From assembly GCA_037042915.1 (NCBI GenBank), contig CM073199.1:3038001-3102000 (forward strand): 64,000 nt of DNA, in the 5' to 3' direction. The notes under the pieces are model-generated. The model did not search any database. It had not been told where the DNA came from and saw only the letters and a program-made list of their open reading frames with translations. The position numbers were made by a program, and so were the translations under genes. The DNA comes from Auricularia sp. M13. Taxonomy: Eukaryota; Basidiomycota; Agaricomycetes; Auriculariales; Auriculariaceae. Of this stretch, positions 1-64,000 are shown piece by piece; within the stretch, counting starts at the first letter, position 1; every line of letters begins with the position of its first letter.

Positions 1-3000
1 ACGGCGAGCGCATCAAGCCCCAGGCCATGTACGCCGCGTTTGCCCAGGGCATGCTGCAGGCGGGCAACAAGGCCGCCGGCGGCCAGTTCCAGATCGACCC
101 CAGCTTCTTCGCCGACCCGCAGCTGGCGGCCGCGATGGAGCAGATGGGCCACGTCGCCGCCCGCCAGACAGTCAACGCGGCCGCGGTCAGCGAGCTGCAA
201 TACGAGGGCGAGCTGCAGTACGACGACGAGTACTTCTCCGAGGACGACCAGGACGACGACGGCGGGTGCCGCCGCCGTCGCCTGTGGCCGCCCAGACGAC
301 GACGACAGCGGCGAGCAAGAAGAAAAAGAAGAAAAAGAAGAAGAACAGCGCCCAGCAGCAGCAGCAGCAGCAGCCCGCCGCCGTCGCGCCGCCGCCGTCG
401 AACCCGTTGCCCGTGCCGCCGCCAGCGCCGACGCCAGCGCCCGCGCCATACGTCGCGCCAGCACGGACCGCCCCGCACGTGCGCCTCCACCGTCCTCACG
501 TGCCGCGGGCAAGCAACCCATGACCTATGCGCCCGCGCCTGCAGCCATCCCGCCCGCGACGCGGACCAAGGCGCCCGCAGGCTATCACCCGTCGCCACCG
601 TCGTCGAACGCTTCGCGCGCACCTGCGGCCAAAGCTGCACCGCCGCCGCAACCCAACAAGATATGGTCGACGAATTCGTCCGAGGAGCGGCAGCGGATCA
701 AGGAGTTCTGGCTCGGCTTGCGCGAGGACGAGCGGCGTGCTCTCGTACAAGTCGAGAAAGAGGCTGTCCTGCGCAAGATGAAAGAGCAGCAGAAGCATAG
801 TTGCTCTTGCGCCGTCTGCGGACGAAAGCGGCATGCGATCGAGGAGGAGCTCGAGGTGCTTTATGACGCCTATTACGAGGAGCTCGAGCATTATGCCAAC
901 CGTCAACAGCAGCACGAATCCTCAGGCGGCCGTATCCCTGCACCGCCGGGTCCTGGCCCGTTCCCCGGCAGCGTCGAACTCGACAAGGACGGCGCGCTCG
1001 TGCGGCACCATACTGCTCCAGCCAAGAAAGCGCCTCCTGCGAAACAGGAAAGCGAATTTGACGGCGAAGAGGAGGACGAGTATGACGATGACGACGGCTA
1101 CGACGACGAGGAAGAGGAGGAAGAGGAAGAGGAAGCCGACGACGAGGGTGAGGACGAGGACGACGATCAAGCGCCGCCGCCCAAGCCTCGCGCGCCCGCC
1201 GCCAACACACGGCCCAAGGTCAACGGCGTCAAGCACGCCCCGCCACCTAGAAAGGACTTTTTCAATTTCGGCAACAGTCTAACTGTTAACGGTGCGTGTA
1301 TCATTTATTCTATTTCGCATCTGCTCATGATAGTATACAGGTCCTGGCGGGATTCTGACTGTCGCTGATGACCTGCTCAAGAATGACGGCCAAAAGTTCC
1401 TCGAGATGATGGAGACGCTTGCCGAGCGTCGCATGCAGCGCGAGGAAGAGGCCGCGGACGCCGTCGAGATGGAGAGCGACGAGGAGGACGATGTCGAGGG
1501 TGAGGAGGACGACGAGGACGAGGAAGACGAGGAGGAGGATGAAGATGATGAGGAAGACGAGGTAATGAATTGTTTGTTCTTGCCGTTGCCTTCGCTGATG
1601 TTGCTACCAGCCTGCCATGACCGAAGAGCAGAAGACGGAGGAGGGCAAGAAGATGTTCTCCATCTTTGCCGCTCGGATGTTCGAGCAGCGCGTCCTGCAG
1701 GCCTATCGGGAAAAGGTCGCGCAGGAACGTCAGCTGCAACTTCTCCGCGAGCTCGAGGAAGAAACCAGGGCGAAGGAACGTCGCGAAGAAGAGAAGCAGA
1801 ACGCAAAACAGAAGAAAAAAGACAAGAAGAAGTGCGCTGTCGTCTGCTATTCTTTCGTGTCGCGTGGCTCATCGGATTGCAGGCAGCTCAAGGAAGCCAA
1901 GGACCAGGAGCGCGCGGCCCAGGCATCCAAGAAGGCGGCTGAGGAGGCGGCTCTCAAGGCCAAGCAGGCTGCGCAGGAAGAGGAGCAGCGCAAGAAGCGC
2001 GAGGAGGAGCGCGCCAAACGCGATGCTCAACGCCGTGCGCAGGAAGAGGAGAAGATGCGCAAGGAGGAGGAGCGTCGCAAGCGCATCGCGGCCGAGAAGG
2101 AGCGCGAAGCCGAGCGGGAGCGCCAGCGTAAGGAGCGCGAGGAGAAAGCGCGTGCCGAGCGCCGTGAGAAGGAGGAGCGCGAGCGCAAGGCTAAGGAGGA
2201 GCGCGAGGCCAAGGCCGCTGCAGAGAAGGCCGCGAGGCTTGAAGAGCAGCGGCGGCGCGAGCAGGCTGAGCGTGAGGAAAAGGAGCGGCAGGAGAAGGAG
2301 CGCAAGGCGGCCAAGGAACGCGAGGAGCGTCTCGAACGCGAGGCGCGCGCGCCTTACTGCCCACAACCGCGCACAGCAGCCGCCCATGCCCCGTGCGATG
2401 CCGACGTCGCCCCGCGCACCGACAACGCCCGCGCCTCGCAATGCGCCTTCAATGCCGAGTCCCGCGCAGCAAGGCCCGCCTGCGAACAGCCCGATCGCAG
2501 GCCCGTCAAACTTGTCGCCGCGCCCGCTCGCGATGTCGCCCGTTCAGCAGCTTCCGCACCACCACCAGCTACAGCATCCTCAGCCTCAGCAGATGCACGC
2601 CATGCCCCCGTCAATGTCGACACCGCCGCCTCCTGGCCCGATGCCGATGGGCATGGGTGGTCCGCCGCCACATGCGCCTCACCCGCAGAACCATGGACTC
2701 CCTCCCCAGTTCATTGCTGGCGGTCCAATCTCGCCTGTCATGTCTGGGCCAATGTACGGCTTCTCGCAAGGACCGCCGCCGCCGCAGATGCAGCAAGTCT
2801 TTGGCCGTCCTCCGCCGCTGCCGCAACAGATGGCACCTCCCATGCCATTGGGTCCGCCTGCGCCCATAGGCCCACCCAAGGCATTCGCCACCGCACCCGG
2901 AGCCGGTGTCCCTCGGCGTGGATCTACCGCGGACTATGGTGCCGTTCAGCGCCCGCGCGGTGCCACGATCCCCAAGGGTCCTGGCGGGTCGCGTCCCGGC

Positions 3001-3150
3001 AGCCCGGAGCAGGTGCTCGGCAGCTCCGCACTCGTCGCGGACGACGACGAGCCGATCATCCCTGCGAACTCCGGGCGGCGCGTGCCGCTCACGCCCATGT
3101 GGCGCCCGCCGTCCGCGCACCCGTTCGCCACGTCTCCGCCGCCCACTTGA
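1..3150 (+). CDS. NST1: NST1-like stress-response protein, 5' end outside window, three frame changes
   Basis: The pieces read as the fungal NST1 family (salt-stress related, proline-rich, long coiled coil; family knowledge). Seen in order: a lysine run and a (CAG)7 polyglutamine run at about 320-374; the conserved block containing [12 protein letters not shown] and a CxC-x2-C-GRKRHA cysteine motif at about 670-840; acidic stretches at about 1060-1180 and 1470-1560; a highly charged E/K/R coiled coil at about 1690-2340; a P/Q/M-rich tail ending at the stop at 3148-3150. Introns are 1292-1340, 1562-1610 and 1832-1882, and all three phases fit. The frame changes without a plausible intron near 262-268, near 480-515 and near 2345-2352, the last in a GC run. 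Either the assembly has small indels or the gene is damaged. The start lies upstream of the window. Confidence 0.72.
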
Positions 3151-3767
3151 GCTGTCGTTCTTTTTGTACGTGCCCCCCCGCGATCTCTGATCTTTTCTTA
3201 TCCATCCCTCATCCATCTCATCCCCTGAGAGTCTCGCATCTTGTTCTCTGCTCTCTTTTGCCGTCCACTCAATCACTCTTCGTATCGCTCGCTTGCTTTC
3301 CTAGTCTACCTCCCATGCAGCATGAACTACGAATACAAATGTCCGAAACTCTCAAACTCGTTGCGTGAGTCCTGAGAGTTGTGCGAGGCCACCCACTCCA
3401 CTCAGGCAAATTGTGGATGACAGAAGACATCGAGAGTAACACTAAGATTCATGCAGCATTTTGGCAACTTGTTTACATTCACAATTCCACCTCCGCTACT
3501 AAGAGCTAAGGACAAATGCCACGGTGGCACAAATAGGTCGATATAAAGTATGATATGTCTTCACGAGTGGATCAGGAACACCAGGTCAAGCCTGCTGCCC
3601 CCTTACAACGCAGCTGTCCGTAAATACGGCCTTACACGCGTGCGCTGCTACTCGTGTCACCCTCTGAGGCTCTTTCCTTCCTCGTACGACCTCCTCTGAT
3701 TACTGAGCGCGTTGGGATGGAACGAATACAATCTTCACGAAATAGATAAACAGAAGAACCCTCCTCC
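3151..3767. other. Intergenic, convergent 3' ends
   Basis: This lies between the NST1 stop and the GH18 stop. It is pyrimidine-rich just after NST1 and then plain sequence. I see no gene, repeat or RNA in it. Confidence 0.5.
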
Positions 3768-5046
3768 TCAGAATGCGCCTCCTTTGGCTGCGTTAATCCA
3801 GCCAGAGTCTGCACGGGGGAACTCCCATGACATGATCCCGCCTTTCCAGCCTTTAGCAACAGCAGCTGAAACGCACTCCCCGAGCGCCTCCGGTGCCATG
3901 TACCCATCCTCCGCATCGTTTGGCCCGCCAGGCTTCCCAACAACTGCATACGGTCCATTGTTAGAAATCTTGGCAGGCTAATGGAAAATGAACGTCGGAC
4001 GGGACGCACCTATCTTGTCGAGCGGCACACCATTCTGAGCGAGCTCAAACACACTCGTGCCGGGCCAATTCGGTGCGGCGTCAAAGAGCGAGCCGCAGTC
4101 ATTGTAGTCGCCCTGGTTGTAGAACTGCATGTTGTAGAAGTCGATGAGATCGCCCACCTCCTGGTGCACACGCAGGTACCCGCCGCCGGGCCAGCGGTTG
4201 TCTCCCTGGAACCACGGTGCGAGCGGAGCGTGTGTCAGGGTGTACTGCGGCGAAGGGAGCTCCTGCCGGAGCGTCTTGGTGAGCTGGATGATGAAATCCT
4301 CTGCCCCAGAGCCTGTGTTGAAAGCATCGAGGTCTTCGAAGTCGACGTCGATGCCGTCCAGATCATCTAAAATTGAATAGAGCTTGTCAGTCCACCGAAT
4401 GCGTCTCGGCATGTAGGTGATGAGAAAGAGCTCACATTGCTTGACGAAGTTCGCGGCGCGCTTAGCCACGTCGTCGGGGTTGTACCCCTGCGACACGGGC
4501 TGCTCTGTGGCCCCGAACAGGGACAACACGATCTTGATCCCTGCGTCGCTGTACGACTGCTTGATGGCGGCGCGCTGCCCATCATCGAGCTGCTGCCACG
4601 CGATGGCGTTGTCCGCCGGCTTGTCGGACAGCATGAACGCGATGTAACTGCAGAAGGTCAGACTTCTAAGACTCAGAACTGGAGGGAGGTACTCGCAGAT
4701 AATTCCATCCTTGGAAGGCCGACGCATCCGGCCACTGGTCGAACCATTCGTCCGCTGGATACCGACTGAGTAAAAAGGCGCTTCGTTGTGACGGAAGGAT
4801 TAGCATGTACGCACCGTATACTACGAAGTGGCCTCCCTCCCCACCAACGCCGCCGCCACCGCTAGGCGGAGGCGTGACAGTGAGAATGGGTACCGGTGCC
4901 TCCGTGGACGTCGGGTCGGGCAGTTGCGTCGAATGGCACTTGCGTTTCGCCACGCGGGTTCCATTTACGTAGCGACGGTGAGGACGAGCAGCAGCACTGG
5001 TGAGAAGAAGGGTTGCCGCCGCAAAAACTTGAAGTGGAAACTTCAT
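3768..5046 (-). CDS. Secreted glycoside hydrolase family 18 (chitinase-like)
   Basis: The N-terminus MKFPLQVFAAATLLLTSAAA is a signal peptide, followed by a T/P/G-rich linker and the GH18 barrel. The catalytic DxxDxDxE motif reads DGIDVDFED, with the acid Glu present. Other family signs are FGATEQP, THAPLAPWF, MQFYNQGD and the late strand GGIMSWEF. Introns 4367-4435 (giving FVKQYDLDGID) and 3944-4009 (giving DKIVVGKPGG) fit in phase. The last exon ends at the TGA at 3768-3770. Near the N-terminus the best protein frame (RYPADEW to FQGWNY, then IAFML) does not join cleanly across the second intron (about 4640-4690): it is one base out, so a small indel or an unusual splice is likely there. Expected role: hydrolysis of chitin or related GlcNAc polymers outside the cell. 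I see no chitin-binding module. Confidence 0.82.
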
Positions 5047-5591
5047 CGGAAAATAAATGAAAGCAACGGGAACAAAATGGCCACAAGAGGGAAGAGGAAT
5101 AAGAAGACGGCCTGTGAATGTAGGCCTCTGCGTGGTATTTATGGCTTTCTTTGCCCGTGAAAGCGCTGATGCACTGCCCAGTGTCCTGAGTCTTGATAAA
5201 TTTGCTGTACAACGTGCCCAGCAGTATCCTGAACATCCGGTGATCCTTCCGCGGCAATAAGTGAATCTTTGTCTGCCACGAGCGAGCAGTGGTTCGATAG
5301 AGCGAGCTGAGCGTGTATTTGCGCAGACACGTGCGGGCCCTGCAGTAACGTGTCAGCATTGTGACAGACATCGGAATCCGAGGGCGTCGGAGGCTTCACG
5401 GCGAACTTGAGATGCCCGGAATGCTCTGCAATCAGCGTCTCCAGATGCATTCAATGCGATGGAGAAAGGATACGCATGATTTCCGTTGCGGCTGGAACCT
5501 GCAGGAGGATAATGAGCCCGTGTGGATCTTGTATTCACGATCGCGTCAAGAATGTGTACGAATTCGACACTACATACTGCGCATAATTGTA
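5047..5591. other. Intergenic, GH18 promoter and nucleoside hydrolase 3' flank
   Basis: This runs from the GH18 start to the inferred end of the nucleoside hydrolase. Short ORFs are present on both strands, but none has splice structure or recognisable composition. I see no gene. Confidence 0.45.
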
Positions 5592-6984
5592 TCATGAGAA
5601 CTCGCTCGCCAGTGAATGATGCGAGAAGATACTCCTCAGCACGTCGGACGCGAAGCTTTCGACGCCGGGAGATTCTTGTAGAACCTCCACCCTCACAGTT
5701 CCGTTTTCGCGTGGGAGTGGCTCATGTTCCCCGGAAACTCCGTCTCGAGAACGGACGGTGAGGTCATCTTCAACGAGCGAGGAACTACTGGCGGTCAGTA
5801 ATCGTCAACTCGCTGAAATACGAAGCTGCTCGCCGTCTGTCCACGACCAACATCCCACGCGTATGCTCTCCGACGCGTTCCACAGCGAACGTGCGCCAGG
5901 TAGACTTCCAACCAGGACGCAGATTATCGGCATCGTCGTGCGAGACGACGAAGTACGCAGCGAGAGGGTCATGCATCTCGAAGACGTCGCTTGTATACCC
6001 GAGCGAAGCGAGCACACGGCGCGGCCGGGCCAGAATCGCAGAAAAGAACGCCGCGAGCAGGGTGGCCGGAGAATCCTGGATTATGGCCGAGAAAGGGAGG
6101 GTGTGCCGCGATGTGATATCCAGCGGGACCAGCAGTAAAGGCAGAGTCCCGGAGGCTGAGAACACAATGTGGGCGGCGTGGGGATCGGCGAAGACGTTGA
6201 ATTCTGCGACGGCGGAAGTGTTTCCGGGCACTTCGAAGTTCCCGCCCATGATGACGATGCGTTTGGCACGCGCGAGGGTGGCTGCGTCTCTCATGTAAGC
6301 TCGCGCGACGTTCGTCACTGAGATGGCTGAGTCGTGGTGATCTAGTGAATGAACCTGTACCATGCTTACATGGGCCAACCGCGAGCAGAGTGACAGTGCC
6401 CGGCGGTTCTCTCTTCAAGACTTGGAGAATCACGTCGTGCGCATCGGTGGCGGTTTCTGATATCCACGGCAACATCAAGGGTCGAGAGAAGCCGTATTCA
6501 GGATGCGTTTCTGAGATGTTTGAGAGACCATCTGCGCCATGCTGCTGATGTGAGAGACCCACAACTGGTTATGTAATTGGGCACGCACAAAATATTCGGC
6601 AAGCTCCAATGTTCCTTCTAAGGGGCCTCTTGCACCCCTGGCTAGAACACAAGGGGGACGCGAGTTTAAATGCTCAAAACGTCGTCCGTCTTCGGGATGC
6701 TGCTGGCAATGCCGCTGGACCATGTCAAAAACCTTCAGGACGTTGTTGTACGCGTGATCAAGGTCTGTGTTGCCTACCACAGAGTCAGTTTGACGCATAT
6801 ATCATAAGAAATGTCAGACGTACCGAAAGTGACAGTTATAGCTTCGAGCTGGACATCGGCGGAGACAAGAAGCAGAATTAAAGCGATCACATCGTCGACG
6901 CCAGGCTGTCTGCACGAGTCAGCATAGGAGCGCAAGGTTACTGGGCATTTTCACATCGGTGTCGAATATCACGCTGTGTGTCAT
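5592..6984 (-). CDS. Inosine-uridine preferring nucleoside hydrolase family protein
   Basis: Six exons join in phase: 6984-6955, 6905-6824, 6773-6589, 6541-6370, 6317-5822 and 5787-5592, about 386 aa. The N-terminus reads FDTDPGVDDV, the Asp cluster that binds calcium and ribose in this family. It is followed by TFGNTDLDHAYNN, AEYFHGADGLSN, LLAVGPLTNVA and IVIMGGNF, all IUNH signatures. The expected reaction is hydrolysis of the N-glycosidic bond of nucleosides, in purine/pyrimidine salvage. The last intron (5788-5821) is only 34 nt. Without it the protein stops at 5785; with it the frame continues to VRVEVLQESPG and a normal C-terminal helix, so I prefer the spliced form. The start is fixed by the ATG at 6984, six codons before FDTDPG. 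The gene is divergent from the methyltransferase gene, 62 bp away. Confidence 0.88.
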
Positions 6985-7046
6985 CGTGGTTGATGAGACA
7001 GAGCTTATCAGCGGACTTTCGTTCCGATTCAGCAGTGCGGAGTTTT
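6985..7046. promoter_or_regulatory. 62-bp shared divergent promoter region
   Basis: The ATGs of the nucleoside hydrolase (-) and methyltransferase (+) are separated by only 62 bp, so the core promoters must overlap each other or the opposite coding sequence. No clear TATA box is seen. Confidence 0.5.
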
Positions 7047-8400
7047 ATGTTCTTTTACCTGTCCTTCTTGCGCCCGCCGCCTTGCGCATGCGCAGCCTCG
7101 TCACCATCCATAACGCTCACGCCTCAGATAGCTAACGACCTGCGCACTGAGCTTTACCAGCCAGAAATCGATGTTCATTACGTCTGGCTGTCGTCTTCCG
7201 GAGCCTCTACATCGCCTTCAAAACTTACAAGATGGCGCGTGGCAAACGCGTATAAGCCTTGCAACGTTCCTTTACCGAGCAATGCCCGACCTGGGGACTC
7301 TTGGAGGCTCTTGATGTGGGCTGGAGATCCGAAGCCACCGGCTGCTGCTTGTCTCAACGATTCGACCGAACTCGGGCGTATGCCGCTCAGCGTGCTTTCT
7401 ATGCCTGTGACCTTCATGAAAAACAAAGGAGGTGCCACGGACAAGAAGCAGGAAGAGATCGAGCGCGTATTTCGAGTCGGAATTGCTACGTCCGCGACGT
7501 CAATTCGAATTCGCGAGAATACATCATTTGCCCTGGACAAGGTCTGTACCGCGCACTGACAGTTTGTATCCTGTGCATAATGTAAGCTTAAATTGCACAG
7601 AAAATGTGGGACTCGGGTCTTGGGCTAAGTGCATGGCTCGTCCAGACGCTGAGTGCGGAACACGAGCGTAACACATTGGTCTCTCGCGTCCGTGACTGCC
7701 TATTGCAGCAGGATTGTTCAGTACTCGAACTTGGTAAGCTCCGTGAACAGCACTATGGCTAGCTACTCAAGTAGTTCATTCTGTGGCTCAGGGACGGGAA
7801 CGGGCTTTGTGTCGCTCATGCTTTACGCTCTCCTGTCTCGTTCCAGGTCGCGCGCACGCATCCTCGCCACGGATCTGCGTACGTCTGTTTCTACTCATTT
7901 CTGCTTAACTATCTGTCATGCTGATCCTTGGGCGGCAGCGTCTGCATTACCTCTCATCGATCACAATATCGCAGCCCTCAGAAAATCTGTTGAAAGACCC
8001 ACTGATCACGAGTTTGAATGTACGGTGACCATCTCCAGCGGCGTGCTCGACTGGGACGACCCCACCATTCCGCCAGAGGCCGCTCGACCTAATGTCGTAA
8101 TGTGCGTCTTATGCTGGCTCTTCGCGATTTGTAACATTGACCGCGCGCAGAATGGCGGACGTTACTTATAATACCGCTGCATTCCCGTCGCTCGTAGCCA
8201 CCCTGCAACGGCTTAACCCGCCGCTGCTCGTGTTGGGATATAAAGAGCGCGATCCCGAAGAGAGGGGACTGTGGGATCTTTTGCAGGCGGAGAATATCCA
8301 GTTGACGCTTGTCGACGATGTGGCGGGCGCGGGAGGTGCACCGGTGGAAATTTGGATTGGGGTACGGGTTGAAAGGGGGCCTGGTAAAGAGGCTAATTGA
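7047..8400 (+). CDS. METTL21-type (family 16) protein-lysine methyltransferase-like
   Basis: Exons 7047-7541, 7601-7733, 7792-7878, 7939-8101 and 8151-8400 join in phase to 375 aa. The N-terminal part has FYLSFLRPPP and ITPQIANDLRTE, typical of fungal members. The Rossmann core follows: KMWDSGLGLSAWL, the SAM-binding motif VLELGTGTGFVSL, ATDLPSALPLIDHN (acidic end of strand 2), VLDWDD, then IMADVTYNTAAFPSL, the post-I D-x-x-Y/F-type motif of this class, and LGYKERDPEE. The expected role is methylation of lysine on a protein such as a translation factor or chaperone; the substrate cannot be read from sequence. The first intron uses an unusual GTCTGT donor (7542), but the frame match on both sides supports it. 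Confidence 0.87.
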
Positions 8401-8932
8401 GGGTACGTGAAACCTTTTCGCTCGAGATGGTGTTGAGCTGTTTGCGCTAGATTTTCTCAATGCGAACCACATATGCTTTCGATGGGAGCGCACGGGAACG
8501 GTCTGGGGATCACGGCTCGTCATGCGGTTTACGCCGCAGTGAAACTCTCGTTTAAACATGTTTAAGATACGTCGAAATGCCGCATTTTGCTTACCCTCTC
8601 ACCTCATTGCGCATCTATCTGGTCCGACGCGACAAGCCCACAGTTATTCTACGCTTGATCCCGCACCTGTCGCTGCTTTCAGGGGCATTCAAAAATCCAA
8701 TGTCTCAGTGCCGGGCACATTTCAGTTCGAACTGGCGGGATATTTTAATGTCGACCGCGGCATCGACGCCGGATGAGCGGCACCGGTCTCGGGATTTCCG
8801 CTGTGACTGAACCCCTGGTGCGCTCTGAAATCTCACTCCTTATATATTGTGACCCCCGCATGCCGTTCTCTGCCATCAAAACGTCCCGAGCTAGTTCTCA
8901 CTCCAGTCACTCTCAACAGTACACTCACCACA
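8401..8932. promoter_or_regulatory. Intergenic with TATA box for the downstream gene
   Basis: TATATAT at 8841-8847 sits about 86 bp upstream of the ATG at 8933, with pyrimidine-rich sequence and CACAATG around the start. The rest (8401-8840) shows no gene. Confidence 0.45.
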
Positions 8933-9838
8933 ATGTCTACCGAGATGTTCACCCTCCCCACCGATATCTTCGCCCAGGTGGCGACATCCTTCACGGCCAT
9001 CGATTATTCGGCCCATCCGGACGTCGTGCTCGCAGATGAGAACACCGACCCGGACGATTTCATCGTCGAAGGCATCAACTTCACCAAAACCGCAGAACGG
9101 ATGCTGGAGGCGAAGGAAGATATGCCTGACATGCCTACCCTCACCAGAACCTATTCGAATACTTCGAGTGTCGCGCCGACGACGCCCGCCCAGGAGGTGG
9201 AAACTGTCGCGCTTCGCGACCTCGAAATTGTCCCCTCGGCTGTTACGACGCAAAACATTCCCGATATTGCGTTCGACCTCGAGGCCAAGTCGACTACAGC
9301 ATGCCCGCCGCTTAATCCAGAAACTGACTCCTTCTACTATCCAATGGCGACTTTCGACCCCATTCGCACACCGTTCCCGGAGTTCAGTGCTCCTGCGCCG
9401 GTCGCAGTTCCTCAACTGCCCTCCTATATGGCCGCCCCGCCACAGCCGATGGTCTCTCCCTACGATATTGCCCTCTACTACCAGCAGCTCATTGCCATGT
9501 CTCAACTGGCTTATGCAGCGCAAGCTCAGTACCATTTGCCGTGTGCGCCCCGCACTGCGGGACCAGCACGCACATCCAGCAAGGCCAAGCGGGCTCGCGC
9601 CGCTCCCTATGTCCTTTCTAGGCCAATCATCCCCACCGAAGCCGTGCGGCTCAGACAGGCCTCTGCGCGGTCGATGGCCTCGCTCGTCACAGGCTGGCAG
9701 CCTGAGCCTAGCGAATCGCCCAAGCCGAAGCCGACCGTCGCGCGGCCGCAGGGCGGAGCGCCCTTCTTTGCCTATGCACCTGTGGCCCAAGGGCATGCCT
9801 CTTCCCGGAATCCCCCCAGCATCGATGCAGGCCGTTGA
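8933..9838 (+). CDS. Hypothetical protein, single exon, proline-rich
   Basis: An uninterrupted ORF of 301 aa from the ATG at 8933 (context CACAATG). An upstream in-frame ATG exists at 8849, but the later one has the better context and position relative to the TATA box. The N-terminal third is acidic, with MSTEMFTLP, a DENTDPDDF stretch and S/T-rich segments. The middle is rich in P, A, Y and M (SYMAAPPQPMVSPYDIALYY). The C-terminal third is basic, with SSKAKRARAAPY, a possible nuclear localisation signal, and SESPKPKP. There is no signal peptide or membrane segment. I do not recognise the family. Acidic N-terminus, Pro-rich middle and basic patch would suit a regulatory nuclear protein, but that is only a guess. 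Confidence 0.6.
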   Translation: MSTEMFTLPTDIFAQVATSFTAIDYSAHPDVVLADENTDPDDFIVEGINFTKTAERMLEAKEDMPDMPTLTRTYSNTSSVAPTTPAQEVETVALRDLEIVPSAVTTQNIPDIAFDLEAKSTTACPPLNPETDSFYYPMATFDPIRTPFPEFSAPAPVAVPQLPSYMAAPPQPMVSPYDIALYYQQLIAMSQLAYAAQAQYHLPCAPRTAGPARTSSKAKRARAAPYVLSRPIIPTEAVRLRQASARSMASLVTGWQPEPSESPKPKPTVARPQGGAPFFAYAPVAQGHASSRNPPSIDAGR

Positions 9839-10821
9839 AAAGAGGGTGGATAATATTGGTGCTCCATTGTAATTGATAAGTCAGTTTCTCGAATGGAATT
9901 TCGCATCGATTCCTTATCACATGTGCGTCTGAAAGAACCATTTTGCTGCGTAAGTTAATCCTGTACACAACACAAATGCAGATACTCACAGCCTGAACAG
10001 TCCTCACCGACAATGGTTAAATTTAGTAGTCACACTAGGTACCAGTCGCTCGCAGCAATGTTGCATCGCATTGGCTTCAGTGGCAAGAGCTTTTCTCAGG
10101 ATGAGGCATTCGTAGAGTGTGCTCGTCATGTTGCCACCCGTGCGCGGCTGTCCAAGTGTAAAGGATCAACTAGTCTCCTTCGCAGACTTTGACGTTCGAA
10201 GATAATCGTTCGAAGTAAAGTCTGCATCAATACGCGCCCCCCTGATAGGGAGCCCCCAATTCGGAGGCAATCGCTGATCCGCCCTGATCCGTGACCAGCG
10301 CTTAGTTCTTTGGGACGGTCGTGTGCTTCGTAGAGAAGTCCCAATCCTGCAGGCGGACAGCACAACCTGAGATGAGTTGCAATTCCCCTCGAATTCCCAT
10401 TTGAAATATAGGAGAGATTTTATTTTGGCGACTTGGACACGACGCGTCTGGATCACGTGCATCACGGCCCCAGCCGAATTGGGGGCTCTCTATTAGGCAG
10501 GTGTGATTTGATACAGACTAAGGATCAACTGTGTGGCGAACAATAAGAGTGCCTTGAGTCGGAGAACAAGGTCTTGCCATTATTATCTCGTGCATTCTTG
10601 CAGCATGGGACAATTCAACAGCAAAGTAGCCTTATATATGCAGCAACAGGAGTACCAGGTTAGGATCCTTGGACCGCGGGTGAGTACGAGGCTCGGTCAC
10701 GTGAGCTCAAGTCTGGTAAGCGCAAAGGTCACGGTCGAGCTCCTCCACCATCGTATCGAATCAACCTCGCCACTCACTTTCTACATACTCAGCTACACAC
10801 GCATGAGTTGAAGACCCTGAA
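9839..10821. other. Intergenic containing a MITE-like inverted repeat
   Basis: No coding region is seen. The stretch contains the inverted-repeat element at 10241-10497 (listed separately) and AT-richer flanks. Confidence 0.45.
10241..10497. mobile_element. MITE candidate, 257 bp, 24-bp terminal inverted repeats
   Basis: The left end CCTGATAGGGAGCCCCCAAT (10241-10260, continuing TCGG) and the reverse complement of the right end (CCTAATAGAGAGCCCCCAAT continuing TCGG, 10497-10474) match at about 22 of 24 bases. The interior has no ORF of note. I could not find a clear target-site duplication, so the superfamily is unassigned. Confidence 0.5.
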
Positions 10822-11575
10822 ATGCACATTTCACCTGCGCAAACAAACCCCGTAAGTATGGTTGCCAAAAGGCATCACGAGAGCTCGACTGACCGTGGTG
10901 CAGCCCATCTTTGACGGTGTGGAACCTACAGGGCATAATCGCACCGACAGTGTCAATTTGAATGACACGCAAGGCTCGACGACAGCCGTTGAGCACGTCG
11001 ACCCGCCACCATCGAACATTCCGCGCGCGATAAAGCGTCCCGCAGTCGGCGACGATGACCTGGACGACGTTTCATCCATCCCGGTAGCCAAGCGCCGCCG
11101 GGTACCCAATGGAATGGCCCCGAAGTCGACGACGGAGCTACTGGCTTCCACCCAGGAGTCGTCCACTCCGGCGGCCGCTCCAGTAACCTTTCCATCAGAA
11201 ACTGCGGCAGCACCTGCTGTCTCGGACGGTACCACCACCACCAACACGTTCCTAGAACGGGACAAGGTAAGCAGTGTCAAGCTATGATTTGCTCACTTTT
11301 TCTTCTTTCTGACGCCCCAGCTTGCTGTTCAGGTTCCCAGTGTCCACAACGCGGAATCCGGCAGCGCGATGGACGACGCTGAGGAAAGAAGCACAGCGGA
11401 CATCGAAGAATCGCCCGAGGCCGCAGTGTCATGGTTGCAGACGCCCAGCGCGGCAAGTCAGGCAAACGAGACCGCTGGAGTATACTGTACAGCACGCTTG
11501 CATGCCCGATGTCAACGATGCAACATACGCCGGAGAATGCGGCGCTCTCGACAGAACTACGAGACGAATGTCTAG
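10822..11575 (+). CDS. Unknown acidic/nuclear-type protein family, copy 1
   Basis: Exons 10822-10851, 10904-11266 and 11333-11575 give 211 aa. The structure mirrors the gene at 19711-20702: both have a 30-nt first exon, a first intron ending in CGACTGACCGTGGYGCAG, and the peptide PTGHxRTDS followed by GSTTAVE. A basic patch, VAKRRRVP, could direct the protein to the nucleus. Compared with copy 2 the third exon has diverged and ends early at the TAG at 11573-11575, without the long acidic tail. No known domain is recognised. The shared intron positions show common ancestry of the two genes; the function is unknown. Confidence 0.6.
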
Positions 11576-11605
11576 GCTGCTGACGCTCTGATGGGTGGTC
11601 GTTAC

Positions 11606-12190
11606 GGCCACAGCGGCGGCCGCCCCGAAAATCGATATAATTAAAACCGCGGTGGCACCTGCTGTCACGGAAACCACAGTAAATGAGAACAGAGAGCCCA
11701 ACGAGGTGAGCAGAAATAAACGCTCGTCGGTAGTGCTCACTTTTGGAATATCTCTGACAACGTGAAGGTTCGCAACGTCAGTAATGCGCCATCTGGCAGC
11801 CCAATCGCCGTTCGACAGAACTGCGCGGAGAACAGCCAAGCACCCGCCACGCACGCTCTGATAGGCCAAGGCTTGGACGCCGATATGGGCGTGAGCTTCG
11901 AGACGGACGCCAACGACGCCCCATCAAACACTATGGCGTCGCTGCAGGTACGCGCCACGCACCCCTTTACCATCGACACCGGAATGCCAGACTCAGACAC
12001 CGAGTACGAGGCCGTGACGCAGATGCAGATGCTTCACGGGTGCGGGAAGTGCGGGAATACTGCACTGGGCGGCGCCCGACCGGCGACGACGCACGGCCAT
12101 GGAGTCGCGCCACTCCCTCCCGATGAGGAGGATCACGAGAACCTCCCACCCGGTGAGCGGGGGTGCCGAGAAGATCTGTCTCTGCCTTAG
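11606..12190 (+). pseudogene. Extra partial copy of the 3' half of the same family
   Basis: This stretch aligns with about 20066-20640 of copy 2: the end of exon 2 (ACCTGCTGTC), the intron with GTGAGCAGAAATAAACG, and exon 3 (VSNAPSG, NTMASLQ, VAPLPPDEED). It starts inside what would be exon 2, has no start of its own, and is frame-disturbed after EYEAVTQMQM relative to copy 2. It lies directly behind copy 1, so copy 1 carries two tandem 3' halves, the second nearer in sequence to copy 2. Confidence 0.65.
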
Positions 12191-13079
12191 AAAAGAAGCA
12201 GTTCCTTTCAAGGACCTGAGTGAAGATGCGGAGCAGTAACGTCGGAGTCTTGATGCAAATCGGCCCTTATACTGTATAGCGACCACGCTGCATTCTGCTG
12301 TTCCGCCGCAGCGTGATACTCTATGATGATTGCAGACAAGGCTAGACAAGGGCACGCCGAACGTCAAACTCGTGGGAAAACTGATTTGTCATGGGGCTAC
12401 ATGTTAGCACTTATGTACATATAATACAACAAAAAACTACATAACGCTCTGAGAGATTTCAGTCCACGAGACTTTGTCGCAACGAGTCGACTTCGACACT
12501 CAATGAAGACGTGGAGCTGGATGCACACACCGCGATAGAACGAGGCTCGCCCCGTCAAGGGCAGAGGCTCGGTCTTTCAAGCTATATGCACCCCACGCCG
12601 CGTCCCCAGGTGTCAGTCCCAGTGGTTCTGGCAGGATGATTCCCACTGCCGTGTTGTGGGCAAGCTTTATACTCCTTGGAGGACACAATGGACCTTTGTG
12701 CCACCCGCTGCGGTGCGTTGCTACTAGATTCTTCCCTTGTCCTCCATTATGAATCTGAAACAGCGACGACGTCAATGACAAACCGCAAACCGAACTTTGC
12801 GACCACATCTAGCACAGCCCGAACACATGGGAGATGCGTGCACAATTGCCTTGTTCGACTACGTATCAGTGCCTTGAGTCTTCGATAATCGGTCTCGTAG
12901 ATGAATCCAACTCTCATATGCTTGCCGCATGAAACTACGAATACATGTCCTGAATGCTCACGATTTATGGAGGGGATAGCAAGAAAGAGCGCGCCAACCA
13001 ATAAACATAGAGTAAGCGAAGCCCGAGTGCGTCTATAATATCTACATGCACCGTGACCCCCAGCGAGTTGCTGCTCCCT
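12191..13079. other. Intergenic without recognised features
   Basis: Between the partial copy and the NEO1 stop. No ORF with splice support, no repeat and no RNA gene were seen. It is AT-rich around 12400-12450. Confidence 0.45.
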
Positions 13080-16000
13080 TTATGTGAGCTTGCTCGTCGC
13101 GGCCGGGGCGACGCGACTCCGGATGAACTTGATCATGTACAGCGGGAAGGAGCTCACGGCAACAATGACCGCCACCTTCCATGCATACCGCGCCGAAAGC
13201 ACGAAAGTCAGGTCTGCAGTGGTCCAGCCAGGTCAGCCATGGCCAGCGCGACGATAACCTGGCGGCGACGTACCGAAGTATTCCGGCAGGAACGCCATGC
13301 TGACCATATATATGATGAGCGTGACAATCTCCGAGATGACCATGTAGATATGCCTGTCCCGACCCGACTACAATCAGCATGGGCCGACAGTACAGCGAAT
13401 AGGTAATCGCACCATGTCGTAATCTCCAGCGCGACCATGATGAGCTCATTGAGGATGAGCGCGGTGAACGAGATGGCGACGATGTTGAGGAACTCGTTTT
13501 CGAAGAGTGCGAGCGAGATGATCATGATGGCCGCGCCCTGGTACAGGCTGATCATGAGCCACTCAAAGAAAGTCTTGTTCGACAGCGCGCGGCCCTTGGT
13601 CAGGTCCTTATAGAGCTCCGGGTACAGCAGTGCCAAGTCTGCATTGACGTCCGTGTCGAGCACAAGAGAGAAAACCGGCGCCATGGTGTAGATTGTCTAC
13701 CCAACAGGTTAGCCCACTAGCGCAAATAGAACGCAGTCAGACGTACTGCGTAGCCAACGAGTAGCCAGCCCTGGTAGAGCGCAATGGGTGCGAAGTAGAA
13801 TATGGACGAGAATACTGCCTGCATGACCGAAATAATCAAGCCACGGTGGATGATAAATTGCGCGAGCTTGGCCGAGCGCTTGTACGAGTTGCGGCCGTGC
13901 CACATGAGCAGCTTCGACAAGAAGCTGAACTGCGTGACGCTGAAGTCTGCCGCGAGCGACGCCTGCTTGCCCTCCTTGCCGACGATGCCGACGCCGACGT
14001 CCGCCGCCTGGATCATACTGACGTCGTTACCGCCGTCGCCAATGCAGCAGACACGCTTCTTGGTGTGCGCGCGGATGAGGCGCGCGACGTCGGCTTTCTG
14101 AGTGGGCGAACAGCGGCAGGCCACCACTGCAGACAGCTTGGTCGTGATCTCGATGAACTCGTTCTTGAAAAGGTTGAGGCAAAGCTGTAAGGCAGTATTA
14201 GGTTTTCACGGTCCTATCGCGAAGACGCGATGCTCACCTGCAGCGATTCGCCGTCGATAACCAAGCAGCAATCCTGCTTGGACTGCAAGAAATCGAGCTC
14301 GTTCTTCGCAGCATCGGCGGTCTTCACTGGTAAGACGTGTAAGCAGATTGGAACGAGCAGAAGACGCTAAGAGAGAACGCACACTTGGCAACCTGGTGGA
14401 TGTACTGATTCCTCGCGACAAGTTTCGTCGAGATCGCAATGCACGTAGCAGTCTCGATCTTGTCGCCAGTAAGCATCCAGATCTTGATGCCTGCATTGCG
14501 CAACAACTCCAGGGTAGAGCGGACATCGTCCTGCAGCTTGTCCTCGACGCCGGTAATGCCCAGCAGCTCAAGTTCCTTCTCCAAGTGCTCGGCAATGACA
14601 CCAGCCATGGCCTCTCCGCGCCCAGCGTCCACGCGGATACTGGCAGCATGATAAGCGCTCTTGAATGCATCGTATGCCTCGGTGCTGAGCCGCTTGCGGC
14701 CAACGACGAGCGTGCGCAGGCCCTCACGCGCCATGTTGCCGCACTCCTCCTCGAGCCAGTCGTTGCGCTGCACGATGCGCGCCATGACGGTGTCCGCGCC
14801 CTTCTGGAGGAACGTAAGGTCGCCTGTCGCGCGCTCGCGCACGACGATGCCCATGCGCTTGCTCTCCGACGTGAACGGGAAAAGCTCCAAAACGTCGAAC
14901 TCCAACGTGCTCCCGTCCGGCGCGCGGAGCTCAAGGCGCGTGCGGTCGCGCATGGTCAGGGTGAGCCCGACGGACTCGGTCCACTTGACAATCGCGACCT
15001 CGTCCGGCGACGACGCCTGGTACGTCACCGTGCCGTCGTCGTTCGCCACGGGCGTGACGTTGTGGCAGAGCGCGAGCGAGAGCACGACGTCGCGCACGCG
15101 CGACGACATGTCGCGCCGCCCGCGCGCCGCGAGCTGGAAGCCCGTCGCCGTCGGGCTGCGGTGCTTCAGCGCGTCCTCGGCCGTCGCGCCAAACGCCATC
15201 GCGAGCTGATGCGCGACCTCGTCCATCGAGTCGAAGCCGAACGACATGGTGCCCATGTGCAGCTTCTTGAGCTCCATCTCGTTCTGCGTGAGCGTGCCGG
15301 TCTTGTCACTCAGCAGGTACTCGATGCGACCAAGCTCTTCTGGGAGGGTGCTCGTGCGCACAACCGTGCCCGGGATCTCGCTGTCGCTCATAATCTGTTG
15401 CGCGTAGACAGTCTTGCCCATGTCGAGGTTGACGCGCAAGCTGAGTGCATGGGTCAGTCATGAAGCCTCAATAAGACGTTCAGTTCTTACCTGATCGGAA
15501 TAATCGACGAAAAGAGGATGAGGAACCGGAAGATGTAGACATACCACTGCCCGCGGAAGCCGTTGAGCGCAACGAGCAGTATCGACATTGCGAACGTCAC
15601 AGCACAGAGAATCTTGGCAATTCTGTTGATCTCGAGGTCGAGCAAGCCGACCTTGGTGCCGGGATGACTGGTGTTCATGACGGCGCGCGTCTCCGAACCA
15701 GTGTAGACTACGAAACCGACCGCGGAGCCCGCAGCGAGGACGGTGTTAGACCACAGGACGTTCTCCGCAGTCAGCGGCTCGACCTTGGACGCGGCGCCGC
15801 TGTGGAGAGAGAACGTGCCGACAAACGTATGGATGTCCTTGATGGGCGCGTCGGCGTAGATCTCGGCGTTCAGTTGCAGCAGATCAGCGTCGGTGGGGAC
15901 GCTCTGACAGGAAGGCACGGCGACACGCAGCTTCCAGTCCGTCTCGCCGTCGAGCTGGTCGGTGCGGATGAAACAAGTGCCGCTGGCATCGGACGTCTTC

Positions 16001-17093
16001 AGCAAGACCATATCGGCCGGTACGCGCTGATTCTTCTCCAGGTAGACGAGGTCGCCGACTCGCAGATCGGATGAGGGCACAGCGCGCGAAGGAAGGCCGA
16101 CCGAGTTGCCTTCGGAATGGGATTCTGGGTCGAGAATGAGGTAGCGGGCCGAGTTGGCTTCCCGATCCCGTTGAAAGCGCTTGTAGTCGTCGTATGCCTC
16201 CTTGCCAATAGTTACACATAGCACAAATGCCAATGGTGCAACATATGTCACAATAAATCCTTGGATCATGTCAGTTGCACTTTTAGTGGCAGCAGGCAGT
16301 TAAAGCATACCGATCTTGAGAGCGGGCACAAACTGGGAGAGCGCGACAAGTAGAAAATAAAGATTGAAGAAGAACTTGAACTGTTCGTAGAAGACGAGAG
16401 GTAGGAAGGTGATGGGATTATACTTCTGGTTGCGGACGACATTGCGCGGAAATCGACTTTGCAATTTGTCTGAGCACATTTAGCACATGTATGAGCAATT
16501 GAACTGGGAGTAGACACGAAAATCCGAAGACTGAGTCCTGAGTATTTTGGCATGGTTCAAATATGGTATGCTCATAAGAGCCTCCCATGCACACAGCAAT
16601 GGAACTCATGGGAGAGTCATGCATATCTCAGCAAATCATGCCAGAATACTCAAGACCCAGTCATCGGATTTTCATATCGGCTCCCAATGAAAGCCGCGCG
16701 CGTACCTGGCGGTCGGAAGGGTACCGTCCTAGACTTGTCACCCTTTCGCGGAGGAGATATTTGCTTCTGCAACAATCCTGAGCTACTTTGCGAAAGCCAC
16801 GCTGAGCGACATACCGGTCTAGTATCCAGCGGAATTTCCTCAGCCTCTTGCTGCGCCTCGGCGTCAATGTCTGTGTCTCCGGCGAGCAGGTGGGCGCCCT
16901 CCTCGTCCTGGTTGTCGTCATGATATCGTGTGAGCTTGCGCTTGCCCTTGCTGCGGGCCTGGGCGCTAGTCTTGGCTACGCGGGCACTCGACATCTCTGA
17001 GTCTTCCTGGTCGTCGTGGCCGCTCAGCGCGGTGTAGGCAGCGCCTTTAGTCCTGTTGAGTCCAATTTGGCGCAACGGAATGCTATCTGTCAT
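13080..17093 (-). CDS. NEO1: P4-type ATPase (aminophospholipid flippase), NEO1/ATP9 class
   Basis: A multi-exon gene. It starts at the ATG at 17093 ([11 protein letters not shown], acidic cytosolic N-terminus) and stops at 13080-13082. Order of motifs: [20 protein letters not shown] before the first membrane pair; [12 protein letters not shown] (actuator domain, DGET); [11 protein letters not shown]; the phosphorylation site [12 protein letters not shown]; the nucleotide-binding region with [44 protein letters not shown]; then the C-terminal membrane segments ending [35 protein letters not shown] is typical of the NEO1 class rather than DRS2/DNF. Known role: moving phosphatidylethanolamine/serine to the cytosolic leaflet in Golgi/endosomes; essential in yeast. 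All checked introns are phase-consistent. Most are about 50-65 nt, but one (16470-16705) is 236 nt because it holds a foldback hairpin. Confidence 0.93.
16504..16687. repeat. Long foldback hairpin inside a NEO1 intron
   Basis: The left arm (about 16504-16588) and right arm (about 16606-16687) are reverse complements at roughly 80% over 70-80 bases. For example, GAAAATCCGAAGACTGAGTC on the left corresponds to GAAAATCCGATGACTGGGTC in the reverse complement of the right arm. The inner stem ends in CTCCCATG/CATGGGAG and the loop is about 17 nt. It lies wholly within the 236-nt intron and accounts for its unusual length. It could be a foldback MITE or the source of a double-stranded small-RNA precursor. 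No clear target duplication was found. Confidence 0.7.
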
Positions 17094-17466
17094 AGAATGG
17101 CCCTTAGCAAGGGCTCCAGTGTATGCTGGGCGCGGCCGCTGCGCCCGTTATGGTCAGCAGGAAAGGCGGGTTCGGAAATGACCGGTGACGCGTCTTGCCC
17201 TGCTTCCGCGAGCGACAGCATTGACGGCTTCAATTATCAACGATGTCAATAAATTCCAGGTGATCAGCACCTCCAGGGTATTCGGTTTCAAAAAATTGTT
17301 CGCGTCCTGGTGTAGTAATTCATACCATCAAGTCAAGCGTAAACGGCAATTGGCCTGTACTTCTCTGTACTTCCGTCCCGTGAGTATTACAGCCCATCCT
17401 CAGACAAATTGACTCAAGTAGCGCAGCGTACTACCCGATTCTGAAGCAGATAGAATGCACTCTACA

Positions 17467-19374
17467 TCATACAAACTGCGAACCTATCCTCTTGACCTTG
17501 AACGTCCGTGCAAGTGCGAGAAACATCGCAGATGCAACCAAGAATGCCTGAAGCATACCGTCAGCCGAGCCTCAAAGTAATCGCATTCTGCACCACGCAC
17601 CGCGCCGAAAGTGTTGGCTTTCCACCAGTGATACTCCTTCGTGAGGAGCCAGCCGATGACCGGGGAGCACAGCAGGGCGGCAAAGCCAGTGAAAAGGAAG
17701 CCTACGCCCGTCCGTGTGCTTCATGTCCGCAACATGATCAGTTGGTTGAAGCGACCGGGAGGCTACTGCATACCCAATTTCGTGAACTGTGTGTGCCTCT
17801 GACGCAAGCGCAGTGTTTATCTGTGAGAGTACTGTCACACACTCAGCGTCCAGTATACGATATCTGGGAGCCGAAGGCGTACTAGCGCCTGAGAAGAATC
17901 CGTAGATGACGGATATGACGATGAATGGTGCCGGCGCCGCGTCTTCAATGCTCAGCATCGACAGGATGACGGCCGCACACACAACCGCGTTGAATATCAT
18001 CGTGTTTAGTATGCCTATCCTTTGGCTGATGTAGTTGAGGATGAGCCGCCCGGGAATGGCAGACGCGTTGATGATCGTCGGCTAGCCACAGCCGTTAGTG
18101 AACGTGTGGAATCAGGAAGAACGTGGGATCAGTGTACGGACTATTTTGAATGCGACACTTTCGCGCACTCCGTGTTGCGTTGCATTCAATTGCATATAGA
18201 AGACTATGCTGCAATCAGTCAAAGGAGGGCAACATGAGGAGACCGAGACTGACGCGGATAAATTACTGATATTGAGATGCAAAACAAGCTGTCAGGGCGA
18301 AGTCAGCAAGCCGACAAACGTCACATTTTCACGTTCAGGATTGCTCTATACGCACCCAATCACAACCGCGACATACTCAGGTTCCTTCGCATATGCCAGC
18401 ATGCCAGCAACCGTCGCCGGAGGGGCAGCAACAATCCGAGACGACTTGGGACGCAGATTACGCGGTCGCATGAGCGCGATGCCCGCAAACGACAGCGTAC
18501 CAATTATCCCAGCCACAATCTTAATGGTGGACGCATAGCCCAGGTCGGTGTACAACAATTTGTTCAGGATGAGAGGCATGACGAGACCCCCCACACTTGC
18601 GCCGGTGTAGGCAAAGCCCGTGGCCAGAGGACCGCCGCGAGGGAAGGATTGTCCGATGGCCGCTGTGGCCGGCAGGAGAATGCACCCGGCACCGATGCCT
18701 GAGGCTACTCCGAGGGACAGCATAATCTGCGGTACAGCGCGTCGCATCTGTCAGTATCTCGACTCACGCAAGCGGATGGGCATTTTGACCTGGTAGAACT
18801 GCTGCGGCTGGGCGAGCGAGAGCATGAACAGGGAGAACGTGTTGAACGCAGCGCCGAACAGGACGATGTGACTGTCGTCTGTCAGAAGCGTCGCGGGAGG
18901 AATTCACTCAGTGCGGTTGCTCACTAGAAATACCCTCGGTCGAAGGGAATACCGACGACCAATCCTGTGGCAAATATAAGGAATTCCTGCACGCTCGCGA
19001 TCCATCCAATTGCGAATAGCGATGTGTCTGATAGGTAAACTCGGACGAAGTAGTCTACAGCCGCGCGGCAGTCATGTCAAGCTCGCCAGACAATACTGCA
19101 GCTGGCATGAGCGTACCTTCCAGTGCCCCAAATGAATTGAGCAGCCCGAAAGAGGTGAAAATCTCGAGCCATCTAGTGGGAAAGGATCCAAGATCGGTTT
19201 CACAGCGTCGAGAGTGTCGACTACGTACGCTCCAGCCAGAGTCATCCATGCACGCGTTCCAGCTTCCTGGTATACGTCATGGGCTTGAGAGTCGGTACCA
19301 GCAGGTTCAATGGACACGACGGGTGCGCATTCCTTGTCGCTCGCCAATTTATGATGCGGCTCGTCCATGGCCAT
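17467..19374 (-). CDS. MFS transporter, monocarboxylate-permease-like, copy 1
   Basis: The start is at 19374 (MAMDEPHHK) with a polar cytosolic N-terminus and GTRAWMTLAGA. Exons encode WLEIFTSFGLLNSFGALE, DYFVRVYLSDTSLFAIGW, then GIPFDRGYF (the family's G-x-x-x-D-R-G loop between helices 2 and 3). Further on are SGIGAGCILLPATAAIGQ, GFAYTGASVGGLVMPL, a central cytosolic loop, GFLFTGFAALLCSPVIGWLL and LARTFKVKRIGSQFV with the stop at 17467-17469. About 12 membrane helices are implied. Similar fungal proteins move monocarboxylates or related small acids; the substrate is not predictable here. It is a paralogue of the gene at 28343-30264, with the same exon junctions (GA|WLE, DYF) and the same C-terminus (KVKRxGSxFV). 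Confidence 0.82.
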
Positions 19375-19710
19375 GGGTCAAGCCAACTCGCAGAGTCAAA
19401 GCGACGAGATTTTCCGCTCTGGGAGTCATAACGGGCTACAGACCATTGCGTCTTGCCTTACGTTTCGGGTGCGGCAGGAGAAATCCCTCAAGGGAAAGAC
19501 CAAATGTTGACGACGCCGCTCTCAGCTATTATTATTTCGGCCGACATCGGCAAGTCGGCCCGGACGTGGAGAACTGTCACGTGATGCTGTTCGTGGTTGA
19601 GGTGTTGAGTCGGAGATTGAAGTAAAAGTTCAGCCCTTTCCTTCCTTCTCTACACTCGGCCTTCACCATTCCATATCTGCGTTGACTGTCGAGTCAGAAA
19701 GACATTCAGC

Positions 19711-20702
19711 ATGCTCGAACCGCCTGCCAAATCAGAGCCAGTACGTGTCGCTGCAGCAGGCGGCAACCATAGAGCTCGACTGACCGTGGCGCAGGCCGTC
19801 GAGGCCGGAACCAGCCCAACGGGGCATCGGCGTACAGACAGCACCGCATCGACTGGCACCGAAGGCTCGACTACGGCTGTCGAGGATACTCTGGATACCT
19901 ATAGCCCAATGTCAGCGGCGGGCCTACGCGCCAGGAAGCGCGCCGCTGAAGAAGACGAAGACGAAGAGGATGCCGTCAGCCAGGTCCCGGGAGCGAAGCG
20001 CCTCCGAGTTCTGACTGGACCGGCCGCGGGGTCGACGATGGCCCCCGTCGCCACCAGCATCGCGGGGCTGGCCACAGTGGCGGCCCCGCACACCGATTCA
20101 ATCAATACCGCGGCGGCACCTGCTGTCGCGGGATTTCCCATCAACGGAAACGGAGAGCCTGACGAGGTGAGCAGGAATAAACGGTCTTCTGTAGTGCTTA
20201 CTTTCGGAATATTTCTGACGACCTGAAGGTTCACGATGTCAGTAATGCGCCATCTGGCGGCCAGATCGCCGTTCGACAGAACAGCGCGGAGAACAGCCAA
20301 GCCCCCGCCGCGCACGCTCTGATAGGCCCGGTCCTCACGGAAGGCTCGGACGCCGATATGGGCGTGAGCCGCGAGACGGACGCCAGCGGCGCTGACCCAT
20401 CCAACACTATGGCGTCGCTGCAGGCTCGCGCCACGCCCTCCTTTGCCATTGACACTGGGACTCCGGACTCAGATCCGGAGTACGAGGCTGTGACGCAGAG
20501 GCAGATGGAGCAGATCGCGACGCGGGTGCGGGAATACTGCACTGGGCGGCGCCCAACGACTACGCACGGCCACGGTGTCGCGCCACTCCCTCCCGATGAG
20601 GAGGATTACAAGAACCTCCCACCCGGTGAAGGGGGCCCCGAAGACGATGAAGACGGGAGTGACGACGATGAAGGTGATGGTTACGACGGTGACGATGAGT
20701 GA
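19711..20702 (+). CDS. Unknown acidic/nuclear-type protein family, copy 2 (intact)
   Basis: Exons 19711-19740, 19795-20166 and 20229-20702 give 291 aa. The first intron (54 nt) keeps frame if retained, but it is conserved in copy 1, so I treat it as an intron. Features: PTGHRRTDS; basic patches RARKRAAEE and GAKRLRV; an Ala/Thr-rich middle; VSNAPSG; EYEAVTQRQMEQIATRVREYCTG, probably a short helix; VAPLPPDEED; and a strongly acidic Asp/Glu/Gly tail. There is no signal peptide, membrane segment or known domain. The composition suggests a nuclear protein that binds basic partners, but this is only a guess. It is divergent from MFS copy 1, 337 bp away. Confidence 0.68.
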
Positions 20703-21035
20703 GCCGAGGATCCGTCGAATATGCTTCCTGCTGTCTATTATCGATGTAACGAGTCCTTGTGTGGTTCAGACGCACGGTGAATCAACAAGCATGCGTCTTG
20801 CGGATGACTGGAAGTGGAACAGCAATTGCGGAGCTTGATCTCAGCAGCTGACTTTTGACCTTTCTCTTCCGTAGACTGACGAGGACGCATGAAAACGTGA
20901 GCATCACTGCAATATTGCTGTAAATCAAGAAGGACGAGATGCACCAGCAACACATTTTCTAGTGACCGCAATTGGGACGCGTCATCCTCGTATTTCAAAC
21001 TCATTTCCGCTTCTCTCCCTCTTTTTCTCTCTCTG
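20703..21035. promoter_or_regulatory. Intergenic, promoter of the propeller gene
   Basis: No gene seen. A CT-rich tract (about 21005-21035, CTCTCCCTCTTTTTCTCTCT) lies directly before the ATG at 21036, a common fungal transcription-start context. Confidence 0.4.
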
Positions 21036-22019
21036 ATGCGGATTCTTGGTGTACTCGCGCTCATCCGCTCTCTGCTCACCGCTGCCTATGCTCGCGATGC
21101 CTGGGAAACCCATGATGTTGCTATATTCCCGTTGGGCGTCTGGCTCGAGAATATCGCCGTCCGTGAAAATGGGGACTTGCTTGTGACACGAGTCGACCAC
21201 GCCCAGGTTATCTCGGCCAACCCTTGGTCAGGCAAAACCAAGGTCGTCTTTGACTTCCCAGACACCACTGCCGCGCTGGGTATAGCCGAGGTTGAGTCTG
21301 AGGTGTTCGCCGTTGCAACAGGAAATTACTCCATTGCGGCAGGCACGACAGTCGGCTCGTATTCCATATGGGTCCTAGATCTCCGCCCTGGACATCTGAA
21401 AGCGCGTAAGGCGGCAGACGTCCCTCCAGCCGGTACTTTGAACGGGGTCGCGCGTCTAGACGATGGTCGGGTCCTCGTTGCCGATACGGTCTTTGGTGTC
21501 GTGTACAGTGTCGACCTGCTTACAGGAAGATTCTCTGTCGCACTATCGGGGCCGGAGTACGAGCCTGTCGCTCCTCCGGCGCCGCAATTTGCAGTCAACG
21601 GTCTCCGCGTTGTCGATTCGAAACTCTACTTCACCAACACCGGCGCAGGGACCATATCGCGCGTCCCCATCAACCCAGATGGTACTGAGGCTGGTCCTGT
21701 CGTAATGATAGCCGATAATCTCGAGCTGCCCGACGACTTCGCGGTTGGACCAGGTGGCGAGGTGTTCGTCGCACTCCACATGGCGCAGGCGGTCGATCAG
21801 CTCACCACTGAGGGCAAGAAAACACGCATTGCTGGTGGACTCGACAAGATGGACTTCGCATCTCCTACTGCCGCACAGTTTGGACGGACATCGCGTGATA
21901 CCGATACGCTTTATGTGGTGACTGGCGGCGCGCGCGACGAAGCTGGAAACGCGCTCAGCCCGGCAAAGATTCTGGCGCTTTCCAGCACCGCGCCCGCTAG
22001 GAGTCGCGAGGAGTTGTAG
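21036..22019 (+). CDS. Secreted SMP-30/gluconolactonase-like six-bladed propeller, paralogue 1
   Basis: Single exon, 327 aa. The N-terminus MRILGVLALIRSLLTAAYA looks like a signal peptide. The body carries propeller repeats: WLENIAVRENGDLLVT, GKTKVVFDFP, LNGVARLDDGRVLVAD, VNGLRVVDSKLYFTNT, LPDDFAVGPGGEVFVA and DTDTLYVVTGG. The N-G-L/V and D-D-F positions resemble the metal-binding layout of SMP-30-like lactonases, but the catalytic residues cannot be confirmed by eye. It is clearly related to, but more diverged than, the near-identical pair at 22932 and 32528. Expected location is extracellular or secretory. Possible role: lactone hydrolysis, or a structural propeller. Confidence 0.75.
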   Translation: MRILGVLALIRSLLTAAYARDAWETHDVAIFPLGVWLENIAVRENGDLLVTRVDHAQVISANPWSGKTKVVFDFPDTTAALGIAEVESEVFAVATGNYSIAAGTTVGSYSIWVLDLRPGHLKARKAADVPPAGTLNGVARLDDGRVLVADTVFGVVYSVDLLTGRFSVALSGPEYEPVAPPAPQFAVNGLRVVDSKLYFTNTGAGTISRVPINPDGTEAGPVVMIADNLELPDDFAVGPGGEVFVALHMAQAVDQLTTEGKKTRIAGGLDKMDFASPTAAQFGRTSRDTDTLYVVTGGARDEAGNALSPAKILALSSTAPARSREEL

Positions 22020-22097
22020 GATCACCTAAGCTCATAATCCAAGACTTGGATGGTTTGTTTCATTAGCACACATGTATAGGTGATGTGTGAGTAATGC

Positions 22098-22319
22098 TCA
22101 TTGATAGTAAACGAGTTGCAGCACGTTCCCATGGCAGGGATGAAAGTCGGACGCGGTGTCGATGATCCCAATGATGAGCCTGTCGAGCGCGTCGTCGGTG
22201 TATCCCGCGCCTTTAATGAACGCCTTGCGCAGGAAGAGACTGAATTCGTCGTCGCCGTAAGAGGTCAGGCGCGAGCGCAGGCCAGTGGCGTGAGGGGAAG
22301 ACATGACGGCCAACGGCAA
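22098..22319 (-). pseudogene. 5' stub of the IlvD/Edd dehydratase
   Basis: About 70 codons (FSLFLRKAFIKGAGYTDDAL, then ASDFHPCHGN) nearly identical to the start of the intact gene at 34105. Homology stops at 22111, where the sequence turns into unrelated DNA with a stop. It is the truncated end of the 1.8-kb inverted duplication and lacks all later Fe-S and catalytic positions. Confidence 0.85.
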
Positions 22320-23902
22320 AGGTCACGTTACGGATACTGTAACTAGCGGGCCGCTCGCTGTCCGGTGCAAGATTACCAGGCTGGCAGGGTCCCTGCATGT
22401 CGCTAGAAGGCGTGATGGGGATGGCCTTACTATTCGTCGCACATTGACCGTCACAGCTTAGTTCTTACACCGCCGTAAAACAGGTAAAAGGCGGCTGGCG
22501 CGTCAGGAGACTCTTGAAGAGACGTTGAGAGCAACCGTCGGACTTGGCAGAATCGGCTAGATCGGTCCGAAAGGTCAGTTTGCTCAGGCCTACAGGGATG
22601 AGTTGCTTGAGAAAAAATATACAAGAGTGTTTGGAAGCAAATCTCTGTCAGGGCGAGATCACGATGGTCACGTGATCGTGACACGATTGAGTGGGTCGGA
22701 GGTTGAAGATTTCCGTGACTCACCATTGAAAATACTTAGTCACCCGCCGCACTTTGCGCCATGAGCAGCAACAGATGGACGTCGGCATCACCGCACATCA
22801 TGGACATTTCTTAGCAAGATGATCACTAATGATATTGGTAATAGTCAGTCAGCGACGCGTCGCGTTTTGCATATAATTCTCAAACTCACCTCAATGTAGT
22901 CCTTCATTCCATCGTTCGCTTCTCAGGCCTCATGCTCTCAAATACCGTACTCGCTCTCGTCTGCTCTATAATCTCCTCCGCCTTCGCTTGGGATGGCAAA
23001 GACATTCGCGACGTAGCCGTATTCCCGCTCGGCAACTGGCTCGAGAATATCGCCGTCCGTGCGAATGGCGACCTGCTCGTGACGCGCATAGACTAAGCTC
23101 AAGTCATCTCCGTGGACCCTTTCACAGGCAGAACCAAGGTCGTCTTCGACTTCCCGGTCACCACCTCCGCGCTTGGCATCGCAGAGGTCGAGCGCGATGT
23201 CTTCGCTGTCGCGACTGGAAACTACTCCACCGCCACGGGCACGACAGCCGGCTCGTATTCCATTTGGCAACTGGACCTGCGCTCGTCCCATGCGAAGGCA
23301 CGCAAGGCGGCAGACGTCACACCGGCTGGCATCCTCAACGGAGTCACTCGTCTGGACGACGGTCGCGTCCTTGTTGCCGACTCGGTCGCCGGTGTCGTCT
23401 ATCGCGTCGACCTGCGCACGGGAGCCTTCTCGGTCGCGCTGTCCGGACCTGAGTACGAGCTCGCCCCTCCCCCCGCCTTCCAGCTCGGCGTCAACGGTCT
23501 CCGCGTCGTCAACTCGACTCTCTACTTCACCAACTCCGGCACTGGGACCATCTCACGCGTCCACATCACCTCGAACGGGAGCGCGGCCGGACCGGTTGAG
23601 CAGCTGGCTGGCGGTCTCGAGCTTCCCGACGATTTCGCAGTGGGTCCGCGCGGAGAGCTGTTCGTCACCGTCAACATCGCTCGCGAGGTCGACCGTATCA
23701 CTGCTGACGGCAAGAGAACGCGCATTGCGGGCGGAGCGAACTCGACGGACTTTGCCACTCCCACTTCGGCTCAGTTTGGACGGACGGTGCTCGACAGCCA
23801 GACGCTGTATGTGGTGACTGGCGGTGTGCGCGATGACGGTGGAAACGCGCTCAGCCCAGCAAAAGTCTTGGCCATTAACACTCGTCGCAAGTAGTTGTAG
23901 TA
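22111..23902. repeat. Inverted segmental duplication, left copy (1.8 kb)
   Basis: This matches 32519-34313 in reverse orientation almost base for base, including the 0.6-kb promoter region between propeller and dehydratase. Edges are sharp: ACGAGTTGC at 22111 and CGCAAGTAG followed by divergence at about 23902. It contains the dehydratase stub and a propeller copy with a nonsense codon. Confidence 0.88.
22932..23894 (+). pseudogene. SMP-30-like propeller, copy with nonsense codon 55
   Basis: This ORF is nearly identical to the intact gene at 32528-33490 (minus strand). It begins MLSNTVLALVCSIISSAFA (signal peptide) at 22932 and would end at 23894, 320 aa. Codon 55 at 23094-23096 is TAA where the intact copy has CAA (Gln in RIDQAQVIS), a single C-to-T change. 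The rest of the frame is open, so the loss is recent, unless it is a read error or the codon is bypassed. A shorter product from an internal ATG would lack the signal peptide and first blade. Confidence 0.85.
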
Positions 23903-25107
23903 CTTTAATGGTTCCCCGTGATGCAATATCTCGGACTGGGTTGATTGTCGGCGGAAGCATGCCTGAATGCGAGTAGAGTGCAAGTGAAACGCACGCCAAG
24001 GATCAGACATGGGAATCACCCTTGAAGATTACGAACCAAGATAACAGAGTCGTAAGGATTGTCCAGGAAGATCATGAATTGATATAGCAGGGTCGTGTCG
24101 CCATCGGCCGTCCAAGGAGAGGCAGTGAAATCATCATAAAAGACAAACAACCCTCGCTGTCCTCCGCGGATCATACTGTCACAGACCCTGCTAATCGAGA
24201 ACACCAGAAAGAAGTAGTCTGTCCAGCGTAGCCGTGTCTAGGACGAGAGGCCAATACGAGCGAAGATTCCGTGAATAGCAAGTGAATAGACCGCGGATTG
24301 TGCGTCTCGGGCGCGTCCACATGGGATATGGTCCTCAGCATTCGCCGGCGTGCTGAATTCAGGCAAATGGTCAAAGTCCAAAGGAGACAGCGCGGGACTT
24401 CGCGACCGAGAGTACTGTAATGGCGCGTGTGGCGACATCCACGTTGCACGGCCGTTCACGGACGAGTTACGTCGGGTAGAGTCGGGACCGTCGGACGCCA
24501 ATCGTGCCCGCCGCCGTCCAAGCAGTCCGACGACTCCGACGAGCGGGTTTCCGCCCGTTCTGTCTGTCCCGTCCTCCCGGGTTACACGGTGACAGATTCT
24601 TAAGCCACGCCTGTTATGAATGGTACACTGAAACCTGAAGAGACCAGCCAAATTCGACACGACTAGATACCTCTTCAAATTCCCACGTACTGCTAAGCAC
24701 CTTTCTGAGTTCGTGGTTATTTGCAGCCAAAGTAATGAGAGGAAAGCAGTTCGGTCTCCGATCGTGCTTCGCGTGAAAGTCAGGAGGAGCCGCGGAGAGC
24801 CGCGAGCAAGTCCAGGCTCCTGAGAACACAGGCGTTAGGAGCGCGCGAACAGGGATGATCTGGCTGCTTTACATTTTTGCCTTAGCTGAGCCGCCATTAT
24901 GGCCGTTCTGAGCGCGTTGAATCAGGTGCAAGGCCTGCAGACCAGGTCAAGTGAATTAAGGAGCCAATCGGAGTGCGCCCGAATGGAGACGGGTTCGGCG
25001 CCGAGTGTGAAACGGTGATATCACAGGCTCGGAATACATTCAGAGTCCGCTCACCGCTCTTTTCCTCTTATTTTCCAGCTCATACCGCCCGGCGCGCCCT
25101 TGCAATC
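23903..25107. other. Intergenic, no confident gene
   Basis: Between the duplication edge and aconitase. One short minus-strand frame (24204-24016, with GLFVFYDDFTASPW) looks protein-like but has no start context or splice partners; it may be a gene scrap. Nothing else is recognised. Confidence 0.4.
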
Positions 25108-27990
25108 ATGCTGGCAGCGTCGCGCGCAGCTGCTACCCGGCTGCAGCGTCTTGCGGCCGGGCTCGCCACCGCCGCCCCGCGCATCGGCGACACCAAGGTC
25201 CCCATGAGTCTCTTGGAAAAGGACTCGTATATCAATTACCAGCGCATTGACGACAACCTCGCGGTTGTGCGGTCACGGTGAGCCGCCTTGGCAGTCTATG
25301 CGGCATACATTCAGCATAAATTAAATGCGAAAATAATTCAGGCTGAACCGCCCATTGACGTACTCGGAAAAGATCCTGTACGGCCACTTGGACGACCCCC
25401 ACCACCAGGACATCACTCGCGGCACCTCATATCTCAAGTTGAGACCAGACGTGAGTTCATTGTGCCCGCTGCTGCCACAGCTCGGGACTGACGTGGACCA
25501 ACCAGCGTGTCGCCTGTCAAGATGCCACTGCCCAGGTAAGACTATTCATTATCGTACAAAATACAGCATGCTCACAGCAGAGTCCAGATGGCCATTCTGC
25601 AGTTCATGTCTGCAGGCCTGCCCACGACCGCAGTGCCGACAACAGTCCACTGCGACCATCTTATCGAAGCCCAAATTGGCGGTGCAAAGGATCTTGCACG
25701 CGCCATGGAGATTAACAAGGAGGTCTACGACTTCCTTGCCACCGCGACGGCCAAGGTCAGCTTAATCCGTTACTTTTCGGCGGTTGCTTACTGACTGGAT
25801 CTAGTACGGAATTGGATTCTGGAAACCTGGGTCTGGTATCATCCACCAGATCATCCTCGAGAACTATGCCTTCCCCGGTGGTCTCATGATTGGCACGGAC
25901 TCGCACACGCCCAACGCTGGCGGTCTGGCGATGATTGCCTGCGGCGTCGGCGGTGCCGACGCGGTCGACGTCATGTCCGACATTCCATGGGAGCTCAAGT
26001 GCCCCAAGGTCATCGGAGTCAACCTGAAGGGCAAGCTCTCCGGCTGGACCACACCCAAGGGTGCGTTACGCGCGCCTCTTCGAACTCCAATTTCTGACGT
26101 CACGCAGATGTCATCCTCAAGGTCGCCGGCATCCTCACCGTCAAGGGCGGCACGGGCGCCATCGTCGAGTACACCGGTCCCGGCGTCGAGTCGCTGTCGT
26201 GCACGGGCATGGCAACGATTTGCAACATGGGTGCGGAGATTGGCGCTACTACGTCCGTCTTCCCTTGGAACTTCCGCATGGGCGACTATCTCAAGGCGAC
26301 CAAGCGCGGCGAGGTGGGCATTTTGCTTTGTCTATTTTTATTGGTTGCTCACGCACTCTACTTCAGATTGCCAACTATGCCGCGCAATTCTCGCACAACC
26401 TGACGCCGGACGAGGGCTGCGAGTACGACCAGTACATCGAAATCGTGAGTTCGCGTTTTCTTGCGCGGCCACCTTTGCTGATTCCTTTCCCAGGATCTCA
26501 ACGAGCTCGAGCCCCACATCAACGGACCCTTTACTCCTGACCTTGCCACGCCTATCTCCAAGTTCGCGTCCGAGGTCAAGAAGAACGGCTGGCCAGAGGA
26601 ACTGAAGGTTGCGCTAATCGGCTCTTGCACCAACTCGTCCTACGAGGACATGACCCGGTCGGCGTCGATCGCTAAGGAGGCCAAGGACCACGGTTTGGAA
26701 GTCAAGAGCAAGTTCACCATCACGCCCGGCTCTGAGCAGGTCCGCGCCACCATCGAGCGCGACGGCATCATCGACACTTTCGAGTCTGTCGGTGGCCTCG
26801 TCCTCGCGAACGCGTGCGGACCGTGCATTGGCCAGTGGGACCGCCGCGACGTCAAGAAGGGCGAGAAGAACTCGATCATCACCTCGTACAACCGCAACTT
26901 CACGGGCCGCAATGACGCGAACCCTGCGACGCACGCGTTCGTCGCGTCACCGGATATCGTCACGGCTTTCGCGTTCGCCGGCAAGCTCGACTTCAACCCG
27001 CTCACGGACACGCTCACTGGCGCCGACGGCAAGCCGTTCAAGTTCACGGACCCCAGCGGATTTGAGCTCCCGCCCCGCGGATACGACCCCGGCCAGAACA
27101 CCTTCCAGCCTCCTCCGGCTGACCGCGCGAGCGTCAATGTTGCCGTGTCCCCGACTAGCGAGCGTCTGCAGCTGCTGAAGCCGTTCCCCCCGTGGGATGG
27201 CAAGGACGCGACTAACCTCCCGATTCTTATTAAGGTCCTTGGCAAGTGCAGTATGTGTCGTTTACTCAATTTCTTGAGCTGTCGTCGCTGAGAATCCTGT
27301 CCTGTAGCGACTGACCATATTTCTGCTGGTGGTCCCTGGTTGAAGTTCCGTGGCCATCTCGAGAACATCTCCAGTGCGTATTTTGCTGCCTTTTATGTGA
27401 TTGTTATTAATGCTGCGCGCAGAGAACATGCTTATCGGTGCGATCAATATCGAGAACGGCGAGGCGAACAAGGTTAAGAACCAGGAAACCGGCGAGTGGG
27501 GCGCCGTCCCGGAGGTCGCGTCGCAGTACAAGGAGAAGGGCATCAAGTGGGTCGTCATCGGTGACCACAACTACGGCGAGGGCTCGTCGCGCGAGCACGC
27601 GGCGCTCGAGCCGCGCTTCCTCGGCGGCCTGGCGATCATCGTCCGCTCGTTCGCGCGCATCCACGAGACGAACTTGAAGAAGCAGGGCATGCTCGCGCTG
27701 ACGTTCGTCGACCCGGCCGACTACGACAAGGTCCGGCCGGACGATCGCGTCGACATCCTCGGCCTCACGACCTTCGCGCCCGGCAAGAACTTGACGCTCG
27801 TGCTGCACCACTCGGACGGCTCGGAGGAGAAGCTTGAGCTTGCACACAGCTTCAACGAGGGCCAGATCGAGTGGTTCAAGGCTGGCTCTGCGCTCAACTT
27901 GGTGCGTTGTCCGCCTGCTCCCATTTTGCCAAGTAGCTGACTGGGTTCTTGTAGATGGCGAGCAAGGCCAAGGCCCGCGCCCAGAACTAA
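25108..27990 (+). CDS. ACO1: Aconitate hydratase, mitochondrial
   Basis: A multi-exon gene starting at 25108. The N-terminus [20 protein letters not shown] is Arg/Ala-rich without acidic residues, a mitochondrial presequence. Then come [69 protein letters not shown] (first cluster Cys), [10 protein letters not shown] (the other two Cys), [42 protein letters not shown] (swivel domain) and a short tail KAKARAQN before the TAA at 27988-27990. It converts citrate to isocitrate via a [4Fe-4S] cluster in the TCA cycle. Introns such as the one after VVRSR (from 25278) are short and phase-consistent. No breaks were seen. Confidence 0.95.
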
Positions 27991-28342
27991 TCTTCCTTGC
28001 GCAACTCCGAAGCAAAAGTAGTAGATGGCAGGGCTGCTACTGCGACGTGAACGACCACGACGAGATGAACTCTACTCGAGAGCTCGAGAGGGGAGAGGGA
28101 AGGGACAGTCTGCTTTCTCGGCTTTCTTCTGTTCTGTTGTATGTCAGCTCTGAATGTGAATTCCTTTTCTTTATTGCAGTTTTCGAATGGCTTGCAGGCG
28201 CCGCACCCGACTGTCGTCCAATGGCGCGGGTGCCGGGTCATCGGACCGTTTACTTCGACCGACCTGACGATCTCAAGCTCCGTGAACGTACCATGCGTCG
28301 TCCTTGCGCTCCCGGCACGCTACTCTGCTTTTGTTGTAGACC
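27991..28342. other. Intergenic, aconitase 3' flank and MFS promoter
   Basis: No gene is seen in this 350-bp stretch. A pyrimidine-rich segment lies at about 28115-28180. Confidence 0.4.
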
Positions 28343-30264
28343 ATGGACGACGCGGTGAAGCTAGAATCTGTCAATGGATTGAAGATGGACGAGAAACGCG
28401 ACATTGGCCCTGGACGCCATGACGTCGGCGACACACACGACACGACGACGGACGAGACGGTGCACGAATTTCCCGAGGGCGGCGCGCGCGCGTGGTTGTC
28501 TGTCTTCGGCGCGTACGTTCCAATCCTTTACGCAGGCTCAAGTTGCTGGCTGATCGAACCTTGAAGATGGCTGGAGCTGTTCGTTTCGTTTGGGCTTGTC
28601 AATTCGTTCGGTGTTTTGGAAGGCTCGAAATTTTCTTGTCTTGTTGGAAAACAAGGTACAGTACTGACCTCTGCGATTGTAGACTATTTTGCACGGATTT
28701 ATCTTTCGAACACTTCGTTGTCGGCCATTGGATGGGTTGCGAGCGTGCAGTCGTTTCTTATCTACGGCATGGGCCTCCTCGTGGGCGTTCCCTTTGACAG
28801 AGGATATTTCTAGTACGCCTCACGTCGCTCATCTGCGAATTTCTGCCAACATCTCACACGCGTTGCTCACCTGCAGCCATATCATGCTGTTTGGAGCCAC
28901 ATTGTATACGTTTTCGCTGTTCATGCTCTCGCTGGCTCAGCCTCAGCAGTTCTACCAGGTATGTCCCCCTCTCTGAGGCTACTAACCCGAGCGCTTATAG
29001 TAACGTTGAATGTGCGTCCTGTCAGATATTTCTCTCATATGGTGTGGGATCGGGCATTGGCCTTGGCTGCATCGTCCTCCCCTCCATCTCGGTCATCGGA
29101 CAGTACTTCCACCACCACCGGCCGCTCGCGACGGGGATCGTCTTCACGGGGGCGAGCGTCGGGGGCATCGTTGTGCCCATAATGATGAACCACCTGCTGC
29201 ATGGCAATGTTGGTTACGGGACGTCTATGCGCGTCGTCGCGGCTATGCTCGGCGTGTTTTCGTTTGCGGGCATTGCGCTCATGCGCCCCCATGTCTCCCG
29301 TCGGGCCGCAAGCGCGAAGACCGCTTCTTCAGGCAGAGAGAATCCCGTTGCGACTCTGTTGGCGTATGCCAGGGAGCCGGAGTACGTGGCTGTCGTCGTA
29401 GGGTATGTCAACGTCTAAATTACCGAACATGTCGCTTTCTCACTGGTGACTGATCTCCTGTCAGGTTGTTCTGCATGGCGCTTACGGTTGTTTACCCCTG
29501 TATGCTCCTGATTTTGAGGAAGAGGCTCTGATACTAACAGCTGATATGTAGTATTCTATCTGCAGCTCGATGCGACACAGCACCGCGTTCGGGATAGCAT
29601 CGCGTTCAACACGGTCAGCACCTCGATCCATATAAGCTTCCGCGCTAAGACTCTCTGATAGCTCACTATCCTGAATGCTGCGGCCATTCCTGGACGCGTC
29701 GTGCCCAACTTTCTCAGCCAACGGCTCGGTATCCTTAACACCATGATATTCAACGACATTGCCTGTGCAGCCATCATGTTCGCCATGCTTGGCATAAAGG
29801 ATGGCTCCCCGGCTCCCTTCGTGATAATTGCAATCATATACGGATTTTTCTCTGGCGCGCGTGCGTGCGATGTTGTCTGGGTTTGTAGTCTTTGACACCC
29901 CAGCCAGTTCTGTCGCAGTTGACTGCGGTACTCGCCTCTCAGGCCCGCAGCGTTCATGAGATTGGGTCAGTCAATTTAATCTTCGATTCAGAAGGTTTCA
30001 AACGACCTTGCAGGAGTCGAACGGGCGTAGGATTCCTCTTCAATGGCATCGCCATGCTTCTCGGTTCTCCCATCATGGGCTGGTTATTGACGAAGCGATA
30101 TTTCTGGTGGAAAGCCACAGTTTTCAGCGCAGTAAGCAACGCTGATTTGTTTTTAACACGATCAAGCACTTACAGTAGCGCAGGTGTTGATGCTCGTGTC
30201 CGCGGCCGCCTTGGGCGTTGCTCGGTCTCTGAAGGTCAAGCGCACTGGTTCCCGATTTGTATAA
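28343..30264 (+). CDS. MFS transporter, monocarboxylate-permease-like, copy 2
   Basis: The start MDDAVKLESVNG is at 28343, with a polar N-terminus and EFPEGGARAWLSVFGA, the P-x-G-G-x-R-A-W motif of the fungal monocarboxylate-type MFS. Further exons encode WLELFVSFGLVNSFGVLEG, DYFARIYLSNTSLSAIGW, GVPFDRGYF, SGIGLGCIVLPSISVIGQ, GIVFTGASVGGIVVPIM, GVGFLFNGIAMLLGSPIMGW and ALGVARSLKVKRTGSRFV, with the stop at 30262-30264. The splice site after VLEG is unclear: either about 20 extra codons stay in frame, or a non-GT donor is used. It is a paralogue of the minus-strand gene at 17467-19374, in inverted orientation to it. The substrate is unknown. Confidence 0.82.
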
Positions 30265-30350
30265 TCATTATCAACGAGTCAGAGTTGTTTACTTAGCATA
30301 TACATGCGCTTCCCGTATGTTTATCTATGAGTCGAATTTATGACAGCACG

Positions 30351-30560
30351 TCACACCGGGCGCAAAGCGGGTGACGAATCCGGCGAATTCGACAGACTGA
30401 TGAATCACAGTCTCGATTGTGGCAAAATGTACATTTTGTAGTTGTTGCCATGGCGACAAATACTAAATCTAGTGCACTATTGTTACAAACCGGCATTCTG
30501 CGAGTGACTCGTCAGTCTGTCGAATTCACCGAATTCATCACCGGCTTTGCGCCCTGTGTC
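30351..30560. mobile_element. MITE candidate, about 210 bp with roughly 55-bp inverted ends
   Basis: Left arm GGGCGCAAAGCGGGTGACGA, then CGAATTCGACAGACTGATGA; the reverse complement of the right arm gives GGGCGCAAAGCCGGTGATGA, then GAATTCGACAGACTGACGAG. The match extends over about 55 bases per side with a few changes. The centre is AT-rich. It lies 70 bp upstream of the F-box gene at 30628. No exact target duplication is visible. Confidence 0.65.
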
Positions 30561-30627
30561 AAAGGGACTTCGGAGACTCTCGGGTGATGCCGATCGTGGC
30601 TTGGATCCATGTTGGATCCTGACCGTC

Positions 30628-32427
30628 ATGCTCGAACATCTCCCACACGAGCTCACTTTGCTAGCATTATCATGGCTTGATTTGGCAAGCCTTCGGCAGC
30701 TTAGACTCGTATCCAAGTCCTGGCTTGCGCTCTTGAACCAATACAGTGACACCATTTACAAAGCCGCTGCTGTTCTGCATGGCTTTGCGCGCCCCGGCAT
30801 GCAGCTTGAAGCGGCGCGTCGCGGCTACGCTACGTCCTGGCTTGAAGACACACCAACATGGGAAGATTACTGTGCGTCCAGCACTTGCTGCTCGGCTGGC
30901 CGTTGATCTGCGGTTCACAGGCCGACGATTCAAGACACTGGATAGTGCCTGGATGGGCGACTGGAATCCGCCCACAATGCTCAAGTTGGAAGCTACATGG
31001 CCTCTGGCGCACCGTTTCAAAGTTGTTTCAGACGACCAGCTTCTGCTCGTGACTCTTGGGCGCTCGCGTGGCGGCCGGATATTCCATGCCAACCCAATTG
31101 GCCATCTGCTTGCTGTAGATATCAAGGAGGATCGTGTATTATGGGCACTTCCAAAGGTGTGTGTGTGTGTGTCCTTGACTCACCAAGACCGGCTCTAACG
31201 CTTGTGCTATTGAGCAGAGTCGAGTGCGTCCCTATGCACACTGCGAGTATGATGCTGGCTTTCTTGTATTTGACCGCCAAGGCAATGCTCTCGAAGTCTG
31301 GCGCCGCCAGGCCGACGTTGACCGCGACCCTTTGCCTGAAGTGCCCGCTGCAGCGCGGCCTGACGATCATATGCTCGACGCATCGGCTGAGGCGTATCAC
31401 TGTACTGATCCCGATGAGTCCCCGACTCGTGGTGTCTTTGTGCCCCACGCACTTCTACGCACTCCTGAACCGTCCTGGGCCTATCATCTCGTGGGGACTA
31501 CACTCGTTGTTGCGTCGCAGCTTGGGCGAAAAGCATTTCTCTTCGATGTTGCACGAGGCGAGCTCCTCGCTAGTCTGGACCTAAACGGCGAATGGGACGG
31601 GATTAACTACGTGGATATTGATCCAGCGCGTGGACGAGTGTTCCTGGCGACAAATACTGGATTATACGCGTATGAAAAAGATCCCCAAGGGCAGAACACT
31701 CTGCTAGTTGCTGAGGTACTCGACAACTTAGGCTCTGTGACAGTCCATTCGGCGGATGATGCGAATTCAAACCCTCCTATGATGGCTGCGCCGTCCCGAC
31801 ATCCTGATGTGTTCAATGTCTTTAAATGGCGACTCACCACCAGTACTCACGACTCGGTGGGGCTTATCTCGCCAGACTCGATCATTCGTAAGTCATTCTT
31901 GCACCAAGCTAGCATCTCACATAAATTTATACTTCACTCAGTCGCGGCGCACGTATCGCCTTGCGGCAACCATATCGCAATGCTCTCCAAGCACGCAGTA
32001 ATTGTCGTCCACGACTTCATGCGTACTGGGACTGCATCTTTGCCGTACGGTGTGCATCTCGTTCAACTATTAAGCAGAGCGTCCGCCGAGTACCTGGCAT
32101 TTGACGGGAGAATCATTGCCGTTGGAACTGTGAGTCGTCTGCCTGCTGTCTCCCCAAAGCGAACACGCTGACATGTAATTTTACATGGTATAGAGCGACG
32201 GCGTTTTGCTTCTAGACGTGGCGCTCACAAACCTAGTTTATCTCCGCCCACAATTAGTGCAAACGCACGAATTTTCGTGCGTACAACTCACCCGCGAGGC
32301 CCTGTGGATTAGCTGGGGCGATCCTGGGAGCGGACAGTGGTATCCTGCTGGCGTATTAGGTTTCAACTTCTTGGGCGATCCACACGCAGCGACCCCGGAT
32401 CCCGATCGGTTTGCCACCCGAGCGTGA
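30628..32427 (+). CDS. F-box protein with C-terminal propeller-like region, copy 1
   Basis: The start at 30628 gives MLEHLPHELTLLALSWLDLA followed by SLRQLRLVSKSW, a clear F-box (about residues 1-45), which would bind Skp1 in an SCF ubiquitin ligase. The rest is spliced from several exons. It has propeller-like strands: HLLAVDIKEDRVLWALPK, YDAGFLVFDRQGNALEVWRR, LVGTTLVVASQL, VFLATNTGLYAYE, LAAHVSPCGNHIAML, EYLAFDGRIIAVGT and DGVLLLDVALTN. The end is at 32427. One intron donor (31157) lies inside a (GT)8 run. The gene is homologous through its whole length to the one at 50858-52713. The target protein is unknown. Confidence 0.75.
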
Positions 32428-32527
32428 GAACTTATGGCGTGCGTTTGCCTGATAGTGCATCTCATGTACTCATGCTATGCCAGTGTCCAAGATCATTATT
32501 ATGGGAAATTAGTGACTGCTACTATGA

Positions 32528-33490
32528 CTACTTGCGACGGGTGTTAATCGCCAAGACTTTTGCTGGGCTGAGCGCGTTTCCACCGTCATCGCGCACACCG
32601 CCAGTCACCACATACAGCGTCTGGCTGTCGAGCACCGTCCGTCCAAACTGAGCCGAAGTGGGAGTGGCAAAGTCTGTCGAGTTCGCTCCGCCCGCAATGC
32701 GCGTTCTCTTGCCGTCAGCAGTGATACGGTCGACCTCGCGAGCGATGTTGACGGTGACGAACAGCTCTCCGCGCGGTCCCACTGCGAAATCGTCGGGAAG
32801 CTCGAGACCGCCAGCCAGCTGCTCGACCGGTCCGGCCGCGCTCCCGTTCGAGGTGATGTGGACGCGTGAGATGGTCCCAGTGCCGGAGTTGGTGAAGTAG
32901 AGAGTCGAGTTGACGACGCGGAGACCGTTGACGCCGAGCTGGAAGGCGGGGGGAGGGGCGAGCTCGTACTCGGGTCCGGACAGCGCGACCGAGAAGGCTC
33001 CCGTGCGCAGGTCGACGCGATAGACGACACCGGAGACCGAGTCGGCGACAAGGACGCGACCATCGTCCAGACGAGTGACTCCGTTGAGGATGCCAGCCGG
33101 TGTGACGTCTGCCGCCTTGCGTGCCTTCGCATGGGACGAGCGCAGGTCCAGTTGCCAAATGGAATACGAGCCGGCTGTCGTGCCCGTAGCTGTGGAGTAG
33201 TTTCCAGTCGCGACGGCGAAGACATCGCGCTCGACCTCTGCGATGCCAAGCGCGGAGGTGGTGACCGGGAAGTCGAAGACGACCTTGGTTCTGCCTGTGA
33301 AAGGGTTCACGGAGATGACTTGAGCTTGGTCTATGCGCGTCACGAGCAGGTCGCCATTCGCACGGACGGCGATGTTCTCGAGCCAGTTGCCGAGCGGGAA
33401 TACGGCTACGTCGCGAATGTCTTTGCCATCCCACGCGAAGGCGGAGGCGATTATAGAGCAGACGAGAGCGAGTACGGTATTTGAGAGCAT
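32528..33490 (-). CDS. Secreted SMP-30/gluconolactonase-like propeller, intact copy
   Basis: Single exon, 320 aa, starting at 33490. MLSNTVLALVCSIIASAFA is a signal peptide, with cleavage likely before WDGKD. Blade motifs: WLENIAVRANGDLLVTRID, GRTKVVFDFP, LNGVTRLDDGRVLVAD, VNGLRVVNSTLYFTNS, LPDDFAVGPRGELFVT and SQTLYVVTGG. There is one N-glycosylation-type NGS and one NST. The fold resembles SMP-30/gluconolactonase, but the active-site residues are not verified. It is divergent from the IlvD/Edd dehydratase with 614 bp between starts. The pairing would suit a lactone-to-aldonate-to-keto-acid route, though a secreted propeller and a cytosolic dehydratase would act in different places. Confidence 0.8.
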   Translation of the reverse strand: MLSNTVLALVCSIIASAFAWDGKDIRDVAVFPLGNWLENIAVRANGDLLVTRIDQAQVISVNPFTGRTKVVFDFPVTTSALGIAEVERDVFAVATGNYSTATGTTAGSYSIWQLDLRSSHAKARKAADVTPAGILNGVTRLDDGRVLVADSVSGVVYRVDLRTGAFSVALSGPEYELAPPPAFQLGVNGLRVVNSTLYFTNSGTGTISRVHITSNGSAAGPVEQLAGGLELPDDFAVGPRGELFVTVNIAREVDRITADGKRTRIAGGANSTDFATPTSAQFGRTVLDSQTLYVVTGGVRDDGGNALSPAKVLAINTRRK

Positions 33491-34104
33491 GAGGCCTGAG
33501 AAGCGAACGATGGAGTGAAGGACTACATTGAGGTGAGTTTGAGAATTATATGCAAAACGCGACGCGTCGCTGACTGACTATTACCAATATCATTAGTGAT
33601 CATCTTGCTAAGAAATGTCCATGATGTGCGGTGATGCCGACGTCCATCTGTTGCTGCTCATGGCGCAAAGTGCGGCGGGTGACTAAGTATTTTCGATGGT
33701 GAGTCACGGAAATCTTCAACCTCCGACCCACTCAATCGTGCTACGATCACGTGACCATCGTGATCTCGAGCTGCCCTGACAGAGATTTGCTTCGGAACAC
33801 TCTTGTATATGGGTCAAGTAACTCATTCCTGTGGGCCTGAGCAAACCGACCTTTCGGACCGATCTAGCCGATTCTGCCAAGCCCGATGGTTGCTCTTCAC
33901 GTCTCTTCAAGAGTCTCTTGACGCGCCAGCCGCCTTTTGCCTGTTTTACGGCGGTGTCAGACTTAAGCCGTAAGGGTGAGTGTGCGACGAATAGTACGGC
34001 CATCCCAATCACGCCTTCTAGCGACATGCAGGGGCCCTGCCAGCCTGGTAATCTTGCACCGGACAGCGAGCGGCCCGCTAGTTACAGTATCCGCAACGTG
34101 ACCT
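33491..34104. promoter_or_regulatory. Divergent promoter between propeller and dehydratase
   Basis: 614 bp, conserved almost completely in the duplicated copy (22320-22931 reversed). It contains an E-box within a near-palindrome, ATCACGTGACC flanked by ACG and ATCGTGAT (about 33744-33764). The same palindrome is kept at about 22655-22680 in the other copy. No direct evidence shows which factor binds. Confidence 0.4.
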
Positions 34105-35908
34105 TTGCCGTTGGCCGTCATGTCTGCCCCTCACGCCACTGGCCTGCGCTCGCGCCTGACCTCTTACGGCGACGACGAATTCAGTCTCTTCCTGCGCAAG
34201 GCGTTCATTAAAGGAGCGGGATACACCGACGACGCGCTCGACAGGCTCATCATTGGGATCATCGACACTGCGTCCGAGTTTAATCCCTGCCATGGGAACG
34301 TTCCGCAACTCGTCGAGGCCGTAAAGCGCGGCGTCTTGCTGGCCGGTGCCCTGCCTGTCACGTTCCCGACGATTTCCCTGCACGAGAGCTTCGCGAGCCC
34401 GACAAGCATGTTCCTCCGCAACTTGATGAGCATGGACACCGAGGAAATGATCCGGGCCCAGCCTGTGGACGCGGTCGTGCTCGTGGGAGGCTGTGGTATG
34501 TGCCCACCAGAGTGCTGAACGAATGCTAAGGAGACTGATGTCAGATAAGACGGTTCCTGCGCAACTCATGGGCTGCCTGTCGGCAGGGATACCCGCCATT
34601 CAGCTCGTAACGGGGCCCATGCTTACCGGATCGTATAACGGCGTCCGAGTAGGCGCTTGCACAGACTGCCGTCGTCTTTGGGCACAGTATCGAGCAGGCG
34701 ACCTCGACATCGAAGATCTTGCGCGCGCGAACGACGAGTTGGTTCCCACAGTCGGGACGTGCGGCGTGATGGGCACTGCATCTACAATGGCCTGCGTCGT
34801 CGAAGGGCTGGGTATTATGCCCCTCGGCTCTGCCACGCCTCCCGCCGTCAGCGCCGCGCGGATTCGCGTAGCAGAACGGACGGGCCAGTTGGCCGTGGCC
34901 GCCGCCAAGGACAAGATCGAGCCCTGCAAGATCATCACTCGCAAGAGTCTCGAGAACGCCGTGACGGTACTGCATGCTATCGGCGGGTCGACCAATGCCA
35001 TTGTGCACTTGCTGGCAATGGCTGGCCGGCACTCTGATGTCGAATTCACATTGGCCGACATTGACACCATCGGCAGGCGGACGCCCATGCTCGTAGATTT
35101 GAAACCCTCGGGGGCGGGATACATGGAAGACTTTCACCGCGCAGGCGGCGTGCCCGTCCTTCTCTTGCAACTCAAGCATCTGCTTCATCTCGACGCGCTG
35201 ACCATCACCGGCCGCACGCTCGGCCAAGAGCTGGACGCCCTCCCACCGCCCTTCGCGCAATCCATCATCCGCCCGTTCTCCAACCCACTCTTCCCAGCAT
35301 CCGCGCTCGTCGTGCTAAACGGGAACCTCGCGCCGCGCAGCGCCGTGTTGAAACAGTCAGCCGCGACGCCGGCGTTGCTGCGGTACGCCGGACCCGCGGT
35401 GGTGTTCACCTCGCCGGCGGACATGGCGGCGCGCATTGACTCGGCCGAGCTCGCGGTGACGCCTGAGAGCGTCCTTGTGCTGCAGAACATAGGGCCCGTG
35501 GGCAACCCTGGCATGCCCGAGGCGGGGCTCATCCCCATCCCGCGCAAACTTGCAGCGCGCGGCGTGAAGGACATGCTGCGTCTCTCGGACGGCCGCATGA
35601 GCGGTACCGCGCAAGGGACCGTCGTGCTGCATGTTGCACCCGAGGCCGCTGTTGGTGGCCCGCTTGCCGTTGTGCGGGACGGCGATGTCATTGCGCTGGA
35701 TGTCGAGCGCCGCTCGCTCGAGCTGCGCGTCTCCGATGAGGAGTTGAGACGAAGGCTTGATGTGTGGAAGGCGCGTCAACCTGCGCAACCATTCGAGCGT
35801 GGATATCGTGGCCTGTATAAACGCACCGTACAGCAGGCTGACAAGGGCGCCGACTTTGATTTTCTGCGCGCCAATCCTTCGCAAACAGTAGCTGCGGCCC
35901 TTTCATGA
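34105..35908 (+). CDS. IlvD/Edd family dehydratase (sugar-acid or dihydroxy-acid type)
   Basis: Exons 34105-34495 and 34545-35908 (intron 49 nt) give about 584 aa, the usual length. Fe-S cluster positions are visible: PCHGN, GGCDKT (followed by the lysine that is carbamylated in the family) and GTCGVMGTASTMA. The Mg/active-site end reads LSDGRMSGTAQG with the catalytic Ser. VTGPMLTGSYNG and GACTDCRRLW resemble sugar-acid (arabonate/xylonate-type) dehydratases more than mitochondrial DHAD, and no clear mitochondrial presequence is seen. The expected reaction is loss of water from a 2,3-dihydroxy acid or aldonate to give a 2-keto acid. The ATG at 34120 (MSAPHATG) is an alternative start. Confidence 0.87.
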
Positions 35909-36051
35909 TCGAATTTTTCGGGGGCGCTTGCTGTAAGATATAGCTCGCTTTGCATGTACTTGTACCAATTGCATAACAACTTGTCGGAAGCGCACACAAT
36001 GATCAAACTTGCTCCGAAGTAGTATTCCGACTCCGACAACCAGCTCTCTTT

Positions 36052-37548
36052 ATGTCTGCAATTGCGCTGCTTCCTGACGACCTATTTAGCGATATTCTTA
36101 ATTTGGCTTGCAATGAGGATATTGGCGAGAAATTCACCGTGGCGCAGGTCTCGAGGCGCTTGCGCAGCGTCGCGCTCAGCACCCCATTGCTCTGGTCGTC
36201 CTTCCGTTTAAATACGGCGGTAGATTGCTTGCGCTTGCCCACCGTTTTGCAGCGAGCTGGCGCCTCTGCACTGTTGAACATACGGGTAGACATAGAGCCG
36301 GTGTCCGCTTCTATGAGCGGCATCGTGATGCAGCTGCTTGTTCCCTTCGCCGCGCGGATTCGCACTTTCGATCTGGAACTGGGGCGCAGACAGACGCTCG
36401 CGCCACTGTTCACGGGAGAGTTGGACTTCCCTGTCCTGGAAACGCTGCGATTGCGGGCGCCAGATCAACCGCGCATCTCCTTTGCTAGCGCGCCCGAACT
36501 GCGAGTCCTGTACCTATGGCGCGTCAGTACGACTCAGTTCGCAGCCAAATCCCTTCCTTCTCCAGAGCTGTCTTCATCTTCTCCGCATGCCGCATTTTCC
36601 ACCATCTTGTCGCAGGCTTCGCGGCTCACGATGCTGCAAATCACTTCGTCCGACTGGGTGCCGTCGCACCTGCCGTACATCTTTGTGCTATGTCCACAAC
36701 TTGTTCGGTTGGTATTTCACATGGTCGAGGCCCACCATAAGGAGGGCATCAGGTTTGCAGTTGACTCTATGGACCGGCCGACGGCATCCGCTCTGCGTTC
36801 GCTGGATTTGCAACTCCCGCTTTCAGACATCCTTGAAGTGCTCGCCGTGCGCGTCTCACAGGCGCTTTCCGAGGTCGTAGTGGCCATAAACCATCTGCCT
36901 ACTATGAATAACTTGGAGCGGCTCATGGATGCACTGCTGCAGGGCGTCGGTCCGATCGTTGTGTTCGACTGGTATGACAGCCGTGATATCGTGCTCCACG
37001 ACGCCGCGGGGCGCACACGTACCTTGGCCTGCTTGGGTCCGTATCAGCGCTTCGACATCGGGGAAATTTGGCGTTGTCTTGCCTCACGTCACTCAGCGCA
37101 CACATCCGTGCAGCGCATTCACATCCCCCGGCCCGGTGACCACTGGGCGGGCCTCGCTTCTGCGCTCGCAGAGTATCCTTTGCAGACGCAGCAGCCAACG
37201 ACAGTGTGCATCTTCATGCGGTGGGACGATGTGAGGCTATTGCCGCATCGGATCGACTTGCCCTCGATTGCCGTGCCTGCGCTGCATTGCGTCGAGTTCG
37301 CGAAGTTCTCGCACTCCGACACTGACATAGGATTTACGAAGGAGGCTGTCGCTTACTTCTTGCGTCGGATCTCCTCGCAGATCGATGATACGACCGCGGT
37401 GGACGTTGTCCTTGAGGCCCCTTGTGTCGTCCAAGACGCCTGGCACGCGCAATTCCTGGACGGTCCCGACTTGGTTTCTGCTCAGCATTCAATGCGTGTC
37501 CACTTGGAGAAGGAGGTCCCGGGAAGATGTCAGCTCTATTTCGAGTAG
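36052..37548 (+). CDS. F-box-like protein with LRR-type C-terminal region
   Basis: Single exon, 498 aa. The N-terminus LLPDDLFSDILNLACNEDIG, then VAQVSRRLRSVALSTPLLWS, is the degenerate F-box/LRR start common in agaric multigene families (P-x-E/D-L/I ... R-x-V-A-x-x-x-P-x-L-W). The rest has leucine-rich helical stretches: LETLRLRAPD, LRVLYLWRV, LRSLDLQLPL and LHCVEFAKF. The target is unknown. The frame is intact. Confidence 0.75.
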   Translation: MSAIALLPDDLFSDILNLACNEDIGEKFTVAQVSRRLRSVALSTPLLWSSFRLNTAVDCLRLPTVLQRAGASALLNIRVDIEPVSASMSGIVMQLLVPFAARIRTFDLELGRRQTLAPLFTGELDFPVLETLRLRAPDQPRISFASAPELRVLYLWRVSTTQFAAKSLPSPELSSSSPHAAFSTILSQASRLTMLQITSSDWVPSHLPYIFVLCPQLVRLVFHMVEAHHKEGIRFAVDSMDRPTASALRSLDLQLPLSDILEVLAVRVSQALSEVVVAINHLPTMNNLERLMDALLQGVGPIVVFDWYDSRDIVLHDAAGRTRTLACLGPYQRFDIGEIWRCLASRHSAHTSVQRIHIPRPGDHWAGLASALAEYPLQTQQPTTVCIFMRWDDVRLLPHRIDLPSIAVPALHCVEFAKFSHSDTDIGFTKEAVAYFLRRISSQIDDTTAVDVVLEAPCVVQDAWHAQFLDGPDLVSAQHSMRVHLEKEVPGRCQLYFE

Positions 37549-38690
37549 ATTTCTCCACTTCTGTTCATCTTCTCGGATTGACCGGTCGCGGTTCCTGTCT
37601 TGCAGGTCAAACGAGCCATATTCGACCATATTCCTGCTTCCTGCTTCACGTATGCAGCGCACGATACCGTATGGGAGTATGGATACGATGGTTAACGGAC
37701 CTAATTCCCTGTACCATTCCCAATACAGTATGTATTAATGTCGTCCCTGACGGGCGTAAGCACGCAGAGCCCGTGAGCTATCCCCGTCAACACCGTCCAC
37801 GTCCAGCGCTGCACCGTGAAGTCCTTGTAATTACCTTTCTCGGGAGCTTGAGTATTAGGCGGGGGGAGGGGTCATTTCAGCTGCGATAGTAAATCCCGTG
37901 AATGGGAGCATAAGCGTCTGAATGTTGCCCCGTCAGTCTTTCCGGATTTCTCAGGTTGCCACTTTGGCGGTGAACACGGACATAGCGGTTGTAGTCAGGC
38001 ACTGTGTACCGAAGTATGGAATTATGCTGCTGAGAGTAAGTATCAGAGCATGGGAAGCTGCGATCGTGCCTCAGAATGGGTAAAACACACCGCCGAAATC
38101 GCACCATACTGTGGGAGCTCATTTGGCTACATTAGCGTGACAAAGAAGCGTTGTGAAATGGTCACAAGCACAGTCTCTGAGGCAAGTGACAGGAAGATGA
38201 AGCTAAAACGGGCATAAAGTTGCAATTGAGAACGGGGGGTCAATGCATACACTACAAATGATGTGACAAGGGATGATAGGTCGGCAAGTAAGCTGGGCGT
38301 CGGAGTGCGGAGGCAGGAGCGCGAGGCTGAGGGTGGTGGTGATGGGGGACTACTACAAAAGACAGCATGCAAGATGCAAAGCACAGCGTAAGCGTAATAT
38401 GCACAGCGACCGAAAGTGGGGATTATAGAGAGGCTGAGGTGGCAAGGAGTGGTGTGAGGAAGGTGTTTATGTGTAGAGGGGCGGATTGGGCGGGAGCGCG
38501 ATGCCTTGGGGATAGTATAACGTAACGGATTAATCCTCAGGTGCAGGTTCAAAATGGCGACAAGCTAAGGCGACAGGGATTGGGAATGGGACGGGCCCTC
38601 TTCTGTGCTGTTACCATTCGTCTGCGCAGCGTGCGGTCTGGGACTGGTCAGCGTATCTACCGCAAGCCACAAAGCGACAACAAAGAAAAC
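37549..38690. other. Intergenic, no confident gene
   Basis: About 1.1 kb with a purine-rich minus strand. The minus-strand frame at 38127-38552 is open for 141 codons but has a low-complexity S/P/L composition and no homologue I recognise. Nothing else seen. Confidence 0.4.
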
Positions 38691-40123
38691 TCACGCAACG
38701 GTGTCTAAGAACGCGCGAATGTCCTTCGCAAGCAGTCGCTGGACGTGCGTCGTGGGATGCACATCGTCGACCCACAACCCGCCTGAGGCGCACTTAGCGT
38801 CAAAAACGGCCGCGGAGCCCGCCACGCCCGCATCCTCACCTCCAAGGCCCGCGTTAGCCATGCCATGTCGTGCGGGGTTCTCGATGAGCCGCGTGAACAG
38901 CGCGTGCGCGTCGTACAGCATCACCGTGCACTCCGGCTCGTGCCGCTTGCGGAAGCGCTTCACGGCCTCGACGAGCCCGCGGTTCCACGCCTGCACGCGC
39001 TCCGCCAGGTTCTCCACCATCATGCGTCCTGGGCGTGGCGCACACGTGAGCACACAGCAGCAACGCGGAGCGAAGTTGAATAGGGCAATCCGGCGGCTGA
39101 TTAGGCTGGCGGGCGGCATGACGCAGCGTCGAAGGAAAGGCTAATGGAAGATGGGCCGAAGCGGATGACTTACCGACGGGCGCCCTGTCGACGGGCATAA
39201 TCGTCATGAAAATGAACGTCCGCGCGCCTGCGTGATAGAGCTCTTCCTGCAGCTCGAAGAGTGTTTCCATGCTCTTGTTGACGTTGAATAACCCCCGCGT
39301 TCTAGCAGCGTCGAGTGAGTGAGTGAAATCGACGAGGTACAGGTGGAGGCGACGAACCCGCAGTCGTTCGTGCCGACGAACGTCCCTGCGAAAAGTCAGG
39401 ACAAATGCTGAGACGGCGGGGCGGACGGAACACACAAAATATCGAATCGGAGCCCGTCCAGAGCGTGCCGTCGGCCGGCTCGAGCGCGGTCGTGTGGCGC
39501 AGAAACTCGTTGCGCACCTGGGCCATGAGCGAAGTCACGGTGTCGCCGCCGCGTGCGTATACGTAAGCCAACGCATCTGCGGAGCGCAGCTCGCGCACGA
39601 GCGAGCCAATCCAGTTCTCGCCCTCGTTGTATGTCTCGCCGGGGTAGGGCACGCCGAGCGGCTCGGCGATGCTCGGCTGGGGGTATGCCGGGCTGGCACG
39701 GTATCCTACGCTGGAGAGCGAATCGCCGCTGCGCCGTGTTTGTTAGTTTGCGTCAAGTGGATAGCGGGGATCACAGTGGGCACGCAACGCCTTGCAACGA
39801 CTCGCAACGACGCTCAGGGCGGGATGCTGCGGCGAAGATTGCGAGTGCTGTTGCGGGCAAGTGCTACGACTGCCTTCGCTACATCGTTCGCAGCACCGCA
39901 AACGTCTGGGCGCTTGCGGGCTTCGTCGCGACAACGCGTTGCGAGCTTTTGGCGAGGTGCTCCGACTCGCGGGCTCGCAAAGGCGTTGTTACGGTGTTGC
40001 GAGTGTTGCAAGGCGTTGCGAGCACTGTGATGAGCACTGATGTTAATTCGGGACTCACAAAACAAAATGGTGACGGATCTTCTCAAAGCCCATCCAGCTT
40101 GGGCCCGTGTTGTAGAATGACAT
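38691..40123 (-). CDS. SGNH/GDSL esterase (carbohydrate-esterase-like), copy A, full length
   Basis: The first exon (40123-40059) encodes MSFYNTGPSWMGFEKIRHHF, and splicing over 40058-39729 gives VFGDSLSSVGYR, the block-I GDSL motif with the nucleophile Ser. Then come VPYPGETYNEGENWIGSL, TFVGTNDCG (block III G-x-N-D), FNVNKSMETLFELQEELYHA, GARTFIFMTIMPVDRAP, and the C-terminal WVDDVHPTTHVQRLLAKDI (D-x-x-H catalytic pair), with the TGA at 38691-38693. Similar fungal CE16-type enzymes deacetylate xylan-derived oligosaccharides. No obvious signal peptide is visible in the proposed start. The first intron is 330 nt because it holds an inverted-repeat insertion that copy B lacks. Confidence 0.8.
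39770..40031. mobile_element. MITE-like insertion in esterase intron, 262 bp
   Basis: Ends ATCACAGTG and CACTGTGAT. The inverted repeat continues inward: CGCAACGCCTTGCAACGACT on the left versus CGCAACGCCTTGCAACACTC in the reverse complement of the right end. The interior is rich in TTGCAACG/CGCAACG words. It is absent from the same intron in copy B, which is 46 nt. An exact target duplication is not evident. Confidence 0.75.
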
Positions 40124-40215
40124 CTGCAAGCGTTATCAGCGGTCATCGGCCTCGTTTTGTGGAGCAAGACGAACGCCGAATTGGGATTTCGGCTGGCGGA
40201 GGCGTTGTTGAGAGC

Positions 40216-41056
40216 TCATGTGACAACGGCGATGGGCAGGGGGATACGTACACCGGATACATCGGGTTTGGGTGGGTCCGGGAGCTTGTCGGGGATAGGC
40301 TCTTTCGACGGGCTCTTGACGCGCGCGCGGCGGGAGGCGTCATGGACCTGGGCATACTGGGCTGGGTCGAGCATGCGCAGCGTCTCGACGAGCGGGAGGA
40401 GGCCGACGACGCGCAGGAGGGCGCCGAGAGCGTGAACGGCGTGGGCCTTGACTTGGTCTGTGGCACCTGACTTGACGGCGAGCACGAGCGAGTGTGCAAG
40501 CATGCGGGCGAATATGTCTACTGGCGCGAACGGCGTCGCGGCGACGCAGCGCTGGACGAATTCCAGCGTGCCGGTGGCAATGGCTGGGTTGCGGGATTGT
40601 AGGGCCTGGGTGAGGCCCTCGGTGAGCGCGCTAACGGTCGTCTGCGGGAGTCAGGATAAAATTATAATAATAATAATTGCCTACCGTCGCAAAGAGAGCG
40701 TCGAGAGTGTCTGATATCTGGGCCGTGAGCCTGGGGTCGCCGCGAGCAAAACCCTGAAGCAACGAGGGCATGACCGCGCCGCGGTAGCGTGCAAAGCGGT
40801 TGTGTTCGATGCGGGTGGTGAGCGCGACAAGCATGGTACAGGCAAGCACGGCGACGTCGACGTTGGCGTCCTGGACGCGGGCGGCGAGGGCGTCGAGCAG
40901 AGTGAGGATGTCCTCAGTGTCCTTGATGCGCTCCTGACTCTGGACGACGCGCAGCACGTTCTGGAGCAGTAGCAGCCGCTCCTCGGGCGACTCGTCGTCA
41001 ATGCGGTAGAAGCGCTGGGGGACGATGGACAGGATGTCGACCGACGACGGCGCCAT
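40216..41056 (-). CDS. Stand-alone TOG2-like domain protein (XMAP215/Stu2 family), copy A
   Basis: Exons 41056-40685 and 40641-40216 (intron 43 nt) give 265 aa. The sequence follows the second TOG array of XMAP215/Stu2/Alp14 proteins: VDILSIVPQRFYRIDDESPE, then ERIKDTEDILTLLDALAARV, VQDANVDVAVLACTMLVAL, RYRGAVMPSLLQGF, ISDTLDALFATTTVSAL, NPAIATGTLEFVQRCV and AVHALGALLRVVGLLPLVE, ending in a short basic tail (RARVKSPSKEPIPDK). Full-length family members are far larger, with several TOGs and a coiled coil; here only one TOG is encoded, from its own ATG to a stop. A single TOG could still bind tubulin, but alone it would not be expected to act as a polymerase. Confidence 0.72.
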
Positions 41057-41108
41057 CGCGCAGCGCGTTGACGGCGATGAGGAGAGACGGAAACGCGGTC
41101 GGGCCTTG

Positions 41109-42169
41109 CCGCTGCGCGACGGACGAGCGTCTCTGGGAGTGCGGCTGTATGGGAAATGAAAAGGTTGGACTCTCGTCTCGTCCAAGATCGTCGCCCGATG
41201 AGGCACGTCACTGTGCTCTAAACGCGGCACTCAAACAACGCGGCGGACATTAGCGTTATGTCCTGACATAAATTCTCGTAGGTACGCAAGGGTTCGTGGG
41301 GTTGGATTAAAAATGGCAGAGTAGCATTCCGCCCGAAGGCCTATGTACAAAATGTATCTACGCGGCGGCGGCGAGCAGAGTCGCAGAGTCGCAGAACAGC
41401 ATGGCGGCGTGGGGCAATGGGGACAAGACACGAACGACCTGCGTCCAAATCCTCAGCCTTTATATACCCTCTCAGGGCGCTTACTGCAGCTGCGGCGGTA
41501 CAACCGGGTGACGCGCGAGGACGCTCCCTGCTGATGGTTGCCCAAGTCCGGAACCCGCAGAAACCATGTTCCCGCTGCACACTCCAGTGTTCCCTGACAC
41601 CCCTGTAATGTCTCACGAGCTGCCAGAGCGACTCTCAGTGCCGGGTGCGGCCTCTGGCCTAGTCTCCGTCCCGCACTCTGCGTTGTGATTCTGGCGCCAC
41701 AAAATTCTTCCACCCGCTTGGTTGCCGCACAGCCAGTCATTTTCTCACAGCAACGCCTCACATGAGTCATGCCTGCATACATTCCGACATTTTCTCACGG
41801 CAGCCTTTCTCACTATTCCGGCATGCAAGTGCTTTTGGTAGGGGACAACCGCTGTATTCAATGCTGTCTAGTACTTGTCTATGTACACGCTGGGATGCCG
41901 AAATACAGCACAGGGAGAGAAAACGTCGAGCGCAGCGGGAACGACAGAGTCGCTCTCAGCGTGGAAATCAGTCGTGCCGGCAGGAGCGCCAGAGCCGCTC
42001 TCAGCGCCGCGGGATCCCAGTTGCCTCGGAGACGAGCCCCCGCGACGCAATTTGTTAGCCGAAATGAATAGCGCGCGCAACCGACCGTCGCACAGTCTAT
42101 GCGCCCTCCGCCATCGGAGTCGTCCGACGCGAGCAGCGCGATTCTGAGACGCGCGGTCAGACGACACTC
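41109..42169. other. Intergenic between TOG gene and repeat arrays
   Basis: 41109-41240 is the 5' flank of the TOG gene, unrelated to the flank of copy B. 41240-42169 shows no gene. GAGTCGCAGA-type short direct repeats occur near 41380-41400, and CAGAGTCGCTCTCAGCG / CAGAGCCGCTCTCAGCG lie about 43 bp apart at about 41945-42010. Confidence 0.4.
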
Positions 42170-42690
42170 GGACAGCGAGAACGAAGACTCACCAAGTGTC
42201 TGCGAAGCGCCGGTGCGCAGGGCCCGGCGCGAGTGTTGGTGTGTGCTGCGAGTGTCGTGGAACGCGTTGGCGCGCGCGACGCATGGCGTTTTCGAGCTGG
42301 ACGCGATCAGCGGTCGGACGACGGTGAGACGGCCCGGGGAATGGACTCACCGAGTGTCCTGGAAGCGCCAGTGCGTCGCGTCGGGCGTGAGTGTTGCGGG
42401 GTGCTGGGCGCATCGTGGGGCACGGTGGCGCGCGTGAAGGACAGCGATTCCGAGCTGGACGCAATCAGCGGTCGGACGACGGTGGGAAAACGGGATTGGA
42501 CTCGCCGGAATTTCCGCAAGCGCCGGCGAGTTCAACGCTGCGGGAGTGTTGGTGGTCATCAAACGAGTCCTGAGAGGCGAGAACGCGCGCGACGGACGAA
42601 ATCTGCTGCGACGGCGTTGAGTTTCAGGTCGGTCGTGGGACGGCCGGAGAGCAACTCACCGGCGGCGCGACGTCCAGGCCTCCCAGCTCG
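42170..42690 (-). repeat. Tandem array of exon+intron-like units, period about 158 bp
   Basis: Read on the minus strand, each unit has about 104 nt beginning CTCG, ending in a GCGCTTC...GACACTYG word, then GTGAGTCC, a CCGCTGATYGCGTCCAG acceptor after about 54 nt, and the next unit. Anchors on the plus strand: GACTCACC at 42186 and 42343; GAGCTGGACGC at 42293 and 42452. A third, more diverged unit with donor GGTGAGTTGCTCTCC follows towards 42690. Both putative splice sites and the branch-like CTGAT are kept between units. Confidence 0.65.
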
Positions 42691-43689
42691 CCAGACATCA
42701 ATGTAATCTTTGTCGCGCGTGACTGAACGAGCCGCGCGCCGCGGCTTGACGTAGGACGGGCGGGGCGACGTTGGTGGTGGGTGACGGTTCGGACGACTGA
42801 GACGTGGATGGGCGGCATGAACGCGGCACAGCGCGCGGCGGGCGCGCCCGTTAAGGTCCTGCCGGCGAATACACTGCCGCGGTGCAGTGACGAAAGCCTG
42901 CAGCGTCCCCGACGACAAGCGTCAGCTGAGGTCGGTCGCGGGACGGCCGGGGAGCGACTCACCAACAGCCGCGCATCAGCGAGCACACTCCTCAGCTCGG
43001 TACGTCGTTCGGGCCCGGTTCGAGTGTACCTGAACCGCCAGTGAGTGCGCGCGATGAGCGTGTCGTCCGGGAGGAGACGTTGCAGACTCACCAAATCAGC
43101 ACCGCCATCGGGAACGCCGAAGCGCCCCCCGCGCCAGACGACGCCAGGCGGTCGGTCTTGATGCCTTGAACCACCGCACGAGCTTCCAGCCCGAGCGGAC
43201 GACGAGGACCTTGCGAGCGATGTCAGCAGCGAAAACGAGGAATGAACTAAAAATAGCTCACCTGCGCGCAGAACCCGCTGCCCGTCGACCCGCGAAGGGT
43301 GGTCTCCACCGGGTGCGTGTTGTCTGCGCGCACACATCCTCCGCTCGACCGCCTGATGAACTGGGCGCGAGCACTTGGCGCGACGCTGCAGCGTTTGCGA
43401 ATGGCGCCATTCTTGTCAGCCGTCTGGGCGGCGTCTGCAAAACCAATGGGAAAGCGTCAGCGAGCTCGCGCATCGTATGAGAGAAAGCTTGCAAGCGCGT
43501 CGTCGGCCGCGGATTGCAAAAGAGAGAAAAACGCACACGTCGAGCGCGCGTCGTGCTCAGAGCAACGCAAAGGAATGCGTGGGACGCTGTACAGTGCGCG
43601 GCGTGCAGGTGACGAGTGGAACGGGGCCAGGGGACGTTGAAACGGAGGAGAGAATTTGAACTCACAGCTAATTGGACGCCGACTCCGAC
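42691..43689 (-). other. Possible spliced minus-strand transcript, product unknown
   Basis: A long minus-strand open frame (43337-42624) and several donor/acceptor pairs (for example GGTGAGTCGCTCCCCGGCC, GGTGAGTCTGCAACG and GTTCAGGTACAC) suggest exons linking the two neighbouring arrays. The peptides (RFRYTRTGPERR, VLVVRSGWKLVRWF in alternative frames) match nothing I know, and codon structure is not convincing. It may be a decayed gene. Confidence 0.3.
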
Positions 43690-44300
43690 GCAGCGCCGAC
43701 GCTGACCGGCGTTGCAACGACGTGTTTGCCGAATCTGCATGGCAACACCGTCAGATGGCGAGGGACAGCGGTAGACGGAAAACCTACTGGATATTGGCCT
43801 TCTCCAACACCAGAGCGAGTGTTTGGCAAGCAGTCGACTGAGGGCGAACACGACGACGACGCCCTGCGTCATGTTCTTCGACGAGCGTGACTGCGCAGAA
43901 TAGCTGTTTGGAAAAGTCGTTAGCTGAGGAGCTGCGCGGCAAAAAGGAAAAAATCCTACCAGAGACAACGTCCTGGAGACCGCATTCTGACGGCGAGTAC
44001 GCAGGCCGCAGACCGTGTCGCCAACGGACGCAGCGCCCTGCGTCATGTTCTTGCACCAATGTGAGCGTTTCAGCACATGTCTGCGCGGGAACACCGTCAG
44101 GCGATGAACTGGGAGCGACAGCAAATAACCTACTTGAATCCGCACGCTGAGATCAGCCGGTTCTGACGGTGAGCACGCGAGTCGTCAGCCAGGCGTCCCG
44201 ACGTCGACGGCGCCCTGCGTCACGTTCTTCGACGAGTTCGACTTGATCGCGAATTCTCTGCGTGGTAACGCCGTCAGACGATGGAGGCGCCAGTAACTGT
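43690..44300 (-). repeat. Tandem array of exon+intron-like units, period about 175 bp
   Basis: The plus-strand anchor GCCCTGCGTCAYGTTCTT occurs at 43861, 44035 and 44212 (spacing 174 and 177). On the minus strand each unit carries TCGAAGAACATGACGCAGGG and, about 110 nt on, a donor, then a 50-55 nt segment ending CTGACGGTGTTCCCGCGCAG or close variants, which looks like branch point plus acceptor. At least three units are clear and a fourth is degraded. Confidence 0.6.
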
Positions 44301-45690
44301 ACCAGATACTGACCTGACGGAAATGGACGGCATGAACGCGAAGAAGAACGTGTTCATCAAGAGGGAATGCGTCGAGAGCGGTCATTGACGCTTGTTCGAC
44401 GTCGGACGTCGAGGCGGCGGCGATGGTGGGTGGAGGAGGGAAAGTTGCGGGGCTTGCCGATGTGCGTTGACGGCCAGTTTTCAACCTGGTCCGATCCAAC
44501 GTACAAGCAACGTCCGCCCAATGGCAACGCAGCTCATATTATTTCTGATGACATAGCAACGCGTAAATTTGACATGCAAGCGCAGATGCGTGAGAGATTC
44601 AGTGGAGGAACTCGAATGGTGAGAAACCTGATCAGCAACGCAACGAGTCTGGTCTCGTCCCTGCTCTCTCCGGAGCAATCAACTTCCGGAGAAGCACGCG
44701 GTCTGATGGGCTGTGTAAACGTTTCGTAGCGCCGCAGCGAGTGTTGCAAGCAAAGTTGGGAGGATCTCCGTGCAGCAGAGCATACAGCCAACCGTTCCTC
44801 GATGCCATCCCACCTCATGGGCGCTTATTACAGACAGAGTGTTGTTAGAGTTGAGACCGAGGTTGCCAACGAGGAATAGATGCCGTGCAGCGATGGTTTC
44901 GACCGCGCCAGGGAACATAATGAAAGAGTCTCATCTGGAATTTTTTGCGGACAAAAAGCTTGAATCATGCCCAGTCACGTGCTACACCTGTAATACATGC
45001 GCTGAGTCAGCGGCGGCGGCGCGCCCACGTCTGCGAGTGTCGAAACTCGTTCTGCACGTGCGGGACCGGGCGGGGAGCCCTCGTGGAAACTCCGCTCGCG
45101 GCAGCAGCAGCGGCCTCGAACAGGCCCTCGACGACCGGCGCCCGCGACCCCTCCACGTCACCAACTGCGAGGGTACGCCGGCATGCGTTATCTGCTTGGA
45201 AACGCGCTGAATTGCTCAAAATTAGGACGTGGAACGAGATCTGCGTACGCGGCGCGGTCACGGCGTATTTCGCAAGTTACACAGTTTCCCTTGGTTTCCC
45301 GGGCTTCTCTCCGTGCTACCATCAATCACCGGTCGATCACGCATCAGAGAACGAGGGATGACGCGTGGAAACGCGGCGGCGCGGTACCTGCGCTGTAGCG
45401 CATTTTTTCGCGTCTAGAGGGTATAGGGGACCCCCCTCTCGTACCCCTGCGAACCACGGGCGCTTATTCGATTCTTGAGGGAGCGCGCGCGACTGGGGAC
45501 GCAAAATCTGTGGAAGAACGGCGCCGGACGGCGTGTAATGCTCGTTGCAAGCGGGTGGCTAAACACACGGCCGCGACCTCGGAAGCGAGGCTCTATCCTT
45601 CCCACGGCTTACGTCGTACAATCCTGCTCCCGTAAGCCTGCGCAGCCGGCCTCCGGGAAAGATACGGACGGCACGAGCGTCCTGCGAGGG
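44301..45690. other. No confident gene
   Basis: The minus strand 44499-44310 may be the first exon of the 175-bp array transcript (DAFPLDEHVLLRVHAVHFRQ before a GTCAGT donor). The rest, to 45690, is GC-rich with short overlapping frames and no recognisable gene. Confidence 0.35.
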
Positions 45691-45698
45691 TATAAAGG
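45691..45698 (+). promoter_or_regulatory. TATA box before the 320-bp repeat array
   Basis: TATAAAGG at 45691-45698, followed by a CT-rich stretch (about 45735-45780) typical of fungal transcription starts. No coding start is obvious downstream, but the tandem units that follow carry splice-like signals on the same strand. Confidence 0.45.
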
Positions 45699-45949
45699 AA
45701 GCTCGGAAACCTCTGCAGGCCGACATCGGCCTTCCGCCACTCTTCCCCTCCCCACCTTCCTCGCTCTCCTTCAACCTACTGCCTCCGTTGCTGCCGCATT
45801 TGAGGCTGCCGTCGCGCGTCCAACGCGCTACCCGCCGTTGACTCTGCTGGCATCGTCGGCTCGATTCTGCACGTTTCGCATCGTCGTCGCATGCCCCGAC
45901 CAGCTCATCCCATCGGTATCCGCTGTCGGTTTGGCGCATGACAGCACTG

Positions 45950-46690
45950 CTTAACCCTTCTGGTATGTGCCCGTTGTTGTACCAGACGCTTGTTGCACTC
46001 ACGATCGGTGCAGTGCACAATCCGTGCTCGGCGCCCTTGCTTTCGCCAGCTGCTCCTCGATCGCTCCGTCTGCGGTGAGCGTTCAAACATCTCGCCGTCG
46101 TATCCGTTGTGCTTAGTCATTGCTATATCCAGTCAGCAGCGGAGGAGGAATGGCCAACGGCGCTGTGGATAGGAAACAACGCCTTCGACTACACTCGCCG
46201 TCCAGCGCATCCCTCATCCTATCCTCGTCGTGAGTACCCTTTTGCATGCAAATCGTCAAATCTGCTGATACATCATCATCTCCTGGACAGATATGAGCCC
46301 GTTGTTGTGCTAGACCGCTGGGATGCTTGCGATCGGTACGCTGCACCATCCATGCTCGACGACAACCGCGTCCGTTGCACGATCGCTGCAAACGCCGTGC
46401 GTGAATCAGCTTCTCTGGGTCGTTCTCGCTGAGTCAATCGTCGTTGCCAGTCCAGACGCGTCGGAACCGTTCGCAAATTCGTTACCAACGCCGTCAGCTG
46501 CACTCGACGTCGAACGCCTTCGCCGCCATTTCCGATCGAATCCTCGTCGTGAGTGCTCTGCCGACTGCATACCGTATACCCTACTGATAGATCATCATCT
46601 CCTGGACCGATATGTGCCCGTTGTTGTACCAGTCCATCCGATCGTGAACTTAGGATTCAGGTAAGTTTTCCGTCCGTTTTGTTCGTCAAC
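45950..46690 (+). repeat. Tandem array, three diverged units of about 320 bp
   Basis: The anchor GCCCGTTGTTGT occurs at 45969, 46297 and 46615 (spacing 328 and 318). Units 2 and 3 share CCTCGTCGTGAGT, then a 70-80 nt segment with CATCATCATCTCCTGGAC, then GATATGWGCCCGTTG. Donors GTATGT, GTGAGT and GTGCGT and AG acceptors recur at the same relative places, so the units look like repeated intron+exon blocks. Confidence 0.6.
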
Positions 46691-47513
46691 ATCGTCGCTG
46701 ATTGCAGCTTGCAGGTCGTACACATCGGTGCAGTGGCAACGGCGGCGGCACTCGGCGCGCAGACGGAGGAAAAACCTGTTCATTGGACGGGCTACCTACG
46801 CGTACGGTATGTACATGTTTCCCAGACCATTTTCCGCGCCAGGCGACCCGTGTGAATCGAATCGCCCGCGCGCACGCCGAGCAGCGCAGACGTCGGGCCT
46901 GCTGTGATGCTGCCCGGCGGTTCGCGTCCGAGCCCTGTCGGTGTGTCGGAGGGCAGAACGCGCGATCCGCGTCGAGGGGCGAGCTCGGGGTGGACGTGGT
47001 GGTGCTTTGCACTCGCCTGCGTGCGCTGCGCGTGTTGGCATGGGCGTCTGCGAGAAGGTGTCAGTCGGGTCGGCCGTCGTGCGAAACAATCGACTTGCCT
47101 CGCATCGGGAGCCTTCGGCGCGCGCTGACACGGTCGTGGGTCGAAGCCTGCGTGACCTAGAACGATTTTGTGAGCTCGAAATTGCCGTTCGGGGCGGAAT
47201 AGTCACGATCGCGGCTTTTGAGTGTTGCCCACCAACAAAGGCTCCAGCAACTGAATGGCGTCTTGCGCGCGCATTTGAGCGATCGTGGCGTGGTCCGGGC
47301 TGTTGATGGATCGACTCTGGCTCGCTTTTCATCGACGCCGACGCCTGTGTCCAAAGTCGCGCGCTCGGTCAAAAGCGCCGAACTGAAAAAAATCGTCAGA
47401 AGTCGAGCCCTGCACAGACCGCAGCGGAAAACGCACCTATCGATAGGCAAAGTCAGCATTAGCCACACGCGATGCTTCCCTCGCCGATTGGAAGCGATCA
47501 TCGAGTTCGACCT
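46691..47513. other. No confident gene
   Basis: GC-rich sequence following the array. Overlapping open frames on both strands look like composition effects. A spliced plus-strand continuation of the array cannot be excluded. Confidence 0.35.
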
Positions 47514-48761
47514 TCAATTCGGTGAGCAAACATTTTCGCAAAAATCTTCTCGGATCGCAACAAAAACGATACGCACATGTTGCCAATGACGCGCGGCATG
47601 CACCCGCGTCGTGGAATTTCGATTGGTTGCGCCGGGCGGCGGGAATGCGCGTCGCGGTGCGCGCCGACCCGGACTTGCAACCGCGCGTCGTTCCGCACAC
47701 ACCACCCGCCCGCACTTGGCGTCAAAAACGGCCGCGGAGCCCGCCACGCCCGCATCCTCACCTCCAAGGCCCGCGTTAGCCATGCCATGTCGTGCGGGGT
47801 TCTCGATGAGCCGCGTGAACAGCGCGTGCGCGTCGTACAGCATCACCGTGCACTCGGGCTCGTGCCGCTTGCGGAAGCGCTTCACGGCCTCGACGAGCCC
47901 GCGGTTCCACGCCTGCACGCGCTCCGCCAGGTTCTCCACCATCATGCGTCCTGGGCGTGGCGCACACGTGAGCACACAGCAGCAACGCGGAGAGAGGTTG
48001 AATAGGGCAATCCGGCGGCTGATTAGGCTGGCGGGCGGCATGACGCAGCGTCGAAGGAAAGGCTAATGGAAGATGGGCCGAAGCGGTCGACTTACCGACG
48101 GGCGCCCTGTCGACTGGCATAATCGTCATGAAAATGAACGTGCGCGCGCCTGCGTGATAGAGCTCTTCCTGCAGCTCGAAGAGTGTTTCCATGCTCTTGT
48201 TGACGTTGAATAACCCCCGCGTTCTAGCAGCGTCGAGTGAGTGAGTGAAATCGACGAGGTACAGGTGGAGGCGACAAACCCGCAGTCGTTTGTGCCAACG
48301 AACGTCCCTGCGAAAAGTCAGGACAAATGCTGAGGCGGCGGGGCGGACGGAACACACAGAATATCGAATCGGAGCCCGTCCAGAGCGTGCCGTCGGCCGG
48401 CTCGAGCGCGGTCGTGTGCCGCAGAAACTCGTTGCGCACCTGGGCCATGAGCGAAGTCACGGTGTCGCCGCCGCGTGCGTATACGTAAGCCAACGCATCT
48501 GCGGAGCGCAGCTCGCGCACGAGCGAGCCAATCCAGTTCTCGCCCTCGTTGTATGTCTCGCCGGGGTAGGGCACGCCGAGTGGCTCGGCGATGCTCGGTT
48601 GGGGGTATGCCGGGCTGGCACGGTATCCTACGCTGGAGAGCGAATCGCCGCTGCGTCGTGTGAGTGGACGGGGGCCAGTTTTCATCGGAAACTCACAAAA
48701 CAAAATGGTGACGGATCTTCTCAAAGCCCATCCAGCTTGGGCCCGTGTTGTAGAATGACAT
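47514..48761 (-). pseudogene. SGNH/GDSL esterase, copy B, C-terminus replaced
   Basis: Same start (48761) and exons as copy A, with a short first intron (48651-48696, 46 nt). It keeps VFGDSLSSVGYR and GTNDCG. Homology to copy A ends at about 47708, inside AAVFDAKC. The frame then runs through unrelated sequence to a stop at 47514. The D-x-x-H segment (WVDDVHPTTH in copy A) is therefore missing, and the product should be inactive as an esterase. Confidence 0.78.
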
Positions 48762-49760
48762 CTGCAAGCGTTATCAGCGGTCATCGGCCTCGTTTTGTGG
48801 AGCAAGACGAACGCCGAATTGGGATTTCGGCTGGCGGAGGCGTTGTTGAGAGCTCATGTGACAACGGCGATGGGCAGGGGGATACGTACACCGGATACAT
48901 CGGGTTTGGGTGGGTCCGGGAGCTTGTCGGGGATAGGCTCTTTCGACGGGCTCTTGACGCGCGCGCGGCGGGAGGCGTCATGGACCTGGGCATACTGGGC
49001 TGGGTCGAGCATGCGCAGCGTCTCGACGAGCGGGAGGAGGCCGACGACGCGCAGGAGGGCGCCGAGAGCGTGAACGGCGTGGGCCTTGACTTGGTCTGTG
49101 GCACCTGACTTGACGGCGAGCACGAGCGAGTGTGCAAGCATGCGGGCGAATATGTCTACTGGCGCGAACGGCGTCGCGGCGACGCAGCGCTGGACGAATT
49201 CCAGCGTGCCGGTGGCAATGGCTGGGTTGCGGGATTGTAGGGCCTGGGTGAGGCCCTCGGTGAGCGCGCTAACGGTCGTCTGCGGGAGTGAGGCTGATAG
49301 ATAAAATTGTAATTATTATTATAATTATTGCCTACCGTCGCAAAGAGAGCGTCGAGAGTGTCTGATATCTGGGCCGTGAGCCTGGGGTCGCCGCGAGCAA
49401 AACCCTGAAGCAACGAGGGCATGACCGCGCCGCGGTAGCGTGCAAAGCGGTTGTGTTCGATGCGGGTGGTGAGCGCGACAAGCATGGTACAGGCAAGCAC
49501 GGCGACGTCGACGTTGGCGTCCTGGACGCGGGCGGCGAGGGCGTCGAGCAGAGTGAGGATGTCCTCAGTGTCCTTGATGCGCTCCTGACTCTGGACGACG
49601 CGCAGCACGTTCTGGAGCAGTAGCAGCCGCTCCTCGGGCGACTCGTCGTCAATGCGGTAGAAGCGCTGGGGGACGATGGACAGGATGTCGACCGACGACG
49701 GCGCCATCGCGCAGCGCGTTGACGGCGATGAGGAGAGAAGGAAACGCGGTCGGCCCTTGC
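47708..49760. repeat. Direct segmental duplication, copy B
   Basis: Near-identical to 38798-41108 minus the 262-bp insertion. Edges are sharp: GTCAAAAACGGCCGCGG at about 47720 on one side, and divergence after GAAACGCGGTCGG at about 49755 on the other. Confidence 0.9.
48854..49707 (-). CDS. Stand-alone TOG2-like domain protein, copy B
   Basis: Exons 49707-49336 and 49279-48854 encode 265 aa with the same motifs as copy A (VDILSIVPQRFYR, RYRGAVMPSLLQGF, ISDTLDALFAT, GTLEFVQRCV). I saw no change that breaks the frame. The intron is 56 nt versus 43 nt in copy A because the AT-rich TAA/TTA run differs. The upstream region is unrelated to that of copy A, so expression of the two may differ. Confidence 0.72.
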
Positions 49761-50857
49761 CGTACTTCATGCTCGACGCCGACTCCATGGTGTCGCCGTC
49801 GCCGAGGCTACTAAGGCCGCCACATCGCCGCTGGCTGCGTCGGCTTCGTCGTTGTCGCTGGTGGTGGAGAGCTCGCTACTGGCCGCTCGCGCAAGCTATC
49901 CAGCAACCCCAAATTCAGGCCGATGCCCTGCTGAAGCTGACCCAACGCCGACCTGCACGATGGCGACGTCTACATGATCATAGAGCAGTGCTCAAATCAC
50001 CAGTCTGGGTAGCCCTTTGAGTGGACGAGCTCGCGCGGCCCACGTCCAGGACTGTATCATCGGCGTCTGTGGCAAGTCGTCGTCCACGCAGGCATCGCCA
50101 GGCTCCGGCATCGATGTCGCCTGGGCTAAATGGCTTGAAGATGGGTGTCTTTGGACCTCAAGACGAGGCCATCGATGGTATATACCGCGTACAAGGTATG
50201 ACGTCGTTGATCCCCAGTTACACATTGAAAGTTTACAGTTTGCAGTTGGTAACCAGTGACGCCATTGACATGCAAATCATTTCAATGTGGTCGACCGCGG
50301 TTTCTTCGTCGGCCCGGGAATTCAGAGAAGAAGTACTACATCTTTTACACTCTGTGAGTCCTAGCCCATAATCTCTCTTATAATCATGGCAGGATCACAA
50401 TCAAACAAAGATTCGCTGGTGCAAGATATGGGTATAAAGCACAGTTGTGAGTTCTATTCATCAAAGCCAGAGCACTCATCATGGGGACTCATCACTACTA
50501 GACCAAGGGAAAGCTTCCAATCAGAACGACTTTGGTCATGCAAACCCTGTAGGTGAAGTGAAGGCATCATCAAGGAGCAAGTACACATTCAGCTCCTAGT
50601 TGTTGCATGCTGAATACTAGTGTCTATGCATTGCCTTCCTCTTCCTGGATCATGGGCCAGTGCAATGGCAGAATGCATTAACGAACACCCGCCTCATCAA
50701 GGAAAAATGCAGGGAGAAGGGGAGTTAACATCAAAATATCATAAAACAGAGTAGATTACACTAGTTCTTTCGATTTGCCTTCGTGAAAACTGTCAGTGCA
50801 TGAGTAGTCACGTGTCAACGCGCCTCGGCCACATCCGCATCTTGACCAGCGACCACA
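49761..50857. other. Intergenic, no confident gene
   Basis: Short plus-strand frames (for example 50021-50371, S/R/P-rich then FGPQDEAIDGIYRVQG) could be an exon remnant, but no complete gene can be built. The last 450 bp are AT-richer and lead to the F-box gene. Confidence 0.35.
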
Positions 50858-52713
50858 ATGTTGAACATTCTCCCGCCCGAGCTCATCCTCCAAGTTCTTT
50901 CGTTCCTGGACTTGCCCAGCCTTCGCTCCGTCAAGTTGCTCTCGCACGCATGGTGTGCATTCTTCGCGCAACATAGCGAAGCGATATACAAATCCGCGGC
51001 CTTCGCACACGCATACGCGGCCCCAGGCATATACGATCCGCAGGCAACTGCGTGGCTGGATGGCGTAGTATCTTGGGAGATGCTATGTACGCATATCCGA
51101 GGGGCATGTGCACGCATGCGCCGTCTGACTCAGACGCTCGCAGGTCTGCGGCACTGGACGCTGCAACGGGCGTGGCGGGGCAGCTGGAACGCGCCAACGC
51201 ACAGGCGGCTTGAGGCCACGGGCCCGCGCGCACGCCGCTTCACCATCGTACCAGAGGAGCGCGTCGTGATCGTTGCGCAGACGGCCAACTGGGCCGTCGA
51301 AGACCTCGACCTTGGCGACATTCTGGCCGTCGATATCACCCAGGACCGAGTGCTTTGGAAATTGCCGCAAGTCCGCAAGTTACAGACTCGCAGATGCACT
51401 ACCAGCACTGAATATTTTTTCCTAGGTCCCGCAGCGGCGTATCGAAGCGTGCGCGTATGACGCTGGCTTTCTCGTGCTCGACCGTGAACGCAATTCGGGC
51501 TTATTCGAAGTTTGGCGACTCCAGCGTACGTCCGAACACCCGCACATTGGTCCCTCGTCAGGAGAACATGTGCCAGACACGGCGATGACCGCGGCGCATG
51601 CAAGCGCCTGGCACGCCCCGCATGCAGGCGCCCTCGACTTTGTGCCGCACGCCCTGCTCCGCATCCCTGAGGCAACCCACTCCCTCGAGCTTGTGGGTAC
51701 AAAGTTGGTCCTCCTATCGCGCTTCGCGGTCCATGTGCTCGTTTACGATGTCGTAACTGCGATGCTAGAGTACACTTTCGACTGCCATCCGAATGACACG
51801 GCCTGGGGCAAGCTCTGCGCTGTCGACTTGAGCTCTTGTGTTTCATCCCCTATGCTTGTCACCGCGGTGGGCCGCAGCGTGTTTGGGAGCCCACCGAATG
51901 GAGAGCTGCCGCGGCAGCTGCTCAGTCACCCCTCGATCGATTACAACGAGTCGGCGCGGTGGTTGGTCTATCGTGTACAACCCATCAGGTTGCTGGACGT
52001 GCGAGGTGATTCAGATTCTCGTTTGCGGTCGCTTGAACTTGTGCGCATTCCGGACGACACATTCACGTTCGATGAGCCAGGCTCCGATATCTGTCAGTAA
52101 ATTTCACACTCTCCCGTGTCGCGCTCATTGTCGCTGGCAGTCAAAGTAAAAGTCTCAAGGGCGGGTGGCCACCTCGTCATGCTCACAAACGGCGGTACCC
52201 TCATCATTGCGTGCCTTTTGCCAGTGGAAGACCCCGAAATCCTCTCGGATAGCAAACCATCTAGACAAAGACACGACGTCCACGCCGTGCGCTTGCGTGC
52301 TAGCCCCCATTGTCTGGCGTTCGATGGCCACAGAATCGCAGTCGGGAATGTACGTCCCTCCGCCGCATAGTATGTCGGCAGGCATGCTGATGTGGATGTT
52401 CTGGTAGAGCACAGGTATATTCATCACAGACCTCAGTCTCTCAGGGGCCATTCTGCTGGTCAGCGCTCAGCCGCGCCTTCCGCATATGCTCCGCCTCACG
52501 CCAGAAGCGCTGTGGGTGCTAGATACAACATGGTCGTTTTTGCGTGGTACGCACAGAGGAGACGAGCGCGACCCCGTCGTCGTGCACTATTACAGCTTCG
52601 CAGACCTTGATGATGATGAGTGGGCATCGCCGTCCGATCGAAATGCAGCTGCGCCCACACCGCCGCTGCTCGGTAGATTGAATGCTGCAATTTTAGACCT
52701 GTTGGGGCGATGA
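50858..52713 (+). CDS. F-box protein with C-terminal propeller-like region, copy 2
   Basis: The start at 50858 (CCACAATG) gives MLNILPPELILQVLSFLDLP then SLRSVKLLSHAWCAFF, a well-formed F-box. Later exons parallel the gene at 30628: GDILAVDITQDRVLWKLPQ, ACAYDAGFLVLDRERN, FVPHALLRIPEATHSLELVG, GGHLVMLTNGGTLII, CLAFDGHRIAVGN and TGIFITDLSLSGAILL, ending ILDLLGR at 52713. The expected role is substrate choice in an SCF ubiquitin ligase; the substrate is unknown. It is convergent with the HNH gene, 34 bp apart. The two family members are well diverged, so this is an older duplication than the blocks at 38.8 and 47.7 kb. Confidence 0.75.
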
Positions 52714-52747
52714 ACTGGCAGCACCATTTCATCCCTCTTTGACTTTT

Positions 52748-54031
52748 TTAAGGAGTATTGCTGTTCTCTCGAAGGCAAGCTCCCGCCGAGACGGCCGTCC
52801 AGGCGGCGACTGACTCCATTCGCAAGCGCGATTCCTCTGCTTCAGCCATCGCGGCACGTCCAATGTCGAACGCGGCAGTCGGCCAGTCCGGGGACCCACG
52901 GTCGCAATAATCATCCGAGCCGCCTGAATCGTCCGACGCGAATGGCATATCGATCATCGGCATGAAAATATTGGCGAAATTTTCGTAGTCGATGTGCTTG
53001 AGCTTCTTCACCACACACTGAATGTAGTGCCATCGGAATAGCCCAGGCGGTGGCAAGTTGGCTGCCCCTGGTTTCGGTGGCGTAACCCTGAAGCCGTGAA
53101 GGCGCGGCATCGCCTGGAAGTAGGTGGAATTAGGGCCCGCCGGCCCAGCTATAGTGAGAAACGCGTTGGCAGGCAGCGTCGAAAAATCTTGGCATTCATA
53201 CACGTTCTAGGACAGATTAATCAGATACGGTGAAATAACGGACACATGCACACGCACAGGTCCGCGGTACTTGAAACCGATTTCAAACTTGTCGAAATAG
53301 CCGTCCAGAGTCTTAATCAGCAGAAGGCCGAATATGGGGTCGTAGAGAGAAACTTGATCGACTATGGCGGCCCTGGTAACATAGTCCTCCAGAACACGCT
53401 TCGCGAGCGCATCTCCCAACCTCTTCGGGCATATATGACTGTTTATGCACCCCGAGTAGTGGAACCCGGTAATCCAGCAAAACTCGTCGCGAGCTTCGAT
53501 GCGGTTTCGCATCGTGGTAGCGTTCCGGCTCGCATCTGTCTGCGACCTACTGTCCCGTTTGCATATCTTGGTCAGAGAGAGTAGTGGGTGACCAGGAGGT
53601 ACATAATAGAGATAGGACGCGGGTAGAAGTGGCGCAGAGGACAGGACGCTCGTCCAGCCGGCTTGCTGAGGGTCGTAGACAAGTAGCACCCCCCGCTCGT
53701 GGCGAGGGTCGCATATGCCGTGGGCAACATGTAGCAGCCAGGCCGAGCGTTCCCCGCCAGCGTATTTATCGAAATCGACGAGCTTGCCCTCGAGAAGCCC
53801 AAAGAGAGCATCCGACGCAGAAGTAGGAGGCAGAACGGTGTAAACGTTTTGAACGTCGTGGTCGTTGAAAACGGCAGCGGGGGGTGGAGCGTAGCGGCCA
53901 ACTGATCGGCCCAAGATGTACAGCACAAGTTTATCGTTCGGCCGCTGTGAAGGAGCGGGTGCGATGGCCGTCTTCAAGCCCGGCGAAGGGCCTTGTCCCT
54001 GCGCTGATCCTGACAATGACGTCGTCGACAT
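52748..54031 (-). CDS. HNH-nuclease-domain protein of the fungal type
   Basis: Exons 54031-53258 and 53206-52748 (intron 51 nt) give 410 aa. The N-terminal half resembles fungal HNH_2 proteins (VLYILGRSVGRYAPPPAAVF ... GVLLVYDPQQ). The HNH region reads RDEFCWITGFHYSGCINSHI followed by CPKR, with the Cys/His positions and the SHI motif that follows the spacer. The C-terminal part has FRWHYIQCVVKKLKH, then an acidic stretch. Such genes are numerous in agarics. They lie near mobile DNA here, but nuclease activity and role are unproven. Confidence 0.72.
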
Positions 54032-54188
54032 CTGAAGCTCAAGGCTGGGTGGCTGACTTTGAAAAATGGTCCGTGAGTTTACGGCGTATTTCTCGAACGG
54101 AGTCTGAACGGAGGGCGAGAAAGACGGAGGAGAATTCTGGTAGATTACGAGCAGAATCCCTCGCCTTTTATACGGGGAACCAGATTTT

Positions 54189-54400
54189 GGTGCGTACTGG
54201 TGCGCACTGGTGCGCAGGCCATATCTCCCTCAAAACTGCATATTCTTTCTTGATCTAAAGTGATTCTAGATGGTCTTAGTAATGCCTATTATACCCCATA
54301 TTCTTATCTGGATTATTGTCTATAATGGTGGTGACAGAGCTCAGGTGCGCATATTCCCGCGCACCAGTTTACGCACCAGTGCGCACCAGGCGCACCAGTG
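54189..54400. mobile_element. CTGGTGCGYA repeat clusters facing each other, unit 1
   Basis: A direct run of CTGGTGCGYA (54189-54216) and an inverse run (CGCACCAG words, 54343-54400) bound about 125 bp of AT-rich sequence. The ends behave like terminal inverted repeats made of a 10-bp word. Confidence 0.5.
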
Positions 54401-54717
54401 TCTCATAGGTTGAGAAATGACTGGATTATAACTGATATAGTGTATTTGGCTCAATATATGTGTTACAGGAGATATTGGAACTCTGGGTTAACCAAAAGGT
54501 GTATGGTGCATAGTTTGGTGTAATGATTCACTCGACTCGAACCAACGGGCCAGGATGGAGGTAAACTCATGCTCCATGAGCGTCTACTCTATGGATGTGG
54601 TTGGTGAGGTCAATCTCACATCAATTCCTCAGTGGGCACACACTAGTTTTCAGTCGGAGTGCGAATTTCATTTCAAACCCAGAAATGAGTCAATCTAACT
54701 GAGCAGTGTAGACATTC
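54401..54717. other. Spacer between repeat cluster and LTR
   Basis: About 320 bp of AT-rich sequence with no gene or repeat recognised. Confidence 0.4.
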
Positions 54718-55064
54718 TGTAAGGACCGTAGCTTCCTTGTACGGTCGCAGGCCTCCTATTCGCGCAGTCCTGACTTCTTGTATTTAGCTTTCTTTCTTAC
54801 TGATACACATCCTGATAGTCGGGCAAAGAAGCACATGAGAGAATGAGTAAGCACTAACGTGGAGTTTGCAGCGCGTCGTGTAACTACGTGGTTTGCTTAG
54901 GTAATGCAGTGAGAGCACATGTATTTAAAGGAGGCTCGTCCGAACGACGAGCCTCAGTCTTATATTACTGGAGCACTTGTGCCACTCAGTTTCTACGAGT
55001 GATACGCGAGCCGGTAAACTTAAGATTCGAAGCGCAAGTCTAACTTACAAAGCTAAGACTTACA
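54718..55064 (+). mobile_element. LTR of an LTR retrotransposon, 347 bp
   Basis: It begins TGTAAGGACC and ends AAGACTTACA, the TG...CA form with a 6-bp inverted end (TGTAAG/CTTACA). A TATTTAAAG promoter box lies at 54922-54929, and a perfect hairpin follows at 54931-54955. A gag-like ORF starts 40 bp downstream. No second LTR is found in the window, so the element is incomplete. Confidence 0.65.
54931..54955 (+). promoter_or_regulatory. Perfect 10-bp stem-loop in the LTR
   Basis: GAGGCTCGTC, loop CGAAC, GACGAGCCTC. It sits directly after the TATA-like box, so it would form at or near the 5' end of the element's RNA and, by symmetry, near the 3' end of the R region. Confidence 0.6.
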
Positions 55065-55069
55065 TTTTT

Positions 55070-55085
55070 TGAGTGTCAGTACTCC
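55070..55085 (+). other. Possible self-priming site after the LTR
   Basis: No TGG-type tRNA primer site follows the LTR. TGAGTGTCAGTACTCC here is partly complementary to GGAGCACTTGTGCCACTCA (54970-54988) in the predicted RNA leader, as in self-primed elements such as Tf1. The match is imperfect. Confidence 0.3.
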
Positions 55086-55103
55086 ACTAACGACGCCACC
55101 CAG

Positions 55104-55694
55104 ATGTCTAAGCAACGTAGGCCTGATCAACCGAAGTTGCCAGGCATGGGCGGCATCGACCCAGTGGTAGGAACACCCTCGCCACGTCTCACTCGTCGGC
55201 AACGGCAGTTGGTCGGTGGAAGCCAGCTGACTGATCAGGTAAAGGGCAGTGGAAACGTGTCAGCTGATGAGTCAGACAGGAGAGGCAGTTCGGAGGCCAC
55301 AAGAGCTGACGTGGCAGGCAATCAGGGAGACCCAACACAAGTGGCTCTTCCGGATTCACCACTCAGCGATCTCGCTCGTTCGTCGAATACACCGTCGAAT
55401 CACGGTGCTCGAGAGGTGAGTGATGAAATTGAAATCGATGATGCCCGTCATCGAACGGATGCCCGCGGGAATGCGGATGCCCACATAGATGTGGATGAGG
55501 CTCAGGAAGAGAATTCCCCGACGGTCAGTACCGCGCGGTTGGTTAGCGCAGGTATAGGTATGGCCGAGGAGCACATAGAGGGCAGTGTAGCTCAACTGGA
55601 GCGCAGCCCGCGTAGCGATAGATCCGCCTGTACGAGTAACGGGCTGGAGGGCGGGTCGGTTGAGAACAGCACAAGGAGGCTGTGGATGCCCTGA
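55104..55694 (+). CDS. Gag-like ORF of the truncated LTR element
   Basis: 196 aa from MSKQRRPDQPKLPGMGG. It is hydrophilic and low complexity, rich in S, D, R and A, with a basic N-terminus and acidic middle (EIEIDDARHRTD). No zinc knuckle, protease or polymerase follows. Its position just inside the LTR and its composition suit the start of a gag protein that is cut off; homology is not proven. Confidence 0.5.
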   Translation: MSKQRRPDQPKLPGMGGIDPVVGTPSPRLTRRQRQLVGGSQLTDQVKGSGNVSADESDRRGSSEATRADVAGNQGDPTQVALPDSPLSDLARSSNTPSNHGAREVSDEIEIDDARHRTDARGNADAHIDVDEAQEENSPTVSTARLVSAGIGMAEEHIEGSVAQLERSPRSDRSACTSNGLEGGSVENSTRRLWMP

Positions 55695-56252
55695 GAAGTG
55701 GACTGCGACTTTGGATTCTGGGAACTCGGATTCGCGCGCAAACTCCCTTTGAAGCTATTGAGCACGCGACCGAGACACGAGCGCGATACGGTCCACAAGG
55801 TGTAGGATCAACCGCTCCGAAATGAGAACAGTCAGATTTTTTAATCGTTCTCAAATGAGAGCAACTAAGGATAAACCACAGAAAGTGATTTTACCCTGAG
55901 GGGTGACGAGCTTGAGGTGGAGTGGAAGCAGGGAAACGATGGTGGTGGTAGGAGAACAAGAGGCAAAACGCTGAGTTCGAAATTCCAACTCAATTCAAGG
56001 TCAGCCAAATGCAAGCACATCCATCCTCAACACCAGAAGCCTACCTCATGGCCTTGCCACTATGTACATAGCTCCAATCATGCAATAGATGGACAAGAGC
56101 ACGCATGATGAACATGTATTGACGCAGTTCCATGCACAAACACCGAATGGAAGCTCTCACCAATTCCATGACTGAAGAACCTCTGCCATGGCTCAGAGAG
56201 CTTATATCCAAGCATAATACAAGTAAATAAGATGAATTGAACTTATAGCAGC
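55695..56252. other. Truncated interior or flank of the LTR element
   Basis: A purine-rich run (about 55915-55960) could be remnant polypurine sequence. No pol domain or second LTR is seen. Confidence 0.35.
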
Positions 56253-56330
56253 AGTGGTGCGTACTGGTGCGTACTGGTGCGCACTGGTGCGTATTGGTGC
56301 GCACCAACTGGTGCGCTGGTGCGCAAGTGG
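56253..56330. repeat. CTGGTGCGYA repeat cluster, palindromic
   Basis: Seven to eight copies of the 10-bp word, mostly on the plus strand, with an inverted CACCAACTGGTG centre, so the cluster is partly self-complementary. Confidence 0.6.
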
Positions 56331-56739
56331 TGTAAGCTTGCTTTCATCAGCATGAATGAATACAGGCAATAAAATAGTAATATTTCGCATCATGTAGTCT
56401 CTGTGTTACCATATTACTCCCCCAATGCCCTGAGGTGCAAGCCTCAGCTGGGTTTAAAATTCACTAATATACATCGGCTGACCTTACACATGATACCCTG
56501 GTTCCACTCCAGTTCTATGCATTTGAACATGTCTCATATATGTTGAATCATCCTTTGGAAACCCTCCATGGCCTGTAAATAGGCTAGTAAAGTCGCATTC
56601 TGTGGTAGTCCAGTTACTCGTAATATAAGTTGTGGGCCCAGTTGAACATGGTTCCAAGAACTTTTAAGCCTCAGATGTGAGTGTAATAGTGTCCTGAAAA
56701 TTTATAAAGGTGTTTGCACCATGATATCCAGGTAGAATG
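56331..56739. other. AT-rich spacer
   Basis: No gene or recognised element. Confidence 0.4.
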
Positions 56740-56943
56740 CACTGGTGCGTACTGGTGCGCACTGGTGCGCAACGACTATTACTGTTTGAGTGAAGTAGAC
56801 TTCTATCTGGCCTAACCCTGGCATATCTGAGCTCTATACACTATAATACACCTAAATCCATCCCATAGACTCACTTTAGTGTCTATTCATAGCAGGAGGA
56901 TGTATTTTACGGTTTGCGCACCAGACGCACCAGTGCGCACCAA
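56740..56943. mobile_element. CTGGTGCGYA repeat clusters facing each other, unit 2
   Basis: Plus-strand words at 56740-56771 and inverse words at 56915-56943 bound about 143 bp, giving a 204-bp unit close to the 212-bp unit at 54189. The interiors are not alike. Confidence 0.5.
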
Positions 56944-57158
56944 TATCCAGCTACACCTTTTATACCTGAGGCGGGATTCTGCCAAGACCATCCTAACAAC
57001 ATCCAGGCACAGAGAAATTATGAAACCGAATCGAAGTACAATAGAGCTCGCTTCCTATTGTCGTTGTGTGCCTGGACGGCGCGCACTCGCGCTGCGAGCG
57101 CGCGGCGGCTTCGTCGGAGTTGCACGGCTGCAGCTCGGACTTAAACACCAACATCACC

Positions 57159-57673
57159 GCGTAAAGCAAGGGGGCACCGGAAGCAAAATGACGGAACCGG
57201 GTCGGTTTACGCTGGGAAGCTGGCGAGGCCGACCTACCTACCTACCGTGGGAAGATATTCCCATTTTGGGAAGGCCTTCCGCGGAGCCGGAAGCAAAATA
57301 GTTCCGACTTCAGTAAAGAAACTCCTTGTGATCAATGTAAGATAGGTTGAAAAGCTTAAAAGGCACTCTAAACTCATATACTTTGTTGCAATACAACATC
57401 TTTCATTAGTTTTCAGTGTACTCTACCCACTCCAGCTCATGGAAAGGGCCTGGATGCGGTTCAGACAGCCGGGACTGACGTATAGACCTGTTTTGAGGCT
57501 CTCTTTCAGGAAAAATAGTGCAGAAAGGTGCATTTTGATGAAAAAATCCGTCCAGAGCGGCTCGGCAAGCCGAGTATATGGGACTCCAGTTACGTTCGCA
57601 GCCCTCCGGGCTGCGACCTACCTACCTAGGTTTGGTTCCGGGATTTTGATCCCGGTGCCCCCTTGGCGTAAAG
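57159..57673. mobile_element. Complete hAT-type MITE, 499 bp, 8-bp target duplication
   Basis: The element is 57167-57665, flanked on both sides by GCGTAAAG (57159-57166 and 57666-57673). The ends are CAAGGGGGCACCGG and CCGGTGCCCCCTTG, a perfect 14-bp inverted repeat that continues imperfectly to about 32 bp (CAAAAT, CGGAACC). The CAAGG start fits the YARNG rule for hAT ends. The interior has two ACCTACCTACC words and several short hairpins, and no transposase. Confidence 0.85.
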
Positions 57674-59170
57674 ACGGTTGCATACGCTCGGAGTATGCCG
57701 GCCGTAGTCTTTTCCAGCGTTCGGTGGCTTGGGAAAAAAACGACATGATATCCTTGATTAAAATTCTGAAGACCCCTTGCGCCCCGAAGTTGTGCTCACA
57801 CGCTGCTCCGAGTCCGCACCATTTCTGTTAGAGTGAGACAGTGACACGACAGATGACATGACAAGATGAAGTGCCGATGAAGAGCCAACTCCCCATCTTG
57901 GCGCCCAGGAGGATGCTCGGTCAATGCTCGAGACAGTCGGAGAGAATAGTCTCCGAGTGCTCGTCGGAGTGACCGTTCAACCGGCCGGCGTCGGAGCAAT
58001 TGCATCCGATGACGTGAGCGTTTCGTCGTCGCCACCGACGGGGCGGAGCCTAGCAAGCGTCGGGGTTGAGCCAAATGACTTGAGTAAGATGTAAATTGAT
58101 ATACTCGAAGTGAGAAGAGTGACACTTAATCGGTTGTGGATCAACGAAAATCGGACTCTGGAGCCCGCACATTGGCATTGTGCTGCACCCTGCTGAACTC
58201 TCACTGAATCCGACTCACTCATTGAGATCTTGGCAGCTCTTTTGACTCTTGTAAATTGCTGTTGACGAGTTCTGCACAGTCCCGGTGTTTGGCCCTGTCC
58301 CGACGAGTTACGAGGTTACATTGATGCTCTCTCGATGACAACAACGGGCACATACCATTTTTTATTTCCAAGAGATGATGATGTATCATCACATGAATTG
58401 ACAATAATTGAGAAGGGAAATGTATAGACCGGATTGCAATGCATTGTACGAGATGGAGCGCGAGGCTACGCTGAGAGACGACTCAGACTAGCATTCTGAC
58501 TGACTCTCAAGAAATGACAATGTAGCAGTTAGGGAAACTGCATATAACTTCATGTGGAGCTCACCAAACGATGGACACGAGTAGCAAGTCAGAGTGGCAA
58601 GCTCGGGCGTCGGATGGGGTCCATAACGGCGCGAGAAACCTGAATGTGCCTCGACTTTGTCGACAAGACTCTGTACAGAAGCCAATGGCGACCACAAGCA
58701 ACTCAGGGACGGTTTTATTGAGCTCTACCGGTGTATACTGCGCGAGATAGTCGGAAGACAGACCAATGCAGGTGTGCTTCGAGCATGCACCTTCCAAGTG
58801 GGCCTCAAGAGTTCCACAGACTTTCAGGCAAATAAATGAGAAGACTCACATATGGTGTATTGTACAATGTGAAGTGCTTGTAAGCCAATATCTTGGTTGC
58901 AGCACGGCAGGGTTGTGTATACTTTGGTGTTTGCTCGGCGCCATCCATTTGTACTATATCACTACATCATCATCTCCTGGGAGCTGCTGAGAATACATAC
59001 ATGCTTGCCTCGAAGGAATGTTATGCAATATACGCTTATATCCCTTGTAGGAATCACTGGCTCATGGGCTGTCATGATGTCTGTACGTCTGCCATCACAG
59101 TGCTATTTCTGCCCTCACTGTTGGGTCGTCTCATCGCCAGAATTGTGGATACGAAGAAAGATAGAATGGA
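57674..59170. other. Intergenic, no confident gene
   Basis: About 1.5 kb with many short frames on both strands. There is no splice-supported gene. Simple (ATG)n-like words occur at about 58370 and 58967. Confidence 0.4.
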
Positions 59171-62100
59171 TTACAACGGCATATGATTAACTACCACAGA
59201 ATTTGCATCGCTCAATGGCGGTATGCGTACAGCACGTGAGGGCGCCTTCCCCCGACGAGCAGCTGTTGGTGCGGCCATCCGAGCCCTCTTCGCTGGCGGC
59301 GGTTGATCTGTAAGCCGCGTGCGAGTGGAGCCACTAAAGGCTGCTCGTTCCTCGTCAATCTCGCGCATACGCGCAACCAGCTGGGCTCGTTCCGTCTCGA
59401 GCGCGTTCTTCGCATTCAACGCAGCTTGCTTTTCCGTCGCAGTGGTCATGCACCCAGTTTTGCGAATCACGTTGCTTTGCTGAATATGTGAGACCGAATT
59501 CCGATGGCGAATGAAGCTTGCGTGTTCAAGCTCCTGTTGGATTGTTGCCGCCAGTGTGCGATCCTCGTCACGGAATCTGATAGCGCACATCCGCGTGAGA
59601 ACACAAGGAAAAAGTAAGAAAAGACACACTGTAGAACTGCCTCCAGTAATGTGAGATTGATTCCCGTCCTGGCGTTGGTTCCAGCGTGCGCGGACTCATT
59701 GAGGTTAGTATGTCCGTTGATGAGCATCCAGTCCTCGCGCGATATGCGCGAACGAAACTGGACCAATGTCGCCAGAACCCATGGATTATCGAGTTTGTGC
59801 TTCCACCAATCTGAAGTCGTACGTTGGCATTTCGTGGTACGCTCGAAGAGAACGGAATTCACGTACTGCGTATACCTTCGCATTTATGCGCAAGGCAGAA
59901 CGTGGAGAATGCGTGAAGTTCCTCTTCGTTTTGCAACCACTCGAACCCGATCAGATACGCCCAGTCCTCCGCAGTACAGCTGCTCCGATGGTTCTGCAAA
60001 TTTCTACAAGCTATGTCAGGATTAACGACAGCCAAATGCCAATGTTCGTACCGGTGAGCGTGTATCCAGCAAGTACGGTAGATGAACTTGAGCAGCTCCA
60101 TCGCATCATTGTTGAATCCGGAGTAGCGAGAAAGCAGAAAGTCAGCTAGGGATAATGCCTGTGCCGCATCCCCGTCGCCCAAAATTGCCCGGAGGCCCTT
60201 GCCATCGAAGGGCGAAAGTAGGAGCGCCTTCCCAGTGACGAGGTGCACAGTATCGAAGAAGGCCTTCCACACTCGCAAAAATGTCGCACGCGTCTCTTGT
60301 GTCGTTATGATGCGACCAACGCGAAGCCCTGACCGGTCGATCAGTGGAACTGGCATAACGAGTGTTGCAACTCACGACGCTGTAGAGCATCAGACCAAAT
60401 GACGACATCCCAAACCTTGAAGGCACCGCCGATAGTTTTGTAGGTGAAGTCATGCGTCGTGTAGAGTGCTGTGTGGATGTAACCAATGAGAAAGGGGATC
60501 ATCAGTACAATGATCGGCACACCGCCCTCCCGCGAGACATGCTGGATGTAGCGATGCTCGGGGGCGAGTGCTTCCTCCAGTTCATGTTCTCTCACTACTC
60601 CTGAATGAGCGTGAATCAGTCATTAATCAGTCGTTGATCGCATGGGCGCACCAGCGTAAGCAGTCCCCGCAGGGAATGCTTCGCGCTTGACTTCGCGGAT
60701 GATATTCTGCTTTACTCGACTGCGCATGAGCGGAACATTTTCTGACTCGGCCGCCGCGGTCGCAAGAACCGTAGTTGTACGCGCTAAAGGGTGTGAGGGA
60801 GCAAAGCTGAATGTTCGGGAAAGACGTACCTTGCTCGACACGCTTGACGCTCGCACCGATAGCACCGCTTGCCTGGACAGCATCTCGAAAGAAGTTCCGT
60901 GTTGCTGCTGAAGCTTTCAAGTGGTCGGGGAAGGCAGGATGATTGTGCGGGCCCTTGAGAATGACGACCGCCTTGCGTATCGAAGGGTCAAGCGGAGCAA
61001 AGATGGTGATTGTTGTCGAACACTCATGTGCGACCATAACACCTCGAGAAATCTTGGACGATGGATCTATGTGCACATATGCTATGTGGGCGAGTGAGCA
61101 AGTGATATGGGCAGCGGCAGAAACAGGAGTGAAACGTACGGCAATGCTTCTCTTTCTTTCCAACGCGTGGATGATTCATGTGAAAGCACTTCCCATCCAC
61201 TGCGCTCGCATTTCCGTCACCGATGGAGCCGTTCTTGAAGAGATCGAGCAGCAAATCTTCATCAACTTGACGGGGAATCGGTATTGTAAGATGGGCGAGC
61301 GGGTGTTGCGACGACCATCCAGGGCAGCAAATCTGCCACATCTTCCCGTCAAAAGACCTCTGAAGCATTATGAGCAAGAACTAGCGACTAGCGGTGAACG
61401 CGGAAATACTACCTCGCCCAGCCCGCGCATTTGAAGAGGCCCTGTGCACCCATCTTTGCATCGTCGGCGCGTCTCGACGTTGTAAAAGCTGTGGGTTTTG
61501 ATCAAGAACCCGATGTTATATCCAGTAAGAGAAACATACGAAGCGGTAAGCCCTGCCACTGAACTTGCAATGCGAACGTTTTGCTCGCGCTCGCGATTCC
61601 AGATCTCTCGGAAATCGTCCTTGTCGGGCTCAAAGCGCTCGTAATGAGACAAACGTGCGGTATCGAAATGCGAACAAATAAATATGCCATTACACTGCTG
61701 TTTCAGTCGCTGGCAGGGAACCCCGCCAAGGAGGTCGACAACAGGAGCATTTTGGGCCTTCTTGGACCCCCCTGAGCCCCGCCCCCACGAGTCCTGGTTC
61801 TATCTCGGGATTAAATGTCGAACAGTCTGCGCACTCGTGGTCACGTACCTCGCGCTGGATTGCCTTAATCATCGAGATCGGAGCGCCGCTCGCGTCACTG
61901 TACAGTCTTGGATTTATCCGTGCAGCCTCGCTGAGGTCGAGGATGTATGCAACCTCGCCACGCGGGACTGCCCATGTTCTTGGTATGGAAGTAAGCGTCT
62001 CGACACGCTGTACCGAGCACATGGCTGTGACTTTTATCGATTTCCCGTGCCGTGCGAACGGGGCAGCAGAAGGTCGTGCCCAGGACGGATCCGGAATTAC

Positions 62101-62184
62101 CGGAGACGAAGACCTGGGACTGCTGGGTTCACTCGAGTCACCGAGGTGGAGTGCACTATCCACGTCTGAAGATGCATGAGACAC
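59171..62184 (-). CDS. MULE-like transposase-family protein of basidiomycetes
   Basis: A multi-exon gene reading from MSHASSDVDSALHLGD at 62184 to the stop at 59171. Recognised pieces in order: IPRTWAVPRGEVAYILDLSE; a Cys-rich stretch (KCSCCRPPW); the zinc-finger-like block RRRCKDGCTGPLQMRGLG, then KMWQICCPGW; VDEDLLLDLFKNG; the DNA-binding-like segment VILKGPHNHPAFPDHLKAS; TTHDFTYKTIGGAFKVWDVV (region of the first catalytic Asp); FDGKGLRAILGDGDAAQALS (second); WWKHKLDNPWVLATLVQFRS; NLNESAHAGTNARTGINL; and a C-terminal coiled coil ending before SDANSVVVNH. This layout is known from many agaric genomes as a transposon-derived family. I could not see flanking inverted repeats, so it may be a domesticated or stranded copy. 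Exon borders were not all resolved. Confidence 0.6.
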
Positions 62185-63294
62185 TGCAGTGCGTAAAGCA
62201 AAATCAATCTGTGCGTACCAGGCCAGGAGCCGCCAGGCAAATTAGCATATGGTAGCGATGGCGTCGGCTCTGTTACACCATTGGCGATCAGATGCGTGTG
62301 CGTGGTAGTTCAACAAGTGCGGCAGAGCGTACCAAAACCATGCATGATATTTGGAGCAAGCGATCCAGCGTCACGTGCGACAGTTGAATTATCTGGCATC
62401 ACTGGCCGTCAGGAAATGATGGATTTGGAAATATTTCGCACCAAGAAAAGGAAAATCTGTGAGGAATCGTACTGTATTGTGAGACGAGGGCACACAGCAC
62501 CGAAATCTAAATACGAACCAGAAACTACGCCTACAGAGGGCCCTTTTACGCCAAAAGGATCTGCGGATGCGAGGCGCGAGTTAGCGCAAAATAAATGCAG
62601 AGAGGGAAACACTATGAATTACGTACCAGGCAAGACGGATGGATAGTCGGCAGAGCTGAAGATGAAAGAAGCGTCCTAAGAACAGCGTCAGAAAGTCGAA
62701 GCGCACATAAAACATCCATACCGTTGCATCTGCGTGGTGCGCAAGCCTGGCAATTCGCGTAAGATCATATTTTGCGCGCCAAGTGATGAATTGCGACGCA
62801 CCGGTGGTAGTCATATAGCGCGGCGTCCAGCGGCCCAGAGTCAGGGCCATGTGCGATATTTTGCAGCCCTGGGTCAGCGGTAGTAGTCAGAGCTCGAGAT
62901 ACAGAGATTTTGGAGGATCTTACTTACAATCGGAGACCTGGTGCTCAGTGTACTGTGCAGCCTAATCAAACAGAAGGCAGTGAGCAAGGACGTCGAAATA
63001 GCGCGACCTATGTGCTTACGGGCGACTCGGTGCTCGACTCCAAGTTAGGCTCGCAAAATGACGCGTTGTCTGGCGTATACGCGTCGAGCATGGCGCGGAA
63101 TAACGATATCGGCGTTGCGGTCGAAAGGAAAGCGCGAGCGCGTTATTTGGCGCTGTGTGGTTCGCCCAACCACCCCTGGATTCGCGCATCGCACGCGCAT
63201 CGCACGAGCGCGCTCGGTCGACGCTGCAGCCTCTTCGGTCGGCCAGCTGAGGCGTCGGGCGGGATCATGAAACGGAATCAGTTCCGCACAGCAC
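62185..63294. other. Intergenic, no confident gene
   Basis: A minus-strand frame at 62850-62581 and plus-strand frames at 62281-62646 and 62910-63302 are open, but without codon or family support. Confidence 0.4.
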
Positions 63295-63984
63295 GCGCGT
63301 AGTAAGGCTGCAACTAATTTAAATATAAGTACACCTTGACGTACTTTATTTAAATTCAGTATGTAATTAGTATTAATTAATTATAACTAGTTATATCTGA
63401 ATCAAATCAAGTGCCATTGATGACAAGTTATACTCAGTGTATGCAATTAATGACTGCACATACATGCATCTATAACTATACCTCCTGGTCATACAAGGTC
63501 CCTGATGTGTTGGGATGCCTGCAATGTGAGGGGGAAGCAAGAAACCTTTTTGGGTGACAGTATTACCAAATTGGGAAAGACAATCCAAGATGAAGCATGA
63601 CTGATGACTGGGATACCATGCCTGCTCCTCAGGTATATTATTGGTTATTAGGACTCCTTATGGATTGATACCATATGCATTTCCACCTCAGAATACTGCA
63701 GAAATTGACTCTGGCAGTGTGTAAAGTACTTGGCAGTCTTGCATATTGTCAAGGACCTCCACTCCCATGGCAGCAAGGTCTCTATAAAGGTGTATCAGGT
63801 CTAGAACACCTCTCTCTAGATGCATCTCAGTTGATCTGAGCCCTCATAAAGTTGACATGTAGATACAATTAATTATAACTATTTACTCAAAAATACACGA
63901 GTCCGTACTTTAATTATATTTATATAGGCTGTTAATTAATTATACTTAGTAATTAATTAATTTAGTTGCAGCCTTAGCGCGTAG
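63295..63984. mobile_element. Complete hAT-type MITE, 674 bp, 8-bp target duplication
   Basis: The element is 63303-63976, flanked by GCGCGTAG at 63295-63302 and 63977-63984. Terminal inverted repeats TAAGGCTGCAACTAA/TTAGTTGCAGCCTTA are perfect over 15 bp, and TAAGG fits the YARNG rule for hAT. The subterminal regions are strikingly AT-rich, with repeated TTAATTAATTAT words on both sides. There is no transposase ORF. Confidence 0.88.
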
Positions 63985-64000
63985 GCGCTCACCTGTCAAT

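Follow-up and report, generated by a model that had tools for sequence, protein, structure and literature searches.

P-like elements are known mostly in animals. The P transposase of Drosophila is described as binding internal sites that lie at unequal distances from the two element ends and as producing 8-bp duplications at its target (PMC7776569), and a P transposase structure exists (PDB entry 6P5A, named in PMC8230255). For fungi, PMC3164196 reports as new for Dikarya the rust P elements P-1_MLP, P-2_MLP, P-N1_MLP and P-N2_MLP (Repbase), which have 8-bp target-site duplications (TSDs) and include non-autonomous members.

The element described here is a MITE from Auricularia sp. M13. It lies in a 64,000-nucleotide stretch of genomic DNA, the whole of which is called the window below. 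We read this MITE as a non-autonomous cut-and-paste DNA transposon belonging to a fungal P-element-like group, and put the probability of that reading at roughly 0.75. Its features are as follows.

57159..57166, no strand: left target-site duplication GCGTAAAG, perfect 8 bp
57167..57665, + strand: non-autonomous element (MITE), 499 bp, subfamily A, 16 genome copies
57167..57198, + strand: left terminal inverted repeat, 14 bp perfect (57167-57180), 32 bp at 88%
57232..57246, + strand: left subterminal word ACCTACCTACCTACC, putative transposase binding site, at element positions 66-80, a position shared with the 5873-bp partner
57247..57613, no strand: non-coding interior; outside the ends, no blastn similarity to the 5873-bp partner
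57596..57616, no strand: hairpin TCGCAGCCC-TCC-GGGCTGCGA with a 9-bp perfect stem, adjoining the right word
57616..57626, + strand: right subterminal word ACCTACCTACC, 40-50 from the right end, in direct orientation to the left word
57634..57665, - strand: right terminal inverted repeat, 14 bp perfect (57652-57665), 32 bp at 88%
57666..57673, no strand: right target-site duplication GCGTAAAG, perfect 8 bp

The initial annotation had placed a complete 499-bp element between perfect 8-bp duplications at 57159..57673, and these coordinates proved exact. At the ends of the element stands the perfect 14-bp inverted repeat CAAGGGGGCACCGG, whose imperfect continuation reaches 32 nt at 88% complementarity. 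The open reading frames of at least 30 aa that touch the element either run across an element boundary into flanking DNA (a 140-aa frame entering on the left, a 130-aa frame leaving on the right, and shorter ones) or are below 50 aa; the MITE therefore has no coding capacity of its own, in agreement with the earlier claim. It is short, non-coding, bounded by terminal inverted repeats, multi-copy, near-uniform in length and flanked by TSDs, which are the features of the MITE class. The paired internal words that had been remarked on are real, the same 15-mer occurring in direct orientation at both 57230-57244 and 57614-57628, and they turn out to be a regular subterminal feature across the group. 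The internal hairpin is likewise real, with its 9-bp perfect stem at 57596-57616, and is also present in one subfamily B copy. It is absent from the 5873-bp partner, and was for that reason rejected as a group-wide feature. Folding of the whole 499-bp element gave a z-score of -4.56, a value equaled by 0 of 100 shuffles, much of the listed pairing being the terminal repeat itself.

Two groups of similar frames, both recognized by eye, lie elsewhere in the window. The same set of open reading frames occurs twice, at 38605-41230 and 47611-49788, about 9 kb apart, and is probably a segmental duplication. Three similar frames of 260-327 aa occupy 21036-23894 and 32528-33490; two are tandem neighbors, and the third lies about 9 kb away in inverted orientation.

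The exact 14-mer tip occurs 33 times in the 52.1-Mb genome, against 0 occurrences for the reversed control, a count beyond chance; all 33 sit in MITE copies, in one partial copy (C2:5166071) or in a 5873-bp element. A DNA search of the same genome (52.1 Mb, 14 contigs) with the window element likewise gave 33 matches, namely 16 copies (the window's included), one partial copy, the two ends of the large element and 14 short left-end matches. Of six short matches inspected, five could be assigned to a second MITE family and the sixth to a third. Thirteen of the 16 copies are 499 bp long, two are 498 bp and one is 453 bp. A perfect 8-bp duplication, different in sequence at each site, flanks 16 of 16 copies; the tips left no more than one base of play at the ends, and of nine offsets the best was taken. 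Two subfamilies can be told apart, about 15% from one another: subfamily A comprises eight copies 0.4-1.4% from their own consensus together with the more diverged L019, L020 and L021, and subfamily B comprises five copies 0.4-0.8% from theirs. One pair, L012 on contig C10 and L013 on contig C9, is identical over 499 bp and has differing TSDs.

The joined flanks of the 16 insertion sites were also searched against the genome. Element-free paralogous sites were found for four copies (L014, L015, L019 and L021), each in repeats, with the junction crossed and the 8 bp present singly; the best matches had 91-100% identity, that for L021 spanning 83 of 100 bases. The same search returned no empty site for the other 12. 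Element-free paralogues with a single 8 bp therefore demonstrate insertion directly. The suggestion that the insertion is recent thus gains support from the 16 perfect TSDs, the two identical copies and the four sites with empty paralogues, as does the suggestion of a distinct multi-copy family from the 16 copies in two subfamilies. As to the surroundings of individual copies, L015 (C10:1444380-1444880) is nested inside the right end of a family 6-like element, element-free copies of which occur elsewhere, and a hAT-domain fragment at C9:3287486-3287608 ends about 200 bp before L013.

The initial annotation had predicted further copies with their own TSDs and full-length hAT elements with the same ends. 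The copies were found, as was a full-length element with these ends; the superfamily predicted for that element did not hold. Only one large element was found to have these tips; it is 5873 bp long, lies on contig C11 (L011) and has the TSD GGTTGATC on both sides. Its first ~81 bp are 88% and its last 51 bp 96% identical to the MITE, with the words at the same positions. Because the alignment is limited to these ends, we rejected the idea that the MITE is a simple internal deletion of the 5873-bp copy. The large element has open frames of 411, 694 and 206 codons on the strand opposite to the left-to-right reading of the MITE; these frames keep their order in paralogues and therefore behave as exons of one gene, the C-terminal exon being rich in cysteine and histidine (by eye). 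Paralogues of the product occupy 14 further substantial loci and one weak locus elsewhere in the genome.

A pattern built from the ends found, CAAGGGG-N10-CAAAMT, had 129 genome matches, against 2 for its reversed control. The inspection for ends covered 10 of the 15 transposase loci (L011, L032, L034-L040 and L042), and CAAGGG-type ends were found at all 10. One such end lies at L034, L035, L036, L037, L038 and L039, and the gene points away from the right-type end in L011, L032, L035, L036, L037, L038 and L039. Both ends are present at four loci, three of them with a perfect 8-bp TSD:

L011: 5873 bp, TSD GGTTGATC
L032: 6027 bp, TSD GGGATACT
L040: 4977 bp, terminal repeats of ~130 bp, TSD GCACGGCC
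L042: ends as in L040, delimited against a sister copy, no matching TSD

L040 (C11:25590) and L041 (C11:2423191) are identical over the 3987 bases compared, and L042 (C9:1185212) is 99.5% alike. The ~130-bp terminal repeats of the L040-type element contrast with the short ones of its relatives.

The 5873-bp element has its ACCTACCTACC words at the same distances from both ends as the window MITE: in each, an ACCTACC array begins at position 66 counted from the left tip, and a second array, directly oriented to the first, occupies 40-50 counted from the right tip. Six further families have their own, mostly 4-bp-periodic words at nearly the same places:

Family 2: 7 elements, CCAT words
Family 3: 4 elements, the 6027-bp one included, CCAT words
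Family 4: 4 elements, CATA words
Family 5: 3 elements, CCCT words
Family 6: 2 elements, C-rich words
Family 7: 2 elements, C-rich words

Elements of these other families were delimited on condition that at least 6 of the 8 TSD bases matched, and their TSD counts are therefore selected: 21 of the 22 elements delimited in families 2-7 have a perfect 8-bp TSD, as do 23 of all 25 other delimited elements, the exceptions being L055 (7/8) and L042 (none). One word is missing or changed in L054, L063 and L078, and a search for paired ends at L076 and L077 found none. A candidate large family 2 element at C8:1172717-1178950 was rejected, since it is a MITE split by a retrotransposon; in this locus (L053, C8:1172680-1178980) a family 2 MITE with the TSD ACGCGCGG is interrupted by a Copia-like element (by eye) with a 1543-codon frame. 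A 505-bp family 5 MITE (CCCT words, TSD CCTTATAC) occupies L011:66-570 (C11:1931065-1931569), about 460 bp before the 5873-bp element, and its right end is closely like the end beside the transposase locus L035.

The periodicity of the words is apparent from self-matching. The right box has a mean self-match of 0.68 at shift 4 versus 0.34-0.40 at other shifts, and the left box 0.54 versus 0.29-0.40. The match between left and right words was assessed by permuting the pairings among families, in intervals chosen once the words were already known and with L078, a family 4 relative whose left word is changed, left out. In a first test with five families, 2 of 120 pairings, the observed one included, scored at least as high as observed, one of them above it. 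A second test added two families, slightly widened the intervals and used a different family 5 copy; here no pairing exceeded the observed score and 4 of 5040, counting the observed one, equaled it, for seven families that are not independent, because families 2 and 3 have a near-identical word and families 5-7 are all C-rich. Three nearby pairs of control intervals gave 1610-3170 of 5040. In five of the seven rows a family's own words gave the best match; families 3 and 7 matched a neighbor family better.

Since copies and intervals had been chosen, the test was repeated with 40 random choices of copy in each of three interval sets (120 in all). Between 1 and 15 of the 5040 pairings then reached the observed score, with medians of 3, 4 and 4; the observed pairing was the maximum, possibly tied, in 40 of 120 repeats (8, 13 and 19 of 40 per interval set). 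A family's own words came out best in 4 to 6 of the 7 rows, and the three control pairs gave 1078-2656. We infer that the subterminal words are most likely transposase binding sites.

In the mechanism that we propose, which is modeled on Drosophila P, the transposase of the 5873-bp element, or of a close relative, would bind the family-specific words (66-80 from the left end, 40-50 from the right) and pair the two ends; the CAAGG tips would serve as cleavage points, and the element would be inserted at a staggered 8-bp target. Because the MITE has kept both tips and both words, it could be mobilized in trans by the partner transposase. The unequal distances of the words (33 bp at the left and 7 bp at the right, both counted inward from the 32-bp repeat) might allow the enzyme to tell left from right. 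The words repeated within the element ends look like a family-specific address label for the partner's enzyme.

A broader generalization can be advanced tentatively, at rather less than even odds: the elements may represent a large fungal group, P-like or a separate DDE lineage, in which specificity resides in a modular, mostly 4-bp-periodic word set as a direct repeat at fixed, unequal distances from the ends. The words at both ends would change together, co-evolving with the transposase as lock and key and sorting non-autonomous copies to their own transposase. Several transposase lineages occur together in this one fungal genome, along with seven or more short non-autonomous families built on the same end plan. 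Their words, matched between left and right, make a natural series for testing by what means a transposase distinguishes its own ends from closely related ones, and how a non-autonomous element comes to retain or switch its helper.

The 634-aa partner piece had no Pfam match at E 1 and no match in the PDB. The conserved blocks in the alignment of its paralogous loci are LM-x-D-E, S/T-D-G, D-x-K-H and G-T-D-R-L-E-x-x-F. The P-like RNase H family PF21787 (N-terminal) was matched by 5 of 10 members of the alignment covering the first block, with a best E of 0.009 that is below the Pfam cut-off, and by 1 of 13 members (E 0.23) of a second alignment. Searched against the whole genome, PF21787 gave three candidates, all three in this transposase family and none above the cut-off, and it is the only family that recurs among the transposase members. 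The order D, D, D-x-x-H, E is present in two open reading frames (L038 and L040) and fits the P signature as given in PMC8230255. Their D1-D2 spacings are 119 and 134, versus 73 in Drosophila P, the value of 134 possibly including an unspliced intron; D-x-x-H and E are 178 and 209 residues apart, versus 192 in fly P, with no profile match for the insertion domain. The P superfamily makes target duplications of 8 bp (or 7 bp); perfect 8-bp TSDs flank 16 of 16 window-family copies and, as noted, 23 of the 25 further elements that were delimited.

Other searches returned nothing at these loci. The P-like RNase H C-terminal family PF21789, a 35-position profile, had four weak genome matches, none of them at transposase loci. 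No THAP domain was matched in the partner pieces or relatives, and PMC7776569 gives THAP domains as absent from fungi. PDB searches with the 634-aa piece and two family profiles found no relative, despite the existing P transposase structure, and the target duplications do not clearly resemble the P target motif GTCCGGAC (motif as given in PMC3276498). Searches by tblastn for transposase relatives in viral and prokaryote contigs found none (22 and 23 pattern stretches). On the weak domain signal and the order of the motifs, P-superfamily membership of the partner transposase is probable, and we call the enzyme P-like.

The absence of any Pfam family above the cut-off and of a PDB relative by profile, the D1-D2 spacing that differs from P, and the word-pair end plan could instead point to a new DDE transposase superfamily whose likeness to P, hAT and KDZ goes no further than general features of RNase H. 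We regard this as unlikely, if worth keeping in view, because PF21787 alone recurs (5 of 10 members) and because the 8-bp TSD, the D-x-x-H block and the motif order all resemble P.

The hAT-like label of the initial annotation implies a hAT-superfamily MITE moved in trans by a hAT transposase. The CAAGG tips of the window MITE fit the general form of hAT ends, an 8-bp TSD is compatible with that superfamily, and genes belonging to it exist in this genome. However, none of the 30 genome matches to the hAT domain (PF05699) lies at the 15 transposase loci, no hAT domain was found in the partner's open reading frame pieces or relatives, and the 33 exact tips are without exception accounted for by MITE copies, the one partial copy or the 5873-bp element. 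The target pattern nTnnnnAn, which PMC10368747 gives for Hermes and PMC3276498 cites from earlier work on hobo, occurs in 1 of 32 TSDs, where ~2 would be expected by chance. Subterminal binding sites are also described for Hermes, a hAT element (PMC10368747), and the words alone therefore do not decide the superfamily. After the PF05699 and target-pattern tests we dropped hAT membership, which we now consider improbable, and the label is unsupported. Membership of the KDZ group (Kyakuja-Dileera-Zisupton), abundant in this genome with 162 PF18758 matches and including Zisupton, which makes 8-bp TSDs according to PMC12730594, is very improbable and was dropped after the profile search, given that none of the matches listed of the 162 lies at the 15 transposase loci and that the partner's pieces and relatives gave no match. 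The abundance of KDZ, a group linked to Basidiomycota, fits a fungal host, as do one weak hydrophobin match with an internal stop (E 5.1e-4) and our reading of the genes.

The elements can be set beside systems already described. Compared by published description, the rust-fungus P elements resemble those reported here in having a fungal host, autonomous and non-autonomous members and 8-bp TSDs. Drosophila P and the zebrafish P-like/THAP9 element, as presented in PMC7776569 and PMC8230255, share with the present elements the 8-bp TSD, internal sites at unequal distances from the ends and the order D, D, D-x-x-H, insertion, E; the terminal repeats are similar in length, 31 bp in the fly element and 32 bp, imperfect, here. 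The Auricularia elements differ from both in having no THAP match, a longer D1-D2 spacing (119 and 134 versus 73), family-specific and mostly 4-bp-periodic words, lengths of 5-6 kb and a C-terminal exon rich in cysteine and histidine, the last judged by eye. hAT MITEs such as mar in Drosophila (PMC3517528) are similar in their 8-bp TSDs, terminal repeats and lack of coding capacity, but their transposase and target pattern differ from those of the present elements. Among the titles and abstract openings that searches of the open-access literature on fungal P elements, cut-and-paste transposons, MITEs and subterminal motifs returned, none mentions such an end plan. P-like non-autonomous elements are already known; the periodic, family-specific word at their ends would be a new variation.
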